From a bacterium (Candidatus Blackallbacteria) CG13_big_fil_rev_8_21_14_2_50_49_14 (lineage in GTDB: Bacteria > Cyanobacteriota > Sericytochromatia > UBA7694): a stretch of DNA of 58,043 bases. Positions within the stretch are counted from its first letter, which is position 1. Each line of letters opens with the position of its first letter. The position numbers and the translations under genes are program-made. The notes under the pieces were generated by a model, which saw only the letters and a list, made by a program, of their open reading frames with translations, was not told where the DNA came from and ran no database searches. This document shows, one piece after another, positions 1-58,043 of the stretch. Location of the stretch: NCBI GenBank assembly GCA_002783405.1, contig PFGG01000039.1:1-58043 (forward strand). Reading direction: 5' to 3'.

Positions 1-4
1 ATAA

Positions 5-88
5 TTTCCATTGGGCGTTCTCCAATAGTTTAGTCACTTTACAGAGTACGCCCACTTCTTTGGAACTTCAAAATCTCCGAAACTACAG
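5..88. repeat. Hairpin repeat, copy 1 (possible IS end)
   Basis: An 84-bp stretch matches 5057-5138 along most of its length. The first bases (TTTCCA-TGGG-GTTCTC) and the last 19 (AAAATCTCCGAAACTACAG, 70-88) are shared almost exactly, while the middle differs but keeps the ability to fold (GGGCGT...ACGCCC arms). Similarity stops sharply after the shared CTACAG in both copies, as expected of the terminus of a mobile element that would extend leftward, out of the window. The identity of the element is unknown. Confidence 0.6.
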
Positions 89-122
89 TTCACCGATACG
101 GAGAGTTGAGGTAAAAGTGGGA

Positions 123-281
123 ATGATGAGAGACAGTATTGAAAAATTTGGTCATAATAGAAAGGTTCAAGAACAAATTTTAGAGTTTTGGATGTTTGTA
201 GAACAAGCAGGTCTGAAATCCAATTATGATAATACTTTACGGCTTGAAAATATTGCAGTGATGCGAAAATGGTCAGTATGA
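123..281 (+). CDS. Hypothetical small protein (52 aa)
   Basis: I do not recognise this protein. The frame is open back to the window edge, but the upstream part runs through the hairpin repeat, so the first ATG after the repeat was chosen; a weak GAGG lies about 11 nt before it. The product is a charged, probably helical peptide. Its TGA overlaps the ATG of the next small frame by four bases (ATGA at 278-281), which suggests translational coupling toward the HAD gene. It could also be the tail of a gene truncated by the repeat. Confidence 0.3.
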   Translation: MMRDSIEKFGHNRKVQEQILEFWMFVEQAGLKSNYDNTLRLENIAVMRKWSV

Positions 282-376
282 CTCAAATATTAGTTCATGA
301 AGAAGAAGCCATTTCTCTGTCCAGCTTGCCTTGCAACACCGTCACCCACTTGACTGGCGCAAGTGGTGATGAATGA
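278..376 (+). CDS. Hypothetical 32-residue ORF linking to the HAD gene
   Basis: This very short frame reads MTQILVHEEEAISL and ends GASGDE. Its start overlaps the stop of the frame before it, and its stop overlaps the start of the HAD gene; both junctions are ATGA. The chain of overlaps is the only argument that it is translated. Its 3' part is noticeably richer in G+C than the following gene and holds a hairpin (344-368). No family is recognised, and it may be a remnant. Confidence 0.25.
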   Translation: MTQILVHEEEAISLSSLPCNTVTHLTGASGDE

Positions 377-930
377 AAATGGAAAAAAAGAAATTATTGG
401 TTCTAGATTTAGATGAAACGCTTATTTATTCCAGTGAGTCAAAACTAAATAGAGAACAAGATTTTTTTGCTGCTGATTATTATGTCTATAAAAGACCTTA
501 TCTTGACGATTTTTTAGAGTACTGTAGACAAAATTTTTTTATTTCTATTTGGACTTCAGCAGATGCATTTTATGCAAAAGATATAATTAAATCAATATTT
601 AAAGAAGACGATCACTTTGAGTTTATTTGGACAAGAGAGAAATGTACAAATTACTTTGATCAAGAATTTCTAGAGTATATTCCTGTTAAAAATTTTAAGA
701 AAATTAAAAACAAAGGTTATGATTTAAACCATGTAATATGTCTGGATGATTCACCAGAAAAACATATTAAAAATTATGGCAATCTAGTTAGAGTAAAGCC
801 TTATTTTGGTGAAGTTGAAGATAATGAGTTATTATTTTTAATTGAATATCTAAAAAAATTACAGTTTGAAATAAATATTCGTATTGTAGAAAAAAGAGGC
901 TGGAGAAATTTCATATCAAATCATGCTTGA
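373..930 (+). CDS. HAD-superfamily NLI/FCP1-type phosphatase
   Basis: The 185-residue protein begins with the HAD motif I DLDETL at residues 12-17. D12 would be the nucleophile and D14 the acid/base. The segment YKRPYLDDFLEYCRQNFFISIWTS follows the NIF/FCP1 pattern, with the motif II Ser/Thr in IWTS. The later ICLDDSPEKH supplies the motif III/IV acidic residues. The family dephosphorylates Ser/Thr of proteins in eukaryotes; bacterial substrates are mostly unknown. It is complete and far more AT-rich than the genes after 15 kb, which suggests recent acquisition. No clear Shine-Dalgarno is seen; a hairpin ends four bases before the ATG, and the preceding small frame overlaps the start. Confidence 0.75.
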   Translation: MKMEKKKLLVLDLDETLIYSSESKLNREQDFFAADYYVYKRPYLDDFLEYCRQNFFISIWTSADAFYAKDIIKSIFKEDDHFEFIWTREKCTNYFDQEFLEYIPVKNFKKIKNKGYDLNHVICLDDSPEKHIKNYGNLVRVKPYFGEVEDNELLFLIEYLKKLQFEINIRIVEKRGWRNFISNHA

Positions 931-1128
931 TCAAAGATTTTCGAATATACAAATTTCAAAATTGTATTTAAATCAGCCCCGCAACGATGCTCCTCAACCT
1001 GTCTTGCTGCGTAGCGCAAGTTAATGGCGGGCCGTTTTCCTCGACCTAAGGCCAGCAAAGAATCCCTGCTCAGCAGACTGTGCTGCCGAGTTCATAGCAA
1101 TCACTTATGCAAACTCAAGTCTAGAACT

Positions 1129-2298
1129 CTAACGTGTAGGCAATTCGGTTCCTTGGTTCATAATCTCTATATAACGAGTGTAACTGAATAAACGATTTCG
1201 CTTTTGAGCGGTTAATTCGCTGACGATGCTCAAATTCCCTAGATGTCCCAGGCCCTTATTCACAGTAGCAGGAGACAGGCCTGTCTTCTCGCAGAGCTTC
1301 GCTACAGTCGAAAGAGGCGTTTCAAGTAATACTCGATGAATCGCTTGGCAAGATGGAGCTGCTCTGCCGAGTGTATTGATCTTGTCCCTGGATTCGTTAG
1401 CCAGTGCCAATAGCTCTTCAGCAGTCGTGACGGCTTGGTTTGCCGTCATGACGACAGCTTCAGCGAAAAAGTCCAGCCAGGCTTCCCAATCGCCTGTCAT
1501 GCGGACACGGGTCAGCAGTTCATAGTAGTATTGGCGATGTGTTTTAAAAAAAAGACTCAGATATAGCAATGGCTCCCTTAGAACGCCTTGCTCGCAAAGT
1601 AGTAGCGTAATGAGCAAGCGCCCCAATCGACCGTTGCCATCTAGAAATGGATGTATGGTTTCAAACTGGACATGTGCCAAAGCGGCTTTGAGCAAAATCG
1701 GAGTGGGTTCAGGTTGGTCATGAAGAAAGCTTTCCAGATGTCCCATGCATTCCATAACCAGATCTGCTGGAGGCGGAACGAATGCCGCATTGCCAGGACG
1801 CGTTCCCCCAATCCAGTTTTGGCTTCTGCGAAACTCACCCGGCGATTGTCGGCTACCACGCCCTTGGCTCAGTAGCACTTCATGAATTTCACGGATCAGG
1901 CGTAGCGAGAGCGGAAAGCCCTCTTTCAGCCTCTTGAGCCCATACATTAAGGCTGCAACATAGTTACTCACTTCCTCAACGTCATCGAGCGGAACACCAG
2001 GAACCTCATCCAACTCGAAGAGTAGCAAATCTGAGAGGGAGGATTGAGTACCTTCGATCATGGAAGAGAGTACAGCTTCCTTGCGCACATACATGTATAG
2101 GAAAAGGACCGTATCCGGGAGCAGTCTGGTAACGCTGTCCAGACGGCCTAAAGCCAACAAAGCCTGATCAAAACGATTGCGAAGCTCTGGAGTCCATTCG
2201 ATAGGCGGTTGTGGGGGTAAAGCAGCAGGAACATACGCCTTGGCCTTTTCTCCAACCGTTGAAATCGTGACGTAGTACCCTTGAATCTCGCGTAGCAT
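1129..2298 (-). CDS. Fic family AMP-transferase-like protein
   Basis: The protein carries the full Fic core HPFLDGNGRLGR (residues 216-227 from this start), in which His deprotonates the target hydroxyl and GNGR binds phosphates. An N-terminal SSMIEG matches the inhibitory helix motif of class II Fic proteins, so it should be auto-inhibited. A winged-helix segment follows near the C terminus (about 320-375), the common layout of stand-alone bacterial Fic proteins that modify an intracellular target and may regulate transcription. The frame is open to 2373, but that extension covers operator-like repeats. The ATG at 2298, giving MLREIQGYYV, matches the usual family start and has AGGA upstream. 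Confidence 0.85.
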   Translation of the reverse strand: MLREIQGYYVTISTVGEKAKAYVPAALPPQPPIEWTPELRNRFDQALLALGRLDSVTRLLPDTVLFLYMYVRKEAVLSSMIEGTQSSLSDLLLFELDEVPGVPLDDVEEVSNYVAALMYGLKRLKEGFPLSLRLIREIHEVLLSQGRGSRQSPGEFRRSQNWIGGTRPGNAAFVPPPADLVMECMGHLESFLHDQPEPTPILLKAALAHVQFETIHPFLDGNGRLGRLLITLLLCEQGVLREPLLYLSLFFKTHRQYYYELLTRVRMTGDWEAWLDFFAEAVVMTANQAVTTAEELLALANESRDKINTLGRAAPSCQAIHRVLLETPLSTVAKLCEKTGLSPATVNKGLGHLGNLSIVSELTAQKRNRLFSYTRYIEIMNQGTELPTR

Positions 2299-2309
2299 AG
2301 ACAGAATCG

Positions 2310-2366
2310 ATCCTAAAATAATCTTAAATCTTATTTTATCATATTGTGTTATCCTAAAATAAGATT
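2310..2366 (-). promoter_or_regulatory. Operator-like repeats upstream of fic
   Basis: Two exact copies of ATCCTAAAATAA occur at 2310-2321 and 2351-2362. In addition, AATCTTATTTTA (2327-2338) and TAAAATAAGATT (2355-2366) are perfect 12-base inverted arms separated by 16 bases. The block lies just upstream of the chosen fic start and is very AT-rich. I infer a binding site for a regulator, possibly the winged-helix domain of the Fic protein itself; no experiment is visible in the sequence. Confidence 0.5.
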
Positions 2367-2527
2367 GAGCCAAATTTTAGTTTGAGCTTATAGCATAAAT
2401 TTGATTCTCGAAATTAAGAACTGCTAGCAGAGCCTGAAGTGTGATACTTAGAAGGCTCTTACTTGCTGCCGTATCGTACCGACAGAGCGGCACAGTTTGA
2501 TTATTTTACACAATGAGGAAAACCAAG

Positions 2528-2626
2528 ATGGTTGAAGGAAGCTGCCTTTGTGGCAACATCAAGTATCAGCTAGAAATAAATCCTGAACAAATATTTAACT
2601 GTCACTGTAAATTTTGTAGAATGTAG
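2528..2626 (+). pseudogene. Truncated GFA-family (CENP-V/glutathione-dependent formaldehyde-activating) gene
   Basis: The 32-codon frame starts MVEGSCLCGNIKYQ and continues to NCHCKFCRM before a TAG. This matches the N-terminal zinc-binding part of GFA-domain proteins, with cysteine clusters CLCG and CHCKFC. Normal members have 110-150 residues, so about three quarters of the domain is gone. The next gene begins nine bases later. A promoter and ribosome site may still be used, but the remaining peptide should not fold as the enzyme. Confidence 0.7.
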
Positions 2627-2635
2627 GTTTTAGAT

Positions 2636-2953
2636 ATGAAATCAAATATTTCTGGGGGATTAGTACATGAATTGCCTGCTGATTTGGCCAAGTCATTAAC
2701 TGAAAAAGACGTACTGAGTATTTGGGAAACCTTGTCGCCAATTGGCCGTAACGAATTCATTTGCTGGGTTGAGGATGCCAAACAAGAAAAGACAAGATTA
2801 AGACGTATTATTCGAACAATAGAAGAGCTGCAGGAAGGAAAGAAACGACCTTGCTGTTGGGCAGGATGCATACATCGTACTGACAAGAAACCCAGTAATT
2901 GGCAGCAAGATGTTTTGATCGCTAAAAAAACGAATAAGTCCGATACAAAGTAA
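2636..2953 (+). CDS. YdeI/OmdA-family protein
   Basis: The 105-residue protein has the family signature SPIGRNEFICWVEDAK followed by RRIIRTIEEL and the conserved ending KRPCCWAGC-HR. This corresponds to the OmdA domain (bacteriocin-protection YdeI or OmpD-associated). The biochemical function of the family is not established; some members affect envelope stress or antimicrobial peptide resistance. The whole short form is present. The gene follows the truncated GFA fragment by nine bases and could share its promoter. Small proteins of this type are frequent cargo of mobile cassette regions. Confidence 0.7.
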   Translation: MKSNISGGLVHELPADLAKSLTEKDVLSIWETLSPIGRNEFICWVEDAKQEKTRLRRIIRTIEELQEGKKRPCCWAGCIHRTDKKPSNWQQDVLIAKKTNKSDTK

Positions 2954-3036
2954 AATCAAGCCTATCACCAGACTGTGCAAATTGAATTGGAATATTATAT
3001 ACAATGTAGACTCCTGGTAGATAGAAAGGAAAAGTA

Positions 3037-3825
3037 TTGAATACCCTCAGCCTATTAGGTAGCGGTTGGCTTGGTTTTCCATTAGCACTGAATTTCATAA
3101 AAGCGGGTTATAGAGTCAACGTTTCAACGACTTCAGAAGATCGAATTGCGAACTTAAAATCTATCGGTGCCAATCCATTCATCGTAAATATAGACTCATT
3201 AACAAACAACGTTCAACACTTTTTTCAATCAAAGATCCTGATTGTAAATATACCGTCAAAAAGCATTGAAAATTTTCGCAATCTTGTAAACAGGATTGAA
3301 GGTTCCGATATCCAGAAAGTATTGTTTGTAAGTTCTATATCTGTATATGAAAACAAGAAAAGGTCTATTACAGAGTCAGATACTGAATATTTTACGGAAA
3401 CCCCTTTGCTGGAGATAGAGAAATTATTCCAACATAACCGTAAATTTCAAACTACAATCGTAAGATTTGGAGGATTAATCGGTTACAGTAGACACCCAGG
3501 ACATTTTATTAATTTAAAAAAAGTCGTTCAAAATCCTGATTCACCGGTTAATCTGATTCACCAAGATGACTGTATTGGTATTATCAAGCAAATAGTTGAG
3601 CAGCAAGTTTGGGGAGAAATTTTTAATTGTTGTGCAGACACGCACCCAACTAAAAAAGAGTTTTATATGCGTGCAGTGAATCTGATGGGCGGCAGTCCAC
3701 CGGAGTTTGGAGAAACTGATGCCAGGTTTGGAAAGATCATCAAAAATAATAAAGTAAAGCAGTTGTTAAACTACAAGTTTAAACACCCTGATTTAATGAA
3801 AATAGATTTCAATGAGAGCATATAA
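3037..3825 (+). CDS. YeeZ-like SDR-family NAD(P)-dependent oxidoreductase
   Basis: The 262-residue protein opens with a Rossmann glycine motif, GSGWLG, at residues 8-13, followed by ALNFIKAGYRV. It continues with VLFVSSISVYE and a RFGGLIG segment, as in atypical extended SDRs of the YeeZ type. The start is TTG, supported by AAAGGAAAAG seven bases before it. The usual SDR YxxxK pair is not obvious, which is common in this subgroup, so substrate and even activity are uncertain. The A+T content is higher than in the genes after 15 kb, consistent with a transferred region. Confidence 0.75.
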   Translation: MNTLSLLGSGWLGFPLALNFIKAGYRVNVSTTSEDRIANLKSIGANPFIVNIDSLTNNVQHFFQSKILIVNIPSKSIENFRNLVNRIEGSDIQKVLFVSSISVYENKKRSITESDTEYFTETPLLEIEKLFQHNRKFQTTIVRFGGLIGYSRHPGHFINLKKVVQNPDSPVNLIHQDDCIGIIKQIVEQQVWGEIFNCCADTHPTKKEFYMRAVNLMGGSPPEFGETDARFGKIIKNNKVKQLLNYKFKHPDLMKIDFNESI

Positions 3826-3910
3826 CCATGGGTTCGAGCTGAACGGGCTTGTTGGTGAAGCTTGCTCAACCCTACAACCCTGGACAGTAACGCGTTAAAG
3901 GATTTCTTGC

Positions 3911-4165
3911 ATGAATCTGTCCACACTCATACGCAAACCGATTTTGCTGCTCGGTACGAGCACATTGCTCACCCATAGGCTCCTGCCTGCTTCGGCCTGC
4001 TGCTTGTCCTTGCAGTCCTCGTCAGCGGGATTTTCCAGAGCTGGGCCACCGCCGCCGATTCCAAAACCCACCCCGCCCCAGGAAAAATGTATCATGTGGA
4101 TGGGCTGGCCTATCATCTCTACTGCTTGGGGCAGGTCACACCCACTTATCACCCACTTATCTGGA
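3911..4165 (+). pseudogene. Alpha/beta-hydrolase N-terminal remnant
   Basis: Two frames must be joined. The first (3911 on) gives MNLSTLIRKPILLLG. The second, open from about 3979, gives a membrane-like FGLLLVLAVLVSGIFQSWA and then MYHVDGLAYHLYCLGQ. The last part resembles the first strands of secreted alpha/beta-hydrolases, which read roughly VDG-LHLYCLG-G-PT. The nucleophile elbow and everything after it are missing; the homology ends shortly before the deaminase remnant starts at 4173. The frameshift and truncation make it non-functional. Confidence 0.5.
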
Positions 4166-4172
4166 GTCAAGA

Positions 4173-4588
4173 ATGTCTCAGCCCCGCTATTTCATGCAAG
4201 AAGCCCTCAAAATGGCCCCTCAAGGCCTTGAACGAGGTGAATTACCGATTGGCGCTGTGGTTGTCTTTCAAGGGCAGATAATCGCCGCAGCCCATACCCA
4301 AGAATATGCTCAGGGGCGTCTGCTGGTGCATGCTGAATTGCTGGCCCTCGAAATAGCAGATAAAATCAAGCCACTTATGCCCTTGAAATGCCCAGTGATG
4401 GTGCCGTGGCTTTGGTGCAAAACTGGCAGCGCCCAGAGGCCGACTTTCCCAATTATCACCTGCCCCAAATAAACGGGGGGCTCTTGCGGGAGGAGAGCTT
4501 GAACCTGTTTCGGCAATATGTATCACGCCACCACTCAGGCGCTCTCTGGGAATGGGCCACAAACATTATTCAGAAAGCAGCAAAATGA
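4173..4588 (+). pseudogene. Nucleoside deaminase with internal deletion
   Basis: The N-terminal half (YFMQEALKMAPQG, GELPIGAVVV, then HAELLAL) is a clear cytidine-deaminase-like fold with the HAE zinc/proton-shuttle motif. From about 4370 a different frame continues with YALEMPSDGAVAL, LPQINGGLLREESL and LFRQYV, which matches the C terminus of the same deaminase type. The stretch between, which should hold the zinc ligands PCxxC, is missing, and the junction is out of frame. The gene is therefore dead by a deletion of roughly 40-50 codons. The parent would deaminate a free base or nucleoside. Confidence 0.75.
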
Positions 4589-4599
4589 CAATACCCCAT

Positions 4600-4870
4600 G
4601 GCGTTGTTGCATGAATACTGAGATAAAAAAGCCCCCGAGAAGGCCAAAAAGCTGGTAATCTCAGGGTATAAAAAAACATTAATGCCCCAAAACCGAAAAA
4701 TTGGGTCACTGGCCTGGGTATAGCAAATCTTTAAATCAAAGGGGAAGTGTCACATTCTGGTTTTCAAAAGAAGTCCAAGAAAATTGGCTGACAAACGTCA
4801 TGGTACTTTACAAATTACCCTTGAGGGGAACAGAAGGATTGAGTCCGCTCACTCTTTGTTTTAGCAGAGA
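4600..4870 (+). mobile_element. Degenerate IS5-family transposase N-terminal remnant
   Basis: A GGCGTTGTTGCATGAATAC stretch at 4600-4618 resembles IS5-group inverted-repeat ends. Following frames need shifting, but 4731-4796 reads LNQRGSVTFWFSKEVQENWL. This is the conserved start of IS5-type transposases, where an RGSLTxWF motif precedes a basic segment. Stops interrupt the frame on both sides, and the DDE catalytic region is absent. It marks an old insertion within the cluster of broken genes. Confidence 0.6.
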
Positions 4871-5063
4871 TTAAATTAGAAGTCCCTGAATACAATAACT
4901 TTTTTAATTTCAAGTGGAAACTCCGTCTCTTACGATTCAGTTCAGTCAATGCTTTTGGCCCAGGCACTTCTAAAAAACCTTTCATTAGGCGTTCAAAATA
5001 CTTAAAGGCAGAACACGCAAAGTTTCCGACAAACTGATTCAAAAATTCGGGTATACTTTCCAC
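4815..5063 (-). other. Possible start of an unknown transposase next to the repeat
   Basis: The 82-codon GTG-started frame (ESIPEFLNQFVGNF, then FKYFERLMKGFLEVPGPKAL) begins at the inner edge of the 5057-5138 repeat and points away from it, as a transposase would from its terminal repeat. I do not recognise the family, and the frame breaks off where the IS5 remnant begins. It could also be an unrelated remnant or a chance frame. Confidence 0.3.
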
Positions 5064-5138
5064 TGGGAGTTCTCTAAAGTGACGAACCCTTTAGAGAGTA
5101 CGTCCTTCTTTTGAATTTAAAAATCTCCGAAACTACAG
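5057..5138. repeat. Hairpin repeat, copy 2 (possible IS end)
   Basis: This is the second copy of the element at 5-88, in the same orientation. Here the arms GTTCTCTAAAG and CTTTAGAGAGTAC fold into a long stem around a TGACGAACC loop. The last 19 bases (5120-5138) are identical to those of copy 1. The isoprenylcysteine-methyltransferase-like gene starts 43 bases after it. Copies 1 and 2 thus bracket the 89-5056 accessory segment in direct orientation. Confidence 0.6.
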
Positions 5139-5181
5139 GTGGATCCTTCGGGTAAGACATAGAGCTAATGTGGAGGATTGT

Positions 5182-5910
5182 ATGGAGAATAATAATAGCA
5201 GAAGAGAAAATGACGCTCAACATGTGCCTTTTGTTGATTGGTTAAAAATAACCTTTGTATATTGTTTAGTTCCAGTTGCGCTCTTTATAAGTGCTGGAGA
5301 TTTTCAATGGGTTAATGCCTGGATATTTTCTATTGCAATAGTAATAGCAGGTGTTGGTGGTAGAATTTGGGCAGAAAAAAAACATCCAGGAATAGTAGAA
5401 GAACGTTTATCGTCAATCAAAATAGATAAATCGAATATAAAAGTATGGGATAAAATACTTGCTCCACTAATGGCTTTTAGTATTGGATTCCCTTTGCCAA
5501 TAATTGCCGGTCTTGATCATCGGTTTATGTGGTCGCCCATCTTCTCATTTTGGCTATCGCTAATGGGTTTCATATTTATAATCTCTGGTTATTTATTTGC
5601 AGTATGGGCTTTAGCTGAGAATAAGTTTTTTTCTACTGTTGTGCGAATTCAATCAGAGAGAGGACACTCTGTCTGCGATTCTGGTCCATATAGAATGGTT
5701 CGTCATCCAGGTTATGCTGGTAATGTTTTCGCATTATTTGGAATTGTATTATTTTTAAATTCCATATGGGCTCTTATTCCAACATTATTCGCTTTAATGA
5801 TAACGATTATGAGAACAGAAAAAGAAGATCAAACATTGAAAGAAGAACTACCTGGTTATGCTGATTATGCACAACGTGTACATTATAAATTATTCATTGG
5901 TATTTATTAA
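5182..5910 (+). CDS. Isoprenylcysteine carboxyl methyltransferase-family membrane protein
   Basis: The 242-residue integral membrane protein has about five hydrophobic segments. Its C-terminal half carries the family signature SGPYRMVRHPGYAGN, a Glu-containing segment RTEKEDQTLKEEL and PGYADYAQRV, which form the S-adenosylmethionine and lipid-facing active site in ICMT-like enzymes. Bacterial members methylate diverse small molecules or are uncharacterised. The frame opens at a GTG at 5170, but GGAGG at 5172-5176 lies exactly five bases before the ATG at 5182, which decides the start. The gene is AT-rich and stands alone. Confidence 0.8.
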   Translation: MENNNSRRENDAQHVPFVDWLKITFVYCLVPVALFISAGDFQWVNAWIFSIAIVIAGVGGRIWAEKKHPGIVEERLSSIKIDKSNIKVWDKILAPLMAFSIGFPLPIIAGLDHRFMWSPIFSFWLSLMGFIFIISGYLFAVWALAENKFFSTVVRIQSERGHSVCDSGPYRMVRHPGYAGNVFALFGIVLFLNSIWALIPTLFALMITIMRTEKEDQTLKEELPGYADYAQRVHYKLFIGIY

Positions 5911-6032
5911 TCAGGAACTACAGATTAAGCAAAGGTCGCTCTGACATCGCGCGTTATGTTGACTAAATTCCCGTCCTCACTTGCAGATCAACAAGCCGCG
6001 TACCAGACATCATCTAGAGAGGTAACAACGCC

Positions 6033-6620
6033 ATGCGAATTTCATCATTCGTTGTTTTGTCCCTGAGCATCGGGGTGCTGGCAAGCGCGTGTGCAAGCAC
6101 GCGCGTCACATTCACCCCTGATGAGCCACCAGCCTACTTATGTCGGGCAAAGAGCGAAAACAGCGCGATTCTCGTCCTGTGGGCCACACAGTGGCGTCCA
6201 GACCAAAAGGATATCCCTCTGCGCGAGGTCGCTGCAGAGCAAGGCATTACTCACTTCTTCAATACCTCAGGCTGTTATGCTCAAGCAGAAATACGAAAAA
6301 CTTCAGCTGAAGAATTAAGCTCAAAAGAAAAGCTTGAACGGCTCATAAACAGTGCAAACAGCAAGCCTGACCGGGTTCTGATAATTGTAGTTCATGAACT
6401 TGGGCCTGTTGTAAAACTATTCTCTTCACTCGCCTTTATTGATGGTGGAACAGAAGTCGTGCTAAGTATAAGCGAGTATGGAGCACAAAGAAGGCATCCA
6501 TCACAGACCTTTTCTGTGCGCTGGGAAAACGGAGGGCCAGGCATCATCAAGGGAGTAGAGTCTCTGCCAGAAGATATGGAAGCTGCGCTTATTGCAAGCC
6601 TGAAACCAAACACACAATGA
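6033..6620 (+). CDS. Predicted lipoprotein of unknown function
   Basis: The 195-residue protein starts with a short basic N terminus, a hydrophobic stretch and a lipobox, LASAC, so lipidation at the following Cys is likely. The mature part is mixed alpha/beta with two further Cys residues and no motif I recognise. GAGAGGTAAC precedes the ATG by about seven bases. It is bounded upstream by 120 bases and downstream by a 156-bp spacer that contains the first TCTACAAACTCGTT motif. It is probably cassette-type cargo. Confidence 0.65.
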   Translation: MRISSFVVLSLSIGVLASACASTRVTFTPDEPPAYLCRAKSENSAILVLWATQWRPDQKDIPLREVAAEQGITHFFNTSGCYAQAEIRKTSAEELSSKEKLERLINSANSKPDRVLIIVVHELGPVVKLFSSLAFIDGGTEVVLSISEYGAQRRHPSQTFSVRWENGGPGIIKGVESLPEDMEAALIASLKPNTQ

Positions 6621-6710
6621 AGGAAAGTCTCACCCATGCCGACCTTCGCAAGAAACAGAAAAACTGGATAAAACAGTGCGCAATATTCTTCGAAAGCATC
6701 ACGAAACAGA

Positions 6711-6724
6711 TCTACAAACTCGTT
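6711..6724 (+). repeat. TCTACAAACTYGTT motif, copy 1
   Basis: The sequence TCTACAAACTCGTT, followed by TTAGGC, lies 53 bases before the flavin-reductase start. The same motif recurs at 7331 and 11417, always on the plus strand and upstream of a gene. GTT followed by a TAG-like triplet resembles the right-hand core of integron attC sites, but no complementary left half is visible here. Confidence 0.35.
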
Positions 6725-6776
6725 TTAGGCTTTCTGAAAGTAAATGGCCAAAATAGTTAGAAAGGAAAGTGAAAAA

Positions 6777-7304
6777 ATGAGTCGAAAAAAAATATTAGGA
6801 ATAAATGGCAGCGCAAGCATAAATTCAACGAATCGAAATATTTTAAAAAATATATATAAATATCTTAGTATCGAATGTGATTATCAAATCATCGATAATC
6901 TTAACACATATCCACATTTTCAAACTGAACTGACAGATTCAAATGTGCCGGAAGATATAGTTAATTTACGCAATGAAATTCTGAACTCTGACGGAATCAT
7001 TATATCATCGCCAGAATATATATTTAGTATTCCAAGTAGACTAAAAAATATTATTGAATGGTGTGTTTCAACCACCGTATTTTCAGATAAACCCATTTGC
7101 ATCATTACAGCTTCAGCAAGTGGAGAAAAAGGCCACGAAGAACTAAAATTAATCATGAAAACAGTACAAGCGAAAATTTCTGAAGAATTATGCTTATTAA
7201 TAAGTGGATCAAAAGGAAAATTTAATCAAAATGGGGATATTATAGATGAAAGTTTAGAAGAAAAGCTTAAAAAGCTTATGATACAATTTGAACAATCCAT
7301 ATGA
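6777..7304 (+). CDS. NADPH-dependent FMN reductase-family flavoprotein
   Basis: The 175-residue protein has a flavodoxin-like fold: ILGINGSASINSTNRNI forms the phosphate-binding loop for FMN, and SPEYIFSIPSRLKNIIEW is the second conserved flavin contact of the NADPH-dependent FMN reductase family (the usual form is SPEYNxSxPGxLKNAIDW). It should reduce FMN or a quinone or azo substrate in the cytoplasm. The frame opens earlier, at 6744, but the ATG at 6777 has AAAGGAAAG in good position and matches the family start. The gene is very AT-rich relative to its neighbours, suggesting a different donor. Confidence 0.8.
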   Translation: MSRKKILGINGSASINSTNRNILKNIYKYLSIECDYQIIDNLNTYPHFQTELTDSNVPEDIVNLRNEILNSDGIIISSPEYIFSIPSRLKNIIEWCVSTTVFSDKPICIITASASGEKGHEELKLIMKTVQAKISEELCLLISGSKGKFNQNGDIIDESLEEKLKKLMIQFEQSI

Positions 7305-7346
7305 AATAAGCCTCCTTCGTCAGTGCTTATTCTACAAACTTGTTAG
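7305..7346 (+). repeat. Hairpin plus TCTACAAACTTGTTAG motif, copy 2
   Basis: AATAAGC (7305-7311) and GCTTATT (7325-7331) form a perfect seven-base stem directly after the flavin-reductase stop. The stem runs into TCTACAAACTTGTTAG at 7331-7346, and the next gene starts 18 bases later. The stem may act as a terminator or as part of a recombination site. It lacks a T tract, which argues against a simple terminator. Confidence 0.4.
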
Positions 7347-7364
7347 TCAAAAAAGGAAAATCAG

Positions 7365-8201
7365 ATGTTACGTATTCCAGCCGCCCCAAGTTCGATCCAA
7401 AAGGGATACCCCTTAAAAAATATTTTGGGTTTAGATGCAGTAGACTGTTTGGCGGGAAATATCTCTTATGTCTATCCAGCTTTTCCTCATGCAGAATTCA
7501 AGAAAAGCGCATTAGAGGGACTTGAATCACTGGAATTTATGGAAAGAGGGGGGCATATTGCCAGCGCACTTCAACAATATTTACCCCCAAAATACGAAGA
7601 AGCCATTCAAGTAATTCTTGATTCTCTGCCACCTCCAAATATTGCAACAGAGAGGCTTGGTCTCGCAGTCTTATTTTATCTGCCGTACAGTTGCTTTATT
7701 TCCAAATATGGCCTTGAAAAGGAATATAACGGAGGAGAGGATCCCTTTGAAATTTCTATGAAAGCTCAGTACGAACTAACAAAACGAAGTACCTCTGAAT
7801 TTTCAATTCGGCCATTCTTAATAAATGATCAGGAGCGTACGCTATCGCGTTTAAAGGAGTGGGTCTCTGATCCCGATCCTCATGTTCGGCGTCTCTGTTC
7901 CGAAGGTTCACGGCCTCGACTTCCCTGGGCACAGCGAATTCCTGCTTTCATTGAAGATCCAACCCCCCTATTACCGATACTGGAAGCGCTTAAAAATGAT
8001 GAGAGCATCTACGTGCGTCGCAGCGTCGCGAATAGTCTTGGCGATATTGCGAAGGCTCATCCAGATTGGGTCTTTGAACTCTGTGAAAAATGGCTTGGCG
8101 ATGCAAGCAAGGAAGTAAGGTGGGTCATTCGTCATGCATTGAGATATCCGTGCAAAAAGGGAAACAAGCTTGCCTTGCAGCTTCGGACTCACGCAAAATA
8201 A
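7365..8201 (+). CDS. AlkC-type DNA alkylation repair protein, C-terminally truncated
   Basis: The 278-residue protein consists of helical HEAT-like repeats. Signature stretches are HIASALQQYLP, then HVRRLCSEGSRPRLPWAQRIP and YVRRSVANSLGDIAKAHPD, typical of AlkC-like DNA glycosylases that excise N3-methyl bases without flipping them out. Characterised relatives are about 100 residues longer and end in an immunoglobulin-like domain that helps bind DNA; here the protein stops at RHALRYPCKKG plus a short tail. It may have lost that domain by truncation or be a short variant. AAAGGAAAATCAG precedes the ATG in good spacing. Confidence 0.75.
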   Translation: MLRIPAAPSSIQKGYPLKNILGLDAVDCLAGNISYVYPAFPHAEFKKSALEGLESLEFMERGGHIASALQQYLPPKYEEAIQVILDSLPPPNIATERLGLAVLFYLPYSCFISKYGLEKEYNGGEDPFEISMKAQYELTKRSTSEFSIRPFLINDQERTLSRLKEWVSDPDPHVRRLCSEGSRPRLPWAQRIPAFIEDPTPLLPILEALKNDESIYVRRSVANSLGDIAKAHPDWVFELCEKWLGDASKEVRWVIRHALRYPCKKGNKLALQLRTHAK

Positions 8202-8301
8202 ACAGCGCAAAATTCCGAAAGAGAGAAACCAATGAAGTCTCGATTGAAGGAGACAATCCTTTCTAAAGACCTCGTTTCAGGAAAGGGTTGGTCTGTAGGG
8301 C

Positions 8302-9162
8302 TCAGACGCGCGCCAAAACCTGCTTGATAAAATGACTTGCCGGATTATCTGGACTGATTTCAGGATTCCAAATCAGGTAGCTTATGAGATAGTGTTCAAA
8401 CGGAAGGGAGGACAAGGCCACCAACTTATTTTGACGTAAGCGGTTGAAAACATTGCTCTCGGGCAAATACATGGCGCCTTTGCCCAGCTCGCATAAATGC
8501 AATGCCGTGTCTTGATCCGCTTCAGCGACGACGGGTAAATGCCGCAACGCCGATGGCCAATACAGAGCACGATAAGCCGCAAAAACAGGGTTGAGTAAAA
8601 TCAAGGACCATTCATCCCAGGAGCGGTGTGCCAGTTCAGGTTGAACCACCATCACAAACCGATTGAGATCCACGATTTGAGAGCACAGGTCAGGTGAGTT
8701 TGGGGGCATCAAATAAAAAGCACAGTCAAGTTGCCCTTTCAATAATTGAGACTCTGCTACCTGAAGCGAGAGTTCCTGCTGGTATTCAAAACAAACAGGC
8801 AGATTGGCACGTATAAATTGTTTCATGACCAGAAATGTCGGTAAACGGGGAATGATGGGAGCTGCAATGCGGATCTTTTGTTCTGAAAACGGCAAAGAAT
8901 GGCCTTGAAAATGATCTTCAATATTTTGGAGTTCGCTTAATAAGGCCCTCGCTTTGTCTACGAATTGATGACCCGCAAGGGTCAGTTCTTGCCTGCGTCC
9001 GCTGCGCTGAAAAAGTGGATAGCCAAGTTTTTTTTCAAGTTGTTTGATACGTTTACTCAGTGCCTGCTGCGTGATATATAGCTTATCCGCAGCCTCACTA
9101 AAATGCAGACTTTCTGCCAGCGTCAAAAAATAAAAAAGGGATTCAAAGCTAAACTCACTCAT
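8302..9162 (-). CDS. LysR-family transcriptional regulator
   Basis: The 286-residue protein has the N-terminal winged helix-turn-helix of LysR regulators: FESLFYFLTLAESLHFSEAA, then ITQQALSKRIKQLEKKLG and LFQRSGRRQELTLAG. A periplasmic-binding-like effector domain follows from about residue 90. Its ATG overlaps the TGA of the upstream LysR gene in an ATGA junction, so the two are very probably co-translated. No metabolic gene lies divergent from the pair, so the target is not evident. The effector is unknown. Confidence 0.9.
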   Translation of the reverse strand: MSEFSFESLFYFLTLAESLHFSEAADKLYITQQALSKRIKQLEKKLGYPLFQRSGRRQELTLAGHQFVDKARALLSELQNIEDHFQGHSLPFSEQKIRIAAPIIPRLPTFLVMKQFIRANLPVCFEYQQELSLQVAESQLLKGQLDCAFYLMPPNSPDLCSQIVDLNRFVMVVQPELAHRSWDEWSLILLNPVFAAYRALYWPSALRHLPVVAEADQDTALHLCELGKGAMYLPESNVFNRLRQNKLVALSSLPFEHYLISYLIWNPEISPDNPASHFIKQVLARV

Positions 9163-10055
9163 CGTGCCAACTCAGTTTCTATATAATGCACCAATAAGCT
9201 ACGGGTACGTTGAACGAGGGGGGAAATTTCTCGATCAGCGCGCCAGATCAAATAAGGGATCAGGGCTGCCTCTTGGGGAGGACTTGCAAGCATCGCCATT
9301 TGCTGCAATTTAAAAAACTCAGAAACCAGGCACAGAGGCAACCAGGCGGCAGCCAAGCCACTGCTCGCCAGGTCTAAAATGCCGCTAAAACTTTCAACTC
9401 GCAATACTATCCGTCGGGGGAATTTCAGATCATCCCAGGGGCCGTGCAGACTCCCAGCTTGACTGTGTGTGCTGGCAACATAATTTAATTCATGCCAGGG
9501 CCTGATTGCCTGTGGCAAACCCGCAATGACATAGGGGGTGGCACTGCCCGCATGCCAAGCCAACAGGGGATCTTGCGGTTGACGGCAGCTTAAGCCAAGC
9601 GTCAAGCCCCCCTTTAAAATGCGTTGTTCGAGATCTTGCGCCTGACTACAGCGATGAATACGGGGGTAGAGATCCGGAAATTCTGAATCAAGTTTTTCCA
9701 ACAATTTCGGGAGAACTTCAATCGGCCATGCGCTACACCAACCCAAGGCAAGCTCTTGTGAAAAGGTCAGAGCCGAATCTGAAGGCAAGCCCTTCAAATT
9801 TTGCATCTGTACATTGATTGGGCTCAATAATCTCAGCAAGGCAATGCCTTCTGTCATTAAGACCACATCGTCACGATCCGTATAAATAAATAAGCGGGTC
9901 GCCAGTTTATTTTCAAGGGCCAGTAAATTTCGAAGCAATGAACGCGGGGTGAGATGCAGCCGTTCAGCCGCTTGCGAAAGATGAAGCGTTTGACTCACTT
10001 CGAGGAAGCAGATCAACCATTTTCTTTTGATGCCTGGAAAATTAAGCCTATTCAA
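9159..10055 (-). CDS. LysR-family transcriptional regulator
   Basis: The 298-residue LysR protein is the first gene of a two-regulator operon. Its helix-turn-helix reads FLEVSQTLHLSQAAERLHLTPRSLLRNLLALENKL, with a less canonical recognition helix than its neighbour. The effector domain occupies the rest. The start is TTG with GAGGAATC about seven bases before it. The two regulators share only family-level similarity, so they are not a recent duplication. What they control cannot be read from this window. Confidence 0.85.
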   Translation of the reverse strand: MNRLNFPGIKRKWLICFLEVSQTLHLSQAAERLHLTPRSLLRNLLALENKLATRLFIYTDRDDVVLMTEGIALLRLLSPINVQMQNLKGLPSDSALTFSQELALGWCSAWPIEVLPKLLEKLDSEFPDLYPRIHRCSQAQDLEQRILKGGLTLGLSCRQPQDPLLAWHAGSATPYVIAGLPQAIRPWHELNYVASTHSQAGSLHGPWDDLKFPRRIVLRVESFSGILDLASSGLAAAWLPLCLVSEFFKLQQMAMLASPPQEAALIPYLIWRADREISPLVQRTRSLLVHYIETELAR

Positions 10056-10307
10056 CTGACAGATTCCTCATACAAGCGGCAGATAAATGCCCCTGATAAC
10101 CCTCTGGCTCAGCAACTGAGCGCTCCCAAGTAAACGCAAATAGAAAATCCTTCTACAAGGGTTTCTCTGAAGAAGAATTCAACGCTGTTTCAGACATTGT
10201 ATAGCATTGATCGTCTGAACGGAAAAGCGCATTCAAACCCAAAGGAAAAGGAGCAGGCAGCCATTCATCATGGCCAGAGGATGTTTTTTTAGGTGAAAAT
10301 CCGTGCC

Positions 10308-10829
10308 TTATTGTCGTTGGGCAACAGCAGCACCGGCCCAGGCTCCGCCGACTCCTGCTCCAGCGCCTAAGGCTCCCCAGGTAACGGCAGAGCGGAGTCC
10401 GCCCCCCATCGCCCCCAGTAATAAACCCACGCCGCCGCCCACCACAGAGCCATATAAAGCAGCCTTTTTTTGATCCAGGGTTTGATTGGCCACAACAGCC
10501 CCAATGGTAGCGCCAGCGATGGCGCCAAGTCCGCCCCCCATCAAAAAGGCCAAGGATTTATTGTCATCCACATTGCCCGTCACAAATTCAAGGATTTCTG
10601 CTGCTGCCTGCGCCGATAAGCCTGCAGCAACTCCACCCACCACAAATCCTGCGCCCGCTCCTTTGAGAGTCGGTAAGATTCCTTTTTGGATTTTAATCTG
10701 ATCCCCACTTAAAAGTGCAGTTTCGGCAGCAAGGTTATGTGGTTTTGGTGCCTGAGATGCTTTGGCAACAGGCGCAGAAGGCAATGCAGAAACAGAGGTG
10801 CTGGGCTGAGGTGTCGTTGAAATAATCAT
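10308..10829 (-). CDS. Glycine-zipper membrane protein, paralogue A
   Basis: The 173-residue protein has a Pro/Ser/Ala-rich N terminus of about 55 residues, followed by long Gly/Ala-rich hydrophobic segments such as AGAGFVVGGVAAG, LMGGGLGAIAGATIGAVV and SVVGGGVGLLLGAMGGG. These give repeated GxxxG packing motifs, as in pore-like or membrane-inserting proteins. An earlier TTG start at 10880 is possible, but the ATG at 10829 has AAGGTAG upstream. It aligns by eye with the protein at 13363-14028 around AGAGFV-GG and NKSLAFLMG. Function unknown. Confidence 0.6.
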   Translation of the reverse strand: MIISTTPQPSTSVSALPSAPVAKASQAPKPHNLAAETALLSGDQIKIQKGILPTLKGAGAGFVVGGVAAGLSAQAAAEILEFVTGNVDDNKSLAFLMGGGLGAIAGATIGAVVANQTLDQKKAALYGSVVGGGVGLLLGAMGGGLRSAVTWGALGAGAGVGGAWAGAAVAQRQ

Positions 10830-11197
10830 GGCTTTGAGATCTACCTTTGGAAAGAGTGATAAAGAAAAAAACAAAATCAAATAGATGCGTTTAAAGTATC
10901 AAAAATCAAACTTTCGTGTCCAACAACTTTTCTAATCCAAAAGCAGGTCAAGAAAGTTGTCTATCCAAATTATCTGACAGTGAGATCAGCCCCAAACTCT
11001 CCTGCGCCCCAGAAATCGAGATGCCAAATTTGAGTATCGAGCGAAGCGCTGTGGAAAGCGGCAAGTATCTTCATTTCCTCTGCTCGGGAAGCACAGACGG
11101 GAGGGGGTTTCAGGCCTACCGCAATCCAGTCCCAGGGTCTGTTCAAGCACAGGCAGGAGCTTTTCGCTCTGAGGAGGCCAGGACGAGAGATTGAGCA
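10830..11197. other. Gene-poor gap before the IS3 remnant
   Basis: This 368-bp stretch holds the upstream region of glycine-zipper gene A on the minus strand and then sequence of mixed composition leading into the transposase fragment. Short frames occur on both strands, but none has a ribosome site plus recognisable protein features. I see no promoter, RNA or repeat that I would support. Confidence 0.5.
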
Positions 11198-11360
11198 TTG
11201 AATCGAAACGTAAGATCGGACAAAGACGCACTTACCAGCTTCTTAACCGAGACTCAGGTCTTGATTGAACGGTTCTGTAGACATTACAATGAGCAAAGGC
11301 CACATGCCAGTATGGATTATTTAACACCTTTGAAATATGCTGAGAAATGCAAGAATTCAC
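11198..11360 (+). mobile_element. IS3-family OrfB C-terminal remnant
   Basis: The frame encodes VLIERFCRHYNEQRPHASM and then DYLTPLKYAEK. This is the conserved end of IS3-type DDE transposases, where YNxxRPHxSLGYLTPxxYA closes the integrase core. The catalytic DDE residues further upstream are absent, so only the 3' part of the element remains. After AEK the frame continues into unrelated residues to 11563. Together with the OrfA fragment at 13147 it brackets a two-kilobase segment. Confidence 0.75.
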
Positions 11361-11416
11361 AGGGCTTTCACCACAATGAACAGGGCCTGATCGGGCATGC
11401 GATCGGCAGCGCATCT

Positions 11417-11432
11417 TTTACAAACTCGTTAG
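11417..11432 (+). repeat. TTTACAAACTCGTTAG motif, copy 3
   Basis: TTTACAAACTCGTTAG at 11417-11432 repeats the motif found at 6711 and 7331, again on the plus strand and upstream of a gene (the epimerase at 11550). It is followed by CCG. No matching inverted half was found in the preceding 100 bases. Confidence 0.35.
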
Positions 11433-11549
11433 CCGTATTTGCGCAAGATTTCTTTGTGAAAATTATACTTGGCCAGCGGTTTTGCTCTTGCAGAGGCCAA
11501 AGTCTGATTGTTACTTATACGTCAGAAATATTAACCGAGGTTATATACC

Positions 11550-12545
11550 ATGTCTATGCTTAACTATCTGCCAGCGTCATCATCGGTGTTCGTCACAGGT
11601 GGTTCGGGCTTTCTAGGTCGTCAATTGATTCAAGATTTAGTCACAAAAGGTTTTCAGGTCAAAGCCCTGGCCCGTTCCGACAAGGCTGCGGCAACAGTTA
11701 AAAGTCTGGGAGCAATGCCCGTGAGGGGTGATCTGGATGATATCGCCGCGATGGCGGCAGGCATGGCAGGTTGTGCAGCGGTGATTCATTCCGCCGCCAA
11801 GGTCGAGCAGTGGGGCAAGTGGGAAGATTTTGAACACATGACGGTACAGGGCAGCAAAAATGTCATTGCGGCGACCCGTCAGGCGGGCATCAAACGGCTG
11901 GTGCATATCAGCACCGAAGCGGTCTTGGCTGGTGGTTCGGCCATCATCAATGCCGATGAAAACACGCCATTACCGAGCAAGCCCAATGGTATGTATCCCT
12001 TATCGAAGAAACTGGCAGAGCAGGCGGTATTGGCAGCTAACAGTGGCGATCTGGCGGCAATTATCGTGCGACCCCGCTTTATCTGGGGTAAAGGCGACAC
12101 TACCTTATTGCCCAAATTGGCTGAAGCGGCGCGTACTGGCAGCTGGTTGTGGTTTGACGGCGGCAAGCATCAAATGTCGACGTGTCATGTCAGGAATGTG
12201 TCGCAGGGTGTCATTCTGGCAGCCTGTCATGGTCGCGGTGGGCAGATCTATTTTCTCACCGATGGTGATCAGGTCAATTTTCGCAACTTTGTCACGGCTC
12301 TGATACGTACCCAGGGCGTAGAGCCAGGTAATAAAGTAGCACCAATCTGGCTGGCTGATGCGATTGCAGCCACCAGCGAAATGGTATGGAAAATTTTGGG
12401 GCTAAAAGGCGAGCCGCCGATCACCAAAACAGCCGTAAACCTGTTTTTTAAAGAAGTGACGATCAATGACAGCAAAGCCCGCAATGAGCTGGGGTATGTG
12501 CCGGTGATCAGTGTGGAGGCGGGGCTGGCGGAGTTGAAAGTCTAG
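11550..12545 (+). CDS. NAD(P)-dependent epimerase/3-beta-HSD-like extended SDR
   Basis: The 331-residue extended SDR starts with VFVTGGSGFLGRQLIQDL, which supplies the TGxxGxxG nucleotide loop. It continues with VIHSAAKV and VHISTEAVLAGG, the active-site YPLSKK (YxxxK), and the downstream IVRPRFIWGKGD. The pattern fits the 3-beta-hydroxysteroid dehydrogenase or NAD-dependent epimerase group, acting on a sterol-like, terpenoid or sugar substrate that cannot be fixed here. GAGG lies about nine bases before the ATG. The gene is richer in G+C than most of the accessory region and sits between IS3 fragments, so transfer is likely. Confidence 0.85.
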   Translation: MSMLNYLPASSSVFVTGGSGFLGRQLIQDLVTKGFQVKALARSDKAAATVKSLGAMPVRGDLDDIAAMAAGMAGCAAVIHSAAKVEQWGKWEDFEHMTVQGSKNVIAATRQAGIKRLVHISTEAVLAGGSAIINADENTPLPSKPNGMYPLSKKLAEQAVLAANSGDLAAIIVRPRFIWGKGDTTLLPKLAEAARTGSWLWFDGGKHQMSTCHVRNVSQGVILAACHGRGGQIYFLTDGDQVNFRNFVTALIRTQGVEPGNKVAPIWLADAIAATSEMVWKILGLKGEPPITKTAVNLFFKEVTINDSKARNELGYVPVISVEAGLAELKV

Positions 12546-12591
12546 ACACGGGTTCATCCGCTTTTGGCGTTTAATTTGTTACAATGCCCAC

Positions 12592-12714
12592 ATGAAACAA
12601 GCGAAACGCACCGTTGCACATTTACCCTGGCCCAGCAATCTAACGCTTCAGGAAAAATCGGATAGTCCAGAGTTTCACCTCTGGTATACCCCCAAAGCCA
12701 TGAGAACGGGATGA
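12592..12714 (+). CDS. Small ORF coupled to the DUF3795 gene
   Basis: This 40-residue frame starts MKQAKRTVAHLPWP and ends YTPKAMRTG. Its TGA overlaps the ATG of the next gene in an ATGA junction, which is the main reason to list it. I recognise no family. It may be a leader peptide or the remainder of a broken gene between the epimerase and the DUF3795 protein. Confidence 0.3.
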   Translation: MKQAKRTVAHLPWPSNLTLQEKSDSPEFHLWYTPKAMRTG

Positions 12715-13142
12715 GCCACGAGTCAAAAGCGCTTGACCGCTTTGAATTAATTGCCCCCTGCGGTCTGGATTGCAAACTTTGCCAGCGTTTTAAAAGAGAG
12801 AAAAATCCTTGTCCTGGATGCCGCGGTGATGATGCTGAAAAACTCCCCTCTTGCCTGAGTTGCCACATTAAAAATTGTGAGCACATTCGAAGTGGAGAAG
12901 TTAAATTTTGTCACGAATGTTCGTTTTACCCTTGCAAAGACATCCTCAGTCTCGACAAACGTTACAAGGCATCATATGGCATTAGTGTGCTCGAAAATCT
13001 CAATGAAATTCGAAAAGATGGGTTAAATCGCTTTGTACAGCAACAAGAGCAAAGGTGGTCTTGTCCCAATTGCGGAGAAGTCCTTTGCATGCACGAATCC
13101 AATTGCTTAAATTGCGGAGAGACTTGGCGTAATAAAAAGTAA
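12711..13142 (+). CDS. DUF3795-family cysteine-rich protein
   Basis: The 143-residue protein begins its domain with LIAPCGLDCKLCQRF, then CPGCRGDD, SCLSCHIKNC, and FCHECSFYPCKDI. This regular spacing of Cys pairs defines DUF3795, a presumed zinc-binding domain of unknown role found in many anaerobes. An additional C-terminal zinc ribbon (CPNCGEVLC, then CLNCGETW) makes this version longer than the domain alone. The start overlaps the preceding small ORF. It ends shortly before an IS3 OrfA remnant, so it is the distal cargo gene of that segment. Confidence 0.8.
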   Translation: MSHESKALDRFELIAPCGLDCKLCQRFKREKNPCPGCRGDDAEKLPSCLSCHIKNCEHIRSGEVKFCHECSFYPCKDILSLDKRYKASYGISVLENLNEIRKDGLNRFVQQQEQRWSCPNCGEVLCMHESNCLNCGETWRNKK

Positions 13143-13146
13143 TACG

Positions 13147-13320
13147 CAGTAAAGAAAGATATGAGAATTTCAGCGACAAGCAAATCGTCAATAAACTGCG
13201 TTGAGCAGAAAAACGTCAAGCTGAAGGTCAATCAATTGCTGTCATCATCAAGCATTTGGGAGTCACTCAGCAGACTTATTTGTAAGCCAAACTATGCGGA
13301 GAAAGTCGCTTGAAAGCGTC
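13147..13320 (+). mobile_element. IS3-family OrfA remnant
   Basis: Reading from about 13150, the sequence gives KERYENFSDKQIVNKLR, a stop, and then AEKRQAEGQSIAVIIKHLGV followed by TQQTYL, a second stop and AKLCG. This is the helix-turn-helix OrfA of IS3-type elements, whose intact form reads SEEQIVxxLREAE... and ends TYYRWKAKYG. Two in-frame stops prove decay. The OrfB part is absent here; its C terminus occurs instead at 11198, upstream, on the same strand. Confidence 0.7.
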
Positions 13321-13362
13321 TATTTTAATTAAAAAAATAGGCCCGGATGATTTTAAAGTATT

Positions 13363-14028
13363 TTATATCCCTGAGGCACCCATAGAGTGAAGTGCTAATT
13401 TGGCGATCCCCATACCAGCCAACATCCCAAAACAAAAACCTGTTCCGGCAGCTGCATAATTGCCCAATTTGGCTTCTTCTCTCTCCAATTTATAGGCCCC
13501 AGAAATGGCTGCACCCGTTGTCATTACCAGGGCACTGGTGCCCATAAAAACAGCCAGTTTAGAATTGGGTTTTACCCCCATGGTCGCCCCCAGGGCCAAT
13601 CCTCCCACAAAGCCTGCGCCAGCTGTAAGGCCTTGAATTCCCAATTCAGCTTTTGAACCGTCAATCACATGGGGGGAATCAAGAAACAGGGGGGAATTGG
13701 ACTCCCGTTCAGGAATAGCAACACGACCTGAGAGCTTGATATGATCTGCGCTAACATGCAATTGCCCTTTGACAGGAACCTGGTCTAAGAGCTTTTGAGT
13801 TTGTTTATCTATCGCATCATGCCAGTGTTTGACGGTTTTTTCAGCTCCTTTGACATCAATACCGTTATGTTCAGCCTCCTGACGGAGCGCTTTGAGATGT
13901 TTGGCTGCTGCGCTATCAATCTCATGGGCCAGTTTATGGGCTTCTGTTTGAATTTGTTTAAATGCTTTGCTCTCCGGCAATTTGACCTGGGGCAAACTCA
14001 GATTTAAATTCACGCGTATTTCTGACAT
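13363..14028 (-). CDS. Glycine-zipper membrane protein, paralogue B
   Basis: The 221-residue protein has an amphipathic, charged N-terminal half (residues 20-85, helical with heptad-like spacing). Hydrophobic Gly/Ala-rich segments follow: LTAGAGFVGGLALGATMGV, LAVFMGTSALVMTTGAAISGA and TGFCFGMLAGMGIAKLAL. The AGAGFV-GG and NSKLAVFMG stretches align with paralogue A at 10308-10829. GGAGAATC precedes the ATG. There is no signal peptide, so membrane insertion would be internal or post-secretory. Function unknown; the layout recalls small membrane-active effectors, but that is a guess. Confidence 0.6.
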   Translation of the reverse strand: MSEIRVNLNLSLPQVKLPESKAFKQIQTEAHKLAHEIDSAAAKHLKALRQEAEHNGIDVKGAEKTVKHWHDAIDKQTQKLLDQVPVKGQLHVSADHIKLSGRVAIPERESNSPLFLDSPHVIDGSKAELGIQGLTAGAGFVGGLALGATMGVKPNSKLAVFMGTSALVMTTGAAISGAYKLEREEAKLGNYAAAGTGFCFGMLAGMGIAKLALHSMGASGI

Positions 14029-14329
14029 CTCTGATTCTCCACTTCACTCGTTCAAGAAAACATTTTCTCAAGGGGATACACTCAATCCCAGGCCTGAATG
14101 ATCTGATTCTATCTCAAAATTCGCAGAAAAAGATTATATTTTAATTAATTGAAATACAAGAAATGCTTAAAATTCAAATCAATCCGGTTATCCTATTTGC
14201 TGTTTAGAACAGATTTGGCACTTTCAGTCTGAAGCACTGGAGATCCCCCCCCTACTTGCATGTATGTTTTGTGTATGCTAAAGTTTATTTCGAACTTGAA
14301 TCCAATCTAAAACAATGCAGGTAATGATC
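14029..14329. other. AT-rich spacer between divergent genes
   Basis: The 301-bp gap separates glycine-zipper gene B (minus) from the YCII-like gene (plus) and must hold both promoters. It is AT-rich, with runs such as TTTTAATTAATTGAAAT near 14150, but I cannot point to a convincing -35/-10 pair. No frame with protein features is present. Confidence 0.5.
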
Positions 14330-14686
14330 ATGAAAAAGTTTTTAGCGATTTATCTTGGAACGCCTACTGGCGCCAAAATGGAACAGTGGAACGCCCTGGA
14401 ACCTGAAGAGCGCAAGGCAAAAGAAAAGGCTGGCATGGAAGGCTGGTTTGCATTTATGCAAGCGCATGAAAAGACCTTTGCAGACCCTGGCTCCCCGATT
14501 GGTAAAACCAAAGTTGTCAATGAAACGGGCATAGCAGACACCCACAACGCAATTTCAGGCTATACCATTCTTTACGCCGAATCCCACGAGGCTGCAGCGG
14601 CTCTTTTTGAAAATCACCCTCATTTTTCGATTTTCCCGGGTGAGTCCGTTGAAATCATGGAAATTCTGCCCATGCCACAGATGTAA
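14330..14686 (+). CDS. YCII-related domain protein
   Basis: The 118-residue protein follows the pattern of YCII-related small proteins: MKKFLAIYLGTP at the start, a central DPGSPIGKTKVV, and then ISGYTILYAESHEAAAALF with a closing ENHPHF and EIMEILPMP. These ferredoxin-like proteins often dimerise; many are uncharacterised and some act in catabolic or dehalogenating steps. The ATG at 14330 was preferred to one at 14315 because it gives the usual family N terminus and has AGG upstream. It is a single-gene unit. Confidence 0.65.
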   Translation: MKKFLAIYLGTPTGAKMEQWNALEPEERKAKEKAGMEGWFAFMQAHEKTFADPGSPIGKTKVVNETGIADTHNAISGYTILYAESHEAAAALFENHPHFSIFPGESVEIMEILPMPQM

Positions 14687-14861
14687 GAAATTCTCTTCCT
14701 GCAATCGGTCTGTTGAGGAAAGAACAAAAAAGCGAATCCAACGCCGTTTCGAGGTCAGAGCAAGCGTTTCAATTCAGCGCAAAAGAATGCCACGGGTTCC
14801 AGAGCTGAGGAGAGACTGAATTCGAGACCTTACAGACCCCATCATGCGCGTTGCTGCTTTA

Positions 14862-14890
14862 AAGCCCTGGGGAAGATTGCCCCAGGGCTT
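14862..14890 (-). terminator. Likely terminator of the HEAT/YARHG operon
   Basis: AAGCCCTGGGG (14862-14872) pairs perfectly with CCCCAGGGCTT (14880-14890) around a seven-base loop, an 11-bp GC-rich stem 42 bases past the stop of the minus-strand operon. The following minus-strand sequence has only a short T run, so termination may be imperfect. Confidence 0.6.
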
Positions 14891-14932
14891 CGGCAATGCT
14901 ATGCAGCCAACCATCCTGTTGGCTCTCGAAAC

Positions 14933-15199
14933 TTAACCCAAAATCTGATCTAAGAGCGAGTCGTGGGGATAGTTCGTAGCAGTTTTTAAGATCTGCGCTG
15001 TTTCTTGCTTGCTCAGGACGACAGGTATATTTTTGTAAAAATTGCCGACCATTTGGATCTCTGAAACCCCTGTAGGTCTCAGATACATTCTCAAAAAACC
15101 AATCACTGAGTTGGCACGGCCTTTTGAGAACTCAACAGTCAGTACATTTTTTTTGTCAAAGACATCGGCCTTTTGAAGCGTAATTTCATCAAGGCACAT
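14933..15199 (-). CDS. Hypothetical 88-residue protein
   Basis: This small soluble protein (MCLDEITLQKADVFDKKN...) matches no family I recognise. It looks like a compact alpha/beta fold with a central VIGFLRMYLRPTG segment. Its start overlaps the 3' end of the HEAT gene by 11 bases, so it is the third gene of a minus-strand operon and is likely translated by coupling. There is no signal peptide, unlike the two genes before it. Confidence 0.55.
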   Translation of the reverse strand: MCLDEITLQKADVFDKKNVLTVEFSKGRANSVIGFLRMYLRPTGVSEIQMVGNFYKNIPVVLSKQETAQILKTATNYPHDSLLDQILG

Positions 15200-16499
15200 G
15201 AAACCTGCGCGCCTCGCGAACCGAATCCCGAATGCGCGGGTCAGGGTGATTCAAATAGGGTGTCAACATTTCCTGGGTGATATAACGTGTTTTCAGGGCT
15301 TCAAACAGGTTTAAACCCAATTCTGACCCGCTTGCAGTTGAAGCTTCGGACTGAAGAATACATTCTGCAAGCCACTGTTCAGGCCCCTGTAAATAAGCTA
15401 TAGCGCGCTTGACAGTAGACCTCTCCTGCGGCCCAAGTTCTGGTAGCAAGGCTTCCAGTCGGGGAATCTCTTTGGCCGATCCCCATTTTTTCACCAGTTC
15501 AACCACCAGCATCAGCTCGTTTCGGTTTTCAAGTTGAAGCAGGGGCAGGACTTTTGGGAGCAGTTCTGGTCGATGCAGAGAACCTGCAGCGTAAAGCGCT
15601 GAAAAACGCAAGGATTCATCAGGACTGTCGAGAAAACTGAGCAGGCGTTCCTTCAGCTGAGAATCCTCTGAATTGGAGAGACCAGAGACAACCTCACGCC
15701 GCACGGCAAGCTCGGGATCATCCAACAGACGAACAGCTTGTGCGATCAGGCCAGGATCTTCGCTGTACAGCATGGCTTTTGCCACAGCCCCGCGAATAAG
15801 CGGATCAGCATCTTCGAGCAAAAAGCTGAGCTGAAAAATCACATCCCCTTGATGTGCCGTTCCAAGGATCGGGATCAAGGCCTGTGTCATCGCACGTCGC
15901 AGCTCAGGCCTGCTTTCTTGTTTTAATCGGGCAAGCAGTACCGATTGCTCTCCAAGCAAAGGATACACCCTGATGAGTTCTGTGATGAGTTCGGGACGAC
16001 CGTCTTGTTCGAGAAGCACTTTCAGGTACAGGAGATCTTCACGCTCCCCCATATGCAACCAACGTCGAATCACCTGTCGCGCAGTTTCAGAACTGCCTTG
16101 TTTCAGAAGTCGGCGATACAATCCGCGTGCCTGAACAGGTTGTTTCAACCAAACCCGGCTATCAGCCAAGAGGAGCTGAAGCGCTTCGCGTTTGGCAGGA
16201 TCTTTTAGCTTTGAAATCGACTGCTCACTTTGGTCTAAACCCAGAGAATCCTGTTCCAGCAACGCTACACGTCTGCTCAGCTCTGCTTCCAGAGCCGGCT
16301 GATCCAGGACCTTTGAGAGCCACTTCGCCCGGCGCAGATGGTTTCGATATCTCAAGTTTGCCTGTTGGTCGGATAACGTACTCCCGTTCTCCCCTTGGAA
16401 AGATTCAAACTGGGGATAAGCAGCCCAAACTTCGGCCTGACTTTCTGCCCAGACCAGGCCCATCAGGCACAAAATAACAAGAAAAATCTGACGTTTCAT
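15189..16499 (-). CDS. Exported HEAT-repeat protein
   Basis: The 436-residue protein starts with an apparent signal peptide (MKRQIFLVILCLMGLVWA). A helical region follows, and from about residue 190 to 330 a series of HEAT-like repeats, seen as recurring units of the form LLEDADPLIRGAVAKAML, LLDDPELAVRREVVSGLS and FLDSPDESLRFSALYAAG. Such solenoids serve as protein-binding scaffolds; no enzymatic motif is present. A final repeat-like LNHPDPRIRDSVREAR closes it. It lies 15 bases after the YARHG gene, and the pair may act together in the periplasm or at the surface. Confidence 0.65.
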   Translation of the reverse strand: MKRQIFLVILCLMGLVWAESQAEVWAAYPQFESFQGENGSTLSDQQANLRYRNHLRRAKWLSKVLDQPALEAELSRRVALLEQDSLGLDQSEQSISKLKDPAKREALQLLLADSRVWLKQPVQARGLYRRLLKQGSSETARQVIRRWLHMGEREDLLYLKVLLEQDGRPELITELIRVYPLLGEQSVLLARLKQESRPELRRAMTQALIPILGTAHQGDVIFQLSFLLEDADPLIRGAVAKAMLYSEDPGLIAQAVRLLDDPELAVRREVVSGLSNSEDSQLKERLLSFLDSPDESLRFSALYAAGSLHRPELLPKVLPLLQLENRNELMLVVELVKKWGSAKEIPRLEALLPELGPQERSTVKRAIAYLQGPEQWLAECILQSEASTASGSELGLNLFEALKTRYITQEMLTPYLNHPDPRIRDSVREARRFHVP

Positions 16500-16514
16500 T
16501 GATTCAAACCCGGC

Positions 16515-17144
16515 TCAAAGATAGCCCTTGCTTTTTTCGTATTTTAAAATCAGGTTCAGATTGTACAATTCAATCGAATTCAACATGCCATCGTGGTATT
16601 TGGGAGTGGGATGGTACCAGGGCCAGGTTAAAAAATAGCGGTTCAAGGCTTTGGATTGAAAGATGCGCCCATGCCGTGCATAAATCGCATTGCGGGTTAA
16701 GACCAGTTCCCAGGGGGTAAAGCTGATTAACTCCTCACTTGTGAGACGGTATTTGGATGTATTAAAGGCCATGCCCAAACTGGGCACCAGACGCTCAGCA
16801 ATAGCTTGGGGAACCCCATTCTGAATGCTGTCCTGAATGCCCATCGCACCGCCGCCCCCATAAATATGTTTCCATTGTGCCCCAGAATACTTGAGCACAC
16901 TCATGCCTCCCGCTTCGCCCCCACTCCAGGAAACCCAGGCCCAGTCTCCTAGCACTCTAACGGCATCTAAATGACAGTCTTTTCCAATCTGACCAAAAAC
17001 CTGGGGGCTACAAATGACTTTCTGCAATGCGGGCTGGTGTTGATGCGCCAGTTTGGCTTCGCCACTGTATTCAATACCGGCCCAAACAGGCAAGGCGCAA
17101 AGGCTGAGTAAAGCAGCAAAAACCCCAAAATTCATGCGGTTCAT
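16515..17144 (-). CDS. Exported YARHG-domain protein
   Basis: The 209-residue protein has a signal peptide (MNFGVFAALLSLCALPVWA). Its C-terminal YARHG domain holds the defining LVLTRNAIYARHGRIF, with FTPWEL before and FLTWPWYHPTPKYHDGML after. YARHG is a short extracellular domain of unknown function, often near lipoproteins or peptidases. An upstream TTG is possible, but the ATG at 17144 has AAGGTGG eight bases before it. It is the first gene of the operon 16515, 15189, 14933. Confidence 0.8.
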   Translation of the reverse strand: MNRMNFGVFAALLSLCALPVWAGIEYSGEAKLAHQHQPALQKVICSPQVFGQIGKDCHLDAVRVLGDWAWVSWSGGEAGGMSVLKYSGAQWKHIYGGGGAMGIQDSIQNGVPQAIAERLVPSLGMAFNTSKYRLTSEELISFTPWELVLTRNAIYARHGRIFQSKALNRYFLTWPWYHPTPKYHDGMLNSIELYNLNLILKYEKSKGYL

Positions 17145-17413
17145 AGACGCCCACCTTTTCAAATCCTGTCGAAGATTTGAGCAGTTTACTCTTCCGCTTT
17201 TAGAACATCAAGCCCCCCCAAAAATGCAGATATCCGCTTTAAAACCACTCCTCAGTGACAGGTTACAGCGATATGAAAGCGCAGGTATTGCGTTCAAAAC
17301 CTTAGCAAACTCAGACCGGGCAGCCAATTTTTATCACCTGGGCATGGGCAAGTTTTCTTAAAACCGGGCTAAAATGAAAGTAGCAAACCAGATCGTCCCA
17401 GTAGGAGGACCCC

Positions 17414-19924
17414 TTGAGCAGCATTCGTTTCAACAGCAGCGCAGGCCAACCCATCAAACCTGAAGTTTTGAACCACGCCACCGCCAGCCCCCTGGTTCAA
17501 AACAATATCCAACTTCATTTGGGCAGTGCCTATCTGCGCGATTTTACCGATTCAGGCATTGAAAAATTTATCGCCAATCACCCCGAAGGAAAAAATCTCG
17601 ACAAGGCAGAAGTCAAAGCCTTTGTTCAACGTCTGGCTCAAAATCCTACAGCTATTGCAGGCATGACCTTTGATCTGGCAGATACCCAACTGGGCCTAGC
17701 CAAGGGCGATGGGGTTGAACTGCGTCATTTAAATGGAGCGTTTACCCTCAATCTTACTGAACAGAAGCATCTGCCCGAAGGCACTTCGCCTGCCAATATT
17801 AAATTTGTAGATGTCACCTCAGTCAGCTTTGATGTGCAGGTACAAGAAAAGAAAATCGCGGCAGCCGAAAAAGACCTCAAAGGGCTTGAAACGCAATTGG
17901 AGCAATTGCGGAAGTCGCATGCTGATTTAAAAGACGAACAGGGCACAGCAGCCGATCGAATCGGAGGCAAAGCGCAAGACACCCTGAAAGAAACACGTGC
18001 CAAGCTGAAAGAAAACGATGAGCAAACCGCCGCTCTCACTGAAGACCTCAAGAAATACAAAACAGATCTTGCAGCTTTAAAAGAAAACAAAGAGATGCCC
18101 GCAGCAGATAAAGCCAAGCAGCAGACTTTGTTGGAGCGTGCCATTCGCGGTGCAGAGGGTGACTTAAGCCGGCTGCAAAAAGAGAAAACCGAACTGCAGA
18201 GCAAGCTCAAAGAAAAACACGGTCCGATTCTGACCACCCATTATTCGCTTGAAGATTTAGAAAAGCTGAATACCAAAGTTGAAAACAGCCAGGCACGGGT
18301 CAAAAACCTTGAGCAACAGGTCGAAAAAGCCAAAGCAGATCTGGCGGCCCTGCGCAAAGGGGAAACTCCAGCGGCCAAAGAGGGCACAGCAGCTGAGCAG
18401 CCCGCCAAACCAGCACCAGAGACCCCTGCGGCTGTCAATCAAGGCGATGGCGATGGCGTGGCCCCCGAAACACCTGTTGCTGCCAGTACAGGGCCGGGTG
18501 AAGAAGCTTTCGCCAAAATGGACATCGCCCAAAAAACACTGGCCCTGGCCGAGATGAATCAAGCCGACCAGAGCAAATACCTGGGCCTGCTCAGCGCCGA
18601 TGAAAAAACCCAGGTCAACAGACGCGTGAGCTACCACCTGCAAAACTTACGCGAAACCCACAGCCTGCCCAATACGGAACAGGATCAAAGCACCCTCCAG
18701 GCCAGAGTTTCACAATTTGAAAAATTGCAGACAGCCCTGGCACAGGCCCCAACGGCACCTGAAACGCCCGCCCAGCCCCCAGCAGCAGAAACACCTGCCG
18801 CTGAAGTGCCAGCAGCTGAACAGCCCGCAGCCGAAACCCCTGCGCCAGAAACACCTGCCGCACAACCCACAGCGCCTGTCGCTGCCCCGCAAGCTCCGGC
18901 TCAACCTGCCGCTGCCCCCCCCGTTTCACCGGGTGCAGGCATTGGATTAGGCGAAGTGACAGAAGGACTTCCAGCCGATGTGCTGGTTAGCAAAGGCAAA
19001 CCCCTGACCTTTAATGGCACAGTCTTAACCCTCTCCAACTTTAGCCAGCTGAATATTCAACAGCAGTTTGATATTCTCATGAAAGTGGATGAACGCCAGC
19101 TCAAAGATACCCTGCGCCTGGTCAAACGCGAAGATCGCGCTCAAATTCGAGAATTGGCAGGAGCCGTTGTCAGCAAATATGCAGCTCTCCAATCTCAGGC
19201 CATTGCCCAGCAACAGTCCGCAGCCAGCGCTTCAGGCAGCACGGGAGTGGCCAGCAGTGTCACCTATAAAAACCTCGATCTCTCAAGCTATATGACTGCT
19301 GAGTATGCGCAAAGAGCACAGTTAATCATTCAAACCCTGAATGAGATAGAAGCCGAAGAAAAAGCCGGGGGTATTCAAGGGCCCTCAGCAACCGGCCCCG
19401 GCACCCCCGTCAATACCCCAGGAGCCGCTGCGCAACGCTATACCTATACGGTCAAGCCGGGCGATAATCCTTTGGGCATTGCCGAGCGAGAACTGGGCGA
19501 TAAATTCAGAGTGCATGAAATCTTCCAACTGAACCCCGGCTTGGAATTGGCAATGCAGCAGCGCGGTGTTCAAAATCGCCATGCTGAAAAATTGGATGCT
19601 TACGCTGAGTACAAAGAATTAATTCTTTCACGTAGCCCTTTGCCCCTGGATCCCGTGAAACAGCCACAAACGCCCAAGGTTCAGGCGCCCGCCAACCCCA
19701 GCGTAGAAGAAGTGGCCCCTCAACCCGTGGTGCAGCCCCAAGCCCCGGTGGCCTCCCAAGTGGTTGAAACCCCCGCACCGGCCGTAGAAACAGCTCCCGT
19801 TCAGCCTGAAGTAAAAGCCCAGGCGCCCGCCAGTGCCACGCTTGAAGAAGAGCCTGCGGCTCCTGCCAAGCCACCCGAAACACCGGTAGTTCAGCCAACG
19901 GCCCCCCAGCGTAAGACTTCTTAA
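17414..19924 (+). CDS. LysM-containing coiled-coil, Ala/Pro/Glu-rich large protein
   Basis: The 836-residue protein has four parts. First is an N-terminal domain of about 140 residues. Then comes a long coiled coil (about 150-315, rich in K, E, L, Q heptads). Two low-complexity linkers of A, P, E, T (about 315-360 and 440-505) flank a helical segment. Finally a LysM-like module (YTVKPGDNPLGIAERELGD...IFQLNPGL, about 676-715) precedes another Pro/Ala/Glu-rich tail. LysM would bind peptidoglycan or chitin-like glycans, yet no signal peptide is seen. GGAGG lies six bases before the TTG start. A strong terminator follows. Confidence 0.65.
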   Translation: MSSIRFNSSAGQPIKPEVLNHATASPLVQNNIQLHLGSAYLRDFTDSGIEKFIANHPEGKNLDKAEVKAFVQRLAQNPTAIAGMTFDLADTQLGLAKGDGVELRHLNGAFTLNLTEQKHLPEGTSPANIKFVDVTSVSFDVQVQEKKIAAAEKDLKGLETQLEQLRKSHADLKDEQGTAADRIGGKAQDTLKETRAKLKENDEQTAALTEDLKKYKTDLAALKENKEMPAADKAKQQTLLERAIRGAEGDLSRLQKEKTELQSKLKEKHGPILTTHYSLEDLEKLNTKVENSQARVKNLEQQVEKAKADLAALRKGETPAAKEGTAAEQPAKPAPETPAAVNQGDGDGVAPETPVAASTGPGEEAFAKMDIAQKTLALAEMNQADQSKYLGLLSADEKTQVNRRVSYHLQNLRETHSLPNTEQDQSTLQARVSQFEKLQTALAQAPTAPETPAQPPAAETPAAEVPAAEQPAAETPAPETPAAQPTAPVAAPQAPAQPAAAPPVSPGAGIGLGEVTEGLPADVLVSKGKPLTFNGTVLTLSNFSQLNIQQQFDILMKVDERQLKDTLRLVKREDRAQIRELAGAVVSKYAALQSQAIAQQQSAASASGSTGVASSVTYKNLDLSSYMTAEYAQRAQLIIQTLNEIEAEEKAGGIQGPSATGPGTPVNTPGAAAQRYTYTVKPGDNPLGIAERELGDKFRVHEIFQLNPGLELAMQQRGVQNRHAEKLDAYAEYKELILSRSPLPLDPVKQPQTPKVQAPANPSVEEVAPQPVVQPQAPVASQVVETPAPAVETAPVQPEVKAQAPASATLEEEPAAPAKPPETPVVQPTAPQRKTS

Positions 19925-19941
19925 GTTCCCTGCAATTTCTT

Positions 19942-19979
19942 CAGCCCTTGATTCAGAAATCTGAATCAGGGGCTGTTTT
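19942..19979 (+). terminator. Rho-independent terminator after the LysM gene
   Basis: CAGCCCTTGATTCAG and CTGAATCAGGGGCTG form a 15-base stem (one weak T-G pair) around AAAT, followed by TTTT and GC. It starts 17 bases after the stop of the LysM/coiled-coil gene and separates it from the ATP-grasp operon. Confidence 0.8.
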
Positions 19980-20045
19980 GCTGCTTATCACTGGCTTTGT
20001 TCCGTGCTACATTGATCTCAAATTCAGAATCAATGAGGCATGGGA

Positions 20046-21614
20046 ATGGCTAAAAAGACTCCAGAATCTTCAAAACCAAGCAATAGCAGCAATTTAAAAC
20101 CTGCCGCTAAAACCACAGCACGTGCAAGTGCCAAAGCGCCTGTCAAAGCCCCGGCAAAGCCCGCAACGGCTGCGAAGGCAAAAGCACAGGCAAACCCCAC
20201 CCCTCCCCGCACCGAAGCCCCCACCATGAAACCGAGTTTTGAGCAGCATTTTAATGAGGCTGACAAAGCACTGACCCAATGGATGATTGAGCATCCCCGT
20301 GACGTGATCAAATATCGCCAGGAATTCATGCAACAGCTCTTGAAAAAGCGCTGCAGTTACGGCGAAGGGGGCATTTTACCCGTCACCCTCTCCCCCATGT
20401 TTCTCAAGCACGATTCACTGCAATTGATTGCCAATGTCGCAGAAACCCTCGACAAGGTCTTGGACAAAGCGATCGAACTGTATTTTCAGGATGACTTCGT
20501 CAAAAGCTATTTTCCCTATCCCGATATTCCCCTGGAGTGGATCAATTGGGATTACCGCTATAAAAAACCGACAGTTTTAAGCCGCCACGATGCGCTGTAT
20601 GATGGCAAAACCCTCAAATTTATTGAATTCAATACCGACAATCCAGGCGGCAGAGGCTGGTTAGACACCTATGAAGACCTGCTGATTCATTCCCCGCTTT
20701 ACAAGGATTTGATTGCAGAATATGCACAGACCTCTGATCGTCCCATGCTGCATGCCCTCAAGGAGGCACTGCTGAAATGTTACCGCGAATGGGGAGGAAC
20801 CAAAGAAAGACCCCGCGTGGCCCTGGTCTCTTTCAAACAGTTCCTTTCGGGTTCTGACAGCGAAATTGTAAGGGATTATTTGATCGAACATGGCATTGAA
20901 GCCAATTTTGTCGATCCCCGTGAGTTTGAGTACCGCGATGGCAAACTCTACTCGGGCAATGTGCAGTTTGATATCGTCAATATGTGTCTGCGCTTTACCT
21001 TCTTCAAACGCTTTCCCCGTGAAATGAAAGATTTTCTCGATGCCCTGAGAGATGGTGCTGTCTGCTGTGTGAACAGTTTCAAGGCCACCCTGGGCTCACA
21101 AAAAGAAATGCTCTCTTTCCTCAGCAATGAAGAAAACCACCACTACTTTACAACTGAAGAAGCAGCGGCTGTCAAAGCATACATCCCCTGGACCCGCAAA
21201 ATGGATGAAACCATCACCATTTCAAAGGAAGGCCAGGATATCTCACTCTTCAATTATGTCATGAAGCACCGTGAGGAATTGGTGCTCAAACCCACCTGGG
21301 CCGCAGGGGGGTATGAGGTCTATGTCGGCAAATACACCGACCGCGAAAAATGGAGCAATGCGATTGAAAGCGCGATGGGCTGTCCCTGGTGGATTATTCA
21401 GGAAGCCGTTGAAATTCCTGAATACGAATTCCCCGTGATCAAAGACAATAAAGTGGTTCTGGAAAAGAAAAATCTCAATCTGAACCCCTATGTCTTTGAT
21501 GGCAAATACGTGGGTTGCCTGGGGCGGATTTCTGAGTCCAAGGTGATCAACGTGAGTGCTGGGGGAGGGATTATTCCTGTTTTCGCACTTAAAGAAGGCC
21601 AGGAAGGCCGCTGA
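20046..21614 (+). CDS. Circularly permuted ATP-grasp-type ligase-like protein
   Basis: The 522-residue protein begins with about 55 residues of low-complexity Ala/Lys/Pro repeats. A globular part follows that resembles circularly permuted ATP-grasp or glutathionylspermidine-synthase-like proteins. LKFIEFNTDNPGGRGWLDTYEDLL is the substrate/phosphate loop type, REELVLKPTWAAGGYEVYVGK the ATP-binding lysine and glycine loop, and the end has NLNLNPYVFDGKYVGCLGRIS with VNVSAGGGIIPVF. Such enzymes join a carboxylate to an amine via acyl phosphate. GAGG lies seven bases before the ATG at 20046. It shares a one-base overlap with the following dehydrogenase gene, so the two should act in one pathway. 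Confidence 0.6.
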   Translation: MAKKTPESSKPSNSSNLKPAAKTTARASAKAPVKAPAKPATAAKAKAQANPTPPRTEAPTMKPSFEQHFNEADKALTQWMIEHPRDVIKYRQEFMQQLLKKRCSYGEGGILPVTLSPMFLKHDSLQLIANVAETLDKVLDKAIELYFQDDFVKSYFPYPDIPLEWINWDYRYKKPTVLSRHDALYDGKTLKFIEFNTDNPGGRGWLDTYEDLLIHSPLYKDLIAEYAQTSDRPMLHALKEALLKCYREWGGTKERPRVALVSFKQFLSGSDSEIVRDYLIEHGIEANFVDPREFEYRDGKLYSGNVQFDIVNMCLRFTFFKRFPREMKDFLDALRDGAVCCVNSFKATLGSQKEMLSFLSNEENHHYFTTEEAAAVKAYIPWTRKMDETITISKEGQDISLFNYVMKHREELVLKPTWAAGGYEVYVGKYTDREKWSNAIESAMGCPWWIIQEAVEIPEYEFPVIKDNKVVLEKKNLNLNPYVFDGKYVGCLGRISESKVINVSAGGGIIPVFALKEGQEGR

Positions 21615-23062
21615 TGAATGCTGTGCCGATCACGCTTGCCCCTGGAGATGGGATCGGCCCAGAAATAACCCAAGCTGTTCTTCGGGTGCTTGAAGCCGGA
21701 GGGGCAGAAATTTCCCCTGAAATTGTGGAGATCGGCGAAGCTGCCTATTCCAAAACCTGTTTGGATGGAATTTCTGCCCAGGCTTGGGAAAGCATTGAGC
21801 GCACGGGCGTGCTCTTGAAAGGCCCCACCCAGATTCGGGAGGGGAGAGGCTATCTGGCTTCTACCCAGGCGCTTGAAATTCGCCTGGGGCTCTATGCCAG
21901 TTTGCAGCCCTGTATCTCCTATGCCCCCTATATCCCGAGCCAATTTAAAAAAATGGATGTAATCGTCATTCGAGAGAATGAAGAGGAACTCTATGGGGAT
22001 CTTGAGTACCGCCAAACCAAAAATGTCTGCCAGGGCCTGAAACTGATCAGTTTACCCGGTACCTATCAAATCCTACGTTATGCCTTTGATCTCGCTCGCA
22101 GTTGCTCGCGCAAAAAAGTGACGGTCTTAAGCAAAGACAAGGTCATGGAATTTACAGATGGGTATTTTCACAGCTTGCTCGAAGAACTGGCTGCCTCTTA
22201 TCCAGAATTAAAATATGAGCATCAAAGCCTGGATGTGGGCACGGCCTTGCTAACCGATCATCCAGAAAATTTTGACGTGATTGTCATTCCCAGTTTGTAT
22301 GGGGATATTCTCTCGGCCCTGATCACCAAAGTCAGTTTCAGCAAGCCGGGCATGAGTGCCTACGCCGCCCTGGGCAAAAAACACATGCTGTTTGAAGCAG
22401 CGCATGATCCGGCCCCCGCTCTGGCGGGTCAGAATCTAGCCAACCCTTCTGGCATGCTGCTGGCAGCGATCTATCTGCTGATTCATATTCACCAGCATGA
22501 GGCCGCTGAACGGATTCACAATGCCTGGCTGGCCACCTTGGAAGCCGGCATTCATACCCCAGACATTTTCAGAGAGGAACAGAGCCTGCACCAGGTGGGC
22601 ACCCTTGAATTTGCAAATGCGATTATTCCCCATTTGGGCATGCGTCCCCGTCATTTTCAGGCGGTCAATTACCAGCAAAGTGATTCTGATGCTTTTTTTG
22701 CGTTTAAACCCAAGCCCCCTCAAACCGAAATCGGTGAACGCACGCTGATGGGGGTGGATATCTTTCTGGATTATCCTGCCCATAACCCTGAAAAACTGGC
22801 ACACAAACTCAAAAATTTGAATGCAGGGGTTTTGGATTTAGAATTGATCAGCAATCTGGGCGTCTTGGTCTGGCCCGAGTTTATTCCAGAAACGCGTATC
22901 TCTGATCACTGGCATTGTCGCTTTATGCACCAGGAGCCAGGCCTGTCGATCAGCGAAAGAGACATTCTCGATTTATTGACTGAATTGCAGGCCCAGGGAT
23001 TTGATTTTATTAAGACTGAAAATCTGTATGCCTTTGGTGGCAATCCCGCTTTTTCAGCTTAA
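21614..23062 (+). CDS. Divergent isocitrate-dehydrogenase-like protein (long, Thermus/Rickettsia-type)
   Basis: The 482-residue protein matches the isocitrate/isopropylmalate dehydrogenase fold from LAPGDGIGPEI onward. It also has the extra C-terminal domain (LMGVDIFLDY, SNLGVLVWPE, DHWHCRFM, FIKTENLYAFGG) of Thermus- and Rickettsia-type enzymes. Conserved residues R120, E121, N122 and Y127 (RENEEELYG), a lysine near 174, and D231 remain. Residues that normally grip isocitrate and metal differ: the S-N-R loop reads STQALEIRLGLYASLQP, GDILSD reads GDILSA, and the cofactor motif HGxAP is HDPAP. It starts within the stop of the ATP-grasp gene. It may use another beta-hydroxy acid or be inactive. 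Confidence 0.75.
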   Translation: MNAVPITLAPGDGIGPEITQAVLRVLEAGGAEISPEIVEIGEAAYSKTCLDGISAQAWESIERTGVLLKGPTQIREGRGYLASTQALEIRLGLYASLQPCISYAPYIPSQFKKMDVIVIRENEEELYGDLEYRQTKNVCQGLKLISLPGTYQILRYAFDLARSCSRKKVTVLSKDKVMEFTDGYFHSLLEELAASYPELKYEHQSLDVGTALLTDHPENFDVIVIPSLYGDILSALITKVSFSKPGMSAYAALGKKHMLFEAAHDPAPALAGQNLANPSGMLLAAIYLLIHIHQHEAAERIHNAWLATLEAGIHTPDIFREEQSLHQVGTLEFANAIIPHLGMRPRHFQAVNYQQSDSDAFFAFKPKPPQTEIGERTLMGVDIFLDYPAHNPEKLAHKLKNLNAGVLDLELISNLGVLVWPEFIPETRISDHWHCRFMHQEPGLSISERDILDLLTELQAQGFDFIKTENLYAFGGNPAFSA

Positions 23063-23066
23063 GGCC

Positions 23067-24695
23067 TTAGCCTTCCTGGTAGCGTTGATAAACAGCCGCT
23101 GGCGTATTCTGAAACTCGCGGGTATTGCGGCGTTGTTGCTGACGAATCAACTCTTCCTGTTCTCTGATCATTTTCAGTGCCAAAGGAAAGGTCATGCGAA
23201 AATCCCGCTTAAACAGCGGCAGCAAGCGTTGAAAAGCACGTTCAATATTGACAATCAGTTTACGGGCAATCGAGGCTTCATCGGCTTCCCAAGGAGCTAA
23301 AAACTCCATTTTAATCCAATCCAAGTCTGTACCCGATAAAAGACTGAAGACCTGATACAAATGTCCCTGCATCGCTACTGGCATCTCTTCAAAATGCTGG
23401 TCAGAAATGGCAAGCTCCAGAAATTCGTCCAAGCGATCGGCACGCGATAGAATCGAAAGCAATTTTTTTTCTTCAGGGCTCGCTTTGTATTCAGATGCAG
23501 ATCTTAAGGGCTGCATTTGCCAAGCACTGAGCATTTTCTGGCCTTTTTGTTTGCTTTGCATCGTATCCATTTTCGCCAATGCATCTTTCAAAGGATCGCC
23601 TTGATCTTCAATCAGATAGGCTTTGCCAGATTTTTCAAGATGCTGTTTGCCCTGTTTATCTGAACGCCATTTTTCAAGCCATTCCTGCCCTTCCCAAATT
23701 CCCAGGGTTTGCATATTGGATTGAAATTCTTGCCAATAGTCTTCTTTCCAATTCCCCATCTCAGCCATCAGGTTTTTCATCCGCAGGGCCATGCGCGCTG
23801 AAAGCAAACTCGCTTTTGCAGGTGAAAGCCCCTGGGATATTATCTTTTCAAACCGGCTGTTAAAATCCTTACCAGGCAGGCTTGCAGTAGAAAGCAACTG
23901 AGCAAAATTGTCAGGTTTTAAGCTATTCACAAGTGCTTCGCGTTCTGCGGGTTCCCGCGTCCCATTGAGCACCTTCATCAGTTCTTCTGAGATCAGCTGC
24001 GGCTGGGCCTCTTTTTTGGGTGCAGCTTTTAGCTCACGTGTCTGAGAAACTGGCCGTTGGGCTTCCCATTTCTCGCGCTCCCGCTGATATTTTTCCAAAC
24101 GCAGTTTATAATCCGAGGCGATCAAAGCAGCAGGATTGCCCAAAACCTGCCCTTTATAGCGAATCAAAACCTTGCGGGCCTGGGCAGAGGCCTCAGGAAA
24201 GGCACTTAAAAAACTTTCAATCAGCTTTTCGGTCAAAGGAAAAGTTGTTGGGCGTTGTTTTCCCGTTTGAGGATCTATGCGGTTATAAAAGATTGAGTTT
24301 TTATCGCTGCGCGTCAGGCTCAGCAATAAAAACTGAAGGGCACGCTCCAAGGGCAAGGAAACAAGGGGCAAACTTGATTCAAGACAGGCATCTCGCAAGC
24401 TGTCCATCACAATTTGGTATTCAGGGCTTGGATGCTGCGGATTGGTTTTTTCGACCAGCAGATAGGCAGATTTTAAAAGTTCAGGCGCCAAAATCTTTTC
24501 AAAAAGCTCAGCTGAGAATTGAAAGGCTTTCACTTTGTTGCCCTGGCGAAAGGCCTGAGCTAAATTTTCAGCTTTTTTAAGGGCCTCTGGAGAAAGTGAA
24601 AGACTGGGCTTTTTTCCTGCGAGCAATTGCATCAGCGAAAAAGAAAAAGCTTCTTCTGGTTTTAAATCAAAGGGGGGAAAAGCTTGTTCTGTCAT
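23067..24695 (-). CDS. Large hypothetical helical protein
   Basis: The 542-residue protein is helix-rich and cytoplasmic in appearance: no signal peptide, no membrane span, many Gln, Lys and Glu. A Lys/Glu-rich hinge (LRLEKYQREREKWEAQRPVS) sits near residues 200-225. I recognise no family. The ATG at 24695 was preferred to a GTG 24 bases upstream because GAGAGGATAG lies eight bases before it. It converges on the isocitrate-dehydrogenase-like gene with only four bases between the stops. Its size suggests a structural or scaffold role, but this is not supported directly. Confidence 0.55.
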   Translation of the reverse strand: MTEQAFPPFDLKPEEAFSFSLMQLLAGKKPSLSLSPEALKKAENLAQAFRQGNKVKAFQFSAELFEKILAPELLKSAYLLVEKTNPQHPSPEYQIVMDSLRDACLESSLPLVSLPLERALQFLLLSLTRSDKNSIFYNRIDPQTGKQRPTTFPLTEKLIESFLSAFPEASAQARKVLIRYKGQVLGNPAALIASDYKLRLEKYQREREKWEAQRPVSQTRELKAAPKKEAQPQLISEELMKVLNGTREPAEREALVNSLKPDNFAQLLSTASLPGKDFNSRFEKIISQGLSPAKASLLSARMALRMKNLMAEMGNWKEDYWQEFQSNMQTLGIWEGQEWLEKWRSDKQGKQHLEKSGKAYLIEDQGDPLKDALAKMDTMQSKQKGQKMLSAWQMQPLRSASEYKASPEEKKLLSILSRADRLDEFLELAISDQHFEEMPVAMQGHLYQVFSLLSGTDLDWIKMEFLAPWEADEASIARKLIVNIERAFQRLLPLFKRDFRMTFPLALKMIREQEELIRQQQRRNTREFQNTPAAVYQRYQEG

Positions 24696-24843
24696 GGTTT
24701 CTATCCTCTCTGCGCCCACAAGACAGATCTTGCGGTATCTGAGCTGACTTATCCCCCTGAGAAATAAAATCCTCCCTGATTTGACGAAGTCTTAATCTAA
24801 GTTAACAGGATCTTGATAATTAAAGCCGATAGCAAATAGAACC

Positions 24844-24872
24844 ATAAAAAAAGCCCACCGAAAGGTGGGCTT
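24844..24872 (-). terminator. Rho-independent terminator of the S1 protease gene
   Basis: On the minus strand AAGCCCACC, loop TTTC and GGTGGGCTT form a perfect nine-base stem followed by a T run (positions 24850 down to 24846). It lies 23 bases after the stop of the protease gene. Confidence 0.9.
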
Positions 24873-24895
24873 CTCAAATCAAGATTTACAAAGGT

Positions 24896-25792
24896 TTAAC
24901 GGCGAACCAAGCCACGGCCAGATTGTGCCAAAGCTTGAATGACCTTGGAACCCTTTACGATTTCACTCATTTTCACGCCACGGTTGGCACCGCCTGAAGA
25001 ATAGCAACCGCCATTGGTATGAACACCCACGAGGTAGCCATCTTTGTCCAATACGCCTGAACCTGAACTACCGGGCTCAGTATCCAAATCTGCGTATTCC
25101 ATATAGTTGCCTGACTCTCCCACTTTGGGGCCAGACTCGACGGTTTTGGCCTTGCCCTTGGGATGTTGAATAATCGTCAGCAGATGGTTGTTTTCAGGCA
25201 AGACAGGGCGAACAGGGGTCCAGCCGTATTTCAGGCCAGGTTTGCCATCAAGTTTGAGAATGGCGAAATCCAGGCCATTGATATGATCTTCAACCACACC
25301 GGCAATTTTAAAGTGTTCCTGGGGAAGCAATTCAGAAGAACCTGCTGCTTTTTCATAGTTGAAGACAGCAAATTTCTGGGTGATCGAAGCATCCACACAA
25401 TGGCTGGCAGTCAGGAACATGTCTTCGCTGATCAGGGTGCCACTGCAAAATTTACGCGAAGAGCTGTCAGGGTTGCCCATCGCCAAGGCACCTACGGCGG
25501 CTTGGTGAGCTTTCACAAATTCAACGGGTTGGCCCAGGCTGCCATCATAATCATTGACGTTTTGCATATCGTCTTTGCCACAGATACTTTGAATATTGGT
25601 ATCTGCCAAAAAACGGTATTGGCCAGGATTGCGCATTTTTCTCACAAAGTCTGGGTTATCTTTGCTGACAGAAGCAGACATTGCACGTACACCCAGATTG
25701 GCTTGGGCGTTCATTTGGGGCAATGCTTGGGGAACCTGCGAACAGGCAGCGAGCAGACTCAGGAGTGACAAACCGGCAATGATTTTTTTCAT
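24896..25792 (-). CDS. Trypsin-like (S1) serine protease lipoprotein
   Basis: The 298-residue protein has a lipoprotein signal, MKKIIAGLSLLSLLAAC, so it should be anchored to a membrane through the Cys. The catalytic triad of the S1/glutamyl-endopeptidase group is complete: His in FLTASHC (H131), Asp in LDFAILKL (D175) and Ser in TEPGSSGSG (S243), with the Cys pair of SGTLIS/ASHC typical of the fold. The GSSGSG active site is closer to V8-type proteases than to GDSGGP trypsins. A second ATG 15 bases upstream is possible. It has its own promoter and terminator. Confidence 0.85.
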   Translation of the reverse strand: MKKIIAGLSLLSLLAACSQVPQALPQMNAQANLGVRAMSASVSKDNPDFVRKMRNPGQYRFLADTNIQSICGKDDMQNVNDYDGSLGQPVEFVKAHQAAVGALAMGNPDSSSRKFCSGTLISEDMFLTASHCVDASITQKFAVFNYEKAAGSSELLPQEHFKIAGVVEDHINGLDFAILKLDGKPGLKYGWTPVRPVLPENNHLLTIIQHPKGKAKTVESGPKVGESGNYMEYADLDTEPGSSGSGVLDKDGYLVGVHTNGGCYSSGGANRGVKMSEIVKGSKVIQALAQSGRGLVRR

Positions 25793-25825
25793 AGGATTCA
25801 CTTTCATTAAATCTTGATTAAGAAT

Positions 25826-25855
25826 ATATTATCCTATCGCAATAGCAGCTGTCAA
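25826..25855 (-). promoter_or_regulatory. Sigma-70-type promoter of the S1 protease gene
   Basis: On the minus strand a perfect -35 TTGACA (25855-25850) is followed after 18 bases by TAATAT (25831-25826). Transcription would begin near 25819, leaving a leader of about 26 bases before the ATG at 25792, which supports that start over the one at 25807. Confidence 0.75.
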
Positions 25856-25879
25856 ACTTGCTTCTTTTTTTGAAATATT

Positions 25880-26617
25880 TTAGAGTGTTTTTTCAAAGCG
25901 AACAGAGCTAAAATCACCTGCCAGTTTGCTGCTGCGCACTTTTACAAGATGCGCAGGCGAACTCAGGCTCTGGCTGACCAGATTGCTGGAAGAAGGGGCT
26001 GTTTCCTGATAGGAGACCACCAGTTCACTGCCCTTAATGGCCACCTGGGTGATCCGAATCGAATAGCCACCGGTTCGTTTTTGACCCGCAAAAACAGCAA
26101 GAACGGTTTCGGTTTCAAAATTGACCATGGGACGATCGCTGTTCGAGCCATAGTGACGCAGCCAAAGTTCCTGCCAGGAAGCTTCATCGCTGACGGCAAG
26201 ATTTTCACTGGATAAAATCCGGCTGCTGCGGGTAGAAAGCGTTTCGAGCGTTAAAGCAGAGCTTCCTGTGGTGCCCTTCGCCAGATTCTGAAGTTTCTGA
26301 ATCGCTTCGGGGGTGCCTTTGGCTGAAATCTGAACCGGATAGGATTCAAGGATAATCAGATCGGTGAGCAGGCCCTGGGCCTGAAGTTTTTGGGCTTCGG
26401 CAACAACGGCATCATTGGTTTCAATGCTGGGAAGAATTTTGGCCTGAATCATAGTGCTTCCAGGGGAGGGAGAACTGCTGGGTGTACTGCTGGGCGAGAT
26501 GCTCGGGCTGGCACTCGGCAAAGGCGTTGTGGTGGGTTTGCGAATTCCGCAACCCGGCTCAAGCATAAAAACCAAAGAACTCAGAAGAGAGAGAAAGACA
26601 AAGCGGCTGGAAAACAC
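25880..26617 (-). CDS. PrcB C-terminal domain lipoprotein
   Basis: The 245-residue protein has a hydrophobic leader and a Cys within LEPGC that could be lipidated, then a Ser/Pro-rich linker (about 25-55). A small alpha/beta region precedes a C-terminal domain whose MVNFETETVLAVFAGQKRTGGYSIRITQV matches the PrcB_C domain. In Treponema PrcB is a chaperone-like lipoprotein of a surface protease complex. Here it lies next to the S1 protease lipoprotein, each with its own signal. GAGG sits eight bases before the GTG at 26617; another GTG at 26626 is less well placed. Confidence 0.7.
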   Translation of the reverse strand: MFSSRFVFLSLLSSLVFMLEPGCGIRKPTTTPLPSASPSISPSSTPSSSPSPGSTMIQAKILPSIETNDAVVAEAQKLQAQGLLTDLIILESYPVQISAKGTPEAIQKLQNLAKGTTGSSALTLETLSTRSSRILSSENLAVSDEASWQELWLRHYGSNSDRPMVNFETETVLAVFAGQKRTGGYSIRITQVAIKGSELVVSYQETAPSSSNLVSQSLSSPAHLVKVRSSKLAGDFSSVRFEKTL

Positions 26618-26690
26618 GAAGGACACCTCGCAAAAAACGGATGTCCTATTCTAGCACGGCCCTTTCAATCAGCGAAAAGCCGAGCGGGGA

Positions 26691-27005
26691 TTATTTCTGG
26701 GGAGTATGGTTGGTCAAATTGCTGTGGTTGATCCACGCCATTAAATCTGAGAGGCGTGTATATAAATTGCGCTTGAGGAGCTGCTCATAATCGGTGGGCC
26801 GATCCGGTTGCTGCAATAAAGCGCCAAATTGTTTGGCCAAAGGAACATGCGGAGGTCTGACCGGAGAGTGCATCCGAGCAAACTGTGCCGGGCTCAACTG
26901 TTTTTCAGGGCGGGCCAAAAGCCCTTCCAATACCCTGCCAACCACTTTGAGATCGGTTTCTGAGAGCGATTCAATCATTCCATGGATTTCTTCACGTGAT
27001 AACAT
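26691..27005 (-). CDS. Hypothetical 104-residue protein
   Basis: I recognise no family. The first half is helical and charged (MLSREEIHGMIESLSETDLKVVGRVLEGLL), the middle is Pro/His-rich, and the end is polar. A short upstream sequence AAAGCT is the only ribosome-site candidate. It is divergent from the glycosyltransferase gene, whose promoter lies in the shared gap. It may be a small DNA- or protein-binding factor, but nothing shows that. Confidence 0.45.
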   Translation of the reverse strand: MLSREEIHGMIESLSETDLKVVGRVLEGLLARPEKQLSPAQFARMHSPVRPPHVPLAKQFGALLQQPDRPTDYEQLLKRNLYTRLSDLMAWINHSNLTNHTPQK

Positions 27006-27037
27006 AGCTTTAATTTATACCCTTTTCCGATAAGCTG

Positions 27038-27065
27038 TTTACAATACTTAATATTAACATACAAT
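27038..27065 (+). promoter_or_regulatory. Sigma-70-type promoter of the SPINDLY-type glycosyltransferase gene
   Basis: TTTACA (27038-27043) and TACAAT (27060-27065) are separated by 16 bases. AGAGGA lies about 14 bases past the -10 and the TTG start is at 27096, giving a short leader of about 24 bases. Confidence 0.7.
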
Positions 27066-27095
27066 CCGTTACATTAAAAGAGGATTTGAGAAAAT

Positions 27096-28712
27096 TTGAA
27101 TGTACAGAAGCCCGCTGATGATCACCCTTTGCAAGCACAAGCGCTCGCAGAAGCTGGCTTGTCTGCACAGCTGAAAGGCGAACTTGTACAAGCCCGAAGT
27201 TTATACCATCAGGCCCTGGCCCTCGAACCTTCGCTCTTTCAGGCCTGTTTTAACCTCGGTCTGAGTTACTATCCCAACCGCAAACAGACAGGGGAAAGCA
27301 TTTATTGGTTCCGGCGCACACTTGCGCTGAATCCAGCCCATCTGAAAGCCACGATGTTGCTGGCTGAGTGCCTGTATTGGCAAGGCGAAGTCAAAGCATC
27401 CCTGCAAACTGTTTTGCGAACTTTGCCAGAAGGCAATCCCCAGGCCTTTTCAAATTGGACAGCCGCTGAACAGCTTCAGTTGAGAAAGCGTCAGATGATG
27501 GCAGAATCTTGGGTGCTTAAAACCGCGTTTGCCCTTGCAGAGTTTTCAGAGCAGGATTTTTTACAATTGCTGCGCGCCTGGGCGATCAAATGGGCAGATC
27601 CGCTCTTGCCTGTCCCGCCTGCGCAGGCGGTGACCCACTCAGGCAAAATTCGCCTGGGCTATTTTTCGCAGGAATTTGGCGGCTTTTCTTCAAGCTATCT
27701 GATGACACCGCTGCTCGCAGGTCATGATCGGGAGCGTTTTGAATTGATCGCCTTTTCAGATGCGCCAGACTCTCAAGCCAGTGACAAAAATTTTAAGCCC
27801 CTGTTTGATCGCTGGGTTTCAGTCTATGGCTGCGAGGCCTCAGAAACGGCCCGGCTGATCAAAGGCCATAAAATAGATATTCTCCTCGATCTGGGCGGCC
27901 ATACCCATCCCGAACGTCTGCTGCTTTTTGCAGGCAAACCTGCCCCCCTGCAAATCACAGGCTTGGGGTTTGGAACCCCCGTCGCACTCAAGGCTATGGA
28001 TGGCTTTATCACAGACCCGCAAATCTTTCCTGCAGAACTGGCTGAATGGATTCCTGAAGAAGTCTGTTATCTCAGTTCGGCCCTGCATTGGATCCCACCA
28101 GAAGAAGAGATTCCAATCCGTTCACGGCCAGCAGAACGCCCGTTTATCTTTGGTTCAGCCAATGGCCTTTACAAGCTTTCAGAGCCATGCCTGAACACCT
28201 GGGCAGAGATACTCAAGGCCTGTCCTGAAAGTTATTTAAGCCTGAAGGCAGCCCCACTGGCTTCAGCCGAAACCCGCAGGTATTATCACGATTTTTTTTC
28301 AGCCCGTGGCGTGAATCCTAATCGTTTGCTGCTTCAGGCGACCGAAGGGCGACGGCAACACCTTGAAAACTTTTACAATGGCATTGATCTCGCCCTCGAT
28401 CCCTTTCCCTACCATGGCGGAGTCACCAGTTGCGAGGCCCTGTGGATGGGGGTGCCCGTGCTCGCCATGGCAGGCAGAATCCGCTGTGCGGAGAGTATCT
28501 TGCTTCGGCTCGGCCTTGAGGACTGGCTCATGCCAGATACCCAGGCCTATGTTCAAAAAGCCTCTGAAATCTACCGGCAGCCTGAAATTCTGCACCCACT
28601 CAAATTCAGTCTCAGGCAAAAACTCTTAAATTCTGTTTTCTGTGATATGCCGCGCTATGTGCGTGAAACAGAAGCCCATTACCTGCGCCTTTGGCAGAAA
28701 ATATCAAGCTAA
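27096..28712 (+). CDS. TPR and O-GlcNAc-transferase (SPINDLY)-type glycosyltransferase
   Basis: The 538-residue protein has TPR units at about 10-120 (LSAQLKGELVQARSLYHQALALEPSLFQACFNLGLSYYP) and then a GT41-type catalytic region. IRLGYFSQEFGGFSSSYLMTPLL, DILLDLGGHTHPERL, and the C-terminal DLALDPFPYHGGVTSCEALWMGVPVLAMAG match the UDP-sugar-binding face of OGT and SPINDLY enzymes. The usual HSV/H-x-V motif is replaced by FSSSYL. It likely adds a sugar to a protein Ser/Thr or Asn in the cytoplasm. The start is TTG. Confidence 0.85.
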   Translation: MNVQKPADDHPLQAQALAEAGLSAQLKGELVQARSLYHQALALEPSLFQACFNLGLSYYPNRKQTGESIYWFRRTLALNPAHLKATMLLAECLYWQGEVKASLQTVLRTLPEGNPQAFSNWTAAEQLQLRKRQMMAESWVLKTAFALAEFSEQDFLQLLRAWAIKWADPLLPVPPAQAVTHSGKIRLGYFSQEFGGFSSSYLMTPLLAGHDRERFELIAFSDAPDSQASDKNFKPLFDRWVSVYGCEASETARLIKGHKIDILLDLGGHTHPERLLLFAGKPAPLQITGLGFGTPVALKAMDGFITDPQIFPAELAEWIPEEVCYLSSALHWIPPEEEIPIRSRPAERPFIFGSANGLYKLSEPCLNTWAEILKACPESYLSLKAAPLASAETRRYYHDFFSARGVNPNRLLLQATEGRRQHLENFYNGIDLALDPFPYHGGVTSCEALWMGVPVLAMAGRIRCAESILLRLGLEDWLMPDTQAYVQKASEIYRQPEILHPLKFSLRQKLLNSVFCDMPRYVRETEAHYLRLWQKISS

Positions 28713-28721
28713 AAGCCCAGA

Positions 28722-29333
28722 CTATTGGGTGGGTTTGTCTTGCAAATGTCCGAGATAATTGCTGAACAGAATTTGGCGGTAACGCTCACTCAAATGCCAG
28801 AAATGGATCCCCGTATCTCCCGTACCCAGGTAGATATTCACATCCATCGGCAGGTTCATAAAGGCCCGAAACAGCATATTGATACTGCCTCCATGGGCAA
28901 TAATCCCCACCCGATGCGCGGGGGGGTGGTGGCAAAGCTCAGAAAAAAAATTTTCAACCCGGGATCTGAATTCAATGTCTGACTCTCCCCCTTGAAATTT
29001 TTCATAGGTTCTGCGCCCTTCGGCAGGATAGGGGTATTTATCAAGCGCTTCAGAGCGCAGCATGCCAGCCAGTTTCCCATTGTCACGCTCCATCAGGCGC
29101 GCATCAGTATGCACCTCCAAGGCCAAGGGCTTGGCGATGATTTCAGCGGTTTCAAAGGCCCGCTTCAATGGGCTGCTGATCACGTGCTGGAGCGGGTATT
29201 TGGCATAAATAAAGGCTGCTGCCTGGCGGGCCTGGAAGCGTCCCAATTCGGTTAAGAGAAAATCTGCCCTTCCCTCATGGCGCTCTTCAAGCTCCGCTTG
29301 CGACTGGCCATGGCGAATGATCAAGAGTTCCAT
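28722..29333 (-). CDS. Histidine phosphatase-family protein
   Basis: The 203-residue protein begins MELLIIRHGQSQAE, with the RHG catalytic loop whose His takes the phosphate. It continues with VISSPLKRAFETAEII, LMERDNGKLAG and the second active-site His in VGIIAHGGSINML. This is the phosphoglycerate-mutase-like phosphatase branch; the substrate could be a phosphosugar or protein phosphate. The ATG at 29333 lies three bases past the stop of the FlgO-TPR gene, with a TTG six bases earlier as alternative, so the two are an operon. Confidence 0.85.
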   Translation of the reverse strand: MELLIIRHGQSQAELEERHEGRADFLLTELGRFQARQAAAFIYAKYPLQHVISSPLKRAFETAEIIAKPLALEVHTDARLMERDNGKLAGMLRSEALDKYPYPAEGRRTYEKFQGGESDIEFRSRVENFFSELCHHPPAHRVGIIAHGGSINMLFRAFMNLPMDVNIYLGTGDTGIHFWHLSERYRQILFSNYLGHLQDKPTQ

Positions 29334-29335
29334 GC

Positions 29336-31555
29336 TCAAGGCAGGTTCCCCGCTTCTGGCTGCTTGATGCCCTCTAAAGCCAGTTTCGCCTCTGTATGCT
29401 GGGGATTCATTTTCAGCAGTTCCTGCCAGGTTTGAATCGCGGCTTCGGTCTGGCCGGCTCTGAGCTGGCTCAAGCCCAACATATAACGCGCCTTTTCATG
29501 CTGGGGTTCTTGGGCAAGCACGGCCAGAAAATTCTGGGTCGCTTGCTGCCAGCGGCGTTGGTAAAATTGACTCAAGGCCAGATTATAGCGGATCGAAAGA
29601 TTCTCAGTGCCCGAACTCAAGGCTTGATTAAAATAGCGGTCAGCGAGGGTAAAATCACCATCCTGAAGCGAATAGCGGCCCAGTTCATTCAAGAGCAAGA
29701 CATTATCCGGGTTGAGCTGTACCTGTTCTAAAAGATAAAGACTGGCCTGATCGCGCTTTTGATCGTCTTCAGGGCGAAAACCACTGCTGCGTAAGTGTTT
29801 GCGAAAATAATCAAGGGCTTCTGGATATTCTTTGCGCAAGGCAAAGATTCTAGACAGTTTAAGATACGACCAGGACTGAAACTGGCGCTCTTCTTGCGTT
29901 GCCAACATATAATAACGGATAGCCGCCTCGAAATCATTGGCATTGCTTTCAATCTCACCGAGCTTAAAATAAATCGCACCGCGTGAAATATTCTCAGTCG
30001 GATCCTTTTCATAGCGCTCCAGGGCCTGTAAGAGATAGACCCGCGCTTCCTCAAAGCGTCTTTGCATAAACAAGGTTTTGGCCCTGACAAAGGAGAACGC
30101 AGCACTTTCAGGAAAGAGCGCTTCAGCCTGCTTAAACAGAGCAAGCGCGCGTTCGGTCTGACCCTGACGCCAAAAGACATAGCCCAGATTCATTTGACTG
30201 AAGCCAAATTGGGGATTCAAAGCGATACTTTTTTCATACCAGGTCTGGGCAAGTTGGGGATTGGGGCTGGCAAAAATAACACGGGCCGCCAGGAAATACA
30301 AAAGAAAATTCTCGGGTTCAAGGCGCAGAGCGGCCTGTAAAGCCTGTTCTGCTCGCTCAAAATCCTGAGCCAGGGTATAGACTTCGCCCATGCGCAAGGG
30401 AATCAAGGCCACATCAGGAAGCTGGCTCTGGGCCTTCTTTAGCCAAAACAGTGCAGAAGAAGTGTCAGGTTCAAGCGCATATTGAGCCTGTTTCAAATAA
30501 CGATTGCCAAGAGCCAGCGCGACCCAGGGGTCTTCAAGATCTGCGCCTGCCTGACGCAAAGCCTGAATCTGAAGCTCAGGTGTTTCGTCGCTGGCCTGTA
30601 AATAACTCAAAATCGCATCTGTATTTTTCGCATCCCGCAGCCAGATCTCCCGCAGGGTCTCCAAGCCCTTTTGACGCTCACCACGCGCAAAATAGACCTG
30701 TGCCAAGGCCAGATAGACCTGATCAAGGGGAGCCCCTTTTTGCAGTGCCCGATTGGCATCCTGCAAGGCGCTTTCTAGCCGTTGCTGTCGGGTTCCCGGT
30801 TCAATCAGCGCCAGTCGGGCTTCAAGCTCTGCGCGCAGGCCATAGGCCCGAGCGAAATCAGGATCTTGTTCCAGGGCCTGATTCACCTGTTTCAAGGCGC
30901 TTTGCAAATCTGTTGGGGTTTCACTGCGGGCCCGATCACGTGCTTCCCGGTAGTGCTGCAAAGCCGGAGAAGATTCGGTCATGCGCGCCATTTGCAGGCG
31001 TGGGCTTTGGCGCAAGGTTTTTAAAACACTGCGCGATAATTCTTCCTGCAGGGCAAAGATATCTGCTGAAGAACCTTTGATTTGGGTAGCAAATTCAGGC
31101 AAAATTTGACCCGTTTTCACATCCACCACGCGGGTACTGATCAACAGGGTCTGCCCCTGTTTCTGGAAATTGCCCAAGAGGATCTGCTGGGCTCCCAAGA
31201 GCTTGCCCAGTTCGGGCGCAGATTGGGGATCGGCAAAGGCCGACTGTGTAAAATACTGTTCCTGTAAAACCACTTGAATTTGATTGCGTTCAATCAACTG
31301 AAGATTTTCTACCCCTGTCAGGGCCTGGGTCAAACTTTCAGATAAACTCTCACTGAGCCAGGCATCTTCGCGATTTTGGGAAAGATTGCGAAAGGGCATG
31401 ACCACCAAACGCAAAGACTGGGCAGCAGGAGACTGTGTCGCCAAAGGCGGGGGGGCAGCCAGCACGGCCTGGGGAGCGAAAACACCCAAACTGGCAGCGC
31501 AGATCAGAGGCAGCAGAAGTCGACGTACCGGGAGAATAAATTTCAGATCGTTCAT
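29336..31555 (-). CDS. FlgO/CsgG-like domain with TPR array, exported
   Basis: The 739-residue protein has a signal peptide (MNDLKFILPVRRLLLPLIC...AVLAAPPP). A domain of about 150 residues follows that resembles FlgO/CsgG-like proteins: LRLVVMPFRNLSQNREDAWLSESLSESLTQAL, VENLQLIERNQI, and LLGAQQILLGNFQKQG. The rest is about 12-14 TPR-like repeats (AYGLRAELEARLALIEPG, LALGNRYLKQAQYALEP, NLGYVFWRQGQTERALALFKQAEAL and others). In the family it may act in outer-membrane assembly, but no lipobox is seen. A GTG 24 bases upstream is an alternative start. Histidine phosphatase follows in operon. Confidence 0.75.
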   Translation of the reverse strand: MNDLKFILPVRRLLLPLICAASLGVFAPQAVLAAPPPLATQSPAAQSLRLVVMPFRNLSQNREDAWLSESLSESLTQALTGVENLQLIERNQIQVVLQEQYFTQSAFADPQSAPELGKLLGAQQILLGNFQKQGQTLLISTRVVDVKTGQILPEFATQIKGSSADIFALQEELSRSVLKTLRQSPRLQMARMTESSPALQHYREARDRARSETPTDLQSALKQVNQALEQDPDFARAYGLRAELEARLALIEPGTRQQRLESALQDANRALQKGAPLDQVYLALAQVYFARGERQKGLETLREIWLRDAKNTDAILSYLQASDETPELQIQALRQAGADLEDPWVALALGNRYLKQAQYALEPDTSSALFWLKKAQSQLPDVALIPLRMGEVYTLAQDFERAEQALQAALRLEPENFLLYFLAARVIFASPNPQLAQTWYEKSIALNPQFGFSQMNLGYVFWRQGQTERALALFKQAEALFPESAAFSFVRAKTLFMQRRFEEARVYLLQALERYEKDPTENISRGAIYFKLGEIESNANDFEAAIRYYMLATQEERQFQSWSYLKLSRIFALRKEYPEALDYFRKHLRSSGFRPEDDQKRDQASLYLLEQVQLNPDNVLLLNELGRYSLQDGDFTLADRYFNQALSSGTENLSIRYNLALSQFYQRRWQQATQNFLAVLAQEPQHEKARYMLGLSQLRAGQTEAAIQTWQELLKMNPQHTEAKLALEGIKQPEAGNLP

Positions 31556-31678
31556 GCTTTTGGTTGCTGAGAACCTCACTGGTTTCTTACCAAGATAGCA
31601 TGAAAACCCTCAAATATCGCGCAAGTCTGTTACCTTTTTTCGATATACTAAGAATAGCCCTGCCGCGGAGGAATCGCT

Positions 31679-34315
31679 GTGAGTGATTTAAGCTGTGGAC
31701 CCATGTCCTATTATCCCCCTGAGCCCTTGGTCTGTGAAGCTCCCCCCCCTGAAACCCTGGTCTGTGAAGCTCCTGCTGCTCCGCCGCCCAAACCAGCCCC
31801 AACCCGCGATCATCTTCCCAAGCCCCCATCGCCTGGAAAAAGCAAACCACAACTGTCTTTTATTGATCCGGGAGAAGAACTTGTCTGTAAAGCCCCTCCC
31901 TCGACAAGCTTTGAAATGCGACCAGCTCCAATCCCCGCCAGTCAGTTTGATGCCAGACTTGAAAACAGCAGCCTCATGGCCACTCTGGATCTCGAACTGA
32001 CCGATCATGATGGGTTTCAAACCCGCAGCCAGGGAGATATTCAGGGCACAATCCAATCTGGCAGTTTGACACTCAACAGGGACAGTTTTTTGCCTGCGCT
32101 GCAAGCCTTAAAGGGTCAAAAGCAGGAAAACGCAGCCACAAATACCAGCACTGAAATTAAAAATATCCGCTTTGATGCCCATACCCAGGCCTATATCCTG
32201 GATTTAGAAGTCACCAAAAAAATCCTGAAAATTCCTGTTTGGGATAATTTTCAAGTACAGTTTAAAGCCAATTCCCAAGGCCAGCTGGAAGCCGTTTTAA
32301 AAGACAATTGGTTTCCTGATGCCAAAATTCTGAACCAGCTTGAGGCCAGTATTCGCAGTACCATGCGCAAAAAGGTACCCGCCTCGGTTCAGGAGACCGT
32401 GCGTTTAAACACCCGCCAGCAAGACAACCGACTGATTCTTGAACCTGAAATCAAAAAGCTTGAAATCCCGTTGGGGCAAGGAACAGGCCTGACCCTGACA
32501 GGGGTCAATGCCTCCCAAGCCCACCTGAAGTTTGATGCTGCCGGAAATCTGGGCGTGAACCTCAAGCAGATTCCCTTTCAAGCCAGTTCAAAGCTTGACG
32601 GGCCTGAAAGCCAAATCGCCGGGCCGGCAGATAAAATGCAATTGCATGTGGATCTGGCTTTGGGCAAAGATCAAAGTCGCCAAGTTTTTGCAAAAGGCAA
32701 ACTCCATCTCGATCTTTCAGCCCAAGAAACCCCCCAGGTCAAATTGGGCAGCGATCGTCTCTCAGATTTTTTAAAGTCTGGCACCTTGGTTTCAGACTTT
32801 TCGCTGCATCTGAAACAAGTACCCGGGCAGAGCCCGCAATTGGCGGCTCATAGCGAAGTCAGCGTCAAAAATGCAGATCTCGGTCAGGGACAACCTGTGG
32901 AGCTGAAAACCTCCCTGCAATTGCATTTTGATCAAAACCAGGGTCTGATCCTCGAAACAGCAGATCACAGCTATGATCCCCTGAAACTCAATACCACCCA
33001 GAATGGTGTCGAACTCTTTATCGACGGCAAAGAGTTTTTTCCGAAAATGAAAGCCATGATCCAATCGGCCCAGCATTCAGTCGATCTTGAAACCTTTATG
33101 TTTACAGACGACGCCGTCGGCAATGAATTGGCCACCCTCCTGGCTCAAAAAGCCGCAGGGCTGGACGCCAGTGGCAAAAAACTGGCCACAGCGACTGGGG
33201 TGGCCGTGCGCTTTATCTTCAATTCCTGGAAAGGCAATGCCGCAGATGGCGAAGCCAGTGCACGCATGTTGGAAAATGCCCGCAAGAAAATTGCCAAGCA
33301 GATTGAAGCTTCAGCTTTGACCCCCCCTCAAAAACAAGCTGCCCTTTCGAATTTGGAGCGCAATTTAAATTGGACTTTTTTCTCAGAAGGCATACTGCGC
33401 TCTGATCACCGCAAAGTGATGGTGATCGATGGGGAACAGGCCAGTGTAGGCGGCATGAATCTGGGAGAACACTATCTCGGCGAGAAATCCTACCACGATC
33501 TCAGCATTCGCATGGCCGGCCCTGAAGTGAGAGAAGTACAAAGAGAATTTTTAGAAAACTGGTACGAATTTCGCAAAGAAACCCCGCCCACTGACTGGCA
33601 GGCCGAATTGAAAAGCCCTGAAGAATTAAACAACCGCTTAGCGACCCTGCAAAGCCAAGGCCATTTTCGCAATACAGCCCAGGTTCAAACCCTGGTCACC
33701 GACGACCGCCAGGTTGATATTGAACGGGGCTTGGTCAAATTGATTGATGAAGCCCAAAGCGAAATCAATATCGAACAGGCATTTTTCTCAGACGAAACGA
33801 TCCTCAAACACCTCAGCGCTGCGATCGATCGGGGCGTCAGGATCAATATTGTCGTCGCTGAAACCCCTTTGGCAAGTGGGGTGTTTAGCGCGGCCAACCT
33901 ACTCTCGGCCCATGCCCTGGCGAAACGCAAAGCAGCAGGAGCCTTGGGAGATGTTCACTATTTCAGCTATGCGCGTCCCGCAGCAGAAGCCAGCAGTCAA
34001 ATTCACGCCAAGGCCGTATCTGTCGATGGCAAAAGAGCCCTGGTAGGCTCCGCCAATTTAATTGGCCGCTCTCTGGGCAGCCCCTTTACCAGACAGGACA
34101 GCGAAGGAAAGACTTCACAAGCGCTGTTTAATAAAGAAATGAGTCTTTTGCTGGAAAACCCTCAATTTGTTGAAGAAATCAACCAGCGTTTGTTTCAGCG
34201 CGACCAGGTTCACTATAGCCGGGAATTGAATGCCGAGGAGATCCTCAAGGCTGTCGAAGCCGCAGGCGGGGAGAAAGCGTTGCGCATGCAGGCCCTGGCT
34301 GCCCCATTCACCTAA
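31679..34315 (+). CDS. Phospholipase-D/cardiolipin-synthase-like protein with novel N-terminal half
   Basis: The 878-residue protein has two PLD active-site motifs, DHRKVMVID (His577) and IHAKAVSVDG (His776), each HxKxxxxD, with the usual GGMNLG and GSANLIG after them. This indicates a phosphodiesterase or phosphatidyltransferase with both HKD halves. The first 430 residues are unlike cardiolipin synthases. A Pro-rich stretch repeats LVCEAP three times (as EPLVCEAP, ETLVCEAP and EELVCKAP). Then comes a long beta-type region (LDLELTDHDGFQTRSQGDIQ and later) that might bind lipids. There is no signal peptide. GAGGAATC precedes the GTG start. Confidence 0.8.
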   Translation: MSDLSCGPMSYYPPEPLVCEAPPPETLVCEAPAAPPPKPAPTRDHLPKPPSPGKSKPQLSFIDPGEELVCKAPPSTSFEMRPAPIPASQFDARLENSSLMATLDLELTDHDGFQTRSQGDIQGTIQSGSLTLNRDSFLPALQALKGQKQENAATNTSTEIKNIRFDAHTQAYILDLEVTKKILKIPVWDNFQVQFKANSQGQLEAVLKDNWFPDAKILNQLEASIRSTMRKKVPASVQETVRLNTRQQDNRLILEPEIKKLEIPLGQGTGLTLTGVNASQAHLKFDAAGNLGVNLKQIPFQASSKLDGPESQIAGPADKMQLHVDLALGKDQSRQVFAKGKLHLDLSAQETPQVKLGSDRLSDFLKSGTLVSDFSLHLKQVPGQSPQLAAHSEVSVKNADLGQGQPVELKTSLQLHFDQNQGLILETADHSYDPLKLNTTQNGVELFIDGKEFFPKMKAMIQSAQHSVDLETFMFTDDAVGNELATLLAQKAAGLDASGKKLATATGVAVRFIFNSWKGNAADGEASARMLENARKKIAKQIEASALTPPQKQAALSNLERNLNWTFFSEGILRSDHRKVMVIDGEQASVGGMNLGEHYLGEKSYHDLSIRMAGPEVREVQREFLENWYEFRKETPPTDWQAELKSPEELNNRLATLQSQGHFRNTAQVQTLVTDDRQVDIERGLVKLIDEAQSEINIEQAFFSDETILKHLSAAIDRGVRINIVVAETPLASGVFSAANLLSAHALAKRKAAGALGDVHYFSYARPAAEASSQIHAKAVSVDGKRALVGSANLIGRSLGSPFTRQDSEGKTSQALFNKEMSLLLENPQFVEEINQRLFQRDQVHYSRELNAEEILKAVEAAGGEKALRMQALAAPFT

Positions 34316-35835
34316 AGGCTGAAAAAACGCGATATTTTTTCAAGTAGATTTTCACGACTGGGGGAGTGCTCGTTTTCCTGGGCAAGTTCTTTTTTCACCT
34401 TGCGGTATTCACTCTGGCGTCGCACCAAAACATCGGCAAGGTATTCAGCCAATTCAGGACGCTTCTGCAGAATCATTTGAAAGGTATTTTTGTCAAGTTG
34501 ATAACAGATCACCTCGCTTAAGGCAATCACGGTTGCTGTGCGGGGTGCACCGGTCAGAAGTGACATCTCCCCAAAAAAATCACCGGCCCCAAGCTGGCGA
34601 ACTTCTTTGCTCAGCCCCTGTTCATTCTTCATCTGAACAGAGACATTCCCTGACTGAATAATATAGAGCCAATGGCCTTCAGCGCCCTGTCGAGTCAGCA
34701 CTTCCCCTTTTCCGAAGGGGGCAAGCACCAATTTTTGGGCGAGCCATTCCCGCTCCTGGGGTTTCAGCGTCTGAAACAGTTCGAGGGGAGCCAAGTAGTT
34801 GATGCGCTCAGTCACATCAGCAGGCGTGATTTCAAGCCTTGAATTTTCAAGCTTTTCTTTCATGAAAATTTGCTGCTGGGTCATCGCCATCTGAATACCT
34901 GCCCGCTGCAGGGCAAAATAGAGGCGGGTGCGAATTTCATGATCGGTGGGATCATCGAGGGCCAAATCGGTCAACCAATACCGGATCGCATATTTGGCAT
35001 AGCCCAATTCATAGCTGATCAAAATACAATTCGGAGCAGGCGCATCGGAGACTTGAGGCAAAAATCCAGCTTCCCGCTGCAGCATTTTGCCCGCTGCTGC
35101 AAGCACTTCCGAAGGCGGGGTCTGATAATCGACTTGAAAATAGACCCACCTGCGCCATTGCTGAGGTTGGTGCTGGCGCTTGCCCAAAACCAAAACCTTG
35201 TTTTTCATGAGCAGACTGTTGGGCAAAATCACGGTTTCCCAATTGCGGGTTTCAAGCGCAAGATAGCGCCAATGAATTTCACTGACGCGCCCTTCAAGCC
35301 CCTCTACCCGAATCCAATCGCCAACGGTCAGTGAATGATCCATTTGCAGGGTCATGCCGCTGATAAAATTCCCCAGGGTATCCTGAAGTGCCAAGCCCAA
35401 TACTGCGGTTAAAACGGCTGAAGTGGGAATCAAAGCTGAGAGATTATAGCCAGCAGTTGAAAAAAAGATCGAGCCACTGAAAAGCATCAGGCCTGCAAAA
35501 AATAAATCCTGAAGAATGCGGGGCGGAACCGCTCCCAAACGGGGTATCAGACGTTCAAAAATCAGATGGGTAAACTGACTGCCTAAAACGGCATAGCCAA
35601 TCAACAAGGTGGCAAGACGCAGTGGCGCAAGGTAGCCAGGCAAAACAAACTTAACCAGCAGGGTTGAAAACAAGGCTGCATAATAGGCAAGCATGACGAG
35701 TTTCAGACGTTGTCTGGGGTATTGAACCCCACGCAATAAGACCCCCCCAAAAAAACTTCCCAACAAAATCACAGGGAAATGGGTGAGTTCCAACTCGAGC
35801 CAAATCGGATTCCAAAATTCTAAAATTTTATTCAT
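34312..35835 (-). CDS. MscS-type mechanosensitive channel fused to a cyclic-nucleotide-binding domain
   Basis: The 507-residue protein has about four membrane helices, then an MscS core. QMDHSLTVGDWIRVEGLEGRVSEIHWRYLALETRNWETVILPNSLLM is the pore/beta domain signature. From about 370 to 490 a cyclic-nucleotide-binding fold follows: FGKGEVLTRQGAEGHWLYIIQSGNVSVQM, FFGEMSLLTGAPRTATVIAL and VICYQL. The GEMSLLTGAPRTATV element is the phosphate-binding cassette of the CNMP family. Ion flow may thus respond to cAMP/cGMP. Its end overlaps that of the PLD gene by four bases on the opposite strand. Confidence 0.85.
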   Translation of the reverse strand: MNKILEFWNPIWLELELTHFPVILLGSFFGGVLLRGVQYPRQRLKLVMLAYYAALFSTLLVKFVLPGYLAPLRLATLLIGYAVLGSQFTHLIFERLIPRLGAVPPRILQDLFFAGLMLFSGSIFFSTAGYNLSALIPTSAVLTAVLGLALQDTLGNFISGMTLQMDHSLTVGDWIRVEGLEGRVSEIHWRYLALETRNWETVILPNSLLMKNKVLVLGKRQHQPQQWRRWVYFQVDYQTPPSEVLAAAGKMLQREAGFLPQVSDAPAPNCILISYELGYAKYAIRYWLTDLALDDPTDHEIRTRLYFALQRAGIQMAMTQQQIFMKEKLENSRLEITPADVTERINYLAPLELFQTLKPQEREWLAQKLVLAPFGKGEVLTRQGAEGHWLYIIQSGNVSVQMKNEQGLSKEVRQLGAGDFFGEMSLLTGAPRTATVIALSEVICYQLDKNTFQMILQKRPELAEYLADVLVRRQSEYRKVKKELAQENEHSPSRENLLEKISRFFSL

Positions 35836-35949
35836 AACTTAGTTTATCGCATAATCACCTCTCCCCCTGCCAGAAAAATAAATTCAATTTTCATCAGAAA
35901 CCATACACATCTCAAAAAAGACTGTGTTATATTAAGGATTGTCTTATAC

Positions 35950-36021
35950 AGGGGTGTCGCCAAGCGGTAAGGCATCGGTTTCTGGATCCGACATTCCGGG
36001 GTTCGAATCCCTGCACCCCTG
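35950..36021 (+). tRNA. tRNA-Gln (anticodon CTG)
   Basis: AGGGGTG pairs with CACCCCT as acceptor stem, GCC with GGC around the D loop AAGCGGTAA, TCGGT with TCCGA (one T-T mismatch) around the loop TTCTGGA, and CGGGG with CCCTG around TTCGAAT. The anticodon is CTG (CAG codon). The first base pair A1-T72 and discriminator G73 fit bacterial tRNA-Gln. CCA is not encoded. Confidence 0.9.
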
Positions 36022-36094
36022 CTTTTCTCCTCTCCACTTTTTGAATTATTTCAGCTATACTAAGGCATGAGTCTTTTCTCGGAGAGGTTTTCTC

Positions 36095-36700
36095 GTGCGC
36101 GCATCCTTTTTCAGCCAAAGCTTACTTGTTCTTTCCCTTTTGAGCTTCACCGCCTGTGGCAGTCTGCCCAATCTACCCAGCCCAGCCCAGCTGAACGCCC
36201 AATCTATTCAAGCCACCTCTCAGCCCCAGTCTCCCCCTATTCATCTGCGCATTAAACAGGCCGAAATTGAAATTTCAAGCCAGGAATTGAACCAGCAGTT
36301 TCAAAGTATTCTTGCTCTCTCCAATGAAAAAAGACTCAAAGACACCGTCTTACAAACCCTGCCCGGAGGCGTTCTACAAGCCAAAGGCAAATTGGATGCC
36401 AGCCAATACCTACCCAATATTCCCTTCCAAATGACCGGAAGCTTAAGTGTGCGTCCTGGCAATATTATTCGCTATGAAGCGACAGATATTCGCGTGGTAG
36501 GGGTTCCCGTCAAAGGTTTACTGGATATCTTTGGGCTGGAACTGGCAAATCTCGCCAAATTCAAAGATCGTTTCGGACGGATTGAACAAAAGGGAAATGC
36601 CTTCCATCTGATTGTCGAAAAATTCACAAAGGATGCAGTGATTGAAGGGCAAATGCGCCAAGTCAACACCAGCGCAAACGCCATCAGCGTGATTTTTTAA
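36095..36700 (+). CDS. DUF2993/LmeA-like lipoprotein
   Basis: The 201-residue protein has a signal with lipobox, LLSFTAC, then a Ser/Pro/Gln-rich spacer. Its beta-rich domain has an alternating pattern (EIEISSQELNQQF, LPGGVLQAKGKLDASQYLPNIPFQMTGSL, RVVGVPVKGLLDIFGLELANLAKF), which resembles DUF2993 (LmeA) proteins that bind lipids in the cell envelope. The match is by general pattern and not decisive. A GAGAGG sits about eight bases before the GTG start. It has a hairpin terminator inside the end of the convergent neighbour. Confidence 0.55.
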   Translation: MRASFFSQSLLVLSLLSFTACGSLPNLPSPAQLNAQSIQATSQPQSPPIHLRIKQAEIEISSQELNQQFQSILALSNEKRLKDTVLQTLPGGVLQAKGKLDASQYLPNIPFQMTGSLSVRPGNIIRYEATDIRVVGVPVKGLLDIFGLELANLAKFKDRFGRIEQKGNAFHLIVEKFTKDAVIEGQMRQVNTSANAISVIF

Positions 36701-37830
36701 GTGCCCTCTAAGGGCATTTTTAAAATATAACGGCCCGAATTGAGGTCACGTCGAATCAGCAGGGTTTTATGACCTGCCTGTTTGCGCAGATTCATTTCGT
36801 TGATACTGAAGAGATTGAGTTTCAGCGTGATTTCTTTATCCCCCATGGCAAAACGCGCGGGCTCAGGTTCCACTTCAAAGGTTTTTATTTTAATTTGGGC
36901 CTGTTGATTGGCGAGGCTGACCAATTGACGCCCCGCATAGGCTGAATAGGCATCCTGCAGCGATTGAACGGCTCGTTTTCCATCGGGGGCATTGACATGC
37001 AAAAAATAAGCATAGGGCGGGCGTTCTCCCCGCACTTCAATTTCCCAGTATTTTTGACCCATCTGTTTAAAGATCGCCTTGTCGATTTCTTGGGCCGTCA
37101 ATTTGCGTTGATCTCCCAGCACAAGCACAGGAACCCAGCCCGATCGGTTTTCTTGATTCCAGACCTGGGCCCATTTTTTATCAGGAGACACCCCCCGCAC
37201 ACTCACACTTTCATTGACTTTCAATTGAGCCACAGCACCCGCTTTGAGATCGGCTTCGTTGCGCAGAACGGTTGCTTGCATGATATATTTTTCAGGATAG
37301 GGAGCCAGAAATTGATCGGGCAAGGTAATGGTAACCCGCGAGTCTGTTTCTTCCATTTTCAAAACAGGGCTCATATTGCCTGAATGCGCACCATAATCGG
37401 GATTATCCTGTACATTATTATCCCCCATTACAATTTTATCTTCGCCATTGTTTACAGAAACAGAGGGTTCAGGTTCTGGGGCAGGACTGGAAAGAATTTG
37501 CTGAAGCGGGCCAATTGAGACTGCCAGAAGCACAACAGCCGTACTGGCAATCAGCACACCATAAATTCTACGGGCATTGTCTTTAAAAAAGGAAACCGCA
37601 AACTCCGAAAGAGAAACATCGTGTTCCGTCATATCTGAAACATATTCCAACATTTCGCGGATTTCGCGGATAGAGTCCTGAATTTCAGTTCGCTCGGATT
37701 GATCTCTCGCCAAACCAAGTGCTTGTCTGAGTTCTTTCAGTGAATTGACAAGATCGCCACGCTCATGAAGTTTTTCTGCACGGAGCAGATGCTGCTGCAG
37801 GCGTTTGTCTTTTTCTTCAACAACTGCCAT
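36697..37830 (-). CDS. Single-pass membrane protein with N-terminal helical repeats and SH3-like domain
   Basis: The 377-residue protein begins with a cytoplasmic helical segment (RAEKLHERGDLVNSLKELRQALGLA, TPR-like). It spans the membrane at about 93-110 (YGVLIASTAVVLLAVSIG). Outside there is an acidic linker with NGEDK and DNNVQDN. A bacterial SH3-like fold follows (KAGAVAQLKVNESVSVRGVSPDKKWAQVWNQENRSGWVPVLVLG), then a beta-rich C-terminal part (ITLKLNLFSINEMNL). SH3b domains often bind peptidoglycan. AGAGG lies about eight bases before the ATG. The exact function is unknown. Confidence 0.6.
   Translation of the reverse strand: MAVVEEKDKRLQQHLLRAEKLHERGDLVNSLKELRQALGLARDQSERTEIQDSIREIREMLEYVSDMTEHDVSLSEFAVSFFKDNARRIYGVLIASTAVVLLAVSIGPLQQILSSPAPEPEPSVSVNNGEDKIVMGDNNVQDNPDYGAHSGNMSPVLKMEETDSRVTITLPDQFLAPYPEKYIMQATVLRNEADLKAGAVAQLKVNESVSVRGVSPDKKWAQVWNQENRSGWVPVLVLGDQRKLTAQEIDKAIFKQMGQKYWEIEVRGERPPYAYFLHVNAPDGKRAVQSLQDAYSAYAGRQLVSLANQQAQIKIKTFEVEPEPARFAMGDKEITLKLNLFSINEMNLRKQAGHKTLLIRRDLNSGRYILKMPLEGT
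36702..36721 (+). terminator. Terminator overlapping convergent gene ends
   Basis: TGCCCT and AGGGCA form a six-base stem with a CTA loop, followed by TTTTT. It starts one base after the stop of the DUF2993-like gene and lies within the last codons of the convergent SH3-domain gene. Confidence 0.6.
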
Positions 37831-38233
37831 GGCCCGAACCTCTTTCAGAAGTGATGTACTGGGTGGAGGAATTCACAGCACAGGTTAATTTACACTTCTT
37901 TACAATTATACTTCCAGCTTACACGATTCTAAAATGGAGATCAAGAAAAATCACCCGCCCAAAAGCAAATTTACCCTGAGAATTCCTGAGCCTGAGGCCT
38001 TCTCCCTCCATCAGAACCCAATCCACTGTATTCTTGTATGCAGATCAGCCAGAGATTTCCCTCCCATATATTCGTGTCTTCTCTGCTTATTTCTTATGAT
38101 TACCCTCTGAAATGTGCATTTACCACTTGACCACTCCCTGTACAAAGCTGTATACTCAAGCCCAAGAGCTTGATTCATCAAGTCTCTGAGGGTTTTTCTC
38201 AGAATTAAATACAGTGACAGGTGATTAAACGCC
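37831..38233. other. Gap with no recognised gene
   Basis: The 403-bp stretch between the SH3-domain gene (minus) and the truncated-haemoglobin gene (plus) must hold both promoters. It is AT-rich near 37880-37930. A minus-strand frame of 74 codons at 38011-38235 overlaps the haemoglobin start and has no protein character, so I do not call it. Near 38150 there is a short repeat of CAAGAGCTTGATTCATCAAG type, a weak inverted pair. No RNA is recognised. Confidence 0.5.
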
Positions 38234-38686
38234 ATGCCTTTTCAAAAATTCTTCAAATCGAGCATGCTCACATTGCTGCTGCTAGTGGGTTGCGCATCAC
38301 AGGCAAAACAAAGACCTGAAATAGACCCCAATGCAAGTTTATATGACCGTTTAGGTCAATTACCCGCCATCACAGCTCTTGTCGAGGATTTGTATAAAAA
38401 TATTGCAAAAGACGAGCGAATCAATGGTTTTTTCATTGGTTCAAATCCAGAAGAAATAAACAGACTCCTGACCGAGCAGATTTGTGAAGCCACAGGTGGC
38501 CCCTGTAAATATTCTGGTCGGGATATGTTAACCGTACATACGGGCATGAATATCACTGAAGCCCAATTCAACGCTTTGGTTGAGGATTTGATTCAATCCA
38601 TGAACAAATTCAAAGTCGCTGAGCGCGAGCAAAAGGAAATCCTTCAGGCCCTGGGCAGCATGAAAGGCGATATTGTTGATCGATAG
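38234..38686 (+). CDS. Truncated-haemoglobin (group I) lipoprotein
   Basis: The 150-residue protein has a lipoprotein signal (MLTLLLLVGC), unusual for haemoglobins. The globin part is typical of group I: SLYDRLGQLPAITALVEDLY, then LLTEQICEATGGPCKYSGRDMLTVHTGMNITEAQFNALVEDL. The HTGMNI segment contains the likely proximal haem ligand His, and the Gly-Gly region is the usual TrHb signature. Bound outside the cytoplasm, it might trap NO or O2 at the membrane surface. AGGTGA precedes the ATG by nine bases. It lies just upstream of recN. Confidence 0.85.
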   Translation: MPFQKFFKSSMLTLLLLVGCASQAKQRPEIDPNASLYDRLGQLPAITALVEDLYKNIAKDERINGFFIGSNPEEINRLLTEQICEATGGPCKYSGRDMLTVHTGMNITEAQFNALVEDLIQSMNKFKVAEREQKEILQALGSMKGDIVDR

Positions 38687-38694
38687 GAATTAAG

Positions 38695-40398
38695 ATGCTG
38701 AAATCACTCTTTATTCAAAATTTTGTACTTGTTCAAGAACTCAATCTTCAGTTTGCTCAGGGTTTAACCACCTTGACAGGAGAAACAGGTGCAGGCAAAT
38801 CAATGATCATTGATGCCCTTCAAGGCGTATTGGGAGGAAAAACCTCACCGGATCAAATACGTCAGGGAGCAGAGTTTGCCTATTTAGAAGCAGGTTTCGC
38901 GCTCAATGCGTTGAGCCGTGAATTTTTAACGGCCCAAGGGTTTGAAGAATTGTGCCAGGAACCTCTGCTTTTGATCAGTAAAACCCTACACCGCTCGGGC
39001 AGTAAATCCCGTTTAAACGGCCAGTTGGTCTCCCAATCTCTGGTCAAGGAGCTGGGTGAACTTCTGCTCGACAGCGTGGGGCAACACGAAAATCAAACCC
39101 TCTTCCGTGAGGAAGATCATCTGAAACTGCTGGATGAATTGGGCGGTGAAAGCCACCGTCAGAACTGCCAAGGGATGCGAGAAACCTGGCTCCAATTGTC
39201 TCAACTTCGCAGTGAACTGAATCAGAAAAAACAATTGACCAGCGAATTGCAACGCCGGGAAGATTTTCTGCGCTTTCAACTGGATGAAATTACAGAAGCC
39301 GAACTCTCTCCCGATGAAGAAACTGAATTGCAGAATGAAAGAGAGAGATTGCGCCACTCTGAAAAACTCATGCACACCGTCAAAAGCATCTGCTATGAAA
39401 TCCAGGAGCGAGAAGATCAACCCAATCTTCAGGAACGGCTCAGCCTTTTAAAACGGCAGCTTGAACAGATCTGCAGAATCGACAATACGCTTGAGCCCTG
39501 GTGCATCAAACTGGATGAAGTGGCACTCGCACTGGATGAAGTCAACCATGAACTACAAAACTACCAGGAAACGCTGGATTTAAACCCCCAACAACTTGAA
39601 AAAATTGAATCCAGACTGGATTTGATTCGACGTCTGAAACACAAATATGGCTCAAGTATTGCTGAGATTCTCAGCCATGCAGAAATGCTTCAGGCAGAAT
39701 TAAGCACACTTGAATCCTGTCAGACCACCCTGGGCAGCCTAGAAACCGAATTGGAAGGCCTGCAAATTCAGGCTGAACAGCTTGCCAATAAACTCAGTCA
39801 GTCACGACTTGAGCTTGCAGCCCAATTAAAACCCCTGCTTGAAAATGAGCTCAAGGAATTGGGCATGGAAAAAACCTGCTTTGAAGCCCAAGTCACGCAA
39901 AACCCTTCAATGCTGGGCCCCAATGGATTCGATCAGGTCAGATTTATGCTCAGTCCCAATCCAGGAGAACCCTTGCGCCCCCTTTCCAAGATTGCCTCTG
40001 GGGGAGAAATTTCACGCATGCTTTTGGCCTTGAAACTGATCCTCAAACGCCAGGAACCTGTTGGAACCTTGATCTTCGACGAAATTGATACGGGCATCAG
40101 TGGCATCACCGCCTTGGCTGTCGCCCAAAAACTTTCCCGCCTTGCACAAAACTATCAAATTCTCTGCATTACCCATCTCCCTGTTTTGGCTGCCGCTGCC
40201 CATCAGCAGCTTTGGATTGAAAAAAGAAGTGATCAGGAGACGACCACTGTGCAGGTACACTCGCTCTCGACACCTGATCGCATTTCCCGACTGGCCCAAA
40301 TGGGCAACGGACAGATCACTGATCTGACCCTTGAAAGTGCAAGGGAGATGGTCGCCCATGCCCAATGGTACAGTACGGTCATGGCAAAAGCCTCCTGA
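38695..40398 (+). CDS. recN: DNA repair protein RecN
   Basis: The 567-residue SMC-like ATPase has Walker A GETGAGKS (29-36), a long coiled coil in the middle, and a C-terminal LSPNPGEPLRPLSKIASGGEISRMLLALKLIL (ABC signature SGGE) followed by the Walker B LIFDEIDTGIS. RecN joins DNA ends for double-strand-break repair, acting with RecA. Its length and order match the family. AGGAATTAAG sits before the ATG. It begins the recN-radC-mreBCD run, eight bases after the haemoglobin stop. Confidence 0.95.
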   Translation: MLKSLFIQNFVLVQELNLQFAQGLTTLTGETGAGKSMIIDALQGVLGGKTSPDQIRQGAEFAYLEAGFALNALSREFLTAQGFEELCQEPLLLISKTLHRSGSKSRLNGQLVSQSLVKELGELLLDSVGQHENQTLFREEDHLKLLDELGGESHRQNCQGMRETWLQLSQLRSELNQKKQLTSELQRREDFLRFQLDEITEAELSPDEETELQNERERLRHSEKLMHTVKSICYEIQEREDQPNLQERLSLLKRQLEQICRIDNTLEPWCIKLDEVALALDEVNHELQNYQETLDLNPQQLEKIESRLDLIRRLKHKYGSSIAEILSHAEMLQAELSTLESCQTTLGSLETELEGLQIQAEQLANKLSQSRLELAAQLKPLLENELKELGMEKTCFEAQVTQNPSMLGPNGFDQVRFMLSPNPGEPLRPLSKIASGGEISRMLLALKLILKRQEPVGTLIFDEIDTGISGITALAVAQKLSRLAQNYQILCITHLPVLAAAAHQQLWIEKRSDQETTTVQVHSLSTPDRISRLAQMGNGQITDLTLESAREMVAHAQWYSTVMAKAS

Positions 40399-40446
40399 AG
40401 CTGTCCAACACTGGCAAGCTTCAGGATCTGCTACAATGCTTCAGCT

Positions 40447-41163
40447 ATGGTTACCTTGCATCGTTCATTAAAAGCTTATCCAGCAGAGCTTCAGCCCCGC
40501 GAACGTCTTCAAAAAGAAGGCCCTGCCAGTCTGAGCGAAATTGAGTTGCTGGCCCTCCTGCTGAGTACAGGCTCCCAGGGTCAGACAGCACTTGATTTGG
40601 CGCGTCATCTGCTTTTGAATTCTCCAGCAGGCTTAAGAGGTCTGGCCAGCCAGGAATTGCCTCAACTTTGCCGTTATCCAGGCTTGGGTGCAGCCAAGGC
40701 CACCCGTTTGCTGGCGGCCTTTGAAATCGCGAAACGCTTGGCCCTGAGTGAAATGCCAGAAGGTCAGCCCATGAACCAGCCAGAAGCAGTTGCTGCTCTG
40801 CTCATGCCCCGCTTGGCAGATGCAAAACAAGAACATTTGGTGGTGCTCTGTTTGGATACCAAAAACCGATTGTTGGCACAAAAAACAGTCACCTTGGGAC
40901 TTTTAGACGGGACCTTGGCCCACCCGCGAGAATTGTTTCGCGACGCCATTTTACACCAGGCCCATGCCCTGATTGTCGCCCATAACCATCCCAGTGGGGA
41001 TCCCACCCCCAGCCCAGAGGATCTTCAGCTCACTGAACGTCTGATTGAAGCAGGACGCCTGCTTCAGATTGAATTGCTGGATCACCTGATTCTGGGAAAT
41101 CAGAAATATAACAGTTTGCGTGAAAGCCATTCAAGGCTTTGGAGAATACCATGTCGTTCCTGA
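40447..41163 (+). CDS. radC: DNA repair/JAB-domain protein RadC
   Basis: The 238-residue protein has a helix-hairpin-helix-like N-terminal part (LREL...LSEIELLALLLSTG) and a C-terminal RadC/JAB metallopeptidase-like domain. The latter includes VVLCLDTKNRLLAQKTVTLG, REFRDAI and the metal-site VAHNHPSGDPTPSPEDLQLTERL (HxH...D). Whether RadC acts in repair is not settled. No good ribosome site is seen before its ATG. It runs 13 bases into mreB, so translation of the two is linked. Confidence 0.9.
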   Translation: MVTLHRSLKAYPAELQPRERLQKEGPASLSEIELLALLLSTGSQGQTALDLARHLLLNSPAGLRGLASQELPQLCRYPGLGAAKATRLLAAFEIAKRLALSEMPEGQPMNQPEAVAALLMPRLADAKQEHLVVLCLDTKNRLLAQKTVTLGLLDGTLAHPRELFRDAILHQAHALIVAHNHPSGDPTPSPEDLQLTERLIEAGRLLQIELLDHLILGNQKYNSLRESHSRLWRIPCRS

Positions 41164-42215
41164 CCCGTCTTTTAAATCCTGTTTATCTCAATATTGCCAT
41201 GGATTTAGGCACCGCCAATACCCTTGTTTACTTGAAAGGGAAAGGCATTATCCTGAATGAGCCCTCTGTGGTAGCCATTGATCAACATACCAAAAAGCCT
41301 TTGAGCGTAGGGGAAGAAGCCAAGTCCATGTTGGGACGCACCCCAGAGAGCATTCAAGCCATACGGCCTTTAAAAAAAGGCGTGATTGCCGATCTGGATG
41401 CCGCCCATATGATGATTTCCTATTTTCTCAGCAAGGCCCAACCCAGACACCATATGGTCATGCGCACCCGCATGGTGATTGGCGTTCCTTCCGGCATGAC
41501 CCAGGTAGAACGCAGAATTGTTCTGGAAGCTGCCGAAAAAGCCACCACCGGTTTTAAACCCGATGTGATTCTTGCGCCTGAACCCTTTGCTGCTGCGGTA
41601 GGTGCTGGCTTGCCCATTCTTGAACCTACCGGCAGCATGATTGTGGATATTGGCGGAGGCACCACAGAAGTGGCGGTGATTTCTTTGGGGCAAATTGTCG
41701 TGAGCGAATCGCTCGGCATTGCAGGCGATGAAATGAATGACGCCATTGCCCAATATATCCGCAAAGTACACAGTCTAATGATCGGGGAGCGAACTGCAGA
41801 ACAGATCAAAATTCAGATTGGCTCTGCCTGGCGCGGCCTGGATGAAAAAGTCATGACCATCAAAGGCATTCATCTCAATACCGGCTTGCCAAGCGCGATT
41901 CAAATCACCTCCAGTGAAGTGCGTGAAGCCCTGCAAGAACCCCTGAAAGCAATCTGGGAATGCGTGCGTCGCACCTTGGAAAAATCCCCCCCCGAACTGG
42001 CAGCAGATATTATCGATCGGGGCATTATTCTGGCTGGGGGTGGTGCCATGCTCGACGGCTTGGATGAAATGTTGCGTCAAACCACCCAAGTTCCGGTGCA
42101 TATTGCAGAGCAACCCTTGATATGCGTTGCGCTAGGCGCAGGAAAAATACTGGAAGAACTTTCACGCTCCCGTACCTCCAATTGGACCCGCTTATTGGGT
42201 ATGAAATATTCATGA
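41151..42215 (+). CDS. mreB: Rod-shape-determining actin MreB
   Basis: The 354-residue protein starts MSFLTRLLNPVYLNIAMDLGTANTLVYLKGKGI. The actin-fold motifs follow: phosphate-1 DLGTANT, a region with RRIVLEAAEKA, and SMIVDIGGGTTEVAVISLG (phosphate 2) with ILAGGGAML (adenosine). It polymerises under the inner membrane to guide peptidoglycan synthesis. The TTG at 41139 that starts the frame is not used; GGAG at 41141 serves the ATG at 41151. It overlaps radC by 13 bases and mreC by four (ATGA). Confidence 0.97.
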   Translation: MSFLTRLLNPVYLNIAMDLGTANTLVYLKGKGIILNEPSVVAIDQHTKKPLSVGEEAKSMLGRTPESIQAIRPLKKGVIADLDAAHMMISYFLSKAQPRHHMVMRTRMVIGVPSGMTQVERRIVLEAAEKATTGFKPDVILAPEPFAAAVGAGLPILEPTGSMIVDIGGGTTEVAVISLGQIVVSESLGIAGDEMNDAIAQYIRKVHSLMIGERTAEQIKIQIGSAWRGLDEKVMTIKGIHLNTGLPSAIQITSSEVREALQEPLKAIWECVRRTLEKSPPELAADIIDRGIILAGGGAMLDGLDEMLRQTTQVPVHIAEQPLICVALGAGKILEELSRSRTSNWTRLLGMKYS

Positions 42216-43021
42216 TCAGAAGATCCAGCCGTCGTTTTTCAAATTTCGGACTGCTGGGAGGAATCCTAACCCTCTTATTGCTCTTGAGCCTGATTTGGCT
42301 GCGCAGTGCCTGGGTTCCACTGGTACAAGATTTTAGCAGCCCCCTGCTGAGCAAACTCCAACCGCTGATGGAAACCCTTCCTGCGCTGAAAACAGAGTGG
42401 CAGCTTTACCGGCAAACAGCCTTGAATCAAAAAGCCGTATTAAGTGAACTGGCCCAACTGCGCAAACAACAACAGGCCATGGAAATTGTTGCAGCTGAAA
42501 ATCAACGTTTGCGCAGCCTCTTAAATTTACCCACCCCCAAAGGCTATCTCAAAATTGGTGCAGAAGTGATTGCACGCTCCCCCAATCAGTGGACCAGTCG
42601 CCTGCAGATCAACAAAGGCTTTGAAGACGGTCTCTCGATCAACCGCATTGTCTTGAACCAAGAGGGCGTAGTGGGAAAAATCAGTGAATTGTCAGCACGC
42701 ACTGCGATGGTAGAATTATTGACCGATCAAAACAGTGCTGTGGCCTGTATAACAGAAAAAGACAGACGCCCTGCGATTTTAAATGGGGCCTTTCCAGGCG
42801 AACCCGCCAAATTAAAATACCTTGAAAACTATACCAAAGTCGTTCCCGGTGAAAAAATCTTAACCTCGGGCTTGGGCGGAAATTTCCCCCCCGATCTGCT
42901 GCTGGGAACGGTTACAGAAGTCAAACAGGACCCCGGCCACCCTGTGCCTGAAGTATTTGTAAAGCTTTCAGCCTTCAACCAGGCACTCCAGTATTTGGTC
43001 GTATTGGTACCTGAACCATGA
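42212..43021 (+). CDS. mreC: Rod-shape-determining protein MreC
   Basis: The 269-residue protein has a short cytoplasmic start (MIRRSSRRFSNFG), a membrane helix (LLGGILTLLLLLSLIWL), a coiled coil (LSELAQLRKQQQAMEIVAAENQRLRSLLNL) and the beta-domain with VIARSPNQWTSRLQINKGFEDGLSINRIVLNQEGVVGKIS. It bridges MreB filaments to the periplasmic peptidoglycan enzymes. The ATGA overlap with mreB decides the start at 42212 rather than a frame opening at 42122. Confidence 0.95.
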   Translation: MIRRSSRRFSNFGLLGGILTLLLLLSLIWLRSAWVPLVQDFSSPLLSKLQPLMETLPALKTEWQLYRQTALNQKAVLSELAQLRKQQQAMEIVAAENQRLRSLLNLPTPKGYLKIGAEVIARSPNQWTSRLQINKGFEDGLSINRIVLNQEGVVGKISELSARTAMVELLTDQNSAVACITEKDRRPAILNGAFPGEPAKLKYLENYTKVVPGEKILTSGLGGNFPPDLLLGTVTEVKQDPGHPVPEVFVKLSAFNQALQYLVVLVPEP

Positions 43022-43515
43022 TCGGTCTGCTGATTTTGATCCCAGGCGCCCTGATCGGATGCTTTGCCCTGCTGCAACTTCAAATTGGTGAACTCCTGCC
43101 CTGGCTAAACGCCCCTCCGCAACTGGTCTTGATGGCTGGGCTCTTGTTTACCCTGACCTTGCCCCTTCCGACAGGGCTTATGATTGCCATCTCAGGGGCC
43201 TGCCTTTTGGATCTTTGGAGCAATACACCGTTTTTTCAATTTGTGATTGCAACGCTTTGCCTGGGTTCAGCTTGGTTTCTCAAGCATGTCGCAGAATCAC
43301 TGCCTAAAATCCTGCAAATCAATCTTTTCGGATTTTTAATCACGCTGCTTTCTGAAGCTTTGGCCATCCTTTGGTTTGTCCAATCTGGCCCCATGGCTTG
43401 GAATCATTTTTTGCATCTGCTTTTGCCCTTGCTCGCCTATCACCTGATTTTCATCAATCTGCTCTATTTGAGTCTTAGACCTTTTCTGAATACATTAAGT
43501 GAACGATCCTATTAA
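43018..43515 (+). CDS. mreD: Rod-shape-determining protein MreD
   Basis: The 165-residue protein consists of five or six membrane helices (LLILIPGALIGCFALLQLQIG, LVLMAGLLFTLTLPL, TGLMIAISGACLLDLW and others), typical of MreD and matching its length. Its place after mreC with an ATGA overlap is the strongest evidence; sequence motifs in MreD are weak. It belongs to the elongation complex with MreB and MreC. Confidence 0.85.
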   Translation: MIGLLILIPGALIGCFALLQLQIGELLPWLNAPPQLVLMAGLLFTLTLPLPTGLMIAISGACLLDLWSNTPFFQFVIATLCLGSAWFLKHVAESLPKILQINLFGFLITLLSEALAILWFVQSGPMAWNHFLHLLLPLLAYHLIFINLLYLSLRPFLNTLSERSY

Positions 43516-43524
43516 GGAGACCCT

Positions 43525-44181
43525 GTGCATCCCCAACTCGAAATTTACCCCAATGTGCACTGGCACCCCGAAAACAGCCAGGTCGATCCCTGGGTTATTT
43601 TGGGAAAAGCGCCACGAAATCAAGCGCCTGGAGAATCGGCCCTCTATCTCGGCCCCCATGCCACTCTGCGCAGTTTTAGCACGCTCTATGCCGGCAGCAC
43701 AATCGGAAAAGGCTTGCAAACGGGCCACGGTGTCATGATTCGTGAAGACAATCTGATTGGCGAAGATGTGAGTATAGGCACCCACTCGGTCTTGGAATAT
43801 GGCAACCGGATCGGCAACCGGGTGCGTATCCACAGCCATTGTTTTCTGGAAAGAGTCATGCTTGAAGATGAGGTGTTCTTAGGCCCCCATGTGGTCTTTA
43901 CCGATGATCCCCACCCCATCTGTCCGCGTTACCAGGACTGTAAGCCGCCCACACGGATAGGTTTCAGAACCCGCATCGGAGCAAATACAACGCTGGTACC
44001 CGGTTTGGTGATTGGCAGCAATTGTTTGATTGGCGCAGGCTCGGTTGTGACTGAGAATCTACCTGACAATTGCGTTGCGGCAGGGAATCCTGCCCGGATT
44101 CTTAAACCGATTGACGAACTGGTCTGTTGGCCCGGCTTCTATAGCAAACCCTATGCTTGGTTAGAGAAGGATTTTGAATAA
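43525..44181 (+). CDS. Left-handed beta-helix (hexapeptide-repeat) acyltransferase
   Basis: The 218-residue protein shows hexapeptide repeats from about residue 40 to 190 ([LIV]Gxxxx units such as IGKGLQTGHGVMIREDNLIGEDVSIGTH). An EDEVFLGPHVVFTDDPHPICPRY element and the closing GAGSVVTENLPDNCVAAGNPARIL follow, as in sugar N-acetyltransferases of the WbpD/WlbB type. This fits acetyl transfer to a nucleotide sugar in surface polysaccharide synthesis. GGAG precedes the GTG start. It sits nine bases after mreD, so the mre operon may continue into it. Confidence 0.85.
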   Translation: MHPQLEIYPNVHWHPENSQVDPWVILGKAPRNQAPGESALYLGPHATLRSFSTLYAGSTIGKGLQTGHGVMIREDNLIGEDVSIGTHSVLEYGNRIGNRVRIHSHCFLERVMLEDEVFLGPHVVFTDDPHPICPRYQDCKPPTRIGFRTRIGANTTLVPGLVIGSNCLIGAGSVVTENLPDNCVAAGNPARILKPIDELVCWPGFYSKPYAWLEKDFE

Positions 44182-44249
44182 ACTGCGAAGAACGATATGG
44201 TATTCTGAGTTTAAAAGAAGCAAATTTTTCAAACTGCGTGGTGAGTTGA

Positions 44250-45245
44250 ATGGATTTTAAACAACTGATGACGATGCGTGATGAAATTGGCTCACTGTCA
44301 TCAAAACGCCACAGGGAATCGGATGTAAGTTTTCTCAATGGCATGAATTTGCTGGAAAAAGCCTATGAGCGGCAATTTCAAGACAAGGAACTGCTCTTGA
44401 AAGCGTCTGAAGCCTTTATGCAAGCCATCCAAAACAACCGCATGAATCCTGACCCCTATGTCGGTATTGCTTACCTGTTTTTGCTCCTCAACAATACGAA
44501 CAAAGCCATCCGTTATTTGAACGAAGCACGCAGAGTTGCACCAAGCCATGAGAACGCAAGACTCTTACTCGATTCTATTCTTGAAAAAGAAGAAATCGAA
44601 AAAGAGATGACGGGTGAGGTCTCAGAGGAGCAACCCTTTGCAGAAACGATCGCTTTTGCTGGCGATCACCTCCCTGTCTTGGGGCCAGATCATGATTTTG
44701 ACGCACTCTATGACGATTTGGAAGCCCTCTTGATGGAAGAATCCAGAAAGCTAATGGATGAACCCTTTGATGCCCGCCCCTCACTTCAAGCAGAAAACTT
44801 AGGTCCAATAGAAGTGCGCCTCACGCAACTCAGTAAAATATACAAGCATCTCGATCAACAGCTAAGCATTCTCGATCAAGAGATCGACACCTCAGAATTA
44901 AGGGTCAGATTGCGTCCTTTGGATGTCATGAAAAGACGGATGGAACAGGTCTTAAGCACCACAAAATCATTACAGGAAATTCAAAGCAGTTCCCGTCTGG
45001 CAAATAAATCTGCACAGCAATTGTTTCGTACAATCCTATCGATTCAAACCCGCGAAGAAGCAAAGCTTCAGGAACAATCCCTTGAAAAACTGCTCGATGA
45101 ATGCGATCGGATTGCTGATATGCTCGATGCCATTTCTGAAAATGGCTTTTCTATTGCTGAAATCGAAGACGATTATCAACAATTGGTAGGAACCGTTGAA
45201 ACCTGTCAGGATTTATTGGATGAACGGAATGAATCTCTGATATAG
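44250..45245 (+). CDS. TPR/helical protein of unknown function
   Basis: The 331-residue protein has TPR-like units in its first third (NLLEKAYERQFQDKELLLKASEAFMQAIQNNRMNPDPYVGIAYLFLLLNNTNKAIRYLNEARRVAP). A Glu-rich linker leads to an amphipathic helical C-terminal half with heptad-like LSKIYKHLDQQLSILDQEIDT. No enzyme motif is seen. It precedes pdxH by 13 bases, so the two are one transcript. A role in protein interaction is likely but not specified. Confidence 0.6.
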   Translation: MDFKQLMTMRDEIGSLSSKRHRESDVSFLNGMNLLEKAYERQFQDKELLLKASEAFMQAIQNNRMNPDPYVGIAYLFLLLNNTNKAIRYLNEARRVAPSHENARLLLDSILEKEEIEKEMTGEVSEEQPFAETIAFAGDHLPVLGPDHDFDALYDDLEALLMEESRKLMDEPFDARPSLQAENLGPIEVRLTQLSKIYKHLDQQLSILDQEIDTSELRVRLRPLDVMKRRMEQVLSTTKSLQEIQSSSRLANKSAQQLFRTILSIQTREEAKLQEQSLEKLLDECDRIADMLDAISENGFSIAEIEDDYQQLVGTVETCQDLLDERNESLI

Positions 45246-45258
45246 GAGGGACTATAAA

Positions 45259-45903
45259 ATGAAGGAAAAATTTGCTGAATTAAGAAAAGAGTACCGCCAA
45301 GAAACTTTGACTGAAGCCGATCTCAAGGCCAATCCCTTTGAACAATTTCATTATTGGCTTGCTCAGAGTATCCAGGCCGGACTCACCGAACCCAATGCCA
45401 TGATTCTCAGTACAGCCTCGCTTCAAGGGATTCCAAGCAGCCGAACCGTTCTCTTGAAGGAACTCGATACTGAAGGCTTTGTCTTTTTTACCAATTACGC
45501 CAGTCGCAAAGGACAAGAAATCGCAGAAAATGCACAGGTTTCACTCCTCTTCTATTGGCCAGAACTTGAGCGACAGGTGCGAATTCAAGGGCAGGCAGAG
45601 AAACTGACAACAGAGGAATCAGATACCTATTTTGCTTCCCGTCCGCGGGGAAGCCAATTGGGCGCATGGGCTTCCAAACAAAGTGAAGTGATTTCAGGGC
45701 GGGAAACGCTTGAAGACCGTCTGAAAAGCTTGGAAACTCAATTTGCGGACAGCTCCATTCCCCGTCCTGAATTTTGGGGGGGATACAGAGTAAAGCCTTC
45801 GGAAATCGAGTTTTGGCAAGGCCGACCCAACCGTTTGCATGATCGACTCAGTTTCCGAAAATCGGCCGCTCTGGCGTGGCAAGTGTTCAGACTCAGCCCT
45901 TAA
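45259..45903 (+). CDS. pdxH: Pyridoxamine 5'-phosphate oxidase
   Basis: The 214-residue protein matches PdxH along its length: EFRKEYRQETLTEADLKANPFEQFHYWLAQ, AMILSTASLQGIPSSRTVLLKELDTEGFVFFTNYASRKGQEI, VSLLFYWPELERQVRIQGQAEKL, and the FMN-binding end FWQGRPNRLHDRLSF. It oxidises pyridoxine or pyridoxamine phosphate to pyridoxal phosphate with FMN and O2. AGGAGGG lies about nine bases before the ATG. A strong terminator follows. Confidence 0.95.
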   Translation: MKEKFAELRKEYRQETLTEADLKANPFEQFHYWLAQSIQAGLTEPNAMILSTASLQGIPSSRTVLLKELDTEGFVFFTNYASRKGQEIAENAQVSLLFYWPELERQVRIQGQAEKLTTEESDTYFASRPRGSQLGAWASKQSEVISGRETLEDRLKSLETQFADSSIPRPEFWGGYRVKPSEIEFWQGRPNRLHDRLSFRKSAALAWQVFRLSP

Positions 45904-45914
45904 AGAACGCTCTG

Positions 45915-45941
45915 AAAAAGCCCCCCCTTGAGGGGCTTTTT
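45915..45941. terminator. Bidirectional terminator after pdxH
   Basis: AAAAAGCCCC and GGGGCTTTTT form a ten-base stem around CCCTTGA, 12 bases after the pdxH stop. A-run and T-run on both sides allow it to serve both the plus-strand operon and the convergent minus-strand gene, whose stop lies 27 bases beyond. Confidence 0.9.
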
Positions 45942-45967
45942 GACTGAATGGGTAGATTGAGCCAGTG

Positions 45968-46609
45968 TCAGAAAGGGATCTTCTTGCCTTGGGCATCCAA
46001 ATAGGTTTCATGGTAATTTTTGCGTAAGTTCAAACTCAAATCAAAGGGAGCTGGCGTTTCAGCTCCAAAACGCAAACTCTGAAGTTTGGACTGTTTGACT
46101 TGAAAAAAATAGCCCTGGGTTTCCAACTGAAACTCACGTTCAGGAAGAATCATTTTTTCACCGTTATACCAGGGCAAGAGCGCAAGACGTGCAGGCACCG
46201 AAAATTTGAGCGTACAGATTTTATCACAGCTGAGGGTCAATGCTGTGGGGATCTGTACATTCTGAGAACGGTAGAGCCCCTTGATTTGAAATCCACCCTT
46301 CACTTCGCCCGATTTTTTGGTAGCGAGATCTGCAATATAACGCAAAGTACGTGGATCTCCCCCATGCAGATAGGGAATTTCAAATTGCAGGGTTTCAGCA
46401 TTCACGAGCGGGTCATGCCTGACGACATGCTTGCGCTGCTGCATTTTTTGGACCGTCTGAAACTTGCGATCATGTTTGTCCACAAAATAAATGGCGGCAG
46501 CAAACCCAGCAATCAGAAGACCCGACATGCCAATCCCAAAGATGCCTAAAATCAAGCGATAGGCCCGCTTAAACTCAGCGTTCTCTTGGACTTCGGACTC
46601 AATTTCCAT
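45968..46609 (-). CDS. Single-pass membrane protein of unknown function
   Basis: The 213-residue protein has a short acidic N terminus, a membrane helix at about 18-42 (YRLILGIFGIGMSGLLIAGFAAAIYFV), and then an outer domain of beta character with two Cys in LSCDKICTLKF. I recognise no family. GGGAGAAT lies eight bases before the ATG. It could be a sensor or an envelope-assembly part; neither is supported. Confidence 0.5.
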   Translation of the reverse strand: MEIESEVQENAEFKRAYRLILGIFGIGMSGLLIAGFAAAIYFVDKHDRKFQTVQKMQQRKHVVRHDPLVNAETLQFEIPYLHGGDPRTLRYIADLATKKSGEVKGGFQIKGLYRSQNVQIPTALTLSCDKICTLKFSVPARLALLPWYNGEKMILPEREFQLETQGYFFQVKQSKLQSLRFGAETPAPFDLSLNLRKNYHETYLDAQGKKIPF

Positions 46610-46771
46610 GGTTCATTCTCCCACACAGACTGGATGTCCTGATCTTAATTTGGGAGTGGATAAATTACCAGCGTTTAGTCTGAATATTTTGCGATATTTT
46701 AAAAATTTCAGGATTATTTTTTTAAATTAGCAGATTTAAGCGAGTTCAAAAGTGACCCAAAGCACAGGGGC

Positions 46772-48331
46772 TTAATTTCTGGAAGACAAGCCAATCGTAA
46801 TCCAAAGAGAATTTTCGCCATAATCTGAACTTTTTGCCTGATAGATGCCAATACCAGCCACGTTTACCTTGCGTTTAACGATTTGCAGCTTGTATTTCGA
46901 TAATTTCTCAAGTGCATCATCAAGAGAGTCAGCCAAGACCAAAATGGCCTGCACCTCTTCTCCGTAACGCAACTGCGACAAGCGTTGGTTAAAATTTTGC
47001 CCCCCCACCTGGTATTTTAGTTGATCTTCCATTGCCATGGCATAACTGTGCTGCAGGGCTGCTTCATGAAGTGTTGCATCTTCAATAAAGGGGCTGAGAC
47101 GTTTGCTCATACGCTGCTGGTTCATCCATTTTAATATTTTTTCTGAGGAAGTTTGGGCATCCACCAAAGGTGCTTTGCGCTGGAACAATTGGGTTATAAA
47201 GTAATAGGTTCCATTATAATAGACCCCCACGCCCAAATGGGTAAAGCGGGAATCGAGAATATTCGCTCGGTGCCCAGGACTGTTCATGAGCCGATGATGG
47301 GCCCCTTCTACAGAGAGATCAAAGGCAATATTTTCACCCACCTGCCCTGTTCCGCCTGCGCGGTGGAAACGCTCATTGGGATCTTCACCTTTGGGATTCA
47401 AATGGGCAAAAAAACGATTTTTGGCCATGTCTTCGCTGTGTTTCCAGGAAACATAGTCCAAAAGGTCATTTTCTTTCAGCTCAGGTAAATTGTGTTTGAG
47501 CCGTTCCTGATTGATCAGAAAAACCAGTTTGCGGGCAGCTTCCAAAGTGGTTGCAAACTGTTCTTTCAAAGGGCTGGGGGAGGGTTCTGCAAGCGGGTAG
47601 GTTTTACCAACATAAACGGGCAAGATGCTCCCCACACGCGGCCCCTCAATGGGATCATCCACCAGTAATTCCAAAGTGTATTTGCCTTTGCCTTGGTTCA
47701 TCGGGATCTCAAAAATAAAGCTCTGGTTACTTCTCAATAAATTTGGAAAGGTTTTGACCTGGCCATTGGGCAAGGTGACGGGCATGCGGGGGCGAAAATA
47801 GGGTTCAAAGACACGTCCTTTGATACGCAGAAGATTGCCGGGATTTTGTTGGCGTGGAATCGGTTCAAACTGTGCAAAGTGCTGCAAATAAATCAAGGTA
47901 AACCAAATCCCTTTTTCAGGGTGCTCGGGATCGCGCAGATGAACCCCCACACCTGCATGGGTCGCCGTTTTTTCTAAGAGTTGCGTATTTTTTTGAAGCT
48001 GAGAAAAAACTTCGGTCAGAGAATAATCCAAGACAATCAGGGCATTGACCTGTCGCCCCGTAACGCGTTGATAGGCCAATTGGTGTTCAAGCGAACCTCG
48101 GTTGGGTGAGCGCAAATCGAAAAAATCTTTGGCCGCCATCTCATCACTGTGCTGACGAGCCACCTCGCTGGCCAGGCGATCCAATTTGACAGGGGACAGC
48201 TTCATGCGTTGCCGGTACTGGTTCACCATATTCAGCAGTTGATACTCAGCCATCAAGACCCTATTTTGGGCTAAAACAGGGGAGGTAAGGGCCATAAAAA
48301 AGAACAGGCTAATTACGAAAACAGAACGCAT
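46772..48331 (-). CDS. Secreted protein with three CAP (SCP/PR1-like) modules
   Basis: The 519-residue protein has a signal peptide (MRSVFVISLFFFMALTSPVLA) and three related segments. The middle one (about 265-390) is a canonical CAP domain: NQERLKHNLPELKENDLLDYVSWKHSEDMAKNRFFAHLNPKGEDPNERF, GENIAFD, and MNSPGHRANILDSRFTHLGVGV, with the His/Glu set of the family. The first (about 25-145) and third (about 395-518) keep the pattern Hx(S)xxM but lack the HRxNIL segment. A beta linker lies between the first two. GGAG lies five bases before the ATG at 48331; the frame starts at 48358. Confidence 0.75.
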   Translation of the reverse strand: MRSVFVISLFFFMALTSPVLAQNRVLMAEYQLLNMVNQYRQRMKLSPVKLDRLASEVARQHSDEMAAKDFFDLRSPNRGSLEHQLAYQRVTGRQVNALIVLDYSLTEVFSQLQKNTQLLEKTATHAGVGVHLRDPEHPEKGIWFTLIYLQHFAQFEPIPRQQNPGNLLRIKGRVFEPYFRPRMPVTLPNGQVKTFPNLLRSNQSFIFEIPMNQGKGKYTLELLVDDPIEGPRVGSILPVYVGKTYPLAEPSPSPLKEQFATTLEAARKLVFLINQERLKHNLPELKENDLLDYVSWKHSEDMAKNRFFAHLNPKGEDPNERFHRAGGTGQVGENIAFDLSVEGAHHRLMNSPGHRANILDSRFTHLGVGVYYNGTYYFITQLFQRKAPLVDAQTSSEKILKWMNQQRMSKRLSPFIEDATLHEAALQHSYAMAMEDQLKYQVGGQNFNQRLSQLRYGEEVQAILVLADSLDDALEKLSKYKLQIVKRKVNVAGIGIYQAKSSDYGENSLWITIGLSSRN

Positions 48332-48531
48332 TGGACTCCAGCTTAAATCAATGGGCAAGACTGAATACAGAGACGCAGAAAAGAATCACGAAGTTCCAGC
48401 CTAAATCAAAAAAAATCGCCAATAAAATTAAAATTTCTAACCCATTGACGCAGAGAGCAGAAGCGTCAATAATAGGCCTTAATCTGTTATCAGATTCAAT
48501 ATCAAGATTCTGGAAGGAAATCCACATCCCA

Positions 48532-49794
48532 GTGAAAAAAATCCCGTCGTCATTGACTTTTAACCGAATTCATCAATTACAGGAAAACCTGCGTGCCGTC
48601 CCCGAAAAATACTATGGCAGCAGTTTTTATCTTTTTAGCGAAACCGCCTTGGCCGAAGCTGCAGAAAATTTTGAAAACTGCCTGCCCGGCGTTACTCCTT
48701 TCTACGCAATTAAAGCCAATGACCGACCTGAAATTCTCAGTTTTCTCGCCCATCGGGGCTGGAGCTTTGATGCTGCCTCTGCTGCAGAAGTCTATAAACT
48801 TGCAGAATTGGGCGTAAGTGGTGAACGTATTATTCTTGCCAATCCCTTCAAAGACAAACCCACGGTTGAAAGCATCTTAAACCATGCGGTGTGCATGACC
48901 ACTGCCGATTCACCTGAAGAATTACAAAAATTAGCACGTGCCTTTGCAAACGCTCCCCATCAGCCCAAAGTATTGATCAGAATTACCCTGCCTTCAGAAG
49001 GGGTACAAACCGATCTCGGAGTCAAATTTGGTTGCCCTCCCATTCAAGCCGTCAAACTTTTGGAAATGTGTCTGGAATTGGGTCTGAAAGCCGAAGGCAT
49101 CAGTTTCCATGTCGGAACTCAGTCCTGGAACCCTGAAAATTATGCGCGCCATCTCGAAGGAGCAATCTGGGTCTTAAAAGAATTTGCTTACCGCACAGGC
49201 CTTGAATTGAAACTGATTGATATCGGCGGAGGCTTTCCCTGGGGCTCAGCAGATGGCAGCGGGCCAGAACAGGTTATGAAGCTCTTGAATGCCGTTGGTG
49301 AAATGACACGTCTTGCCCAAGCCGAAGGCTATGTACTCCAGGCCCAACCCGGACGCGTGATCTGTGCAGGGGCTTATACCTTGGTCAGCACCGTGATTGG
49401 CAAAGCCAACCGCAACGGACGTCCCTGGTTTTATCTGAGCGATGGGGTCTACGGAGCCTATAATGGGGTACTCTATGATCACCAACCCTATCTGTTTTTG
49501 CCTGTCAACCGTTCTATTGAGAGTCTGAGAGAAAACGTAAGTGAATCAGTGGTCTGTGGCCCAACCTGTGATGGCGTCGATATCATGGCCCGTGATATTT
49601 CCCTGCCAGAGGATTTGGAAGTGGGAGAATACCTTTTCAGCCCCGATATTGGTGCCTACAGCATGGTGGCAGCCTCACAATTCAATGGGTTTGCCCAGGC
49701 CCCAATTCTCTCACAGGCCAACCTGGAAAGGGAAATTCTCTTGCATATCGAGCCAACAGAACCCTCAGAGCTCAATCTGCCACTTGCCGTTTAA
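48532..49794 (+). CDS. Ornithine/diaminopimelate decarboxylase-family PLP enzyme
   Basis: The 420-residue group IV decarboxylase has the PLP lysine in PFYAIKANDRPEIL, the FDAASAAEV motif, GVQTDLGVKFG, the Gly-rich phosphate loop IDIGGGFPWGSADG, VLQAQPGRVICAGAYTLVS, and the catalytic Cys in VCGPTCDGVDI. CGPTCDxxD and the end GAYSMVAASQFNGF match ornithine decarboxylases better than LysA, so it likely makes putrescine. The frame is open back to 48331, but that stretch is low in quality; GTG at 48532 gives the usual length, with GGAAGG 14 bases upstream. Confidence 0.8.
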   Translation: MKKIPSSLTFNRIHQLQENLRAVPEKYYGSSFYLFSETALAEAAENFENCLPGVTPFYAIKANDRPEILSFLAHRGWSFDAASAAEVYKLAELGVSGERIILANPFKDKPTVESILNHAVCMTTADSPEELQKLARAFANAPHQPKVLIRITLPSEGVQTDLGVKFGCPPIQAVKLLEMCLELGLKAEGISFHVGTQSWNPENYARHLEGAIWVLKEFAYRTGLELKLIDIGGGFPWGSADGSGPEQVMKLLNAVGEMTRLAQAEGYVLQAQPGRVICAGAYTLVSTVIGKANRNGRPWFYLSDGVYGAYNGVLYDHQPYLFLPVNRSIESLRENVSESVVCGPTCDGVDIMARDISLPEDLEVGEYLFSPDIGAYSMVAASQFNGFAQAPILSQANLEREILLHIEPTEPSELNLPLAV

Positions 49795-49797
49795 AGC

Positions 49798-50385
49798 TTA
49801 AAATGCAGGATCCGATTTGAGCAGGCTGTATAGCTTGATATCGTGATACTCCTCTTTGAAAAAGGCTTTCTGACGCATCAAGCCTTCACAGAACCAGCCC
49901 AGTTTTTCCAGGCACTTCTGTGAAGGCAGATTGCGGCTTTCACATTGGGCTTCAAAGCGATTCAGTTCCATGCTTTTAAACCCCCAGTCAATCAGGGCTT
50001 TTAGGGCTTCCTGCATATAGCCCTTGCCCCAATAGGATTGCCCCAGACTGAAACCAATTTCAGCACTGGCAAATTCAGGCAACCACCAGATAAAACCAAA
50101 AAATCCAATCAAGGTATGATCGGCGGTGAAGATACCCCATTCAAGATATTGGCCCTGATCATAGAGATCGATCACGGCCTGAATATAGGATTGGGTTTCT
50201 GCCAGCGTCGTTTGCGTTTCCCAGCGATTATAACGGGAGACCTCAGGGTCTGACATGATCGCAAACAGCCCCTCTGCATCCGACAGGGTCAGGGGACGAA
50301 AAGTCAAGCGGGGTGTTTTTTCTCGCGCGAAACTGTGCAAAAGGCTGGGAATCTGTTCAAAACTTAAGCGGCCGGGATTTGACAT
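49798..50385 (-). CDS. GNAT-family N-acetyltransferase (RimJ/RimL-type)
   Basis: The 195-residue protein has the RimJ-like pattern: TPRLTFRPLTLSDAEGLFAIMSDPEVSRYNRWE, an acetyl-CoA-binding ASAEIGFSLGQSYWGKGYMQEALKALIDWGF, LNRFEAQCESRNLPSQKCLEKLGWFCEGLMRQ. It transfers acetyl groups to an amine, perhaps an N-terminal alpha-amine or small molecule. Its end is four bases from the stop of the ornithine-decarboxylase-family gene, convergent. AAAGG sits about 13 bases before the ATG. Confidence 0.85.
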   Translation of the reverse strand: MSNPGRLSFEQIPSLLHSFAREKTPRLTFRPLTLSDAEGLFAIMSDPEVSRYNRWETQTTLAETQSYIQAVIDLYDQGQYLEWGIFTADHTLIGFFGFIWWLPEFASAEIGFSLGQSYWGKGYMQEALKALIDWGFKSMELNRFEAQCESRNLPSQKCLEKLGWFCEGLMRQKAFFKEEYHDIKLYSLLKSDPAF

Positions 50386-50436
50386 AAATAGAGTTTACCT
50401 TTTTGCGTGAAATGGGCTGATCAGGCACATTATAGC

Positions 50437-52323
50437 TCAGCTGACGCGCTCCAGCGTATAGGGAGCCCCGCGCCAGTTTTTGCGATACACACTTGTTTTT
50501 TTTTCAAGCTGCAAGGTTTCCCCCACTAAAAGCCCCTGATAGACTTCCCAGAGATTATACCCCAAGCCCAAACCAGCAACTTCCTGGTGGTGCAACAATT
50601 GTATAAAGACCCGGTTATAGGCCAGACAATCCTTTAATAAATCAGGGGGAAGCTTCAGATTGCTTAAACCCACGCTCAAGGCAGCTTCAGCTTCACGGCC
50701 AAATTGCGCAAGCAAACCCTGATAGACCAAATGCCGCAGCGCCCATTCATAGGGTTGCCACCATTTTTTCTGTAGATAGGCTTCAGGCCCTTCGGAATAC
50801 TCAAGATCGCCTGACTGGATCGCTTCAGCCTTGGCGCAGAACTGTCTCCAGATCTGATTGAGCAAGGGCCAGGGGGAATCCTGCCGCATAAAGCATTCAA
50901 AGAGCTGGCGATAGGGAATTCCCCATTGCGTATGCAACATCATCAAGGCCATACGGGCCACCCCTGGGGTGAAGAAAAGAAAATGCACAAGATAGCCAAA
51001 GGCTTTGGCTTTGACCCAGTCCTTGCGGGGCAGGGTCTGCGTGGCAATCACCAGTTCGAGATATTCATCCCGCTCAGGGTCTGGTGCGTAGACAGGCGTA
51101 TGCAGATAGACCGTACGCGATTGCACCGTTTGCATCCCATGCAAGGCGCGGTAGGCGGGATCTGCCATTTCAGCATTGGGAAGAATATTGGCAGAATAGA
51201 TTTTAATCTCATGGTATTGCCCATGTTCAATCAAAGTACAAATGCCCGAAATAAAGGAATCCAGCGTTTCACCCGGCAAACCCAGGATCATATCGGTATA
51301 GGCTTTGATGCGCGAACGCATCAAACGCTGGCGCAGATCGCGGTAATAATCCAAGGAAATATTCTGGCGTTTGACTTCTTTTAAAACCACAGGGCTGAGC
51401 GACTGCATCGAGAGGGTGACATCGGTATCCAGCCCCGCTTCAGCCAGAATTTTATGCACTTCAAAGGCCCGATCGGTCACATTTTTGGTATTCTGAACCA
51501 CCAAAGCACGGGGAAAGCCTGTTGCCTGCCGCACCTTTGCAGCGTAACGGGCAAGCTCCAAATCCCGTTTCAATAGCCCAAAATTGGCATCACAACAAAA
51601 GATATACTCAATCTGGTGCTGGGCAAACCAATTCAATTCAGACTCCAGGCGTTTCTGATCAAAGCCGTAAACTTTGCTTTGGGTGGCTGAGCCCCAATCA
51701 CAAAAACTACAGGTAAAAGGGCAGCCCCGGTTCGTCTCCCAGAGAATAGCCCATTTTTTCTCAGGCTCTGCCTGCATCAAGGGCTCAAAAACACCTGCAA
51801 GATAGGGCGAGGGCAAGCGGTCCAAATCTTTGCTGCGAGCTGCGGGGGGGCGGGTCTGAAAATTCCCCTCAGAATCCAGCCAACTCAGGCTGGAAAGCCC
51901 TGACCAATCCTTGAGCGGCAAGGCTTCCAATATTTCAAGAAACCGGGCCTCTCCCTCGCCGTGGACACAGAGATCTATACAGGGATTTTCGCGTAAAAAG
52001 GTTTCGGCCTGGTTGGGTACTTGGGGCCCACCAAAAACAATCAGGGTCTGCGGCGAAAGCTCCCGCAAGCGGCGCGCAATCGCCAGGGAACGCTGAATAT
52101 TCCAGACATAGGCACTGAAACCAACAAGATCAGCGCCCTGAAGCTGTTCACAGGCTTCAGACACCGAACTGAATTCACAGAGAGGCAAAAGAAACTGGTA
52201 GCGTTCAGGTTGAGACGCATAGGCCTGAACATAGGCCTGAAGGAGTCCTGCCACATAGGGCAGATAGGGGCGGGCCCCACTGTTCAATTGTACCAAACCA
52301 ATTTTTAGTTTTCCCGAATGCAT
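50437..52323 (-). CDS. B12-binding-domain radical SAM protein
   Basis: The 628-residue protein has an N-terminal cobalamin-binding-like Rossmann region (about 5-125; LVGFSAYVWNIQRSLAIARRLRELSP, LIVFGGPQVPN, CVHGEGEARFLEIL). It lacks the DxHxxG lower-ligand motif as far as I can see. A radical SAM core follows with TNRGCPFTCSFCDWG, whose Cys (201, 205, 208) bind the 4Fe-4S cluster. The C-terminal 250 residues are helical and not assigned. Related proteins alter peptides, lipids or small metabolites. The ATG at 52323 was preferred over the earlier frame start. No partner gene adjoins. Confidence 0.85.
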   Translation of the reverse strand: MHSGKLKIGLVQLNSGARPYLPYVAGLLQAYVQAYASQPERYQFLLPLCEFSSVSEACEQLQGADLVGFSAYVWNIQRSLAIARRLRELSPQTLIVFGGPQVPNQAETFLRENPCIDLCVHGEGEARFLEILEALPLKDWSGLSSLSWLDSEGNFQTRPPAARSKDLDRLPSPYLAGVFEPLMQAEPEKKWAILWETNRGCPFTCSFCDWGSATQSKVYGFDQKRLESELNWFAQHQIEYIFCCDANFGLLKRDLELARYAAKVRQATGFPRALVVQNTKNVTDRAFEVHKILAEAGLDTDVTLSMQSLSPVVLKEVKRQNISLDYYRDLRQRLMRSRIKAYTDMILGLPGETLDSFISGICTLIEHGQYHEIKIYSANILPNAEMADPAYRALHGMQTVQSRTVYLHTPVYAPDPERDEYLELVIATQTLPRKDWVKAKAFGYLVHFLFFTPGVARMALMMLHTQWGIPYRQLFECFMRQDSPWPLLNQIWRQFCAKAEAIQSGDLEYSEGPEAYLQKKWWQPYEWALRHLVYQGLLAQFGREAEAALSVGLSNLKLPPDLLKDCLAYNRVFIQLLHHQEVAGLGLGYNLWEVYQGLLVGETLQLEKKTSVYRKNWRGAPYTLERVS

Positions 52324-52423
52324 CGCTTCGCCCAAATCTCTCTCCAATGCTCGCACTGAATGTATTATCCCCTGAAAATTCAAAGCTCTCAAGCTTTTCA
52401 AGCCCCCCAGCACGCTACTGAAA

Positions 52424-52690
52424 GTGGCTCACATTTCGTCCAACTTTGGCTTATTTTCTCATGACCAGCGAGATTTACTATCTGTGGTTCAAAAATCTAG
52501 GGTTACTTATCCTCAAAAAGAAGCAACAACTTCTCTAAAGCTCTCCAAACCAGCTTCTAAGTTTTCAATAATGTCCAATGCCAAGACCTCAGGGTCTGGT
52601 AAAAATCATGCAAGACCCAAATTAACAGACATTCAGGCCGAAGTTATGATGGGGATCTGCGACCTAACCGCCAAATACAAGCTCAAATAA
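52424..52690 (+). CDS. Hypothetical 88-residue protein
   Basis: The frame begins with GTG and gives a polar, Ser/Lys-rich sequence (ending ADVMMGICDLTAKYKLK-like). No ribosome site is evident and I recognise no family. It lies between the radical SAM gene (minus) and the coiled-coil membrane gene (minus), pointing the other way. It may be a chance frame. Confidence 0.25.
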   Translation: MAHISSNFGLFSHDQRDLLSVVQKSRVTYPQKEATTSLKLSKPASKFSIMSNAKTSGSGKNHARPKLTDIQAEVMMGICDLTAKYKLK

Positions 52691-52740
52691 GAGTCTTAGG
52701 GTCTATTTTGTGTCAATATCTTACTGCCTTTAAAAAGGGG

Positions 52741-52995
52741 TTAAGTATTGGGGGGCTCATGAGGGGAGGCCAGCAACTCTTTGAAAAAGGCACTGTTTTC
52801 TTGTAATAGACGCACTTGCTCGTCTTGTTCTCGCAGCCGCAATTCCAGTGCTTGAACCCGCACGGACAGGGCCTTAACCGCTGGATCAGCCTGAGCACCT
52901 GCTCCAGCAGTAATGGTTTGGGCAATTGCTTTGCCCATCGGTGACCACACCACAATGGCTACAATTGGAATCATCAACGCCAAAATGCCTTCCAT
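52741..52995 (-). CDS. Small membrane-anchored coiled-coil protein
   Basis: The 84-residue protein starts with a membrane helix (MEGILALMIPIVAIVVW). A Gly/Ala stretch follows, then a heptad-patterned coiled coil (VKALSVRVQALELRLREQDEQVRLLQENSAFFKELL). The form is like PspB or other small envelope regulators, though no motif of them is present. AGAGG lies six bases before the ATG. It appears to be a stand-alone gene. Confidence 0.55.
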   Translation of the reverse strand: MEGILALMIPIVAIVVWSPMGKAIAQTITAGAGAQADPAVKALSVRVQALELRLREQDEQVRLLQENSAFFKELLASPHEPPNT

Positions 52996-53246
52996 GCAGA
53001 ACCTCTGTATCTGTTATTCCTGAAGTAGTTTAACATGTGTTTCTAACACTGTCCTTGAGAAGGATCCCAGCCATGATTGAACGCAGGAATTCCACTCTCA
53101 CTTGGCAGTTGAACATCCTGCTGAGCTTACCAACCGGGCTAATGAACAGGAAAAAAAGTAAATTCTTAGCCGGTTACGCCAACTCAACCCGAATCTCAAT
53201 TGACTGGTAAACTGAAAAGAAAGACATGCAAAAAAAGGAATGAGAT

Positions 53247-54086
53247 ATGGTCGCGATTGGCAGATTTAATCAATTGGAAATCATCAAGGAGCGCAGCGTA
53301 GGCTATTTCTTTGATGGGGGAGAAGATGGCGATATTCTCATGCCCAAACGCCACCAGCCCGAACATTGCGAGGTGGGCGATTTCCTGAATGTCTTTATCT
53401 TTCATGATGCAGAAGGCCGACTGACAGCTACCACCCGGATTCCCAGTGCGCAAGTCGGTGAGGTGGCCTGGTTAAAAGTGGTCGAAGTGCATCGCATAGG
53501 CGCTTTTCTTGACTGGAATATGACCAAAGACCTCTTGGTGCCGATACGGGAGCAAGTTGAACTGATGGTTCCCCATCAATCCTATCTGGTTTATATTCAC
53601 CTGGATGAAGACCAGCGTATTATTGGCTCAAGTCGCCTTGAAAAATTTATTCAAGATGAAAATCAAGGGCAGTTTAGCTATGGACAGGAAGTCGATCTCT
53701 TGATTGCCGAAGAAACCGATTTGGGTTTCAAAGCCGTGGTCGACAACAGCCACTGGGGTTTAATTTACAGCAATGAAATTTTTCAACCCTTGCACATCGG
53801 TCAAAAAGCCAAAGGCTATATTAAAAAGCTCAGAGACGACGGCAAAATTGACGTCGCCCTTGAAAAACCGGGTTACAGCCCCGATCGGATCGAAGAGCTC
53901 GCGCGCCGAATTTATCAAAGGATTCAACTTTTCGATGGATTTTTGCCCTTAACAGACAAAAGCCCCCCTGAAGTGATTCAGGATGAATTTCAAGTCAGCA
54001 AGAAAAACTTCAAGCAGGCTGTGGGCAAACTGTATAAAGAACGCCGGATTCTGATTGAAGAGAAGGGCTTAAGGGCTGTTAAATAA
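53247..54086 (+). CDS. CvfB-like S1-domain RNA-binding protein
   Basis: The 279-residue protein matches the CvfB family. It has S1-like beta barrels (GRFNQLEIIKERSVGYFFDGGEDGDILMPKRHQPEHCEVGDFLNVFIFHDAEGRLTATTR, then VGEVAWLKVVEVHRIGAFLDWNMTKDLLVPIREQ, then FSYGQEVDLLIAEETDLGFKAVVDNSHWGLIYSNEIFQ). A C-terminal winged helix completes it (EVIQDEFQVSKKNFKQAVGKLYKERRILIE). CvfB modulates virulence gene expression in Staphylococcus. AAGGAATGAGAT precedes the ATG. Confidence 0.8.
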   Translation: MVAIGRFNQLEIIKERSVGYFFDGGEDGDILMPKRHQPEHCEVGDFLNVFIFHDAEGRLTATTRIPSAQVGEVAWLKVVEVHRIGAFLDWNMTKDLLVPIREQVELMVPHQSYLVYIHLDEDQRIIGSSRLEKFIQDENQGQFSYGQEVDLLIAEETDLGFKAVVDNSHWGLIYSNEIFQPLHIGQKAKGYIKKLRDDGKIDVALEKPGYSPDRIEELARRIYQRIQLFDGFLPLTDKSPPEVIQDEFQVSKKNFKQAVGKLYKERRILIEEKGLRAVK

Positions 54087-54114
54087 GCCTGGTTTCAGGC
54101 GAAAGGCCAAGCGC

Positions 54115-57100
54115 TTAATACTTGGGGCCAATCCCCCTTTGATCCAATTCATAGCGCCGTCTGCCGTATTCCACCCTATCGGGATCGGGAGCCCTTTCAG
54201 GCGCAGGTTTAAGCACATCAAGCTGGCGCAGGAAGGTCTCCTCTTCGCTTTCCCCCCAGATGGAATCTGCAACCCAGGCCAGCCCCCCGACAATCGCGGC
54301 CCCCACCAAGACAATCGGCGCGCCAGGGCCCGTCGAACCCGCCAGAATAAAGACCCCGGCCACGGCGCCCGTTCCACCTGCCAATGCCCCCACGCCCTTG
54401 GCGGTTCCGCCAATATAGTCTCCGTTTGAAAAATCCTGGTAAGAGCCATAGGCATCCACGCCCATGCCAATCACATCTCCCACCGGCCCCAAAAACTCCA
54501 TGAATTTGAGTGCACTCAACGCTTTCAGGGCTTTGGCACTTTTGAGAGTATCTTCGGTCAGGTTGAAGAGGGTGGCAATATTTTTGCCATTGCCTGCCAC
54601 CCCCAAAGCCGAACTTGAGAAATCAGCAATGCTCTTAAAATCAGCATTTTCAAATACAGCAGGGAGTTTTCCGGTCGCGGCCACACTGGCAGTCAGGGCC
54701 ATAAAGGCACCCAAGCCACCGGATTTTTGCAAGCTCTTGAGGAAGCCTGCGGCCGCTTTGCCGTTTTCCCCCATTCCATCGAGTTTTCCAGACAGATAGG
54801 TATACATTTTTTTGGGGTCATTGAGTTGCGCCATTTCTTCGGGGGAGAGCTTATCCAGGGCCTGTGCCAGGGCATCGGCAATCTTGGCCCCCTTGTCCAA
54901 GGCTGTATTGGGATCATTGATCGTGCCCATGACCTTTTCAAAAGCCGATTTTCGCTCTTGCAGACTGACACCGGATAAAATCTGGGCTGATTTTTGTTCA
55001 AGTTGTTTGCCGATCAGTTCCTGTCGCACAGCAAGCGCTTTTTGCGGATCCAACTGCGCCAGTTTGCCAATTTCGACTGAAAGCAACTGGGCCTGCTCAT
55101 CCTCTGAAAGCAGGCCGAGAAACTCATTGAATTCAGGGCTGAGCAGATGATCTGCTAATTTTTGAGCGGCCTCAGGCCCAAACACTTCCTGTATCGCTTC
55201 TTCACGGGCCTTGCCAAAGGCTGCTTGAACTTCAGGCTCTTGCGAGATGTCCAAAATTTTTGCTTCTATTTTTGAGATATCGATGCGCTTGCGCAAGTCC
55301 GCATCGATGTTTTCATCTTGAGACATGGCCAGCGCTGTATACAGTTTTTTTAATTCTTCAAGCTTGCTGCCCTCAGGCGCATTTTTGAGCAGGGCTTCCA
55401 CCTTTTTCATAAAGACCTGATCCGCTTGAGAAAGCGATTCCTTGCCAATCACGGAAAGAGGAGGGTTCTCAATCAATTGCTGCTTACGGGTTAAATCCAC
55501 TTCAATCCGCCCCTGGGTTTCTCGGGCCACCTGGTAATCTGAAATATACTGATCGGCTTTATCGCCAATCTGAGCCAGCATTTCTCCCTCTTGCGGGGTA
55601 ATCCCATCGTAGATTTTGGCAGCATTTTGAATATCACTCAGCAATTGGGTTTGGGTCTCTTTGACCAGATCCAGAATAGCCTGGGGATTCATAGGGTTCA
55701 GGGCTTCCAATTTGCGAATCTGAAGATTCAAAAATTCCAGCGATTTTTTTCCGCCCTCAGAGCTGATACGCACATGGTCTTGAAAAACCTTGACTTCAGA
55801 CTTCATCAAAACAATCAACTGCTTGCGATCGGTTTCAATCTGGGTGCGCAAACTTTGAGCTTGTTTTTGATACGATTCAAGCTCAGTGCCTTTGGCGGTC
55901 TGGATTTTGTCTTCAAGATCTGAAAGTTTGGCGATATTTCCTTCCAAGCGCTTTTGGGTATCGTCCAAGCCCTGATACAGGGTAGCCAAAGAACCCACGC
56001 GCATTTTGGTACTGTAAGCCGCGTGCTGAATTTGGGCCGTACTTTCCAGATTGCGTTTCTGTTCAGCCATGACCAGCGCCTTTTGGGCTTCCAGATTTTT
56101 GATTTCTTCAGGATGGGTCGCCAAGACCAAACGGGAATTGATCCGATTGAGCTGGGCTTCAAGCAGAGGCAAAGCTGTGGCTGGCGAATTGCGGTTTTCA
56201 CCAATTTTTTGTTCAGAGCCTGGAATCAGGTTGCTGCTCTTGGGCAAAATGGACATGCGCGCTGTCAGTACGGTTTGATAGGTATCCAATTCAGTCAATT
56301 GCCCCCCCAATTCAGAAAGCTGAGTTTGCAATCTTGCCATTTTTTCTAGTTGGGGGGGGGCGGCCTTACGAGCGGTTTCTAACTGAGCTTCCAAGTTTTG
56401 CTTTTGCTCTAAAAGACTGGCACGGGTTTCTACCAAAACGGTCATGCTGGTGGTCAGATTGGCTTTATACGCAGGATAGCGATCAGCTGCCAGCGTAGAG
56501 GCTCTGTTTTGATCCAGACCACTTGCCTGATCTGCAATGGCGACCTGGGCCAATTGCCTGACCGCATCGAGCCTTGCCGTCGTTTCTGACTCTGGTAAGT
56601 TTAAAACCGTGATCTGACGGTTGGGATCGGTAAAATACACACTGCCCTTGAGATATGAAACTGATGCCTGCAATTGTTCAGGTTGGATACCGCTTTTCAG
56701 TTCAACCACGGCAAAGGCTTTTCCACCTTCTGGCGTTTGCACCTCAACCACCAATTCACTGCCACTGTTTTTGGCATTGACCGCTTCCAGAGCGGCTTCT
56801 AAATTCGGATAGGTTTTTAACTCCGCTTCAGGATAGGCTGAAACAGCCTGAAAACGACTCTGAATCTCGGCAGGAGTTGCCAGGGGATAGCGCAGGCTTT
56901 CAATCAGGGGAGCCGCATCCTGTGCCAGCACATGGGCAGTTTCTCGCAATTGCGGCACAGCATCTAAACGGCGTATCCCTCGGGCCAGACTGGCTTCGAG
57001 TACAGGTCGAGTCAGCCCTGCAGAGGCATTATCAGCGGCAATTTTTTTGACTTGGGTCAGTTCAGGTTCAGGTTCAATGTTTTTGGGAGCGGCAACAGGC

Positions 57101-57267
57101 TCAGCAGGCGTTCCCCCCAAAGCCACCTGATCCTGTACATTCGGAGTCTGGTTCTCTGGCGCAGGATCGACAGGAGAGACAGGTGAAATCGGCAACTCTT
57201 TGGGCCGTACAGGCGGTAAATCAGCCAATTTTTGAATTAAAAAGGGATTCGATTGAATTGTGGTCAT
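54115..57267 (-). CDS. Very large coiled-coil protein with glycine-rich membrane-like C terminus
   Basis: The 1050-residue protein has a Pro/Ala-rich N terminus, a region of about 250 residues, and then long coiled coils (about 270-600; KQNLEAQLETARK, TQLSELGGQLTELDT, RKQLIVLMKSEVKV and others). A helical C-terminal region follows. Near the end Gly-rich hydrophobic segments recur (GTAKGVGALAGGTGAVAGVFILAGSTGPGAPIVLVGAAIVGGLAWVADSIW). It resembles no family I know. Toxins and phage tape-measure-like proteins share such layouts, but nothing proves either. AAGGAAATCTGT precedes the ATG at 57267. Confidence 0.6.
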   Translation of the reverse strand: MTTIQSNPFLIQKLADLPPVRPKELPISPVSPVDPAPENQTPNVQDQVALGGTPAEPVAAPKNIEPEPELTQVKKIAADNASAGLTRPVLEASLARGIRRLDAVPQLRETAHVLAQDAAPLIESLRYPLATPAEIQSRFQAVSAYPEAELKTYPNLEAALEAVNAKNSGSELVVEVQTPEGGKAFAVVELKSGIQPEQLQASVSYLKGSVYFTDPNRQITVLNLPESETTARLDAVRQLAQVAIADQASGLDQNRASTLAADRYPAYKANLTTSMTVLVETRASLLEQKQNLEAQLETARKAAPPQLEKMARLQTQLSELGGQLTELDTYQTVLTARMSILPKSSNLIPGSEQKIGENRNSPATALPLLEAQLNRINSRLVLATHPEEIKNLEAQKALVMAEQKRNLESTAQIQHAAYSTKMRVGSLATLYQGLDDTQKRLEGNIAKLSDLEDKIQTAKGTELESYQKQAQSLRTQIETDRKQLIVLMKSEVKVFQDHVRISSEGGKKSLEFLNLQIRKLEALNPMNPQAILDLVKETQTQLLSDIQNAAKIYDGITPQEGEMLAQIGDKADQYISDYQVARETQGRIEVDLTRKQQLIENPPLSVIGKESLSQADQVFMKKVEALLKNAPEGSKLEELKKLYTALAMSQDENIDADLRKRIDISKIEAKILDISQEPEVQAAFGKAREEAIQEVFGPEAAQKLADHLLSPEFNEFLGLLSEDEQAQLLSVEIGKLAQLDPQKALAVRQELIGKQLEQKSAQILSGVSLQERKSAFEKVMGTINDPNTALDKGAKIADALAQALDKLSPEEMAQLNDPKKMYTYLSGKLDGMGENGKAAAGFLKSLQKSGGLGAFMALTASVAATGKLPAVFENADFKSIADFSSSALGVAGNGKNIATLFNLTEDTLKSAKALKALSALKFMEFLGPVGDVIGMGVDAYGSYQDFSNGDYIGGTAKGVGALAGGTGAVAGVFILAGSTGPGAPIVLVGAAIVGGLAWVADSIWGESEEETFLRQLDVLKPAPERAPDPDRVEYGRRRYELDQRGIGPKY

Positions 57268-57431
57268 ACAGATTTCCTTGTCTTGCTTTGCTCTCACTCT
57301 ATACCCACATCGCTGCCTGTTTATTCAAGAAACGTCTGAAAAGCTTGAACAGGTCTGGCATTTAAAGTCTGGAATTGAGACAATAGAAACGCAGGGTTGG
57401 CGAAACAACCCGCTTAAAAAAGGGGACTACA

Positions 57432-58043
57432 ATGGATATCAAAGCATTTCAAGCGGGCAGCAAAGATATTTACCTAAAATATTATGGTCTGATGGAAAAA
57501 AGACGCTGGGCCATTGATTCGGATTTAAACTGGGCCGAAATGCAGACAGAAAAAGCGGATCGCCCTCTTCAGGAAATGCTGTATATCGCCTCTTTGATTG
57601 AAAGCTATACCTTTACCACCACGCCGCTCTTTCTGCAAAGGCATAAGGATTTGCCCTGGATTATCTCGCTCCAAATGGCACGGGGGTATGAGGAATGCAA
57701 GCATGGCAATGCACTTTGGCGCTATCTTGAAAATCTGGGCTATCCCGTGCTTGAAACAGATTTGATAGAAATTCAGCAGGTGCCCGATAAATTCGAAGGC
57801 ATGACCTTGTTTGAGCGCAATCTCTACTCCTGGCTGAGCGAAATTGAAACCACTGTTTTTTATCGCAAGGTCAGCGAACAATTGGCTGACCCCCTGGGTA
57901 AAAATCTGCTCAGTTTGATCTCTGCGGATGAACGCGTTCATGGCAGTTTTCTGCTGGAAACAATCAAATTGGAACTGGGTCTGAATCCAGGCCTTGTGCA
58001 AAATCTACAGCAAATTCTCGTGGATTACCAAAATCCTGAAAAA
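57432..58043 (+). CDS. Acyl-ACP-desaturase-like di-iron protein (partial)
   Basis: This gene runs off the right end; 204 residues are visible. The helical protein has the ferritin-like di-iron pattern of acyl-ACP desaturases: E57 in ASLIESYTF, E88-x-x-H91 in YEECKHGNALWRYL, E137 or E139 in WLSEIETT, and E167-x-x-H170 in ISADERVHGSF, which would bind two irons. The spacing and flanking residues match the acyl-ACP desaturase (FA_desaturase_2) family. It likely oxidises an acyl chain with O2. AAGGGG lies seven bases before the ATG. A small GGGTTG...CAACCC hairpin (57394-57411) lies upstream. Confidence 0.75.
   Translation, partial: MDIKAFQAGSKDIYLKYYGLMEKRRWAIDSDLNWAEMQTEKADRPLQEMLYIASLIESYTFTTTPLFLQRHKDLPWIISLQMARGYEECKHGNALWRYLENLGYPVLETDLIEIQQVPDKFEGMTLFERNLYSWLSEIETTVFYRKVSEQLADPLGKNLLSLISADERVHGSFLLETIKLELGLNPGLVQNLQQILVDYQNPEK

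Follow-up and report, generated by a model that had tools for sequence, protein, structure and literature searches.

The window analysed here, a stretch of 58,043 nucleotides from contig C39 of a Candidatus Blackallbacteria assembly (G000; 5.65 Mb, 96% complete), contains the gene of an ATP-grasp ligase that runs into the gene of a diverged isocitrate dehydrogenase, designated IDH-A. This raises the question of what a dehydrogenase with an altered active site does behind a ligase. A preliminary description of the locus had offered two answers: either the pair makes a small amide from a product derived from a beta-hydroxy acid, similar in logic to LysX plus homoisocitrate dehydrogenase, or the dehydrogenase is inactive or regulatory. 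The latter is the better half of that guess. IDH-A probably either serves as a helper subunit without catalytic activity or is a gene copy on its way to loss, rather than forming a new amide-making enzyme.

The gene pair and its occurrence

Both open reading frames are present on the + strand (Table 1). That they share a base had been noted before and was confirmed; the TGATG overlap makes translational coupling of ligase and IDH-A probable. The ligase frame could also start at 20040. Because the orthologues start with MAKK, position 20046 fits as the start.

Table 1. Features of the ligase/IDH-A operon (positions in the window; residues S113 to D311 in E. coli Icd numbering, primes as in the text)
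Feature	Position	Strand	Remarks	Evidence
Circularly permuted ATP-grasp ligase	20046-21614	+	522 aa from MAKK start	Weak Pfam matches, AlphaFold/Foldseek
N-terminal extension of the ligase	20046-20222	+	Lys/Ala/Pro-rich, probably disordered	Read from sequence
TGATG stop/start overlap	21612-21616	+	Ligase stop and IDH-A start share the A	Sequence
IDH-A, diverged long-type isocitrate dehydrogenase paralogue	21614-23062	+	482 aa	NF006673, PF00180, PF18324, 2d1c
Eroded own-site substrate loop	21857-21907	+	A82, T84, E88, Q98 replace S113, N115, R119, R129	Alignments
Donated half-site	22133-22141	+	K174 kept (K230'), K176 replaces N232'	Alignment
Donated aspartate	22232-22234	+	D283' retained as D207; lent across the dimer	Alignment
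Metal site	22304-22318	+	D231 kept (D307), A235 replaces metal ligand D311	Alignment
Cofactor motif	22403-22408	+	H264-D265 replaces H-G of HGSAP	Alignment
C-terminal domain PF18324	22739-23056	+	Normal evolutionary rate	Profile match; branch ratio 1.14

The preliminary description had proposed a search for the pair in other genomes. Four genera belonging to one family carry it (G000, G002, G003 and G004), and the junctions in the latter three either overlap or leave a gap of at most about 15 nt. No other neighbour is conserved among the four, so the pairing is more than chance. In G005 ligase and dehydrogenase each lie at the end of a contig and may be neighbours, but no overlap of the contigs was found. 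A scan of genome contigs for the dehydrogenase returned only two relatives, one from Pyrinomonadaceae with no ligase alongside on the same contig and one from an alphaproteobacterial genome with no ligase match anywhere.

The active site of IDH-A

IDH-A scored 548.4 bits against NF006673 (cut-off 509) and matched PF00180 (Iso_dh) and the bacterial C-terminal domain PF18324; its best PDB match, by sequence and by fold, was 2d1c of Thermus thermophilus. It is homologous over its full length, including the C-terminal domain, to the long-type NADP-dependent isocitrate dehydrogenases of Thermus and Rickettsia. Unlike these, it falls under the cut-off of TIGR02924 and has lost five substrate and metal residues as well as the glycine of HGSAP. 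Should IDH-A be no more than a decaying copy, its score above a curated isocitrate dehydrogenase equivalog cut-off calls for caution with automatic annotation.

In E. coli Icd numbering, with primes for residues donated across the dimer, the substrate residues S113, N115, R119, R129, R153 and Y160 of functional isocitrate dehydrogenases read A, T, E, Q, R and Y in IDH-A. Among the metal ligands D307 and D283' are kept and D311 is A; K230' is retained and G340 is lost. The motifs STQALEIR, LYASLQP, GDILSA and HDPAP align without gaps to S-x-N...R, YANVRP, GDILSD and HGSAP. Thus the substitutions listed in the preliminary description all read and align as it had claimed, and R120-E-N, Y127 and D231, which it had called kept, are invariant in the alignment. 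A shifted register, named there as a possible refutation, does not restore the residues: the S-N-R loop needs no gap, and a shift by one residue regains only S, neither N nor R. For R129 and D311, no residue close by could take over. A compensated frameshift in the loop was likewise rejected, as no other frame, read by eye, yields the motif. With its isocitrate and metal site destroyed in the alignment, a homodimer of IDH-A should very probably be unable to oxidise isocitrate.

IDH-A might instead oxidise another beta-hydroxy acid and the ATP-grasp enzyme turn the product into an amide. The operon pairing and the retention of R153, Y160, K230', D283' and D307 would suit such an enzyme, as would the signature KDK[IV]MEF with its N232' to K exchange, which is common to all four ligase-linked copies and older than the erosion. 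Yet R119, R129 and D311 bind the malate moiety shared by all substrates of the beta-decarboxylating dehydrogenase family, and E, Q and A in their places should abolish this binding. None of the related enzymes examined lacks any of the three, be it a distant LeuB, a short or a long isocitrate dehydrogenase. Because even LeuB keeps them, a dehydrogenase with a new substrate is unlikely. In addition, the dinucleotide motif HGSAP is broken, and a close relative, G001, has retained the ligase though it lacks the dehydrogenase. The lost residues and G001 together speak against the amide-making pair of the preliminary description.

A paralogue with the complementary half-site

The search for a canonical enzyme elsewhere in the genome, also suggested earlier, yielded a full-length monomeric NADP-isocitrate dehydrogenase on C32 (TIGR00178, 1245 bits) and a long-type paralogue, B. 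IDH-A is therefore not the sole isocitrate dehydrogenase; had it been, this would have counted against the preliminary description. Citrate synthases are present as well. B (C14:42726-44129; L034, L081:12721-14211) is the only Iso_dh gene besides IDH-A that was found in G000.

B retains all eight residues of its own site (S, N, R, R, R, Y, D, D) but carries R at K230' and H at N232'. IDH-A shows the converse, i.e. the damage lies in its own site, while the donated K230' and D283' are kept. The two paralogues therefore carry complementary half-sites, with N232' altered in both (K in IDH-A, H in B). A similar division is seen in the heteromeric NAD-isocitrate dehydrogenases of eukaryotes (yeast IDH1/IDH2, human IDH3 alpha/beta/gamma), where one paralogue retains its own site, the other the half-site that it donates; a dead pseudo-allosteric site has a precedent there as well (PMC5241874, PMC7752914). 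On the other hand, IDH-A and B, the subunits of a putative heterodimer, belong to a different branch of isocitrate dehydrogenases, have an extra C-terminal domain and are encoded at separate loci.

We tentatively favour, at somewhat less than even probability, the view that IDH-A is a pseudo-subunit that partners B. IDH-A would have arisen as an active duplicate of a long-type isocitrate dehydrogenase and then have become the second gene of the operon behind the ligase. In G000 its own isocitrate and metal site is destroyed, while the fold, the C-terminal domain and the half-site lent to a partner (K230', D283') are kept. An IDH-A:B heterodimer would have one workable site, composed of the eight residues of B and K' and D' of IDH-A, and a second, dead site, an arrangement known from yeast IDH1/IDH2 and human IDH3 alpha-beta. 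The monomeric enzyme, judging by its presence, would carry the bulk of the TCA flux, and the ligase would probably work alone as a peptide or amide ligase.

Several observations weaken this proposal. The complementarity was recognised post hoc and is modest; as such a pattern has a chance of about 0.2 for IDH-A and 0.05-0.2 for B, it is suggestive only. Moreover, the two genes lie on different contigs, and the donated N232' of IDH-A is Lys. If the heterodimer is real it would be a bacterial parallel to the regulated NAD-isocitrate dehydrogenase of eukaryotes. The wider claim would be that a heteromeric isocitrate dehydrogenase arose independently in a bacterium from two long-type paralogues, in convergence with yeast IDH1/IDH2 and human IDH3, that one of its sites is live and the other dead, and that the pseudo-subunit is translated together with the ATP-grasp ligase. 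We regard it as rather doubtful.

B is alone among the aligned copies in having Arg (TRDHIMK) where the catalytic Lys is expected. Downstream of IDH-A the window encodes a trypsin-like peptidase (24896-25807), a 63% identical homologue of which (L037:6029-6937) is located directly beside B in G002. Since a LeuB-like gene was found neither in G000, where only IDH-A and B turned up, nor in G001, where the search returned nothing, the data suggest that both are leucine auxotrophs.

Graded erosion and evolutionary rates

The four ligase-linked dehydrogenases form one clade in the tree (support 100/99). The copies of G003 and G004 retain every active-site residue other than N232', and that of G002 is half-eroded with S113 and D311 lost. 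The copy of G000 is the most eroded, and no other branch in the long-type clade reaches its length of 1.08. G001, which belongs to the same genus and is the nearest relative, has no Iso_dh gene in its genome, hence neither IDH-A nor B, and no dehydrogenase remnant was found behind its ligase, which lies on a 208 kb contig. With IDH-A essentially intact in G003 and G004, a partnership with B would be lineage-specific, and G001 evidently dispenses with both; the two facts count against the pseudo-subunit. If the heterodimer is real, on the other hand, the birth of a pseudo-subunit could be reconstructed stepwise, from intact (G003, G004) through half-eroded (G002) and most eroded (G000) to lost (G001).

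The same series also suits redundant decay. The family would have gained a monomeric NADP-isocitrate dehydrogenase, which may have left the older long-type copies without purpose; IDH-A would be carried along by its coupling to a useful ligase and be heading for a loss like that in G001. We rate this only a little below the pseudo-subunit. All five family members have the monomeric enzyme (incomplete in the fragmented assemblies of G003 and G004), and the graded erosion, the long branch of IDH-A and the clean absence in G001 are consistent with decay. Yet the 482 codons of IDH-A are free of frameshifts and stops, and the pair persists across four genera though all other neighbours have changed. 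Should decay be all there is, the locus is a clear record of one type of isocitrate dehydrogenase displaced by another.

The evolutionary rates also speak against simple decay. The catalytic core of IDH-A is accelerated 2.4-2.9 fold and the C-terminal domain only 1.14 fold (ratio of branch lengths; p = 0.007 for the contrast). Because the acceleration is confined to the core and the C-terminal domain evolves at a normal pace, IDH-A is not drifting uniformly; neither a disrupted frame nor uniform relaxation marks it as a pseudogene. In G002 the large domain of IDH-A is relaxed, while the dimer-forming small domain is not (p = 0.013). This pattern, the intact frame and the conserved operon favour a pseudo-subunit that partners B, yet the contrast of large and small domain was not significant for IDH-A of G000 (p = 0.29).

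The ATP-grasp ligase

The ligase scored below the Pfam gathering cut-offs for the CP_ATPgrasp families (22.8 vs 32 and 19.2 vs 23.1 bits). Weak matches recurred among the 14 ligase homologues, all of which matched CP_ATPgrasp_2 and 13 CP_ATPgrasp_1. An AlphaFold model (pLDDT 86) gave the GspS-like protein 3n6x and eukaryotic glutathione synthetases as best Foldseek matches, with E of about 1e-15 and TM of about 0.60-0.67 by query length. The model thus assigns the ligase to the circularly permuted ATP-grasp enzymes, among them YgiC/YjfC, with a fold of the GspS/glutathione synthetase type. In contrast to distant relatives with KPND[ED]YGG, its glycine-rich loop reads KPTWAAGG. Within the family the ligases are 78-88% identical, and the motifs R-x-D, E-x-N and K...KP..GG are conserved, which indicates that the enzyme is probably active. 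LysX and RimK share only the superfamily with it: they are not circularly permuted, profile searches gave no LysX match, and RimK reached a TM of only 0.27 in Foldseek. The analogy to LysX plus homoisocitrate dehydrogenase could thus not be upheld.

Low-complexity tails similar to the histone-H1-like N-terminus of the ligase (20046-20222) occur in G001, G002, G003 and G005 and are absent in G006.

The overlap of the genes and their conserved pairing could also mean that IDH-A assists the ligase itself, structurally or as a regulator, and not B. We think this quite improbable, since the ligase is still 88% identical in G001, where IDH-A is gone, and other relatives of the ligase stand alone or beside GCS2/YbdK ligases. 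It is likely that the ligase acts as a peptide or amide ligase independently of the dehydrogenase.

Outside this order, eight genomes of the class have a homologue of the ligase that adjoins a GCS2 gene of the YbdK type; in a Pyrinomonadaceae genome such a gene lies near the homologue. The ATP-grasp proteins of these pairs are homologous to the ligase at about 26-30% identity. The locus studied here differs in that it has no GCS2 neighbour, an isocitrate dehydrogenase copy occupies the adjacent place, and the family, including G000, has an ordinary GshB. The latter weakens a role of the ligase as glutathione synthetase in G000. In 11 other genomes of the class a search gave no strong GshB match, so their pair of YbdK and ATP-grasp enzymes may make a gamma-glutamyl peptide. 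A literature search on YbdK/ATP-grasp pairs and the Thermus-type isocitrate dehydrogenase gave no useful match. Loci that combine an ATP-grasp gene with a carboxylate-amine ligase of the YbdK/PRK13515 type were L052, L053, L054, L055, L056, L057, L058, L059 and L122. Three genomes of the family share a conserved gene beside gshB (L112:6289-7410, L113:7687-8811 and L117:2471-3613); it encodes about 375 aa, and the copy in G000 has no NCBIfam match.
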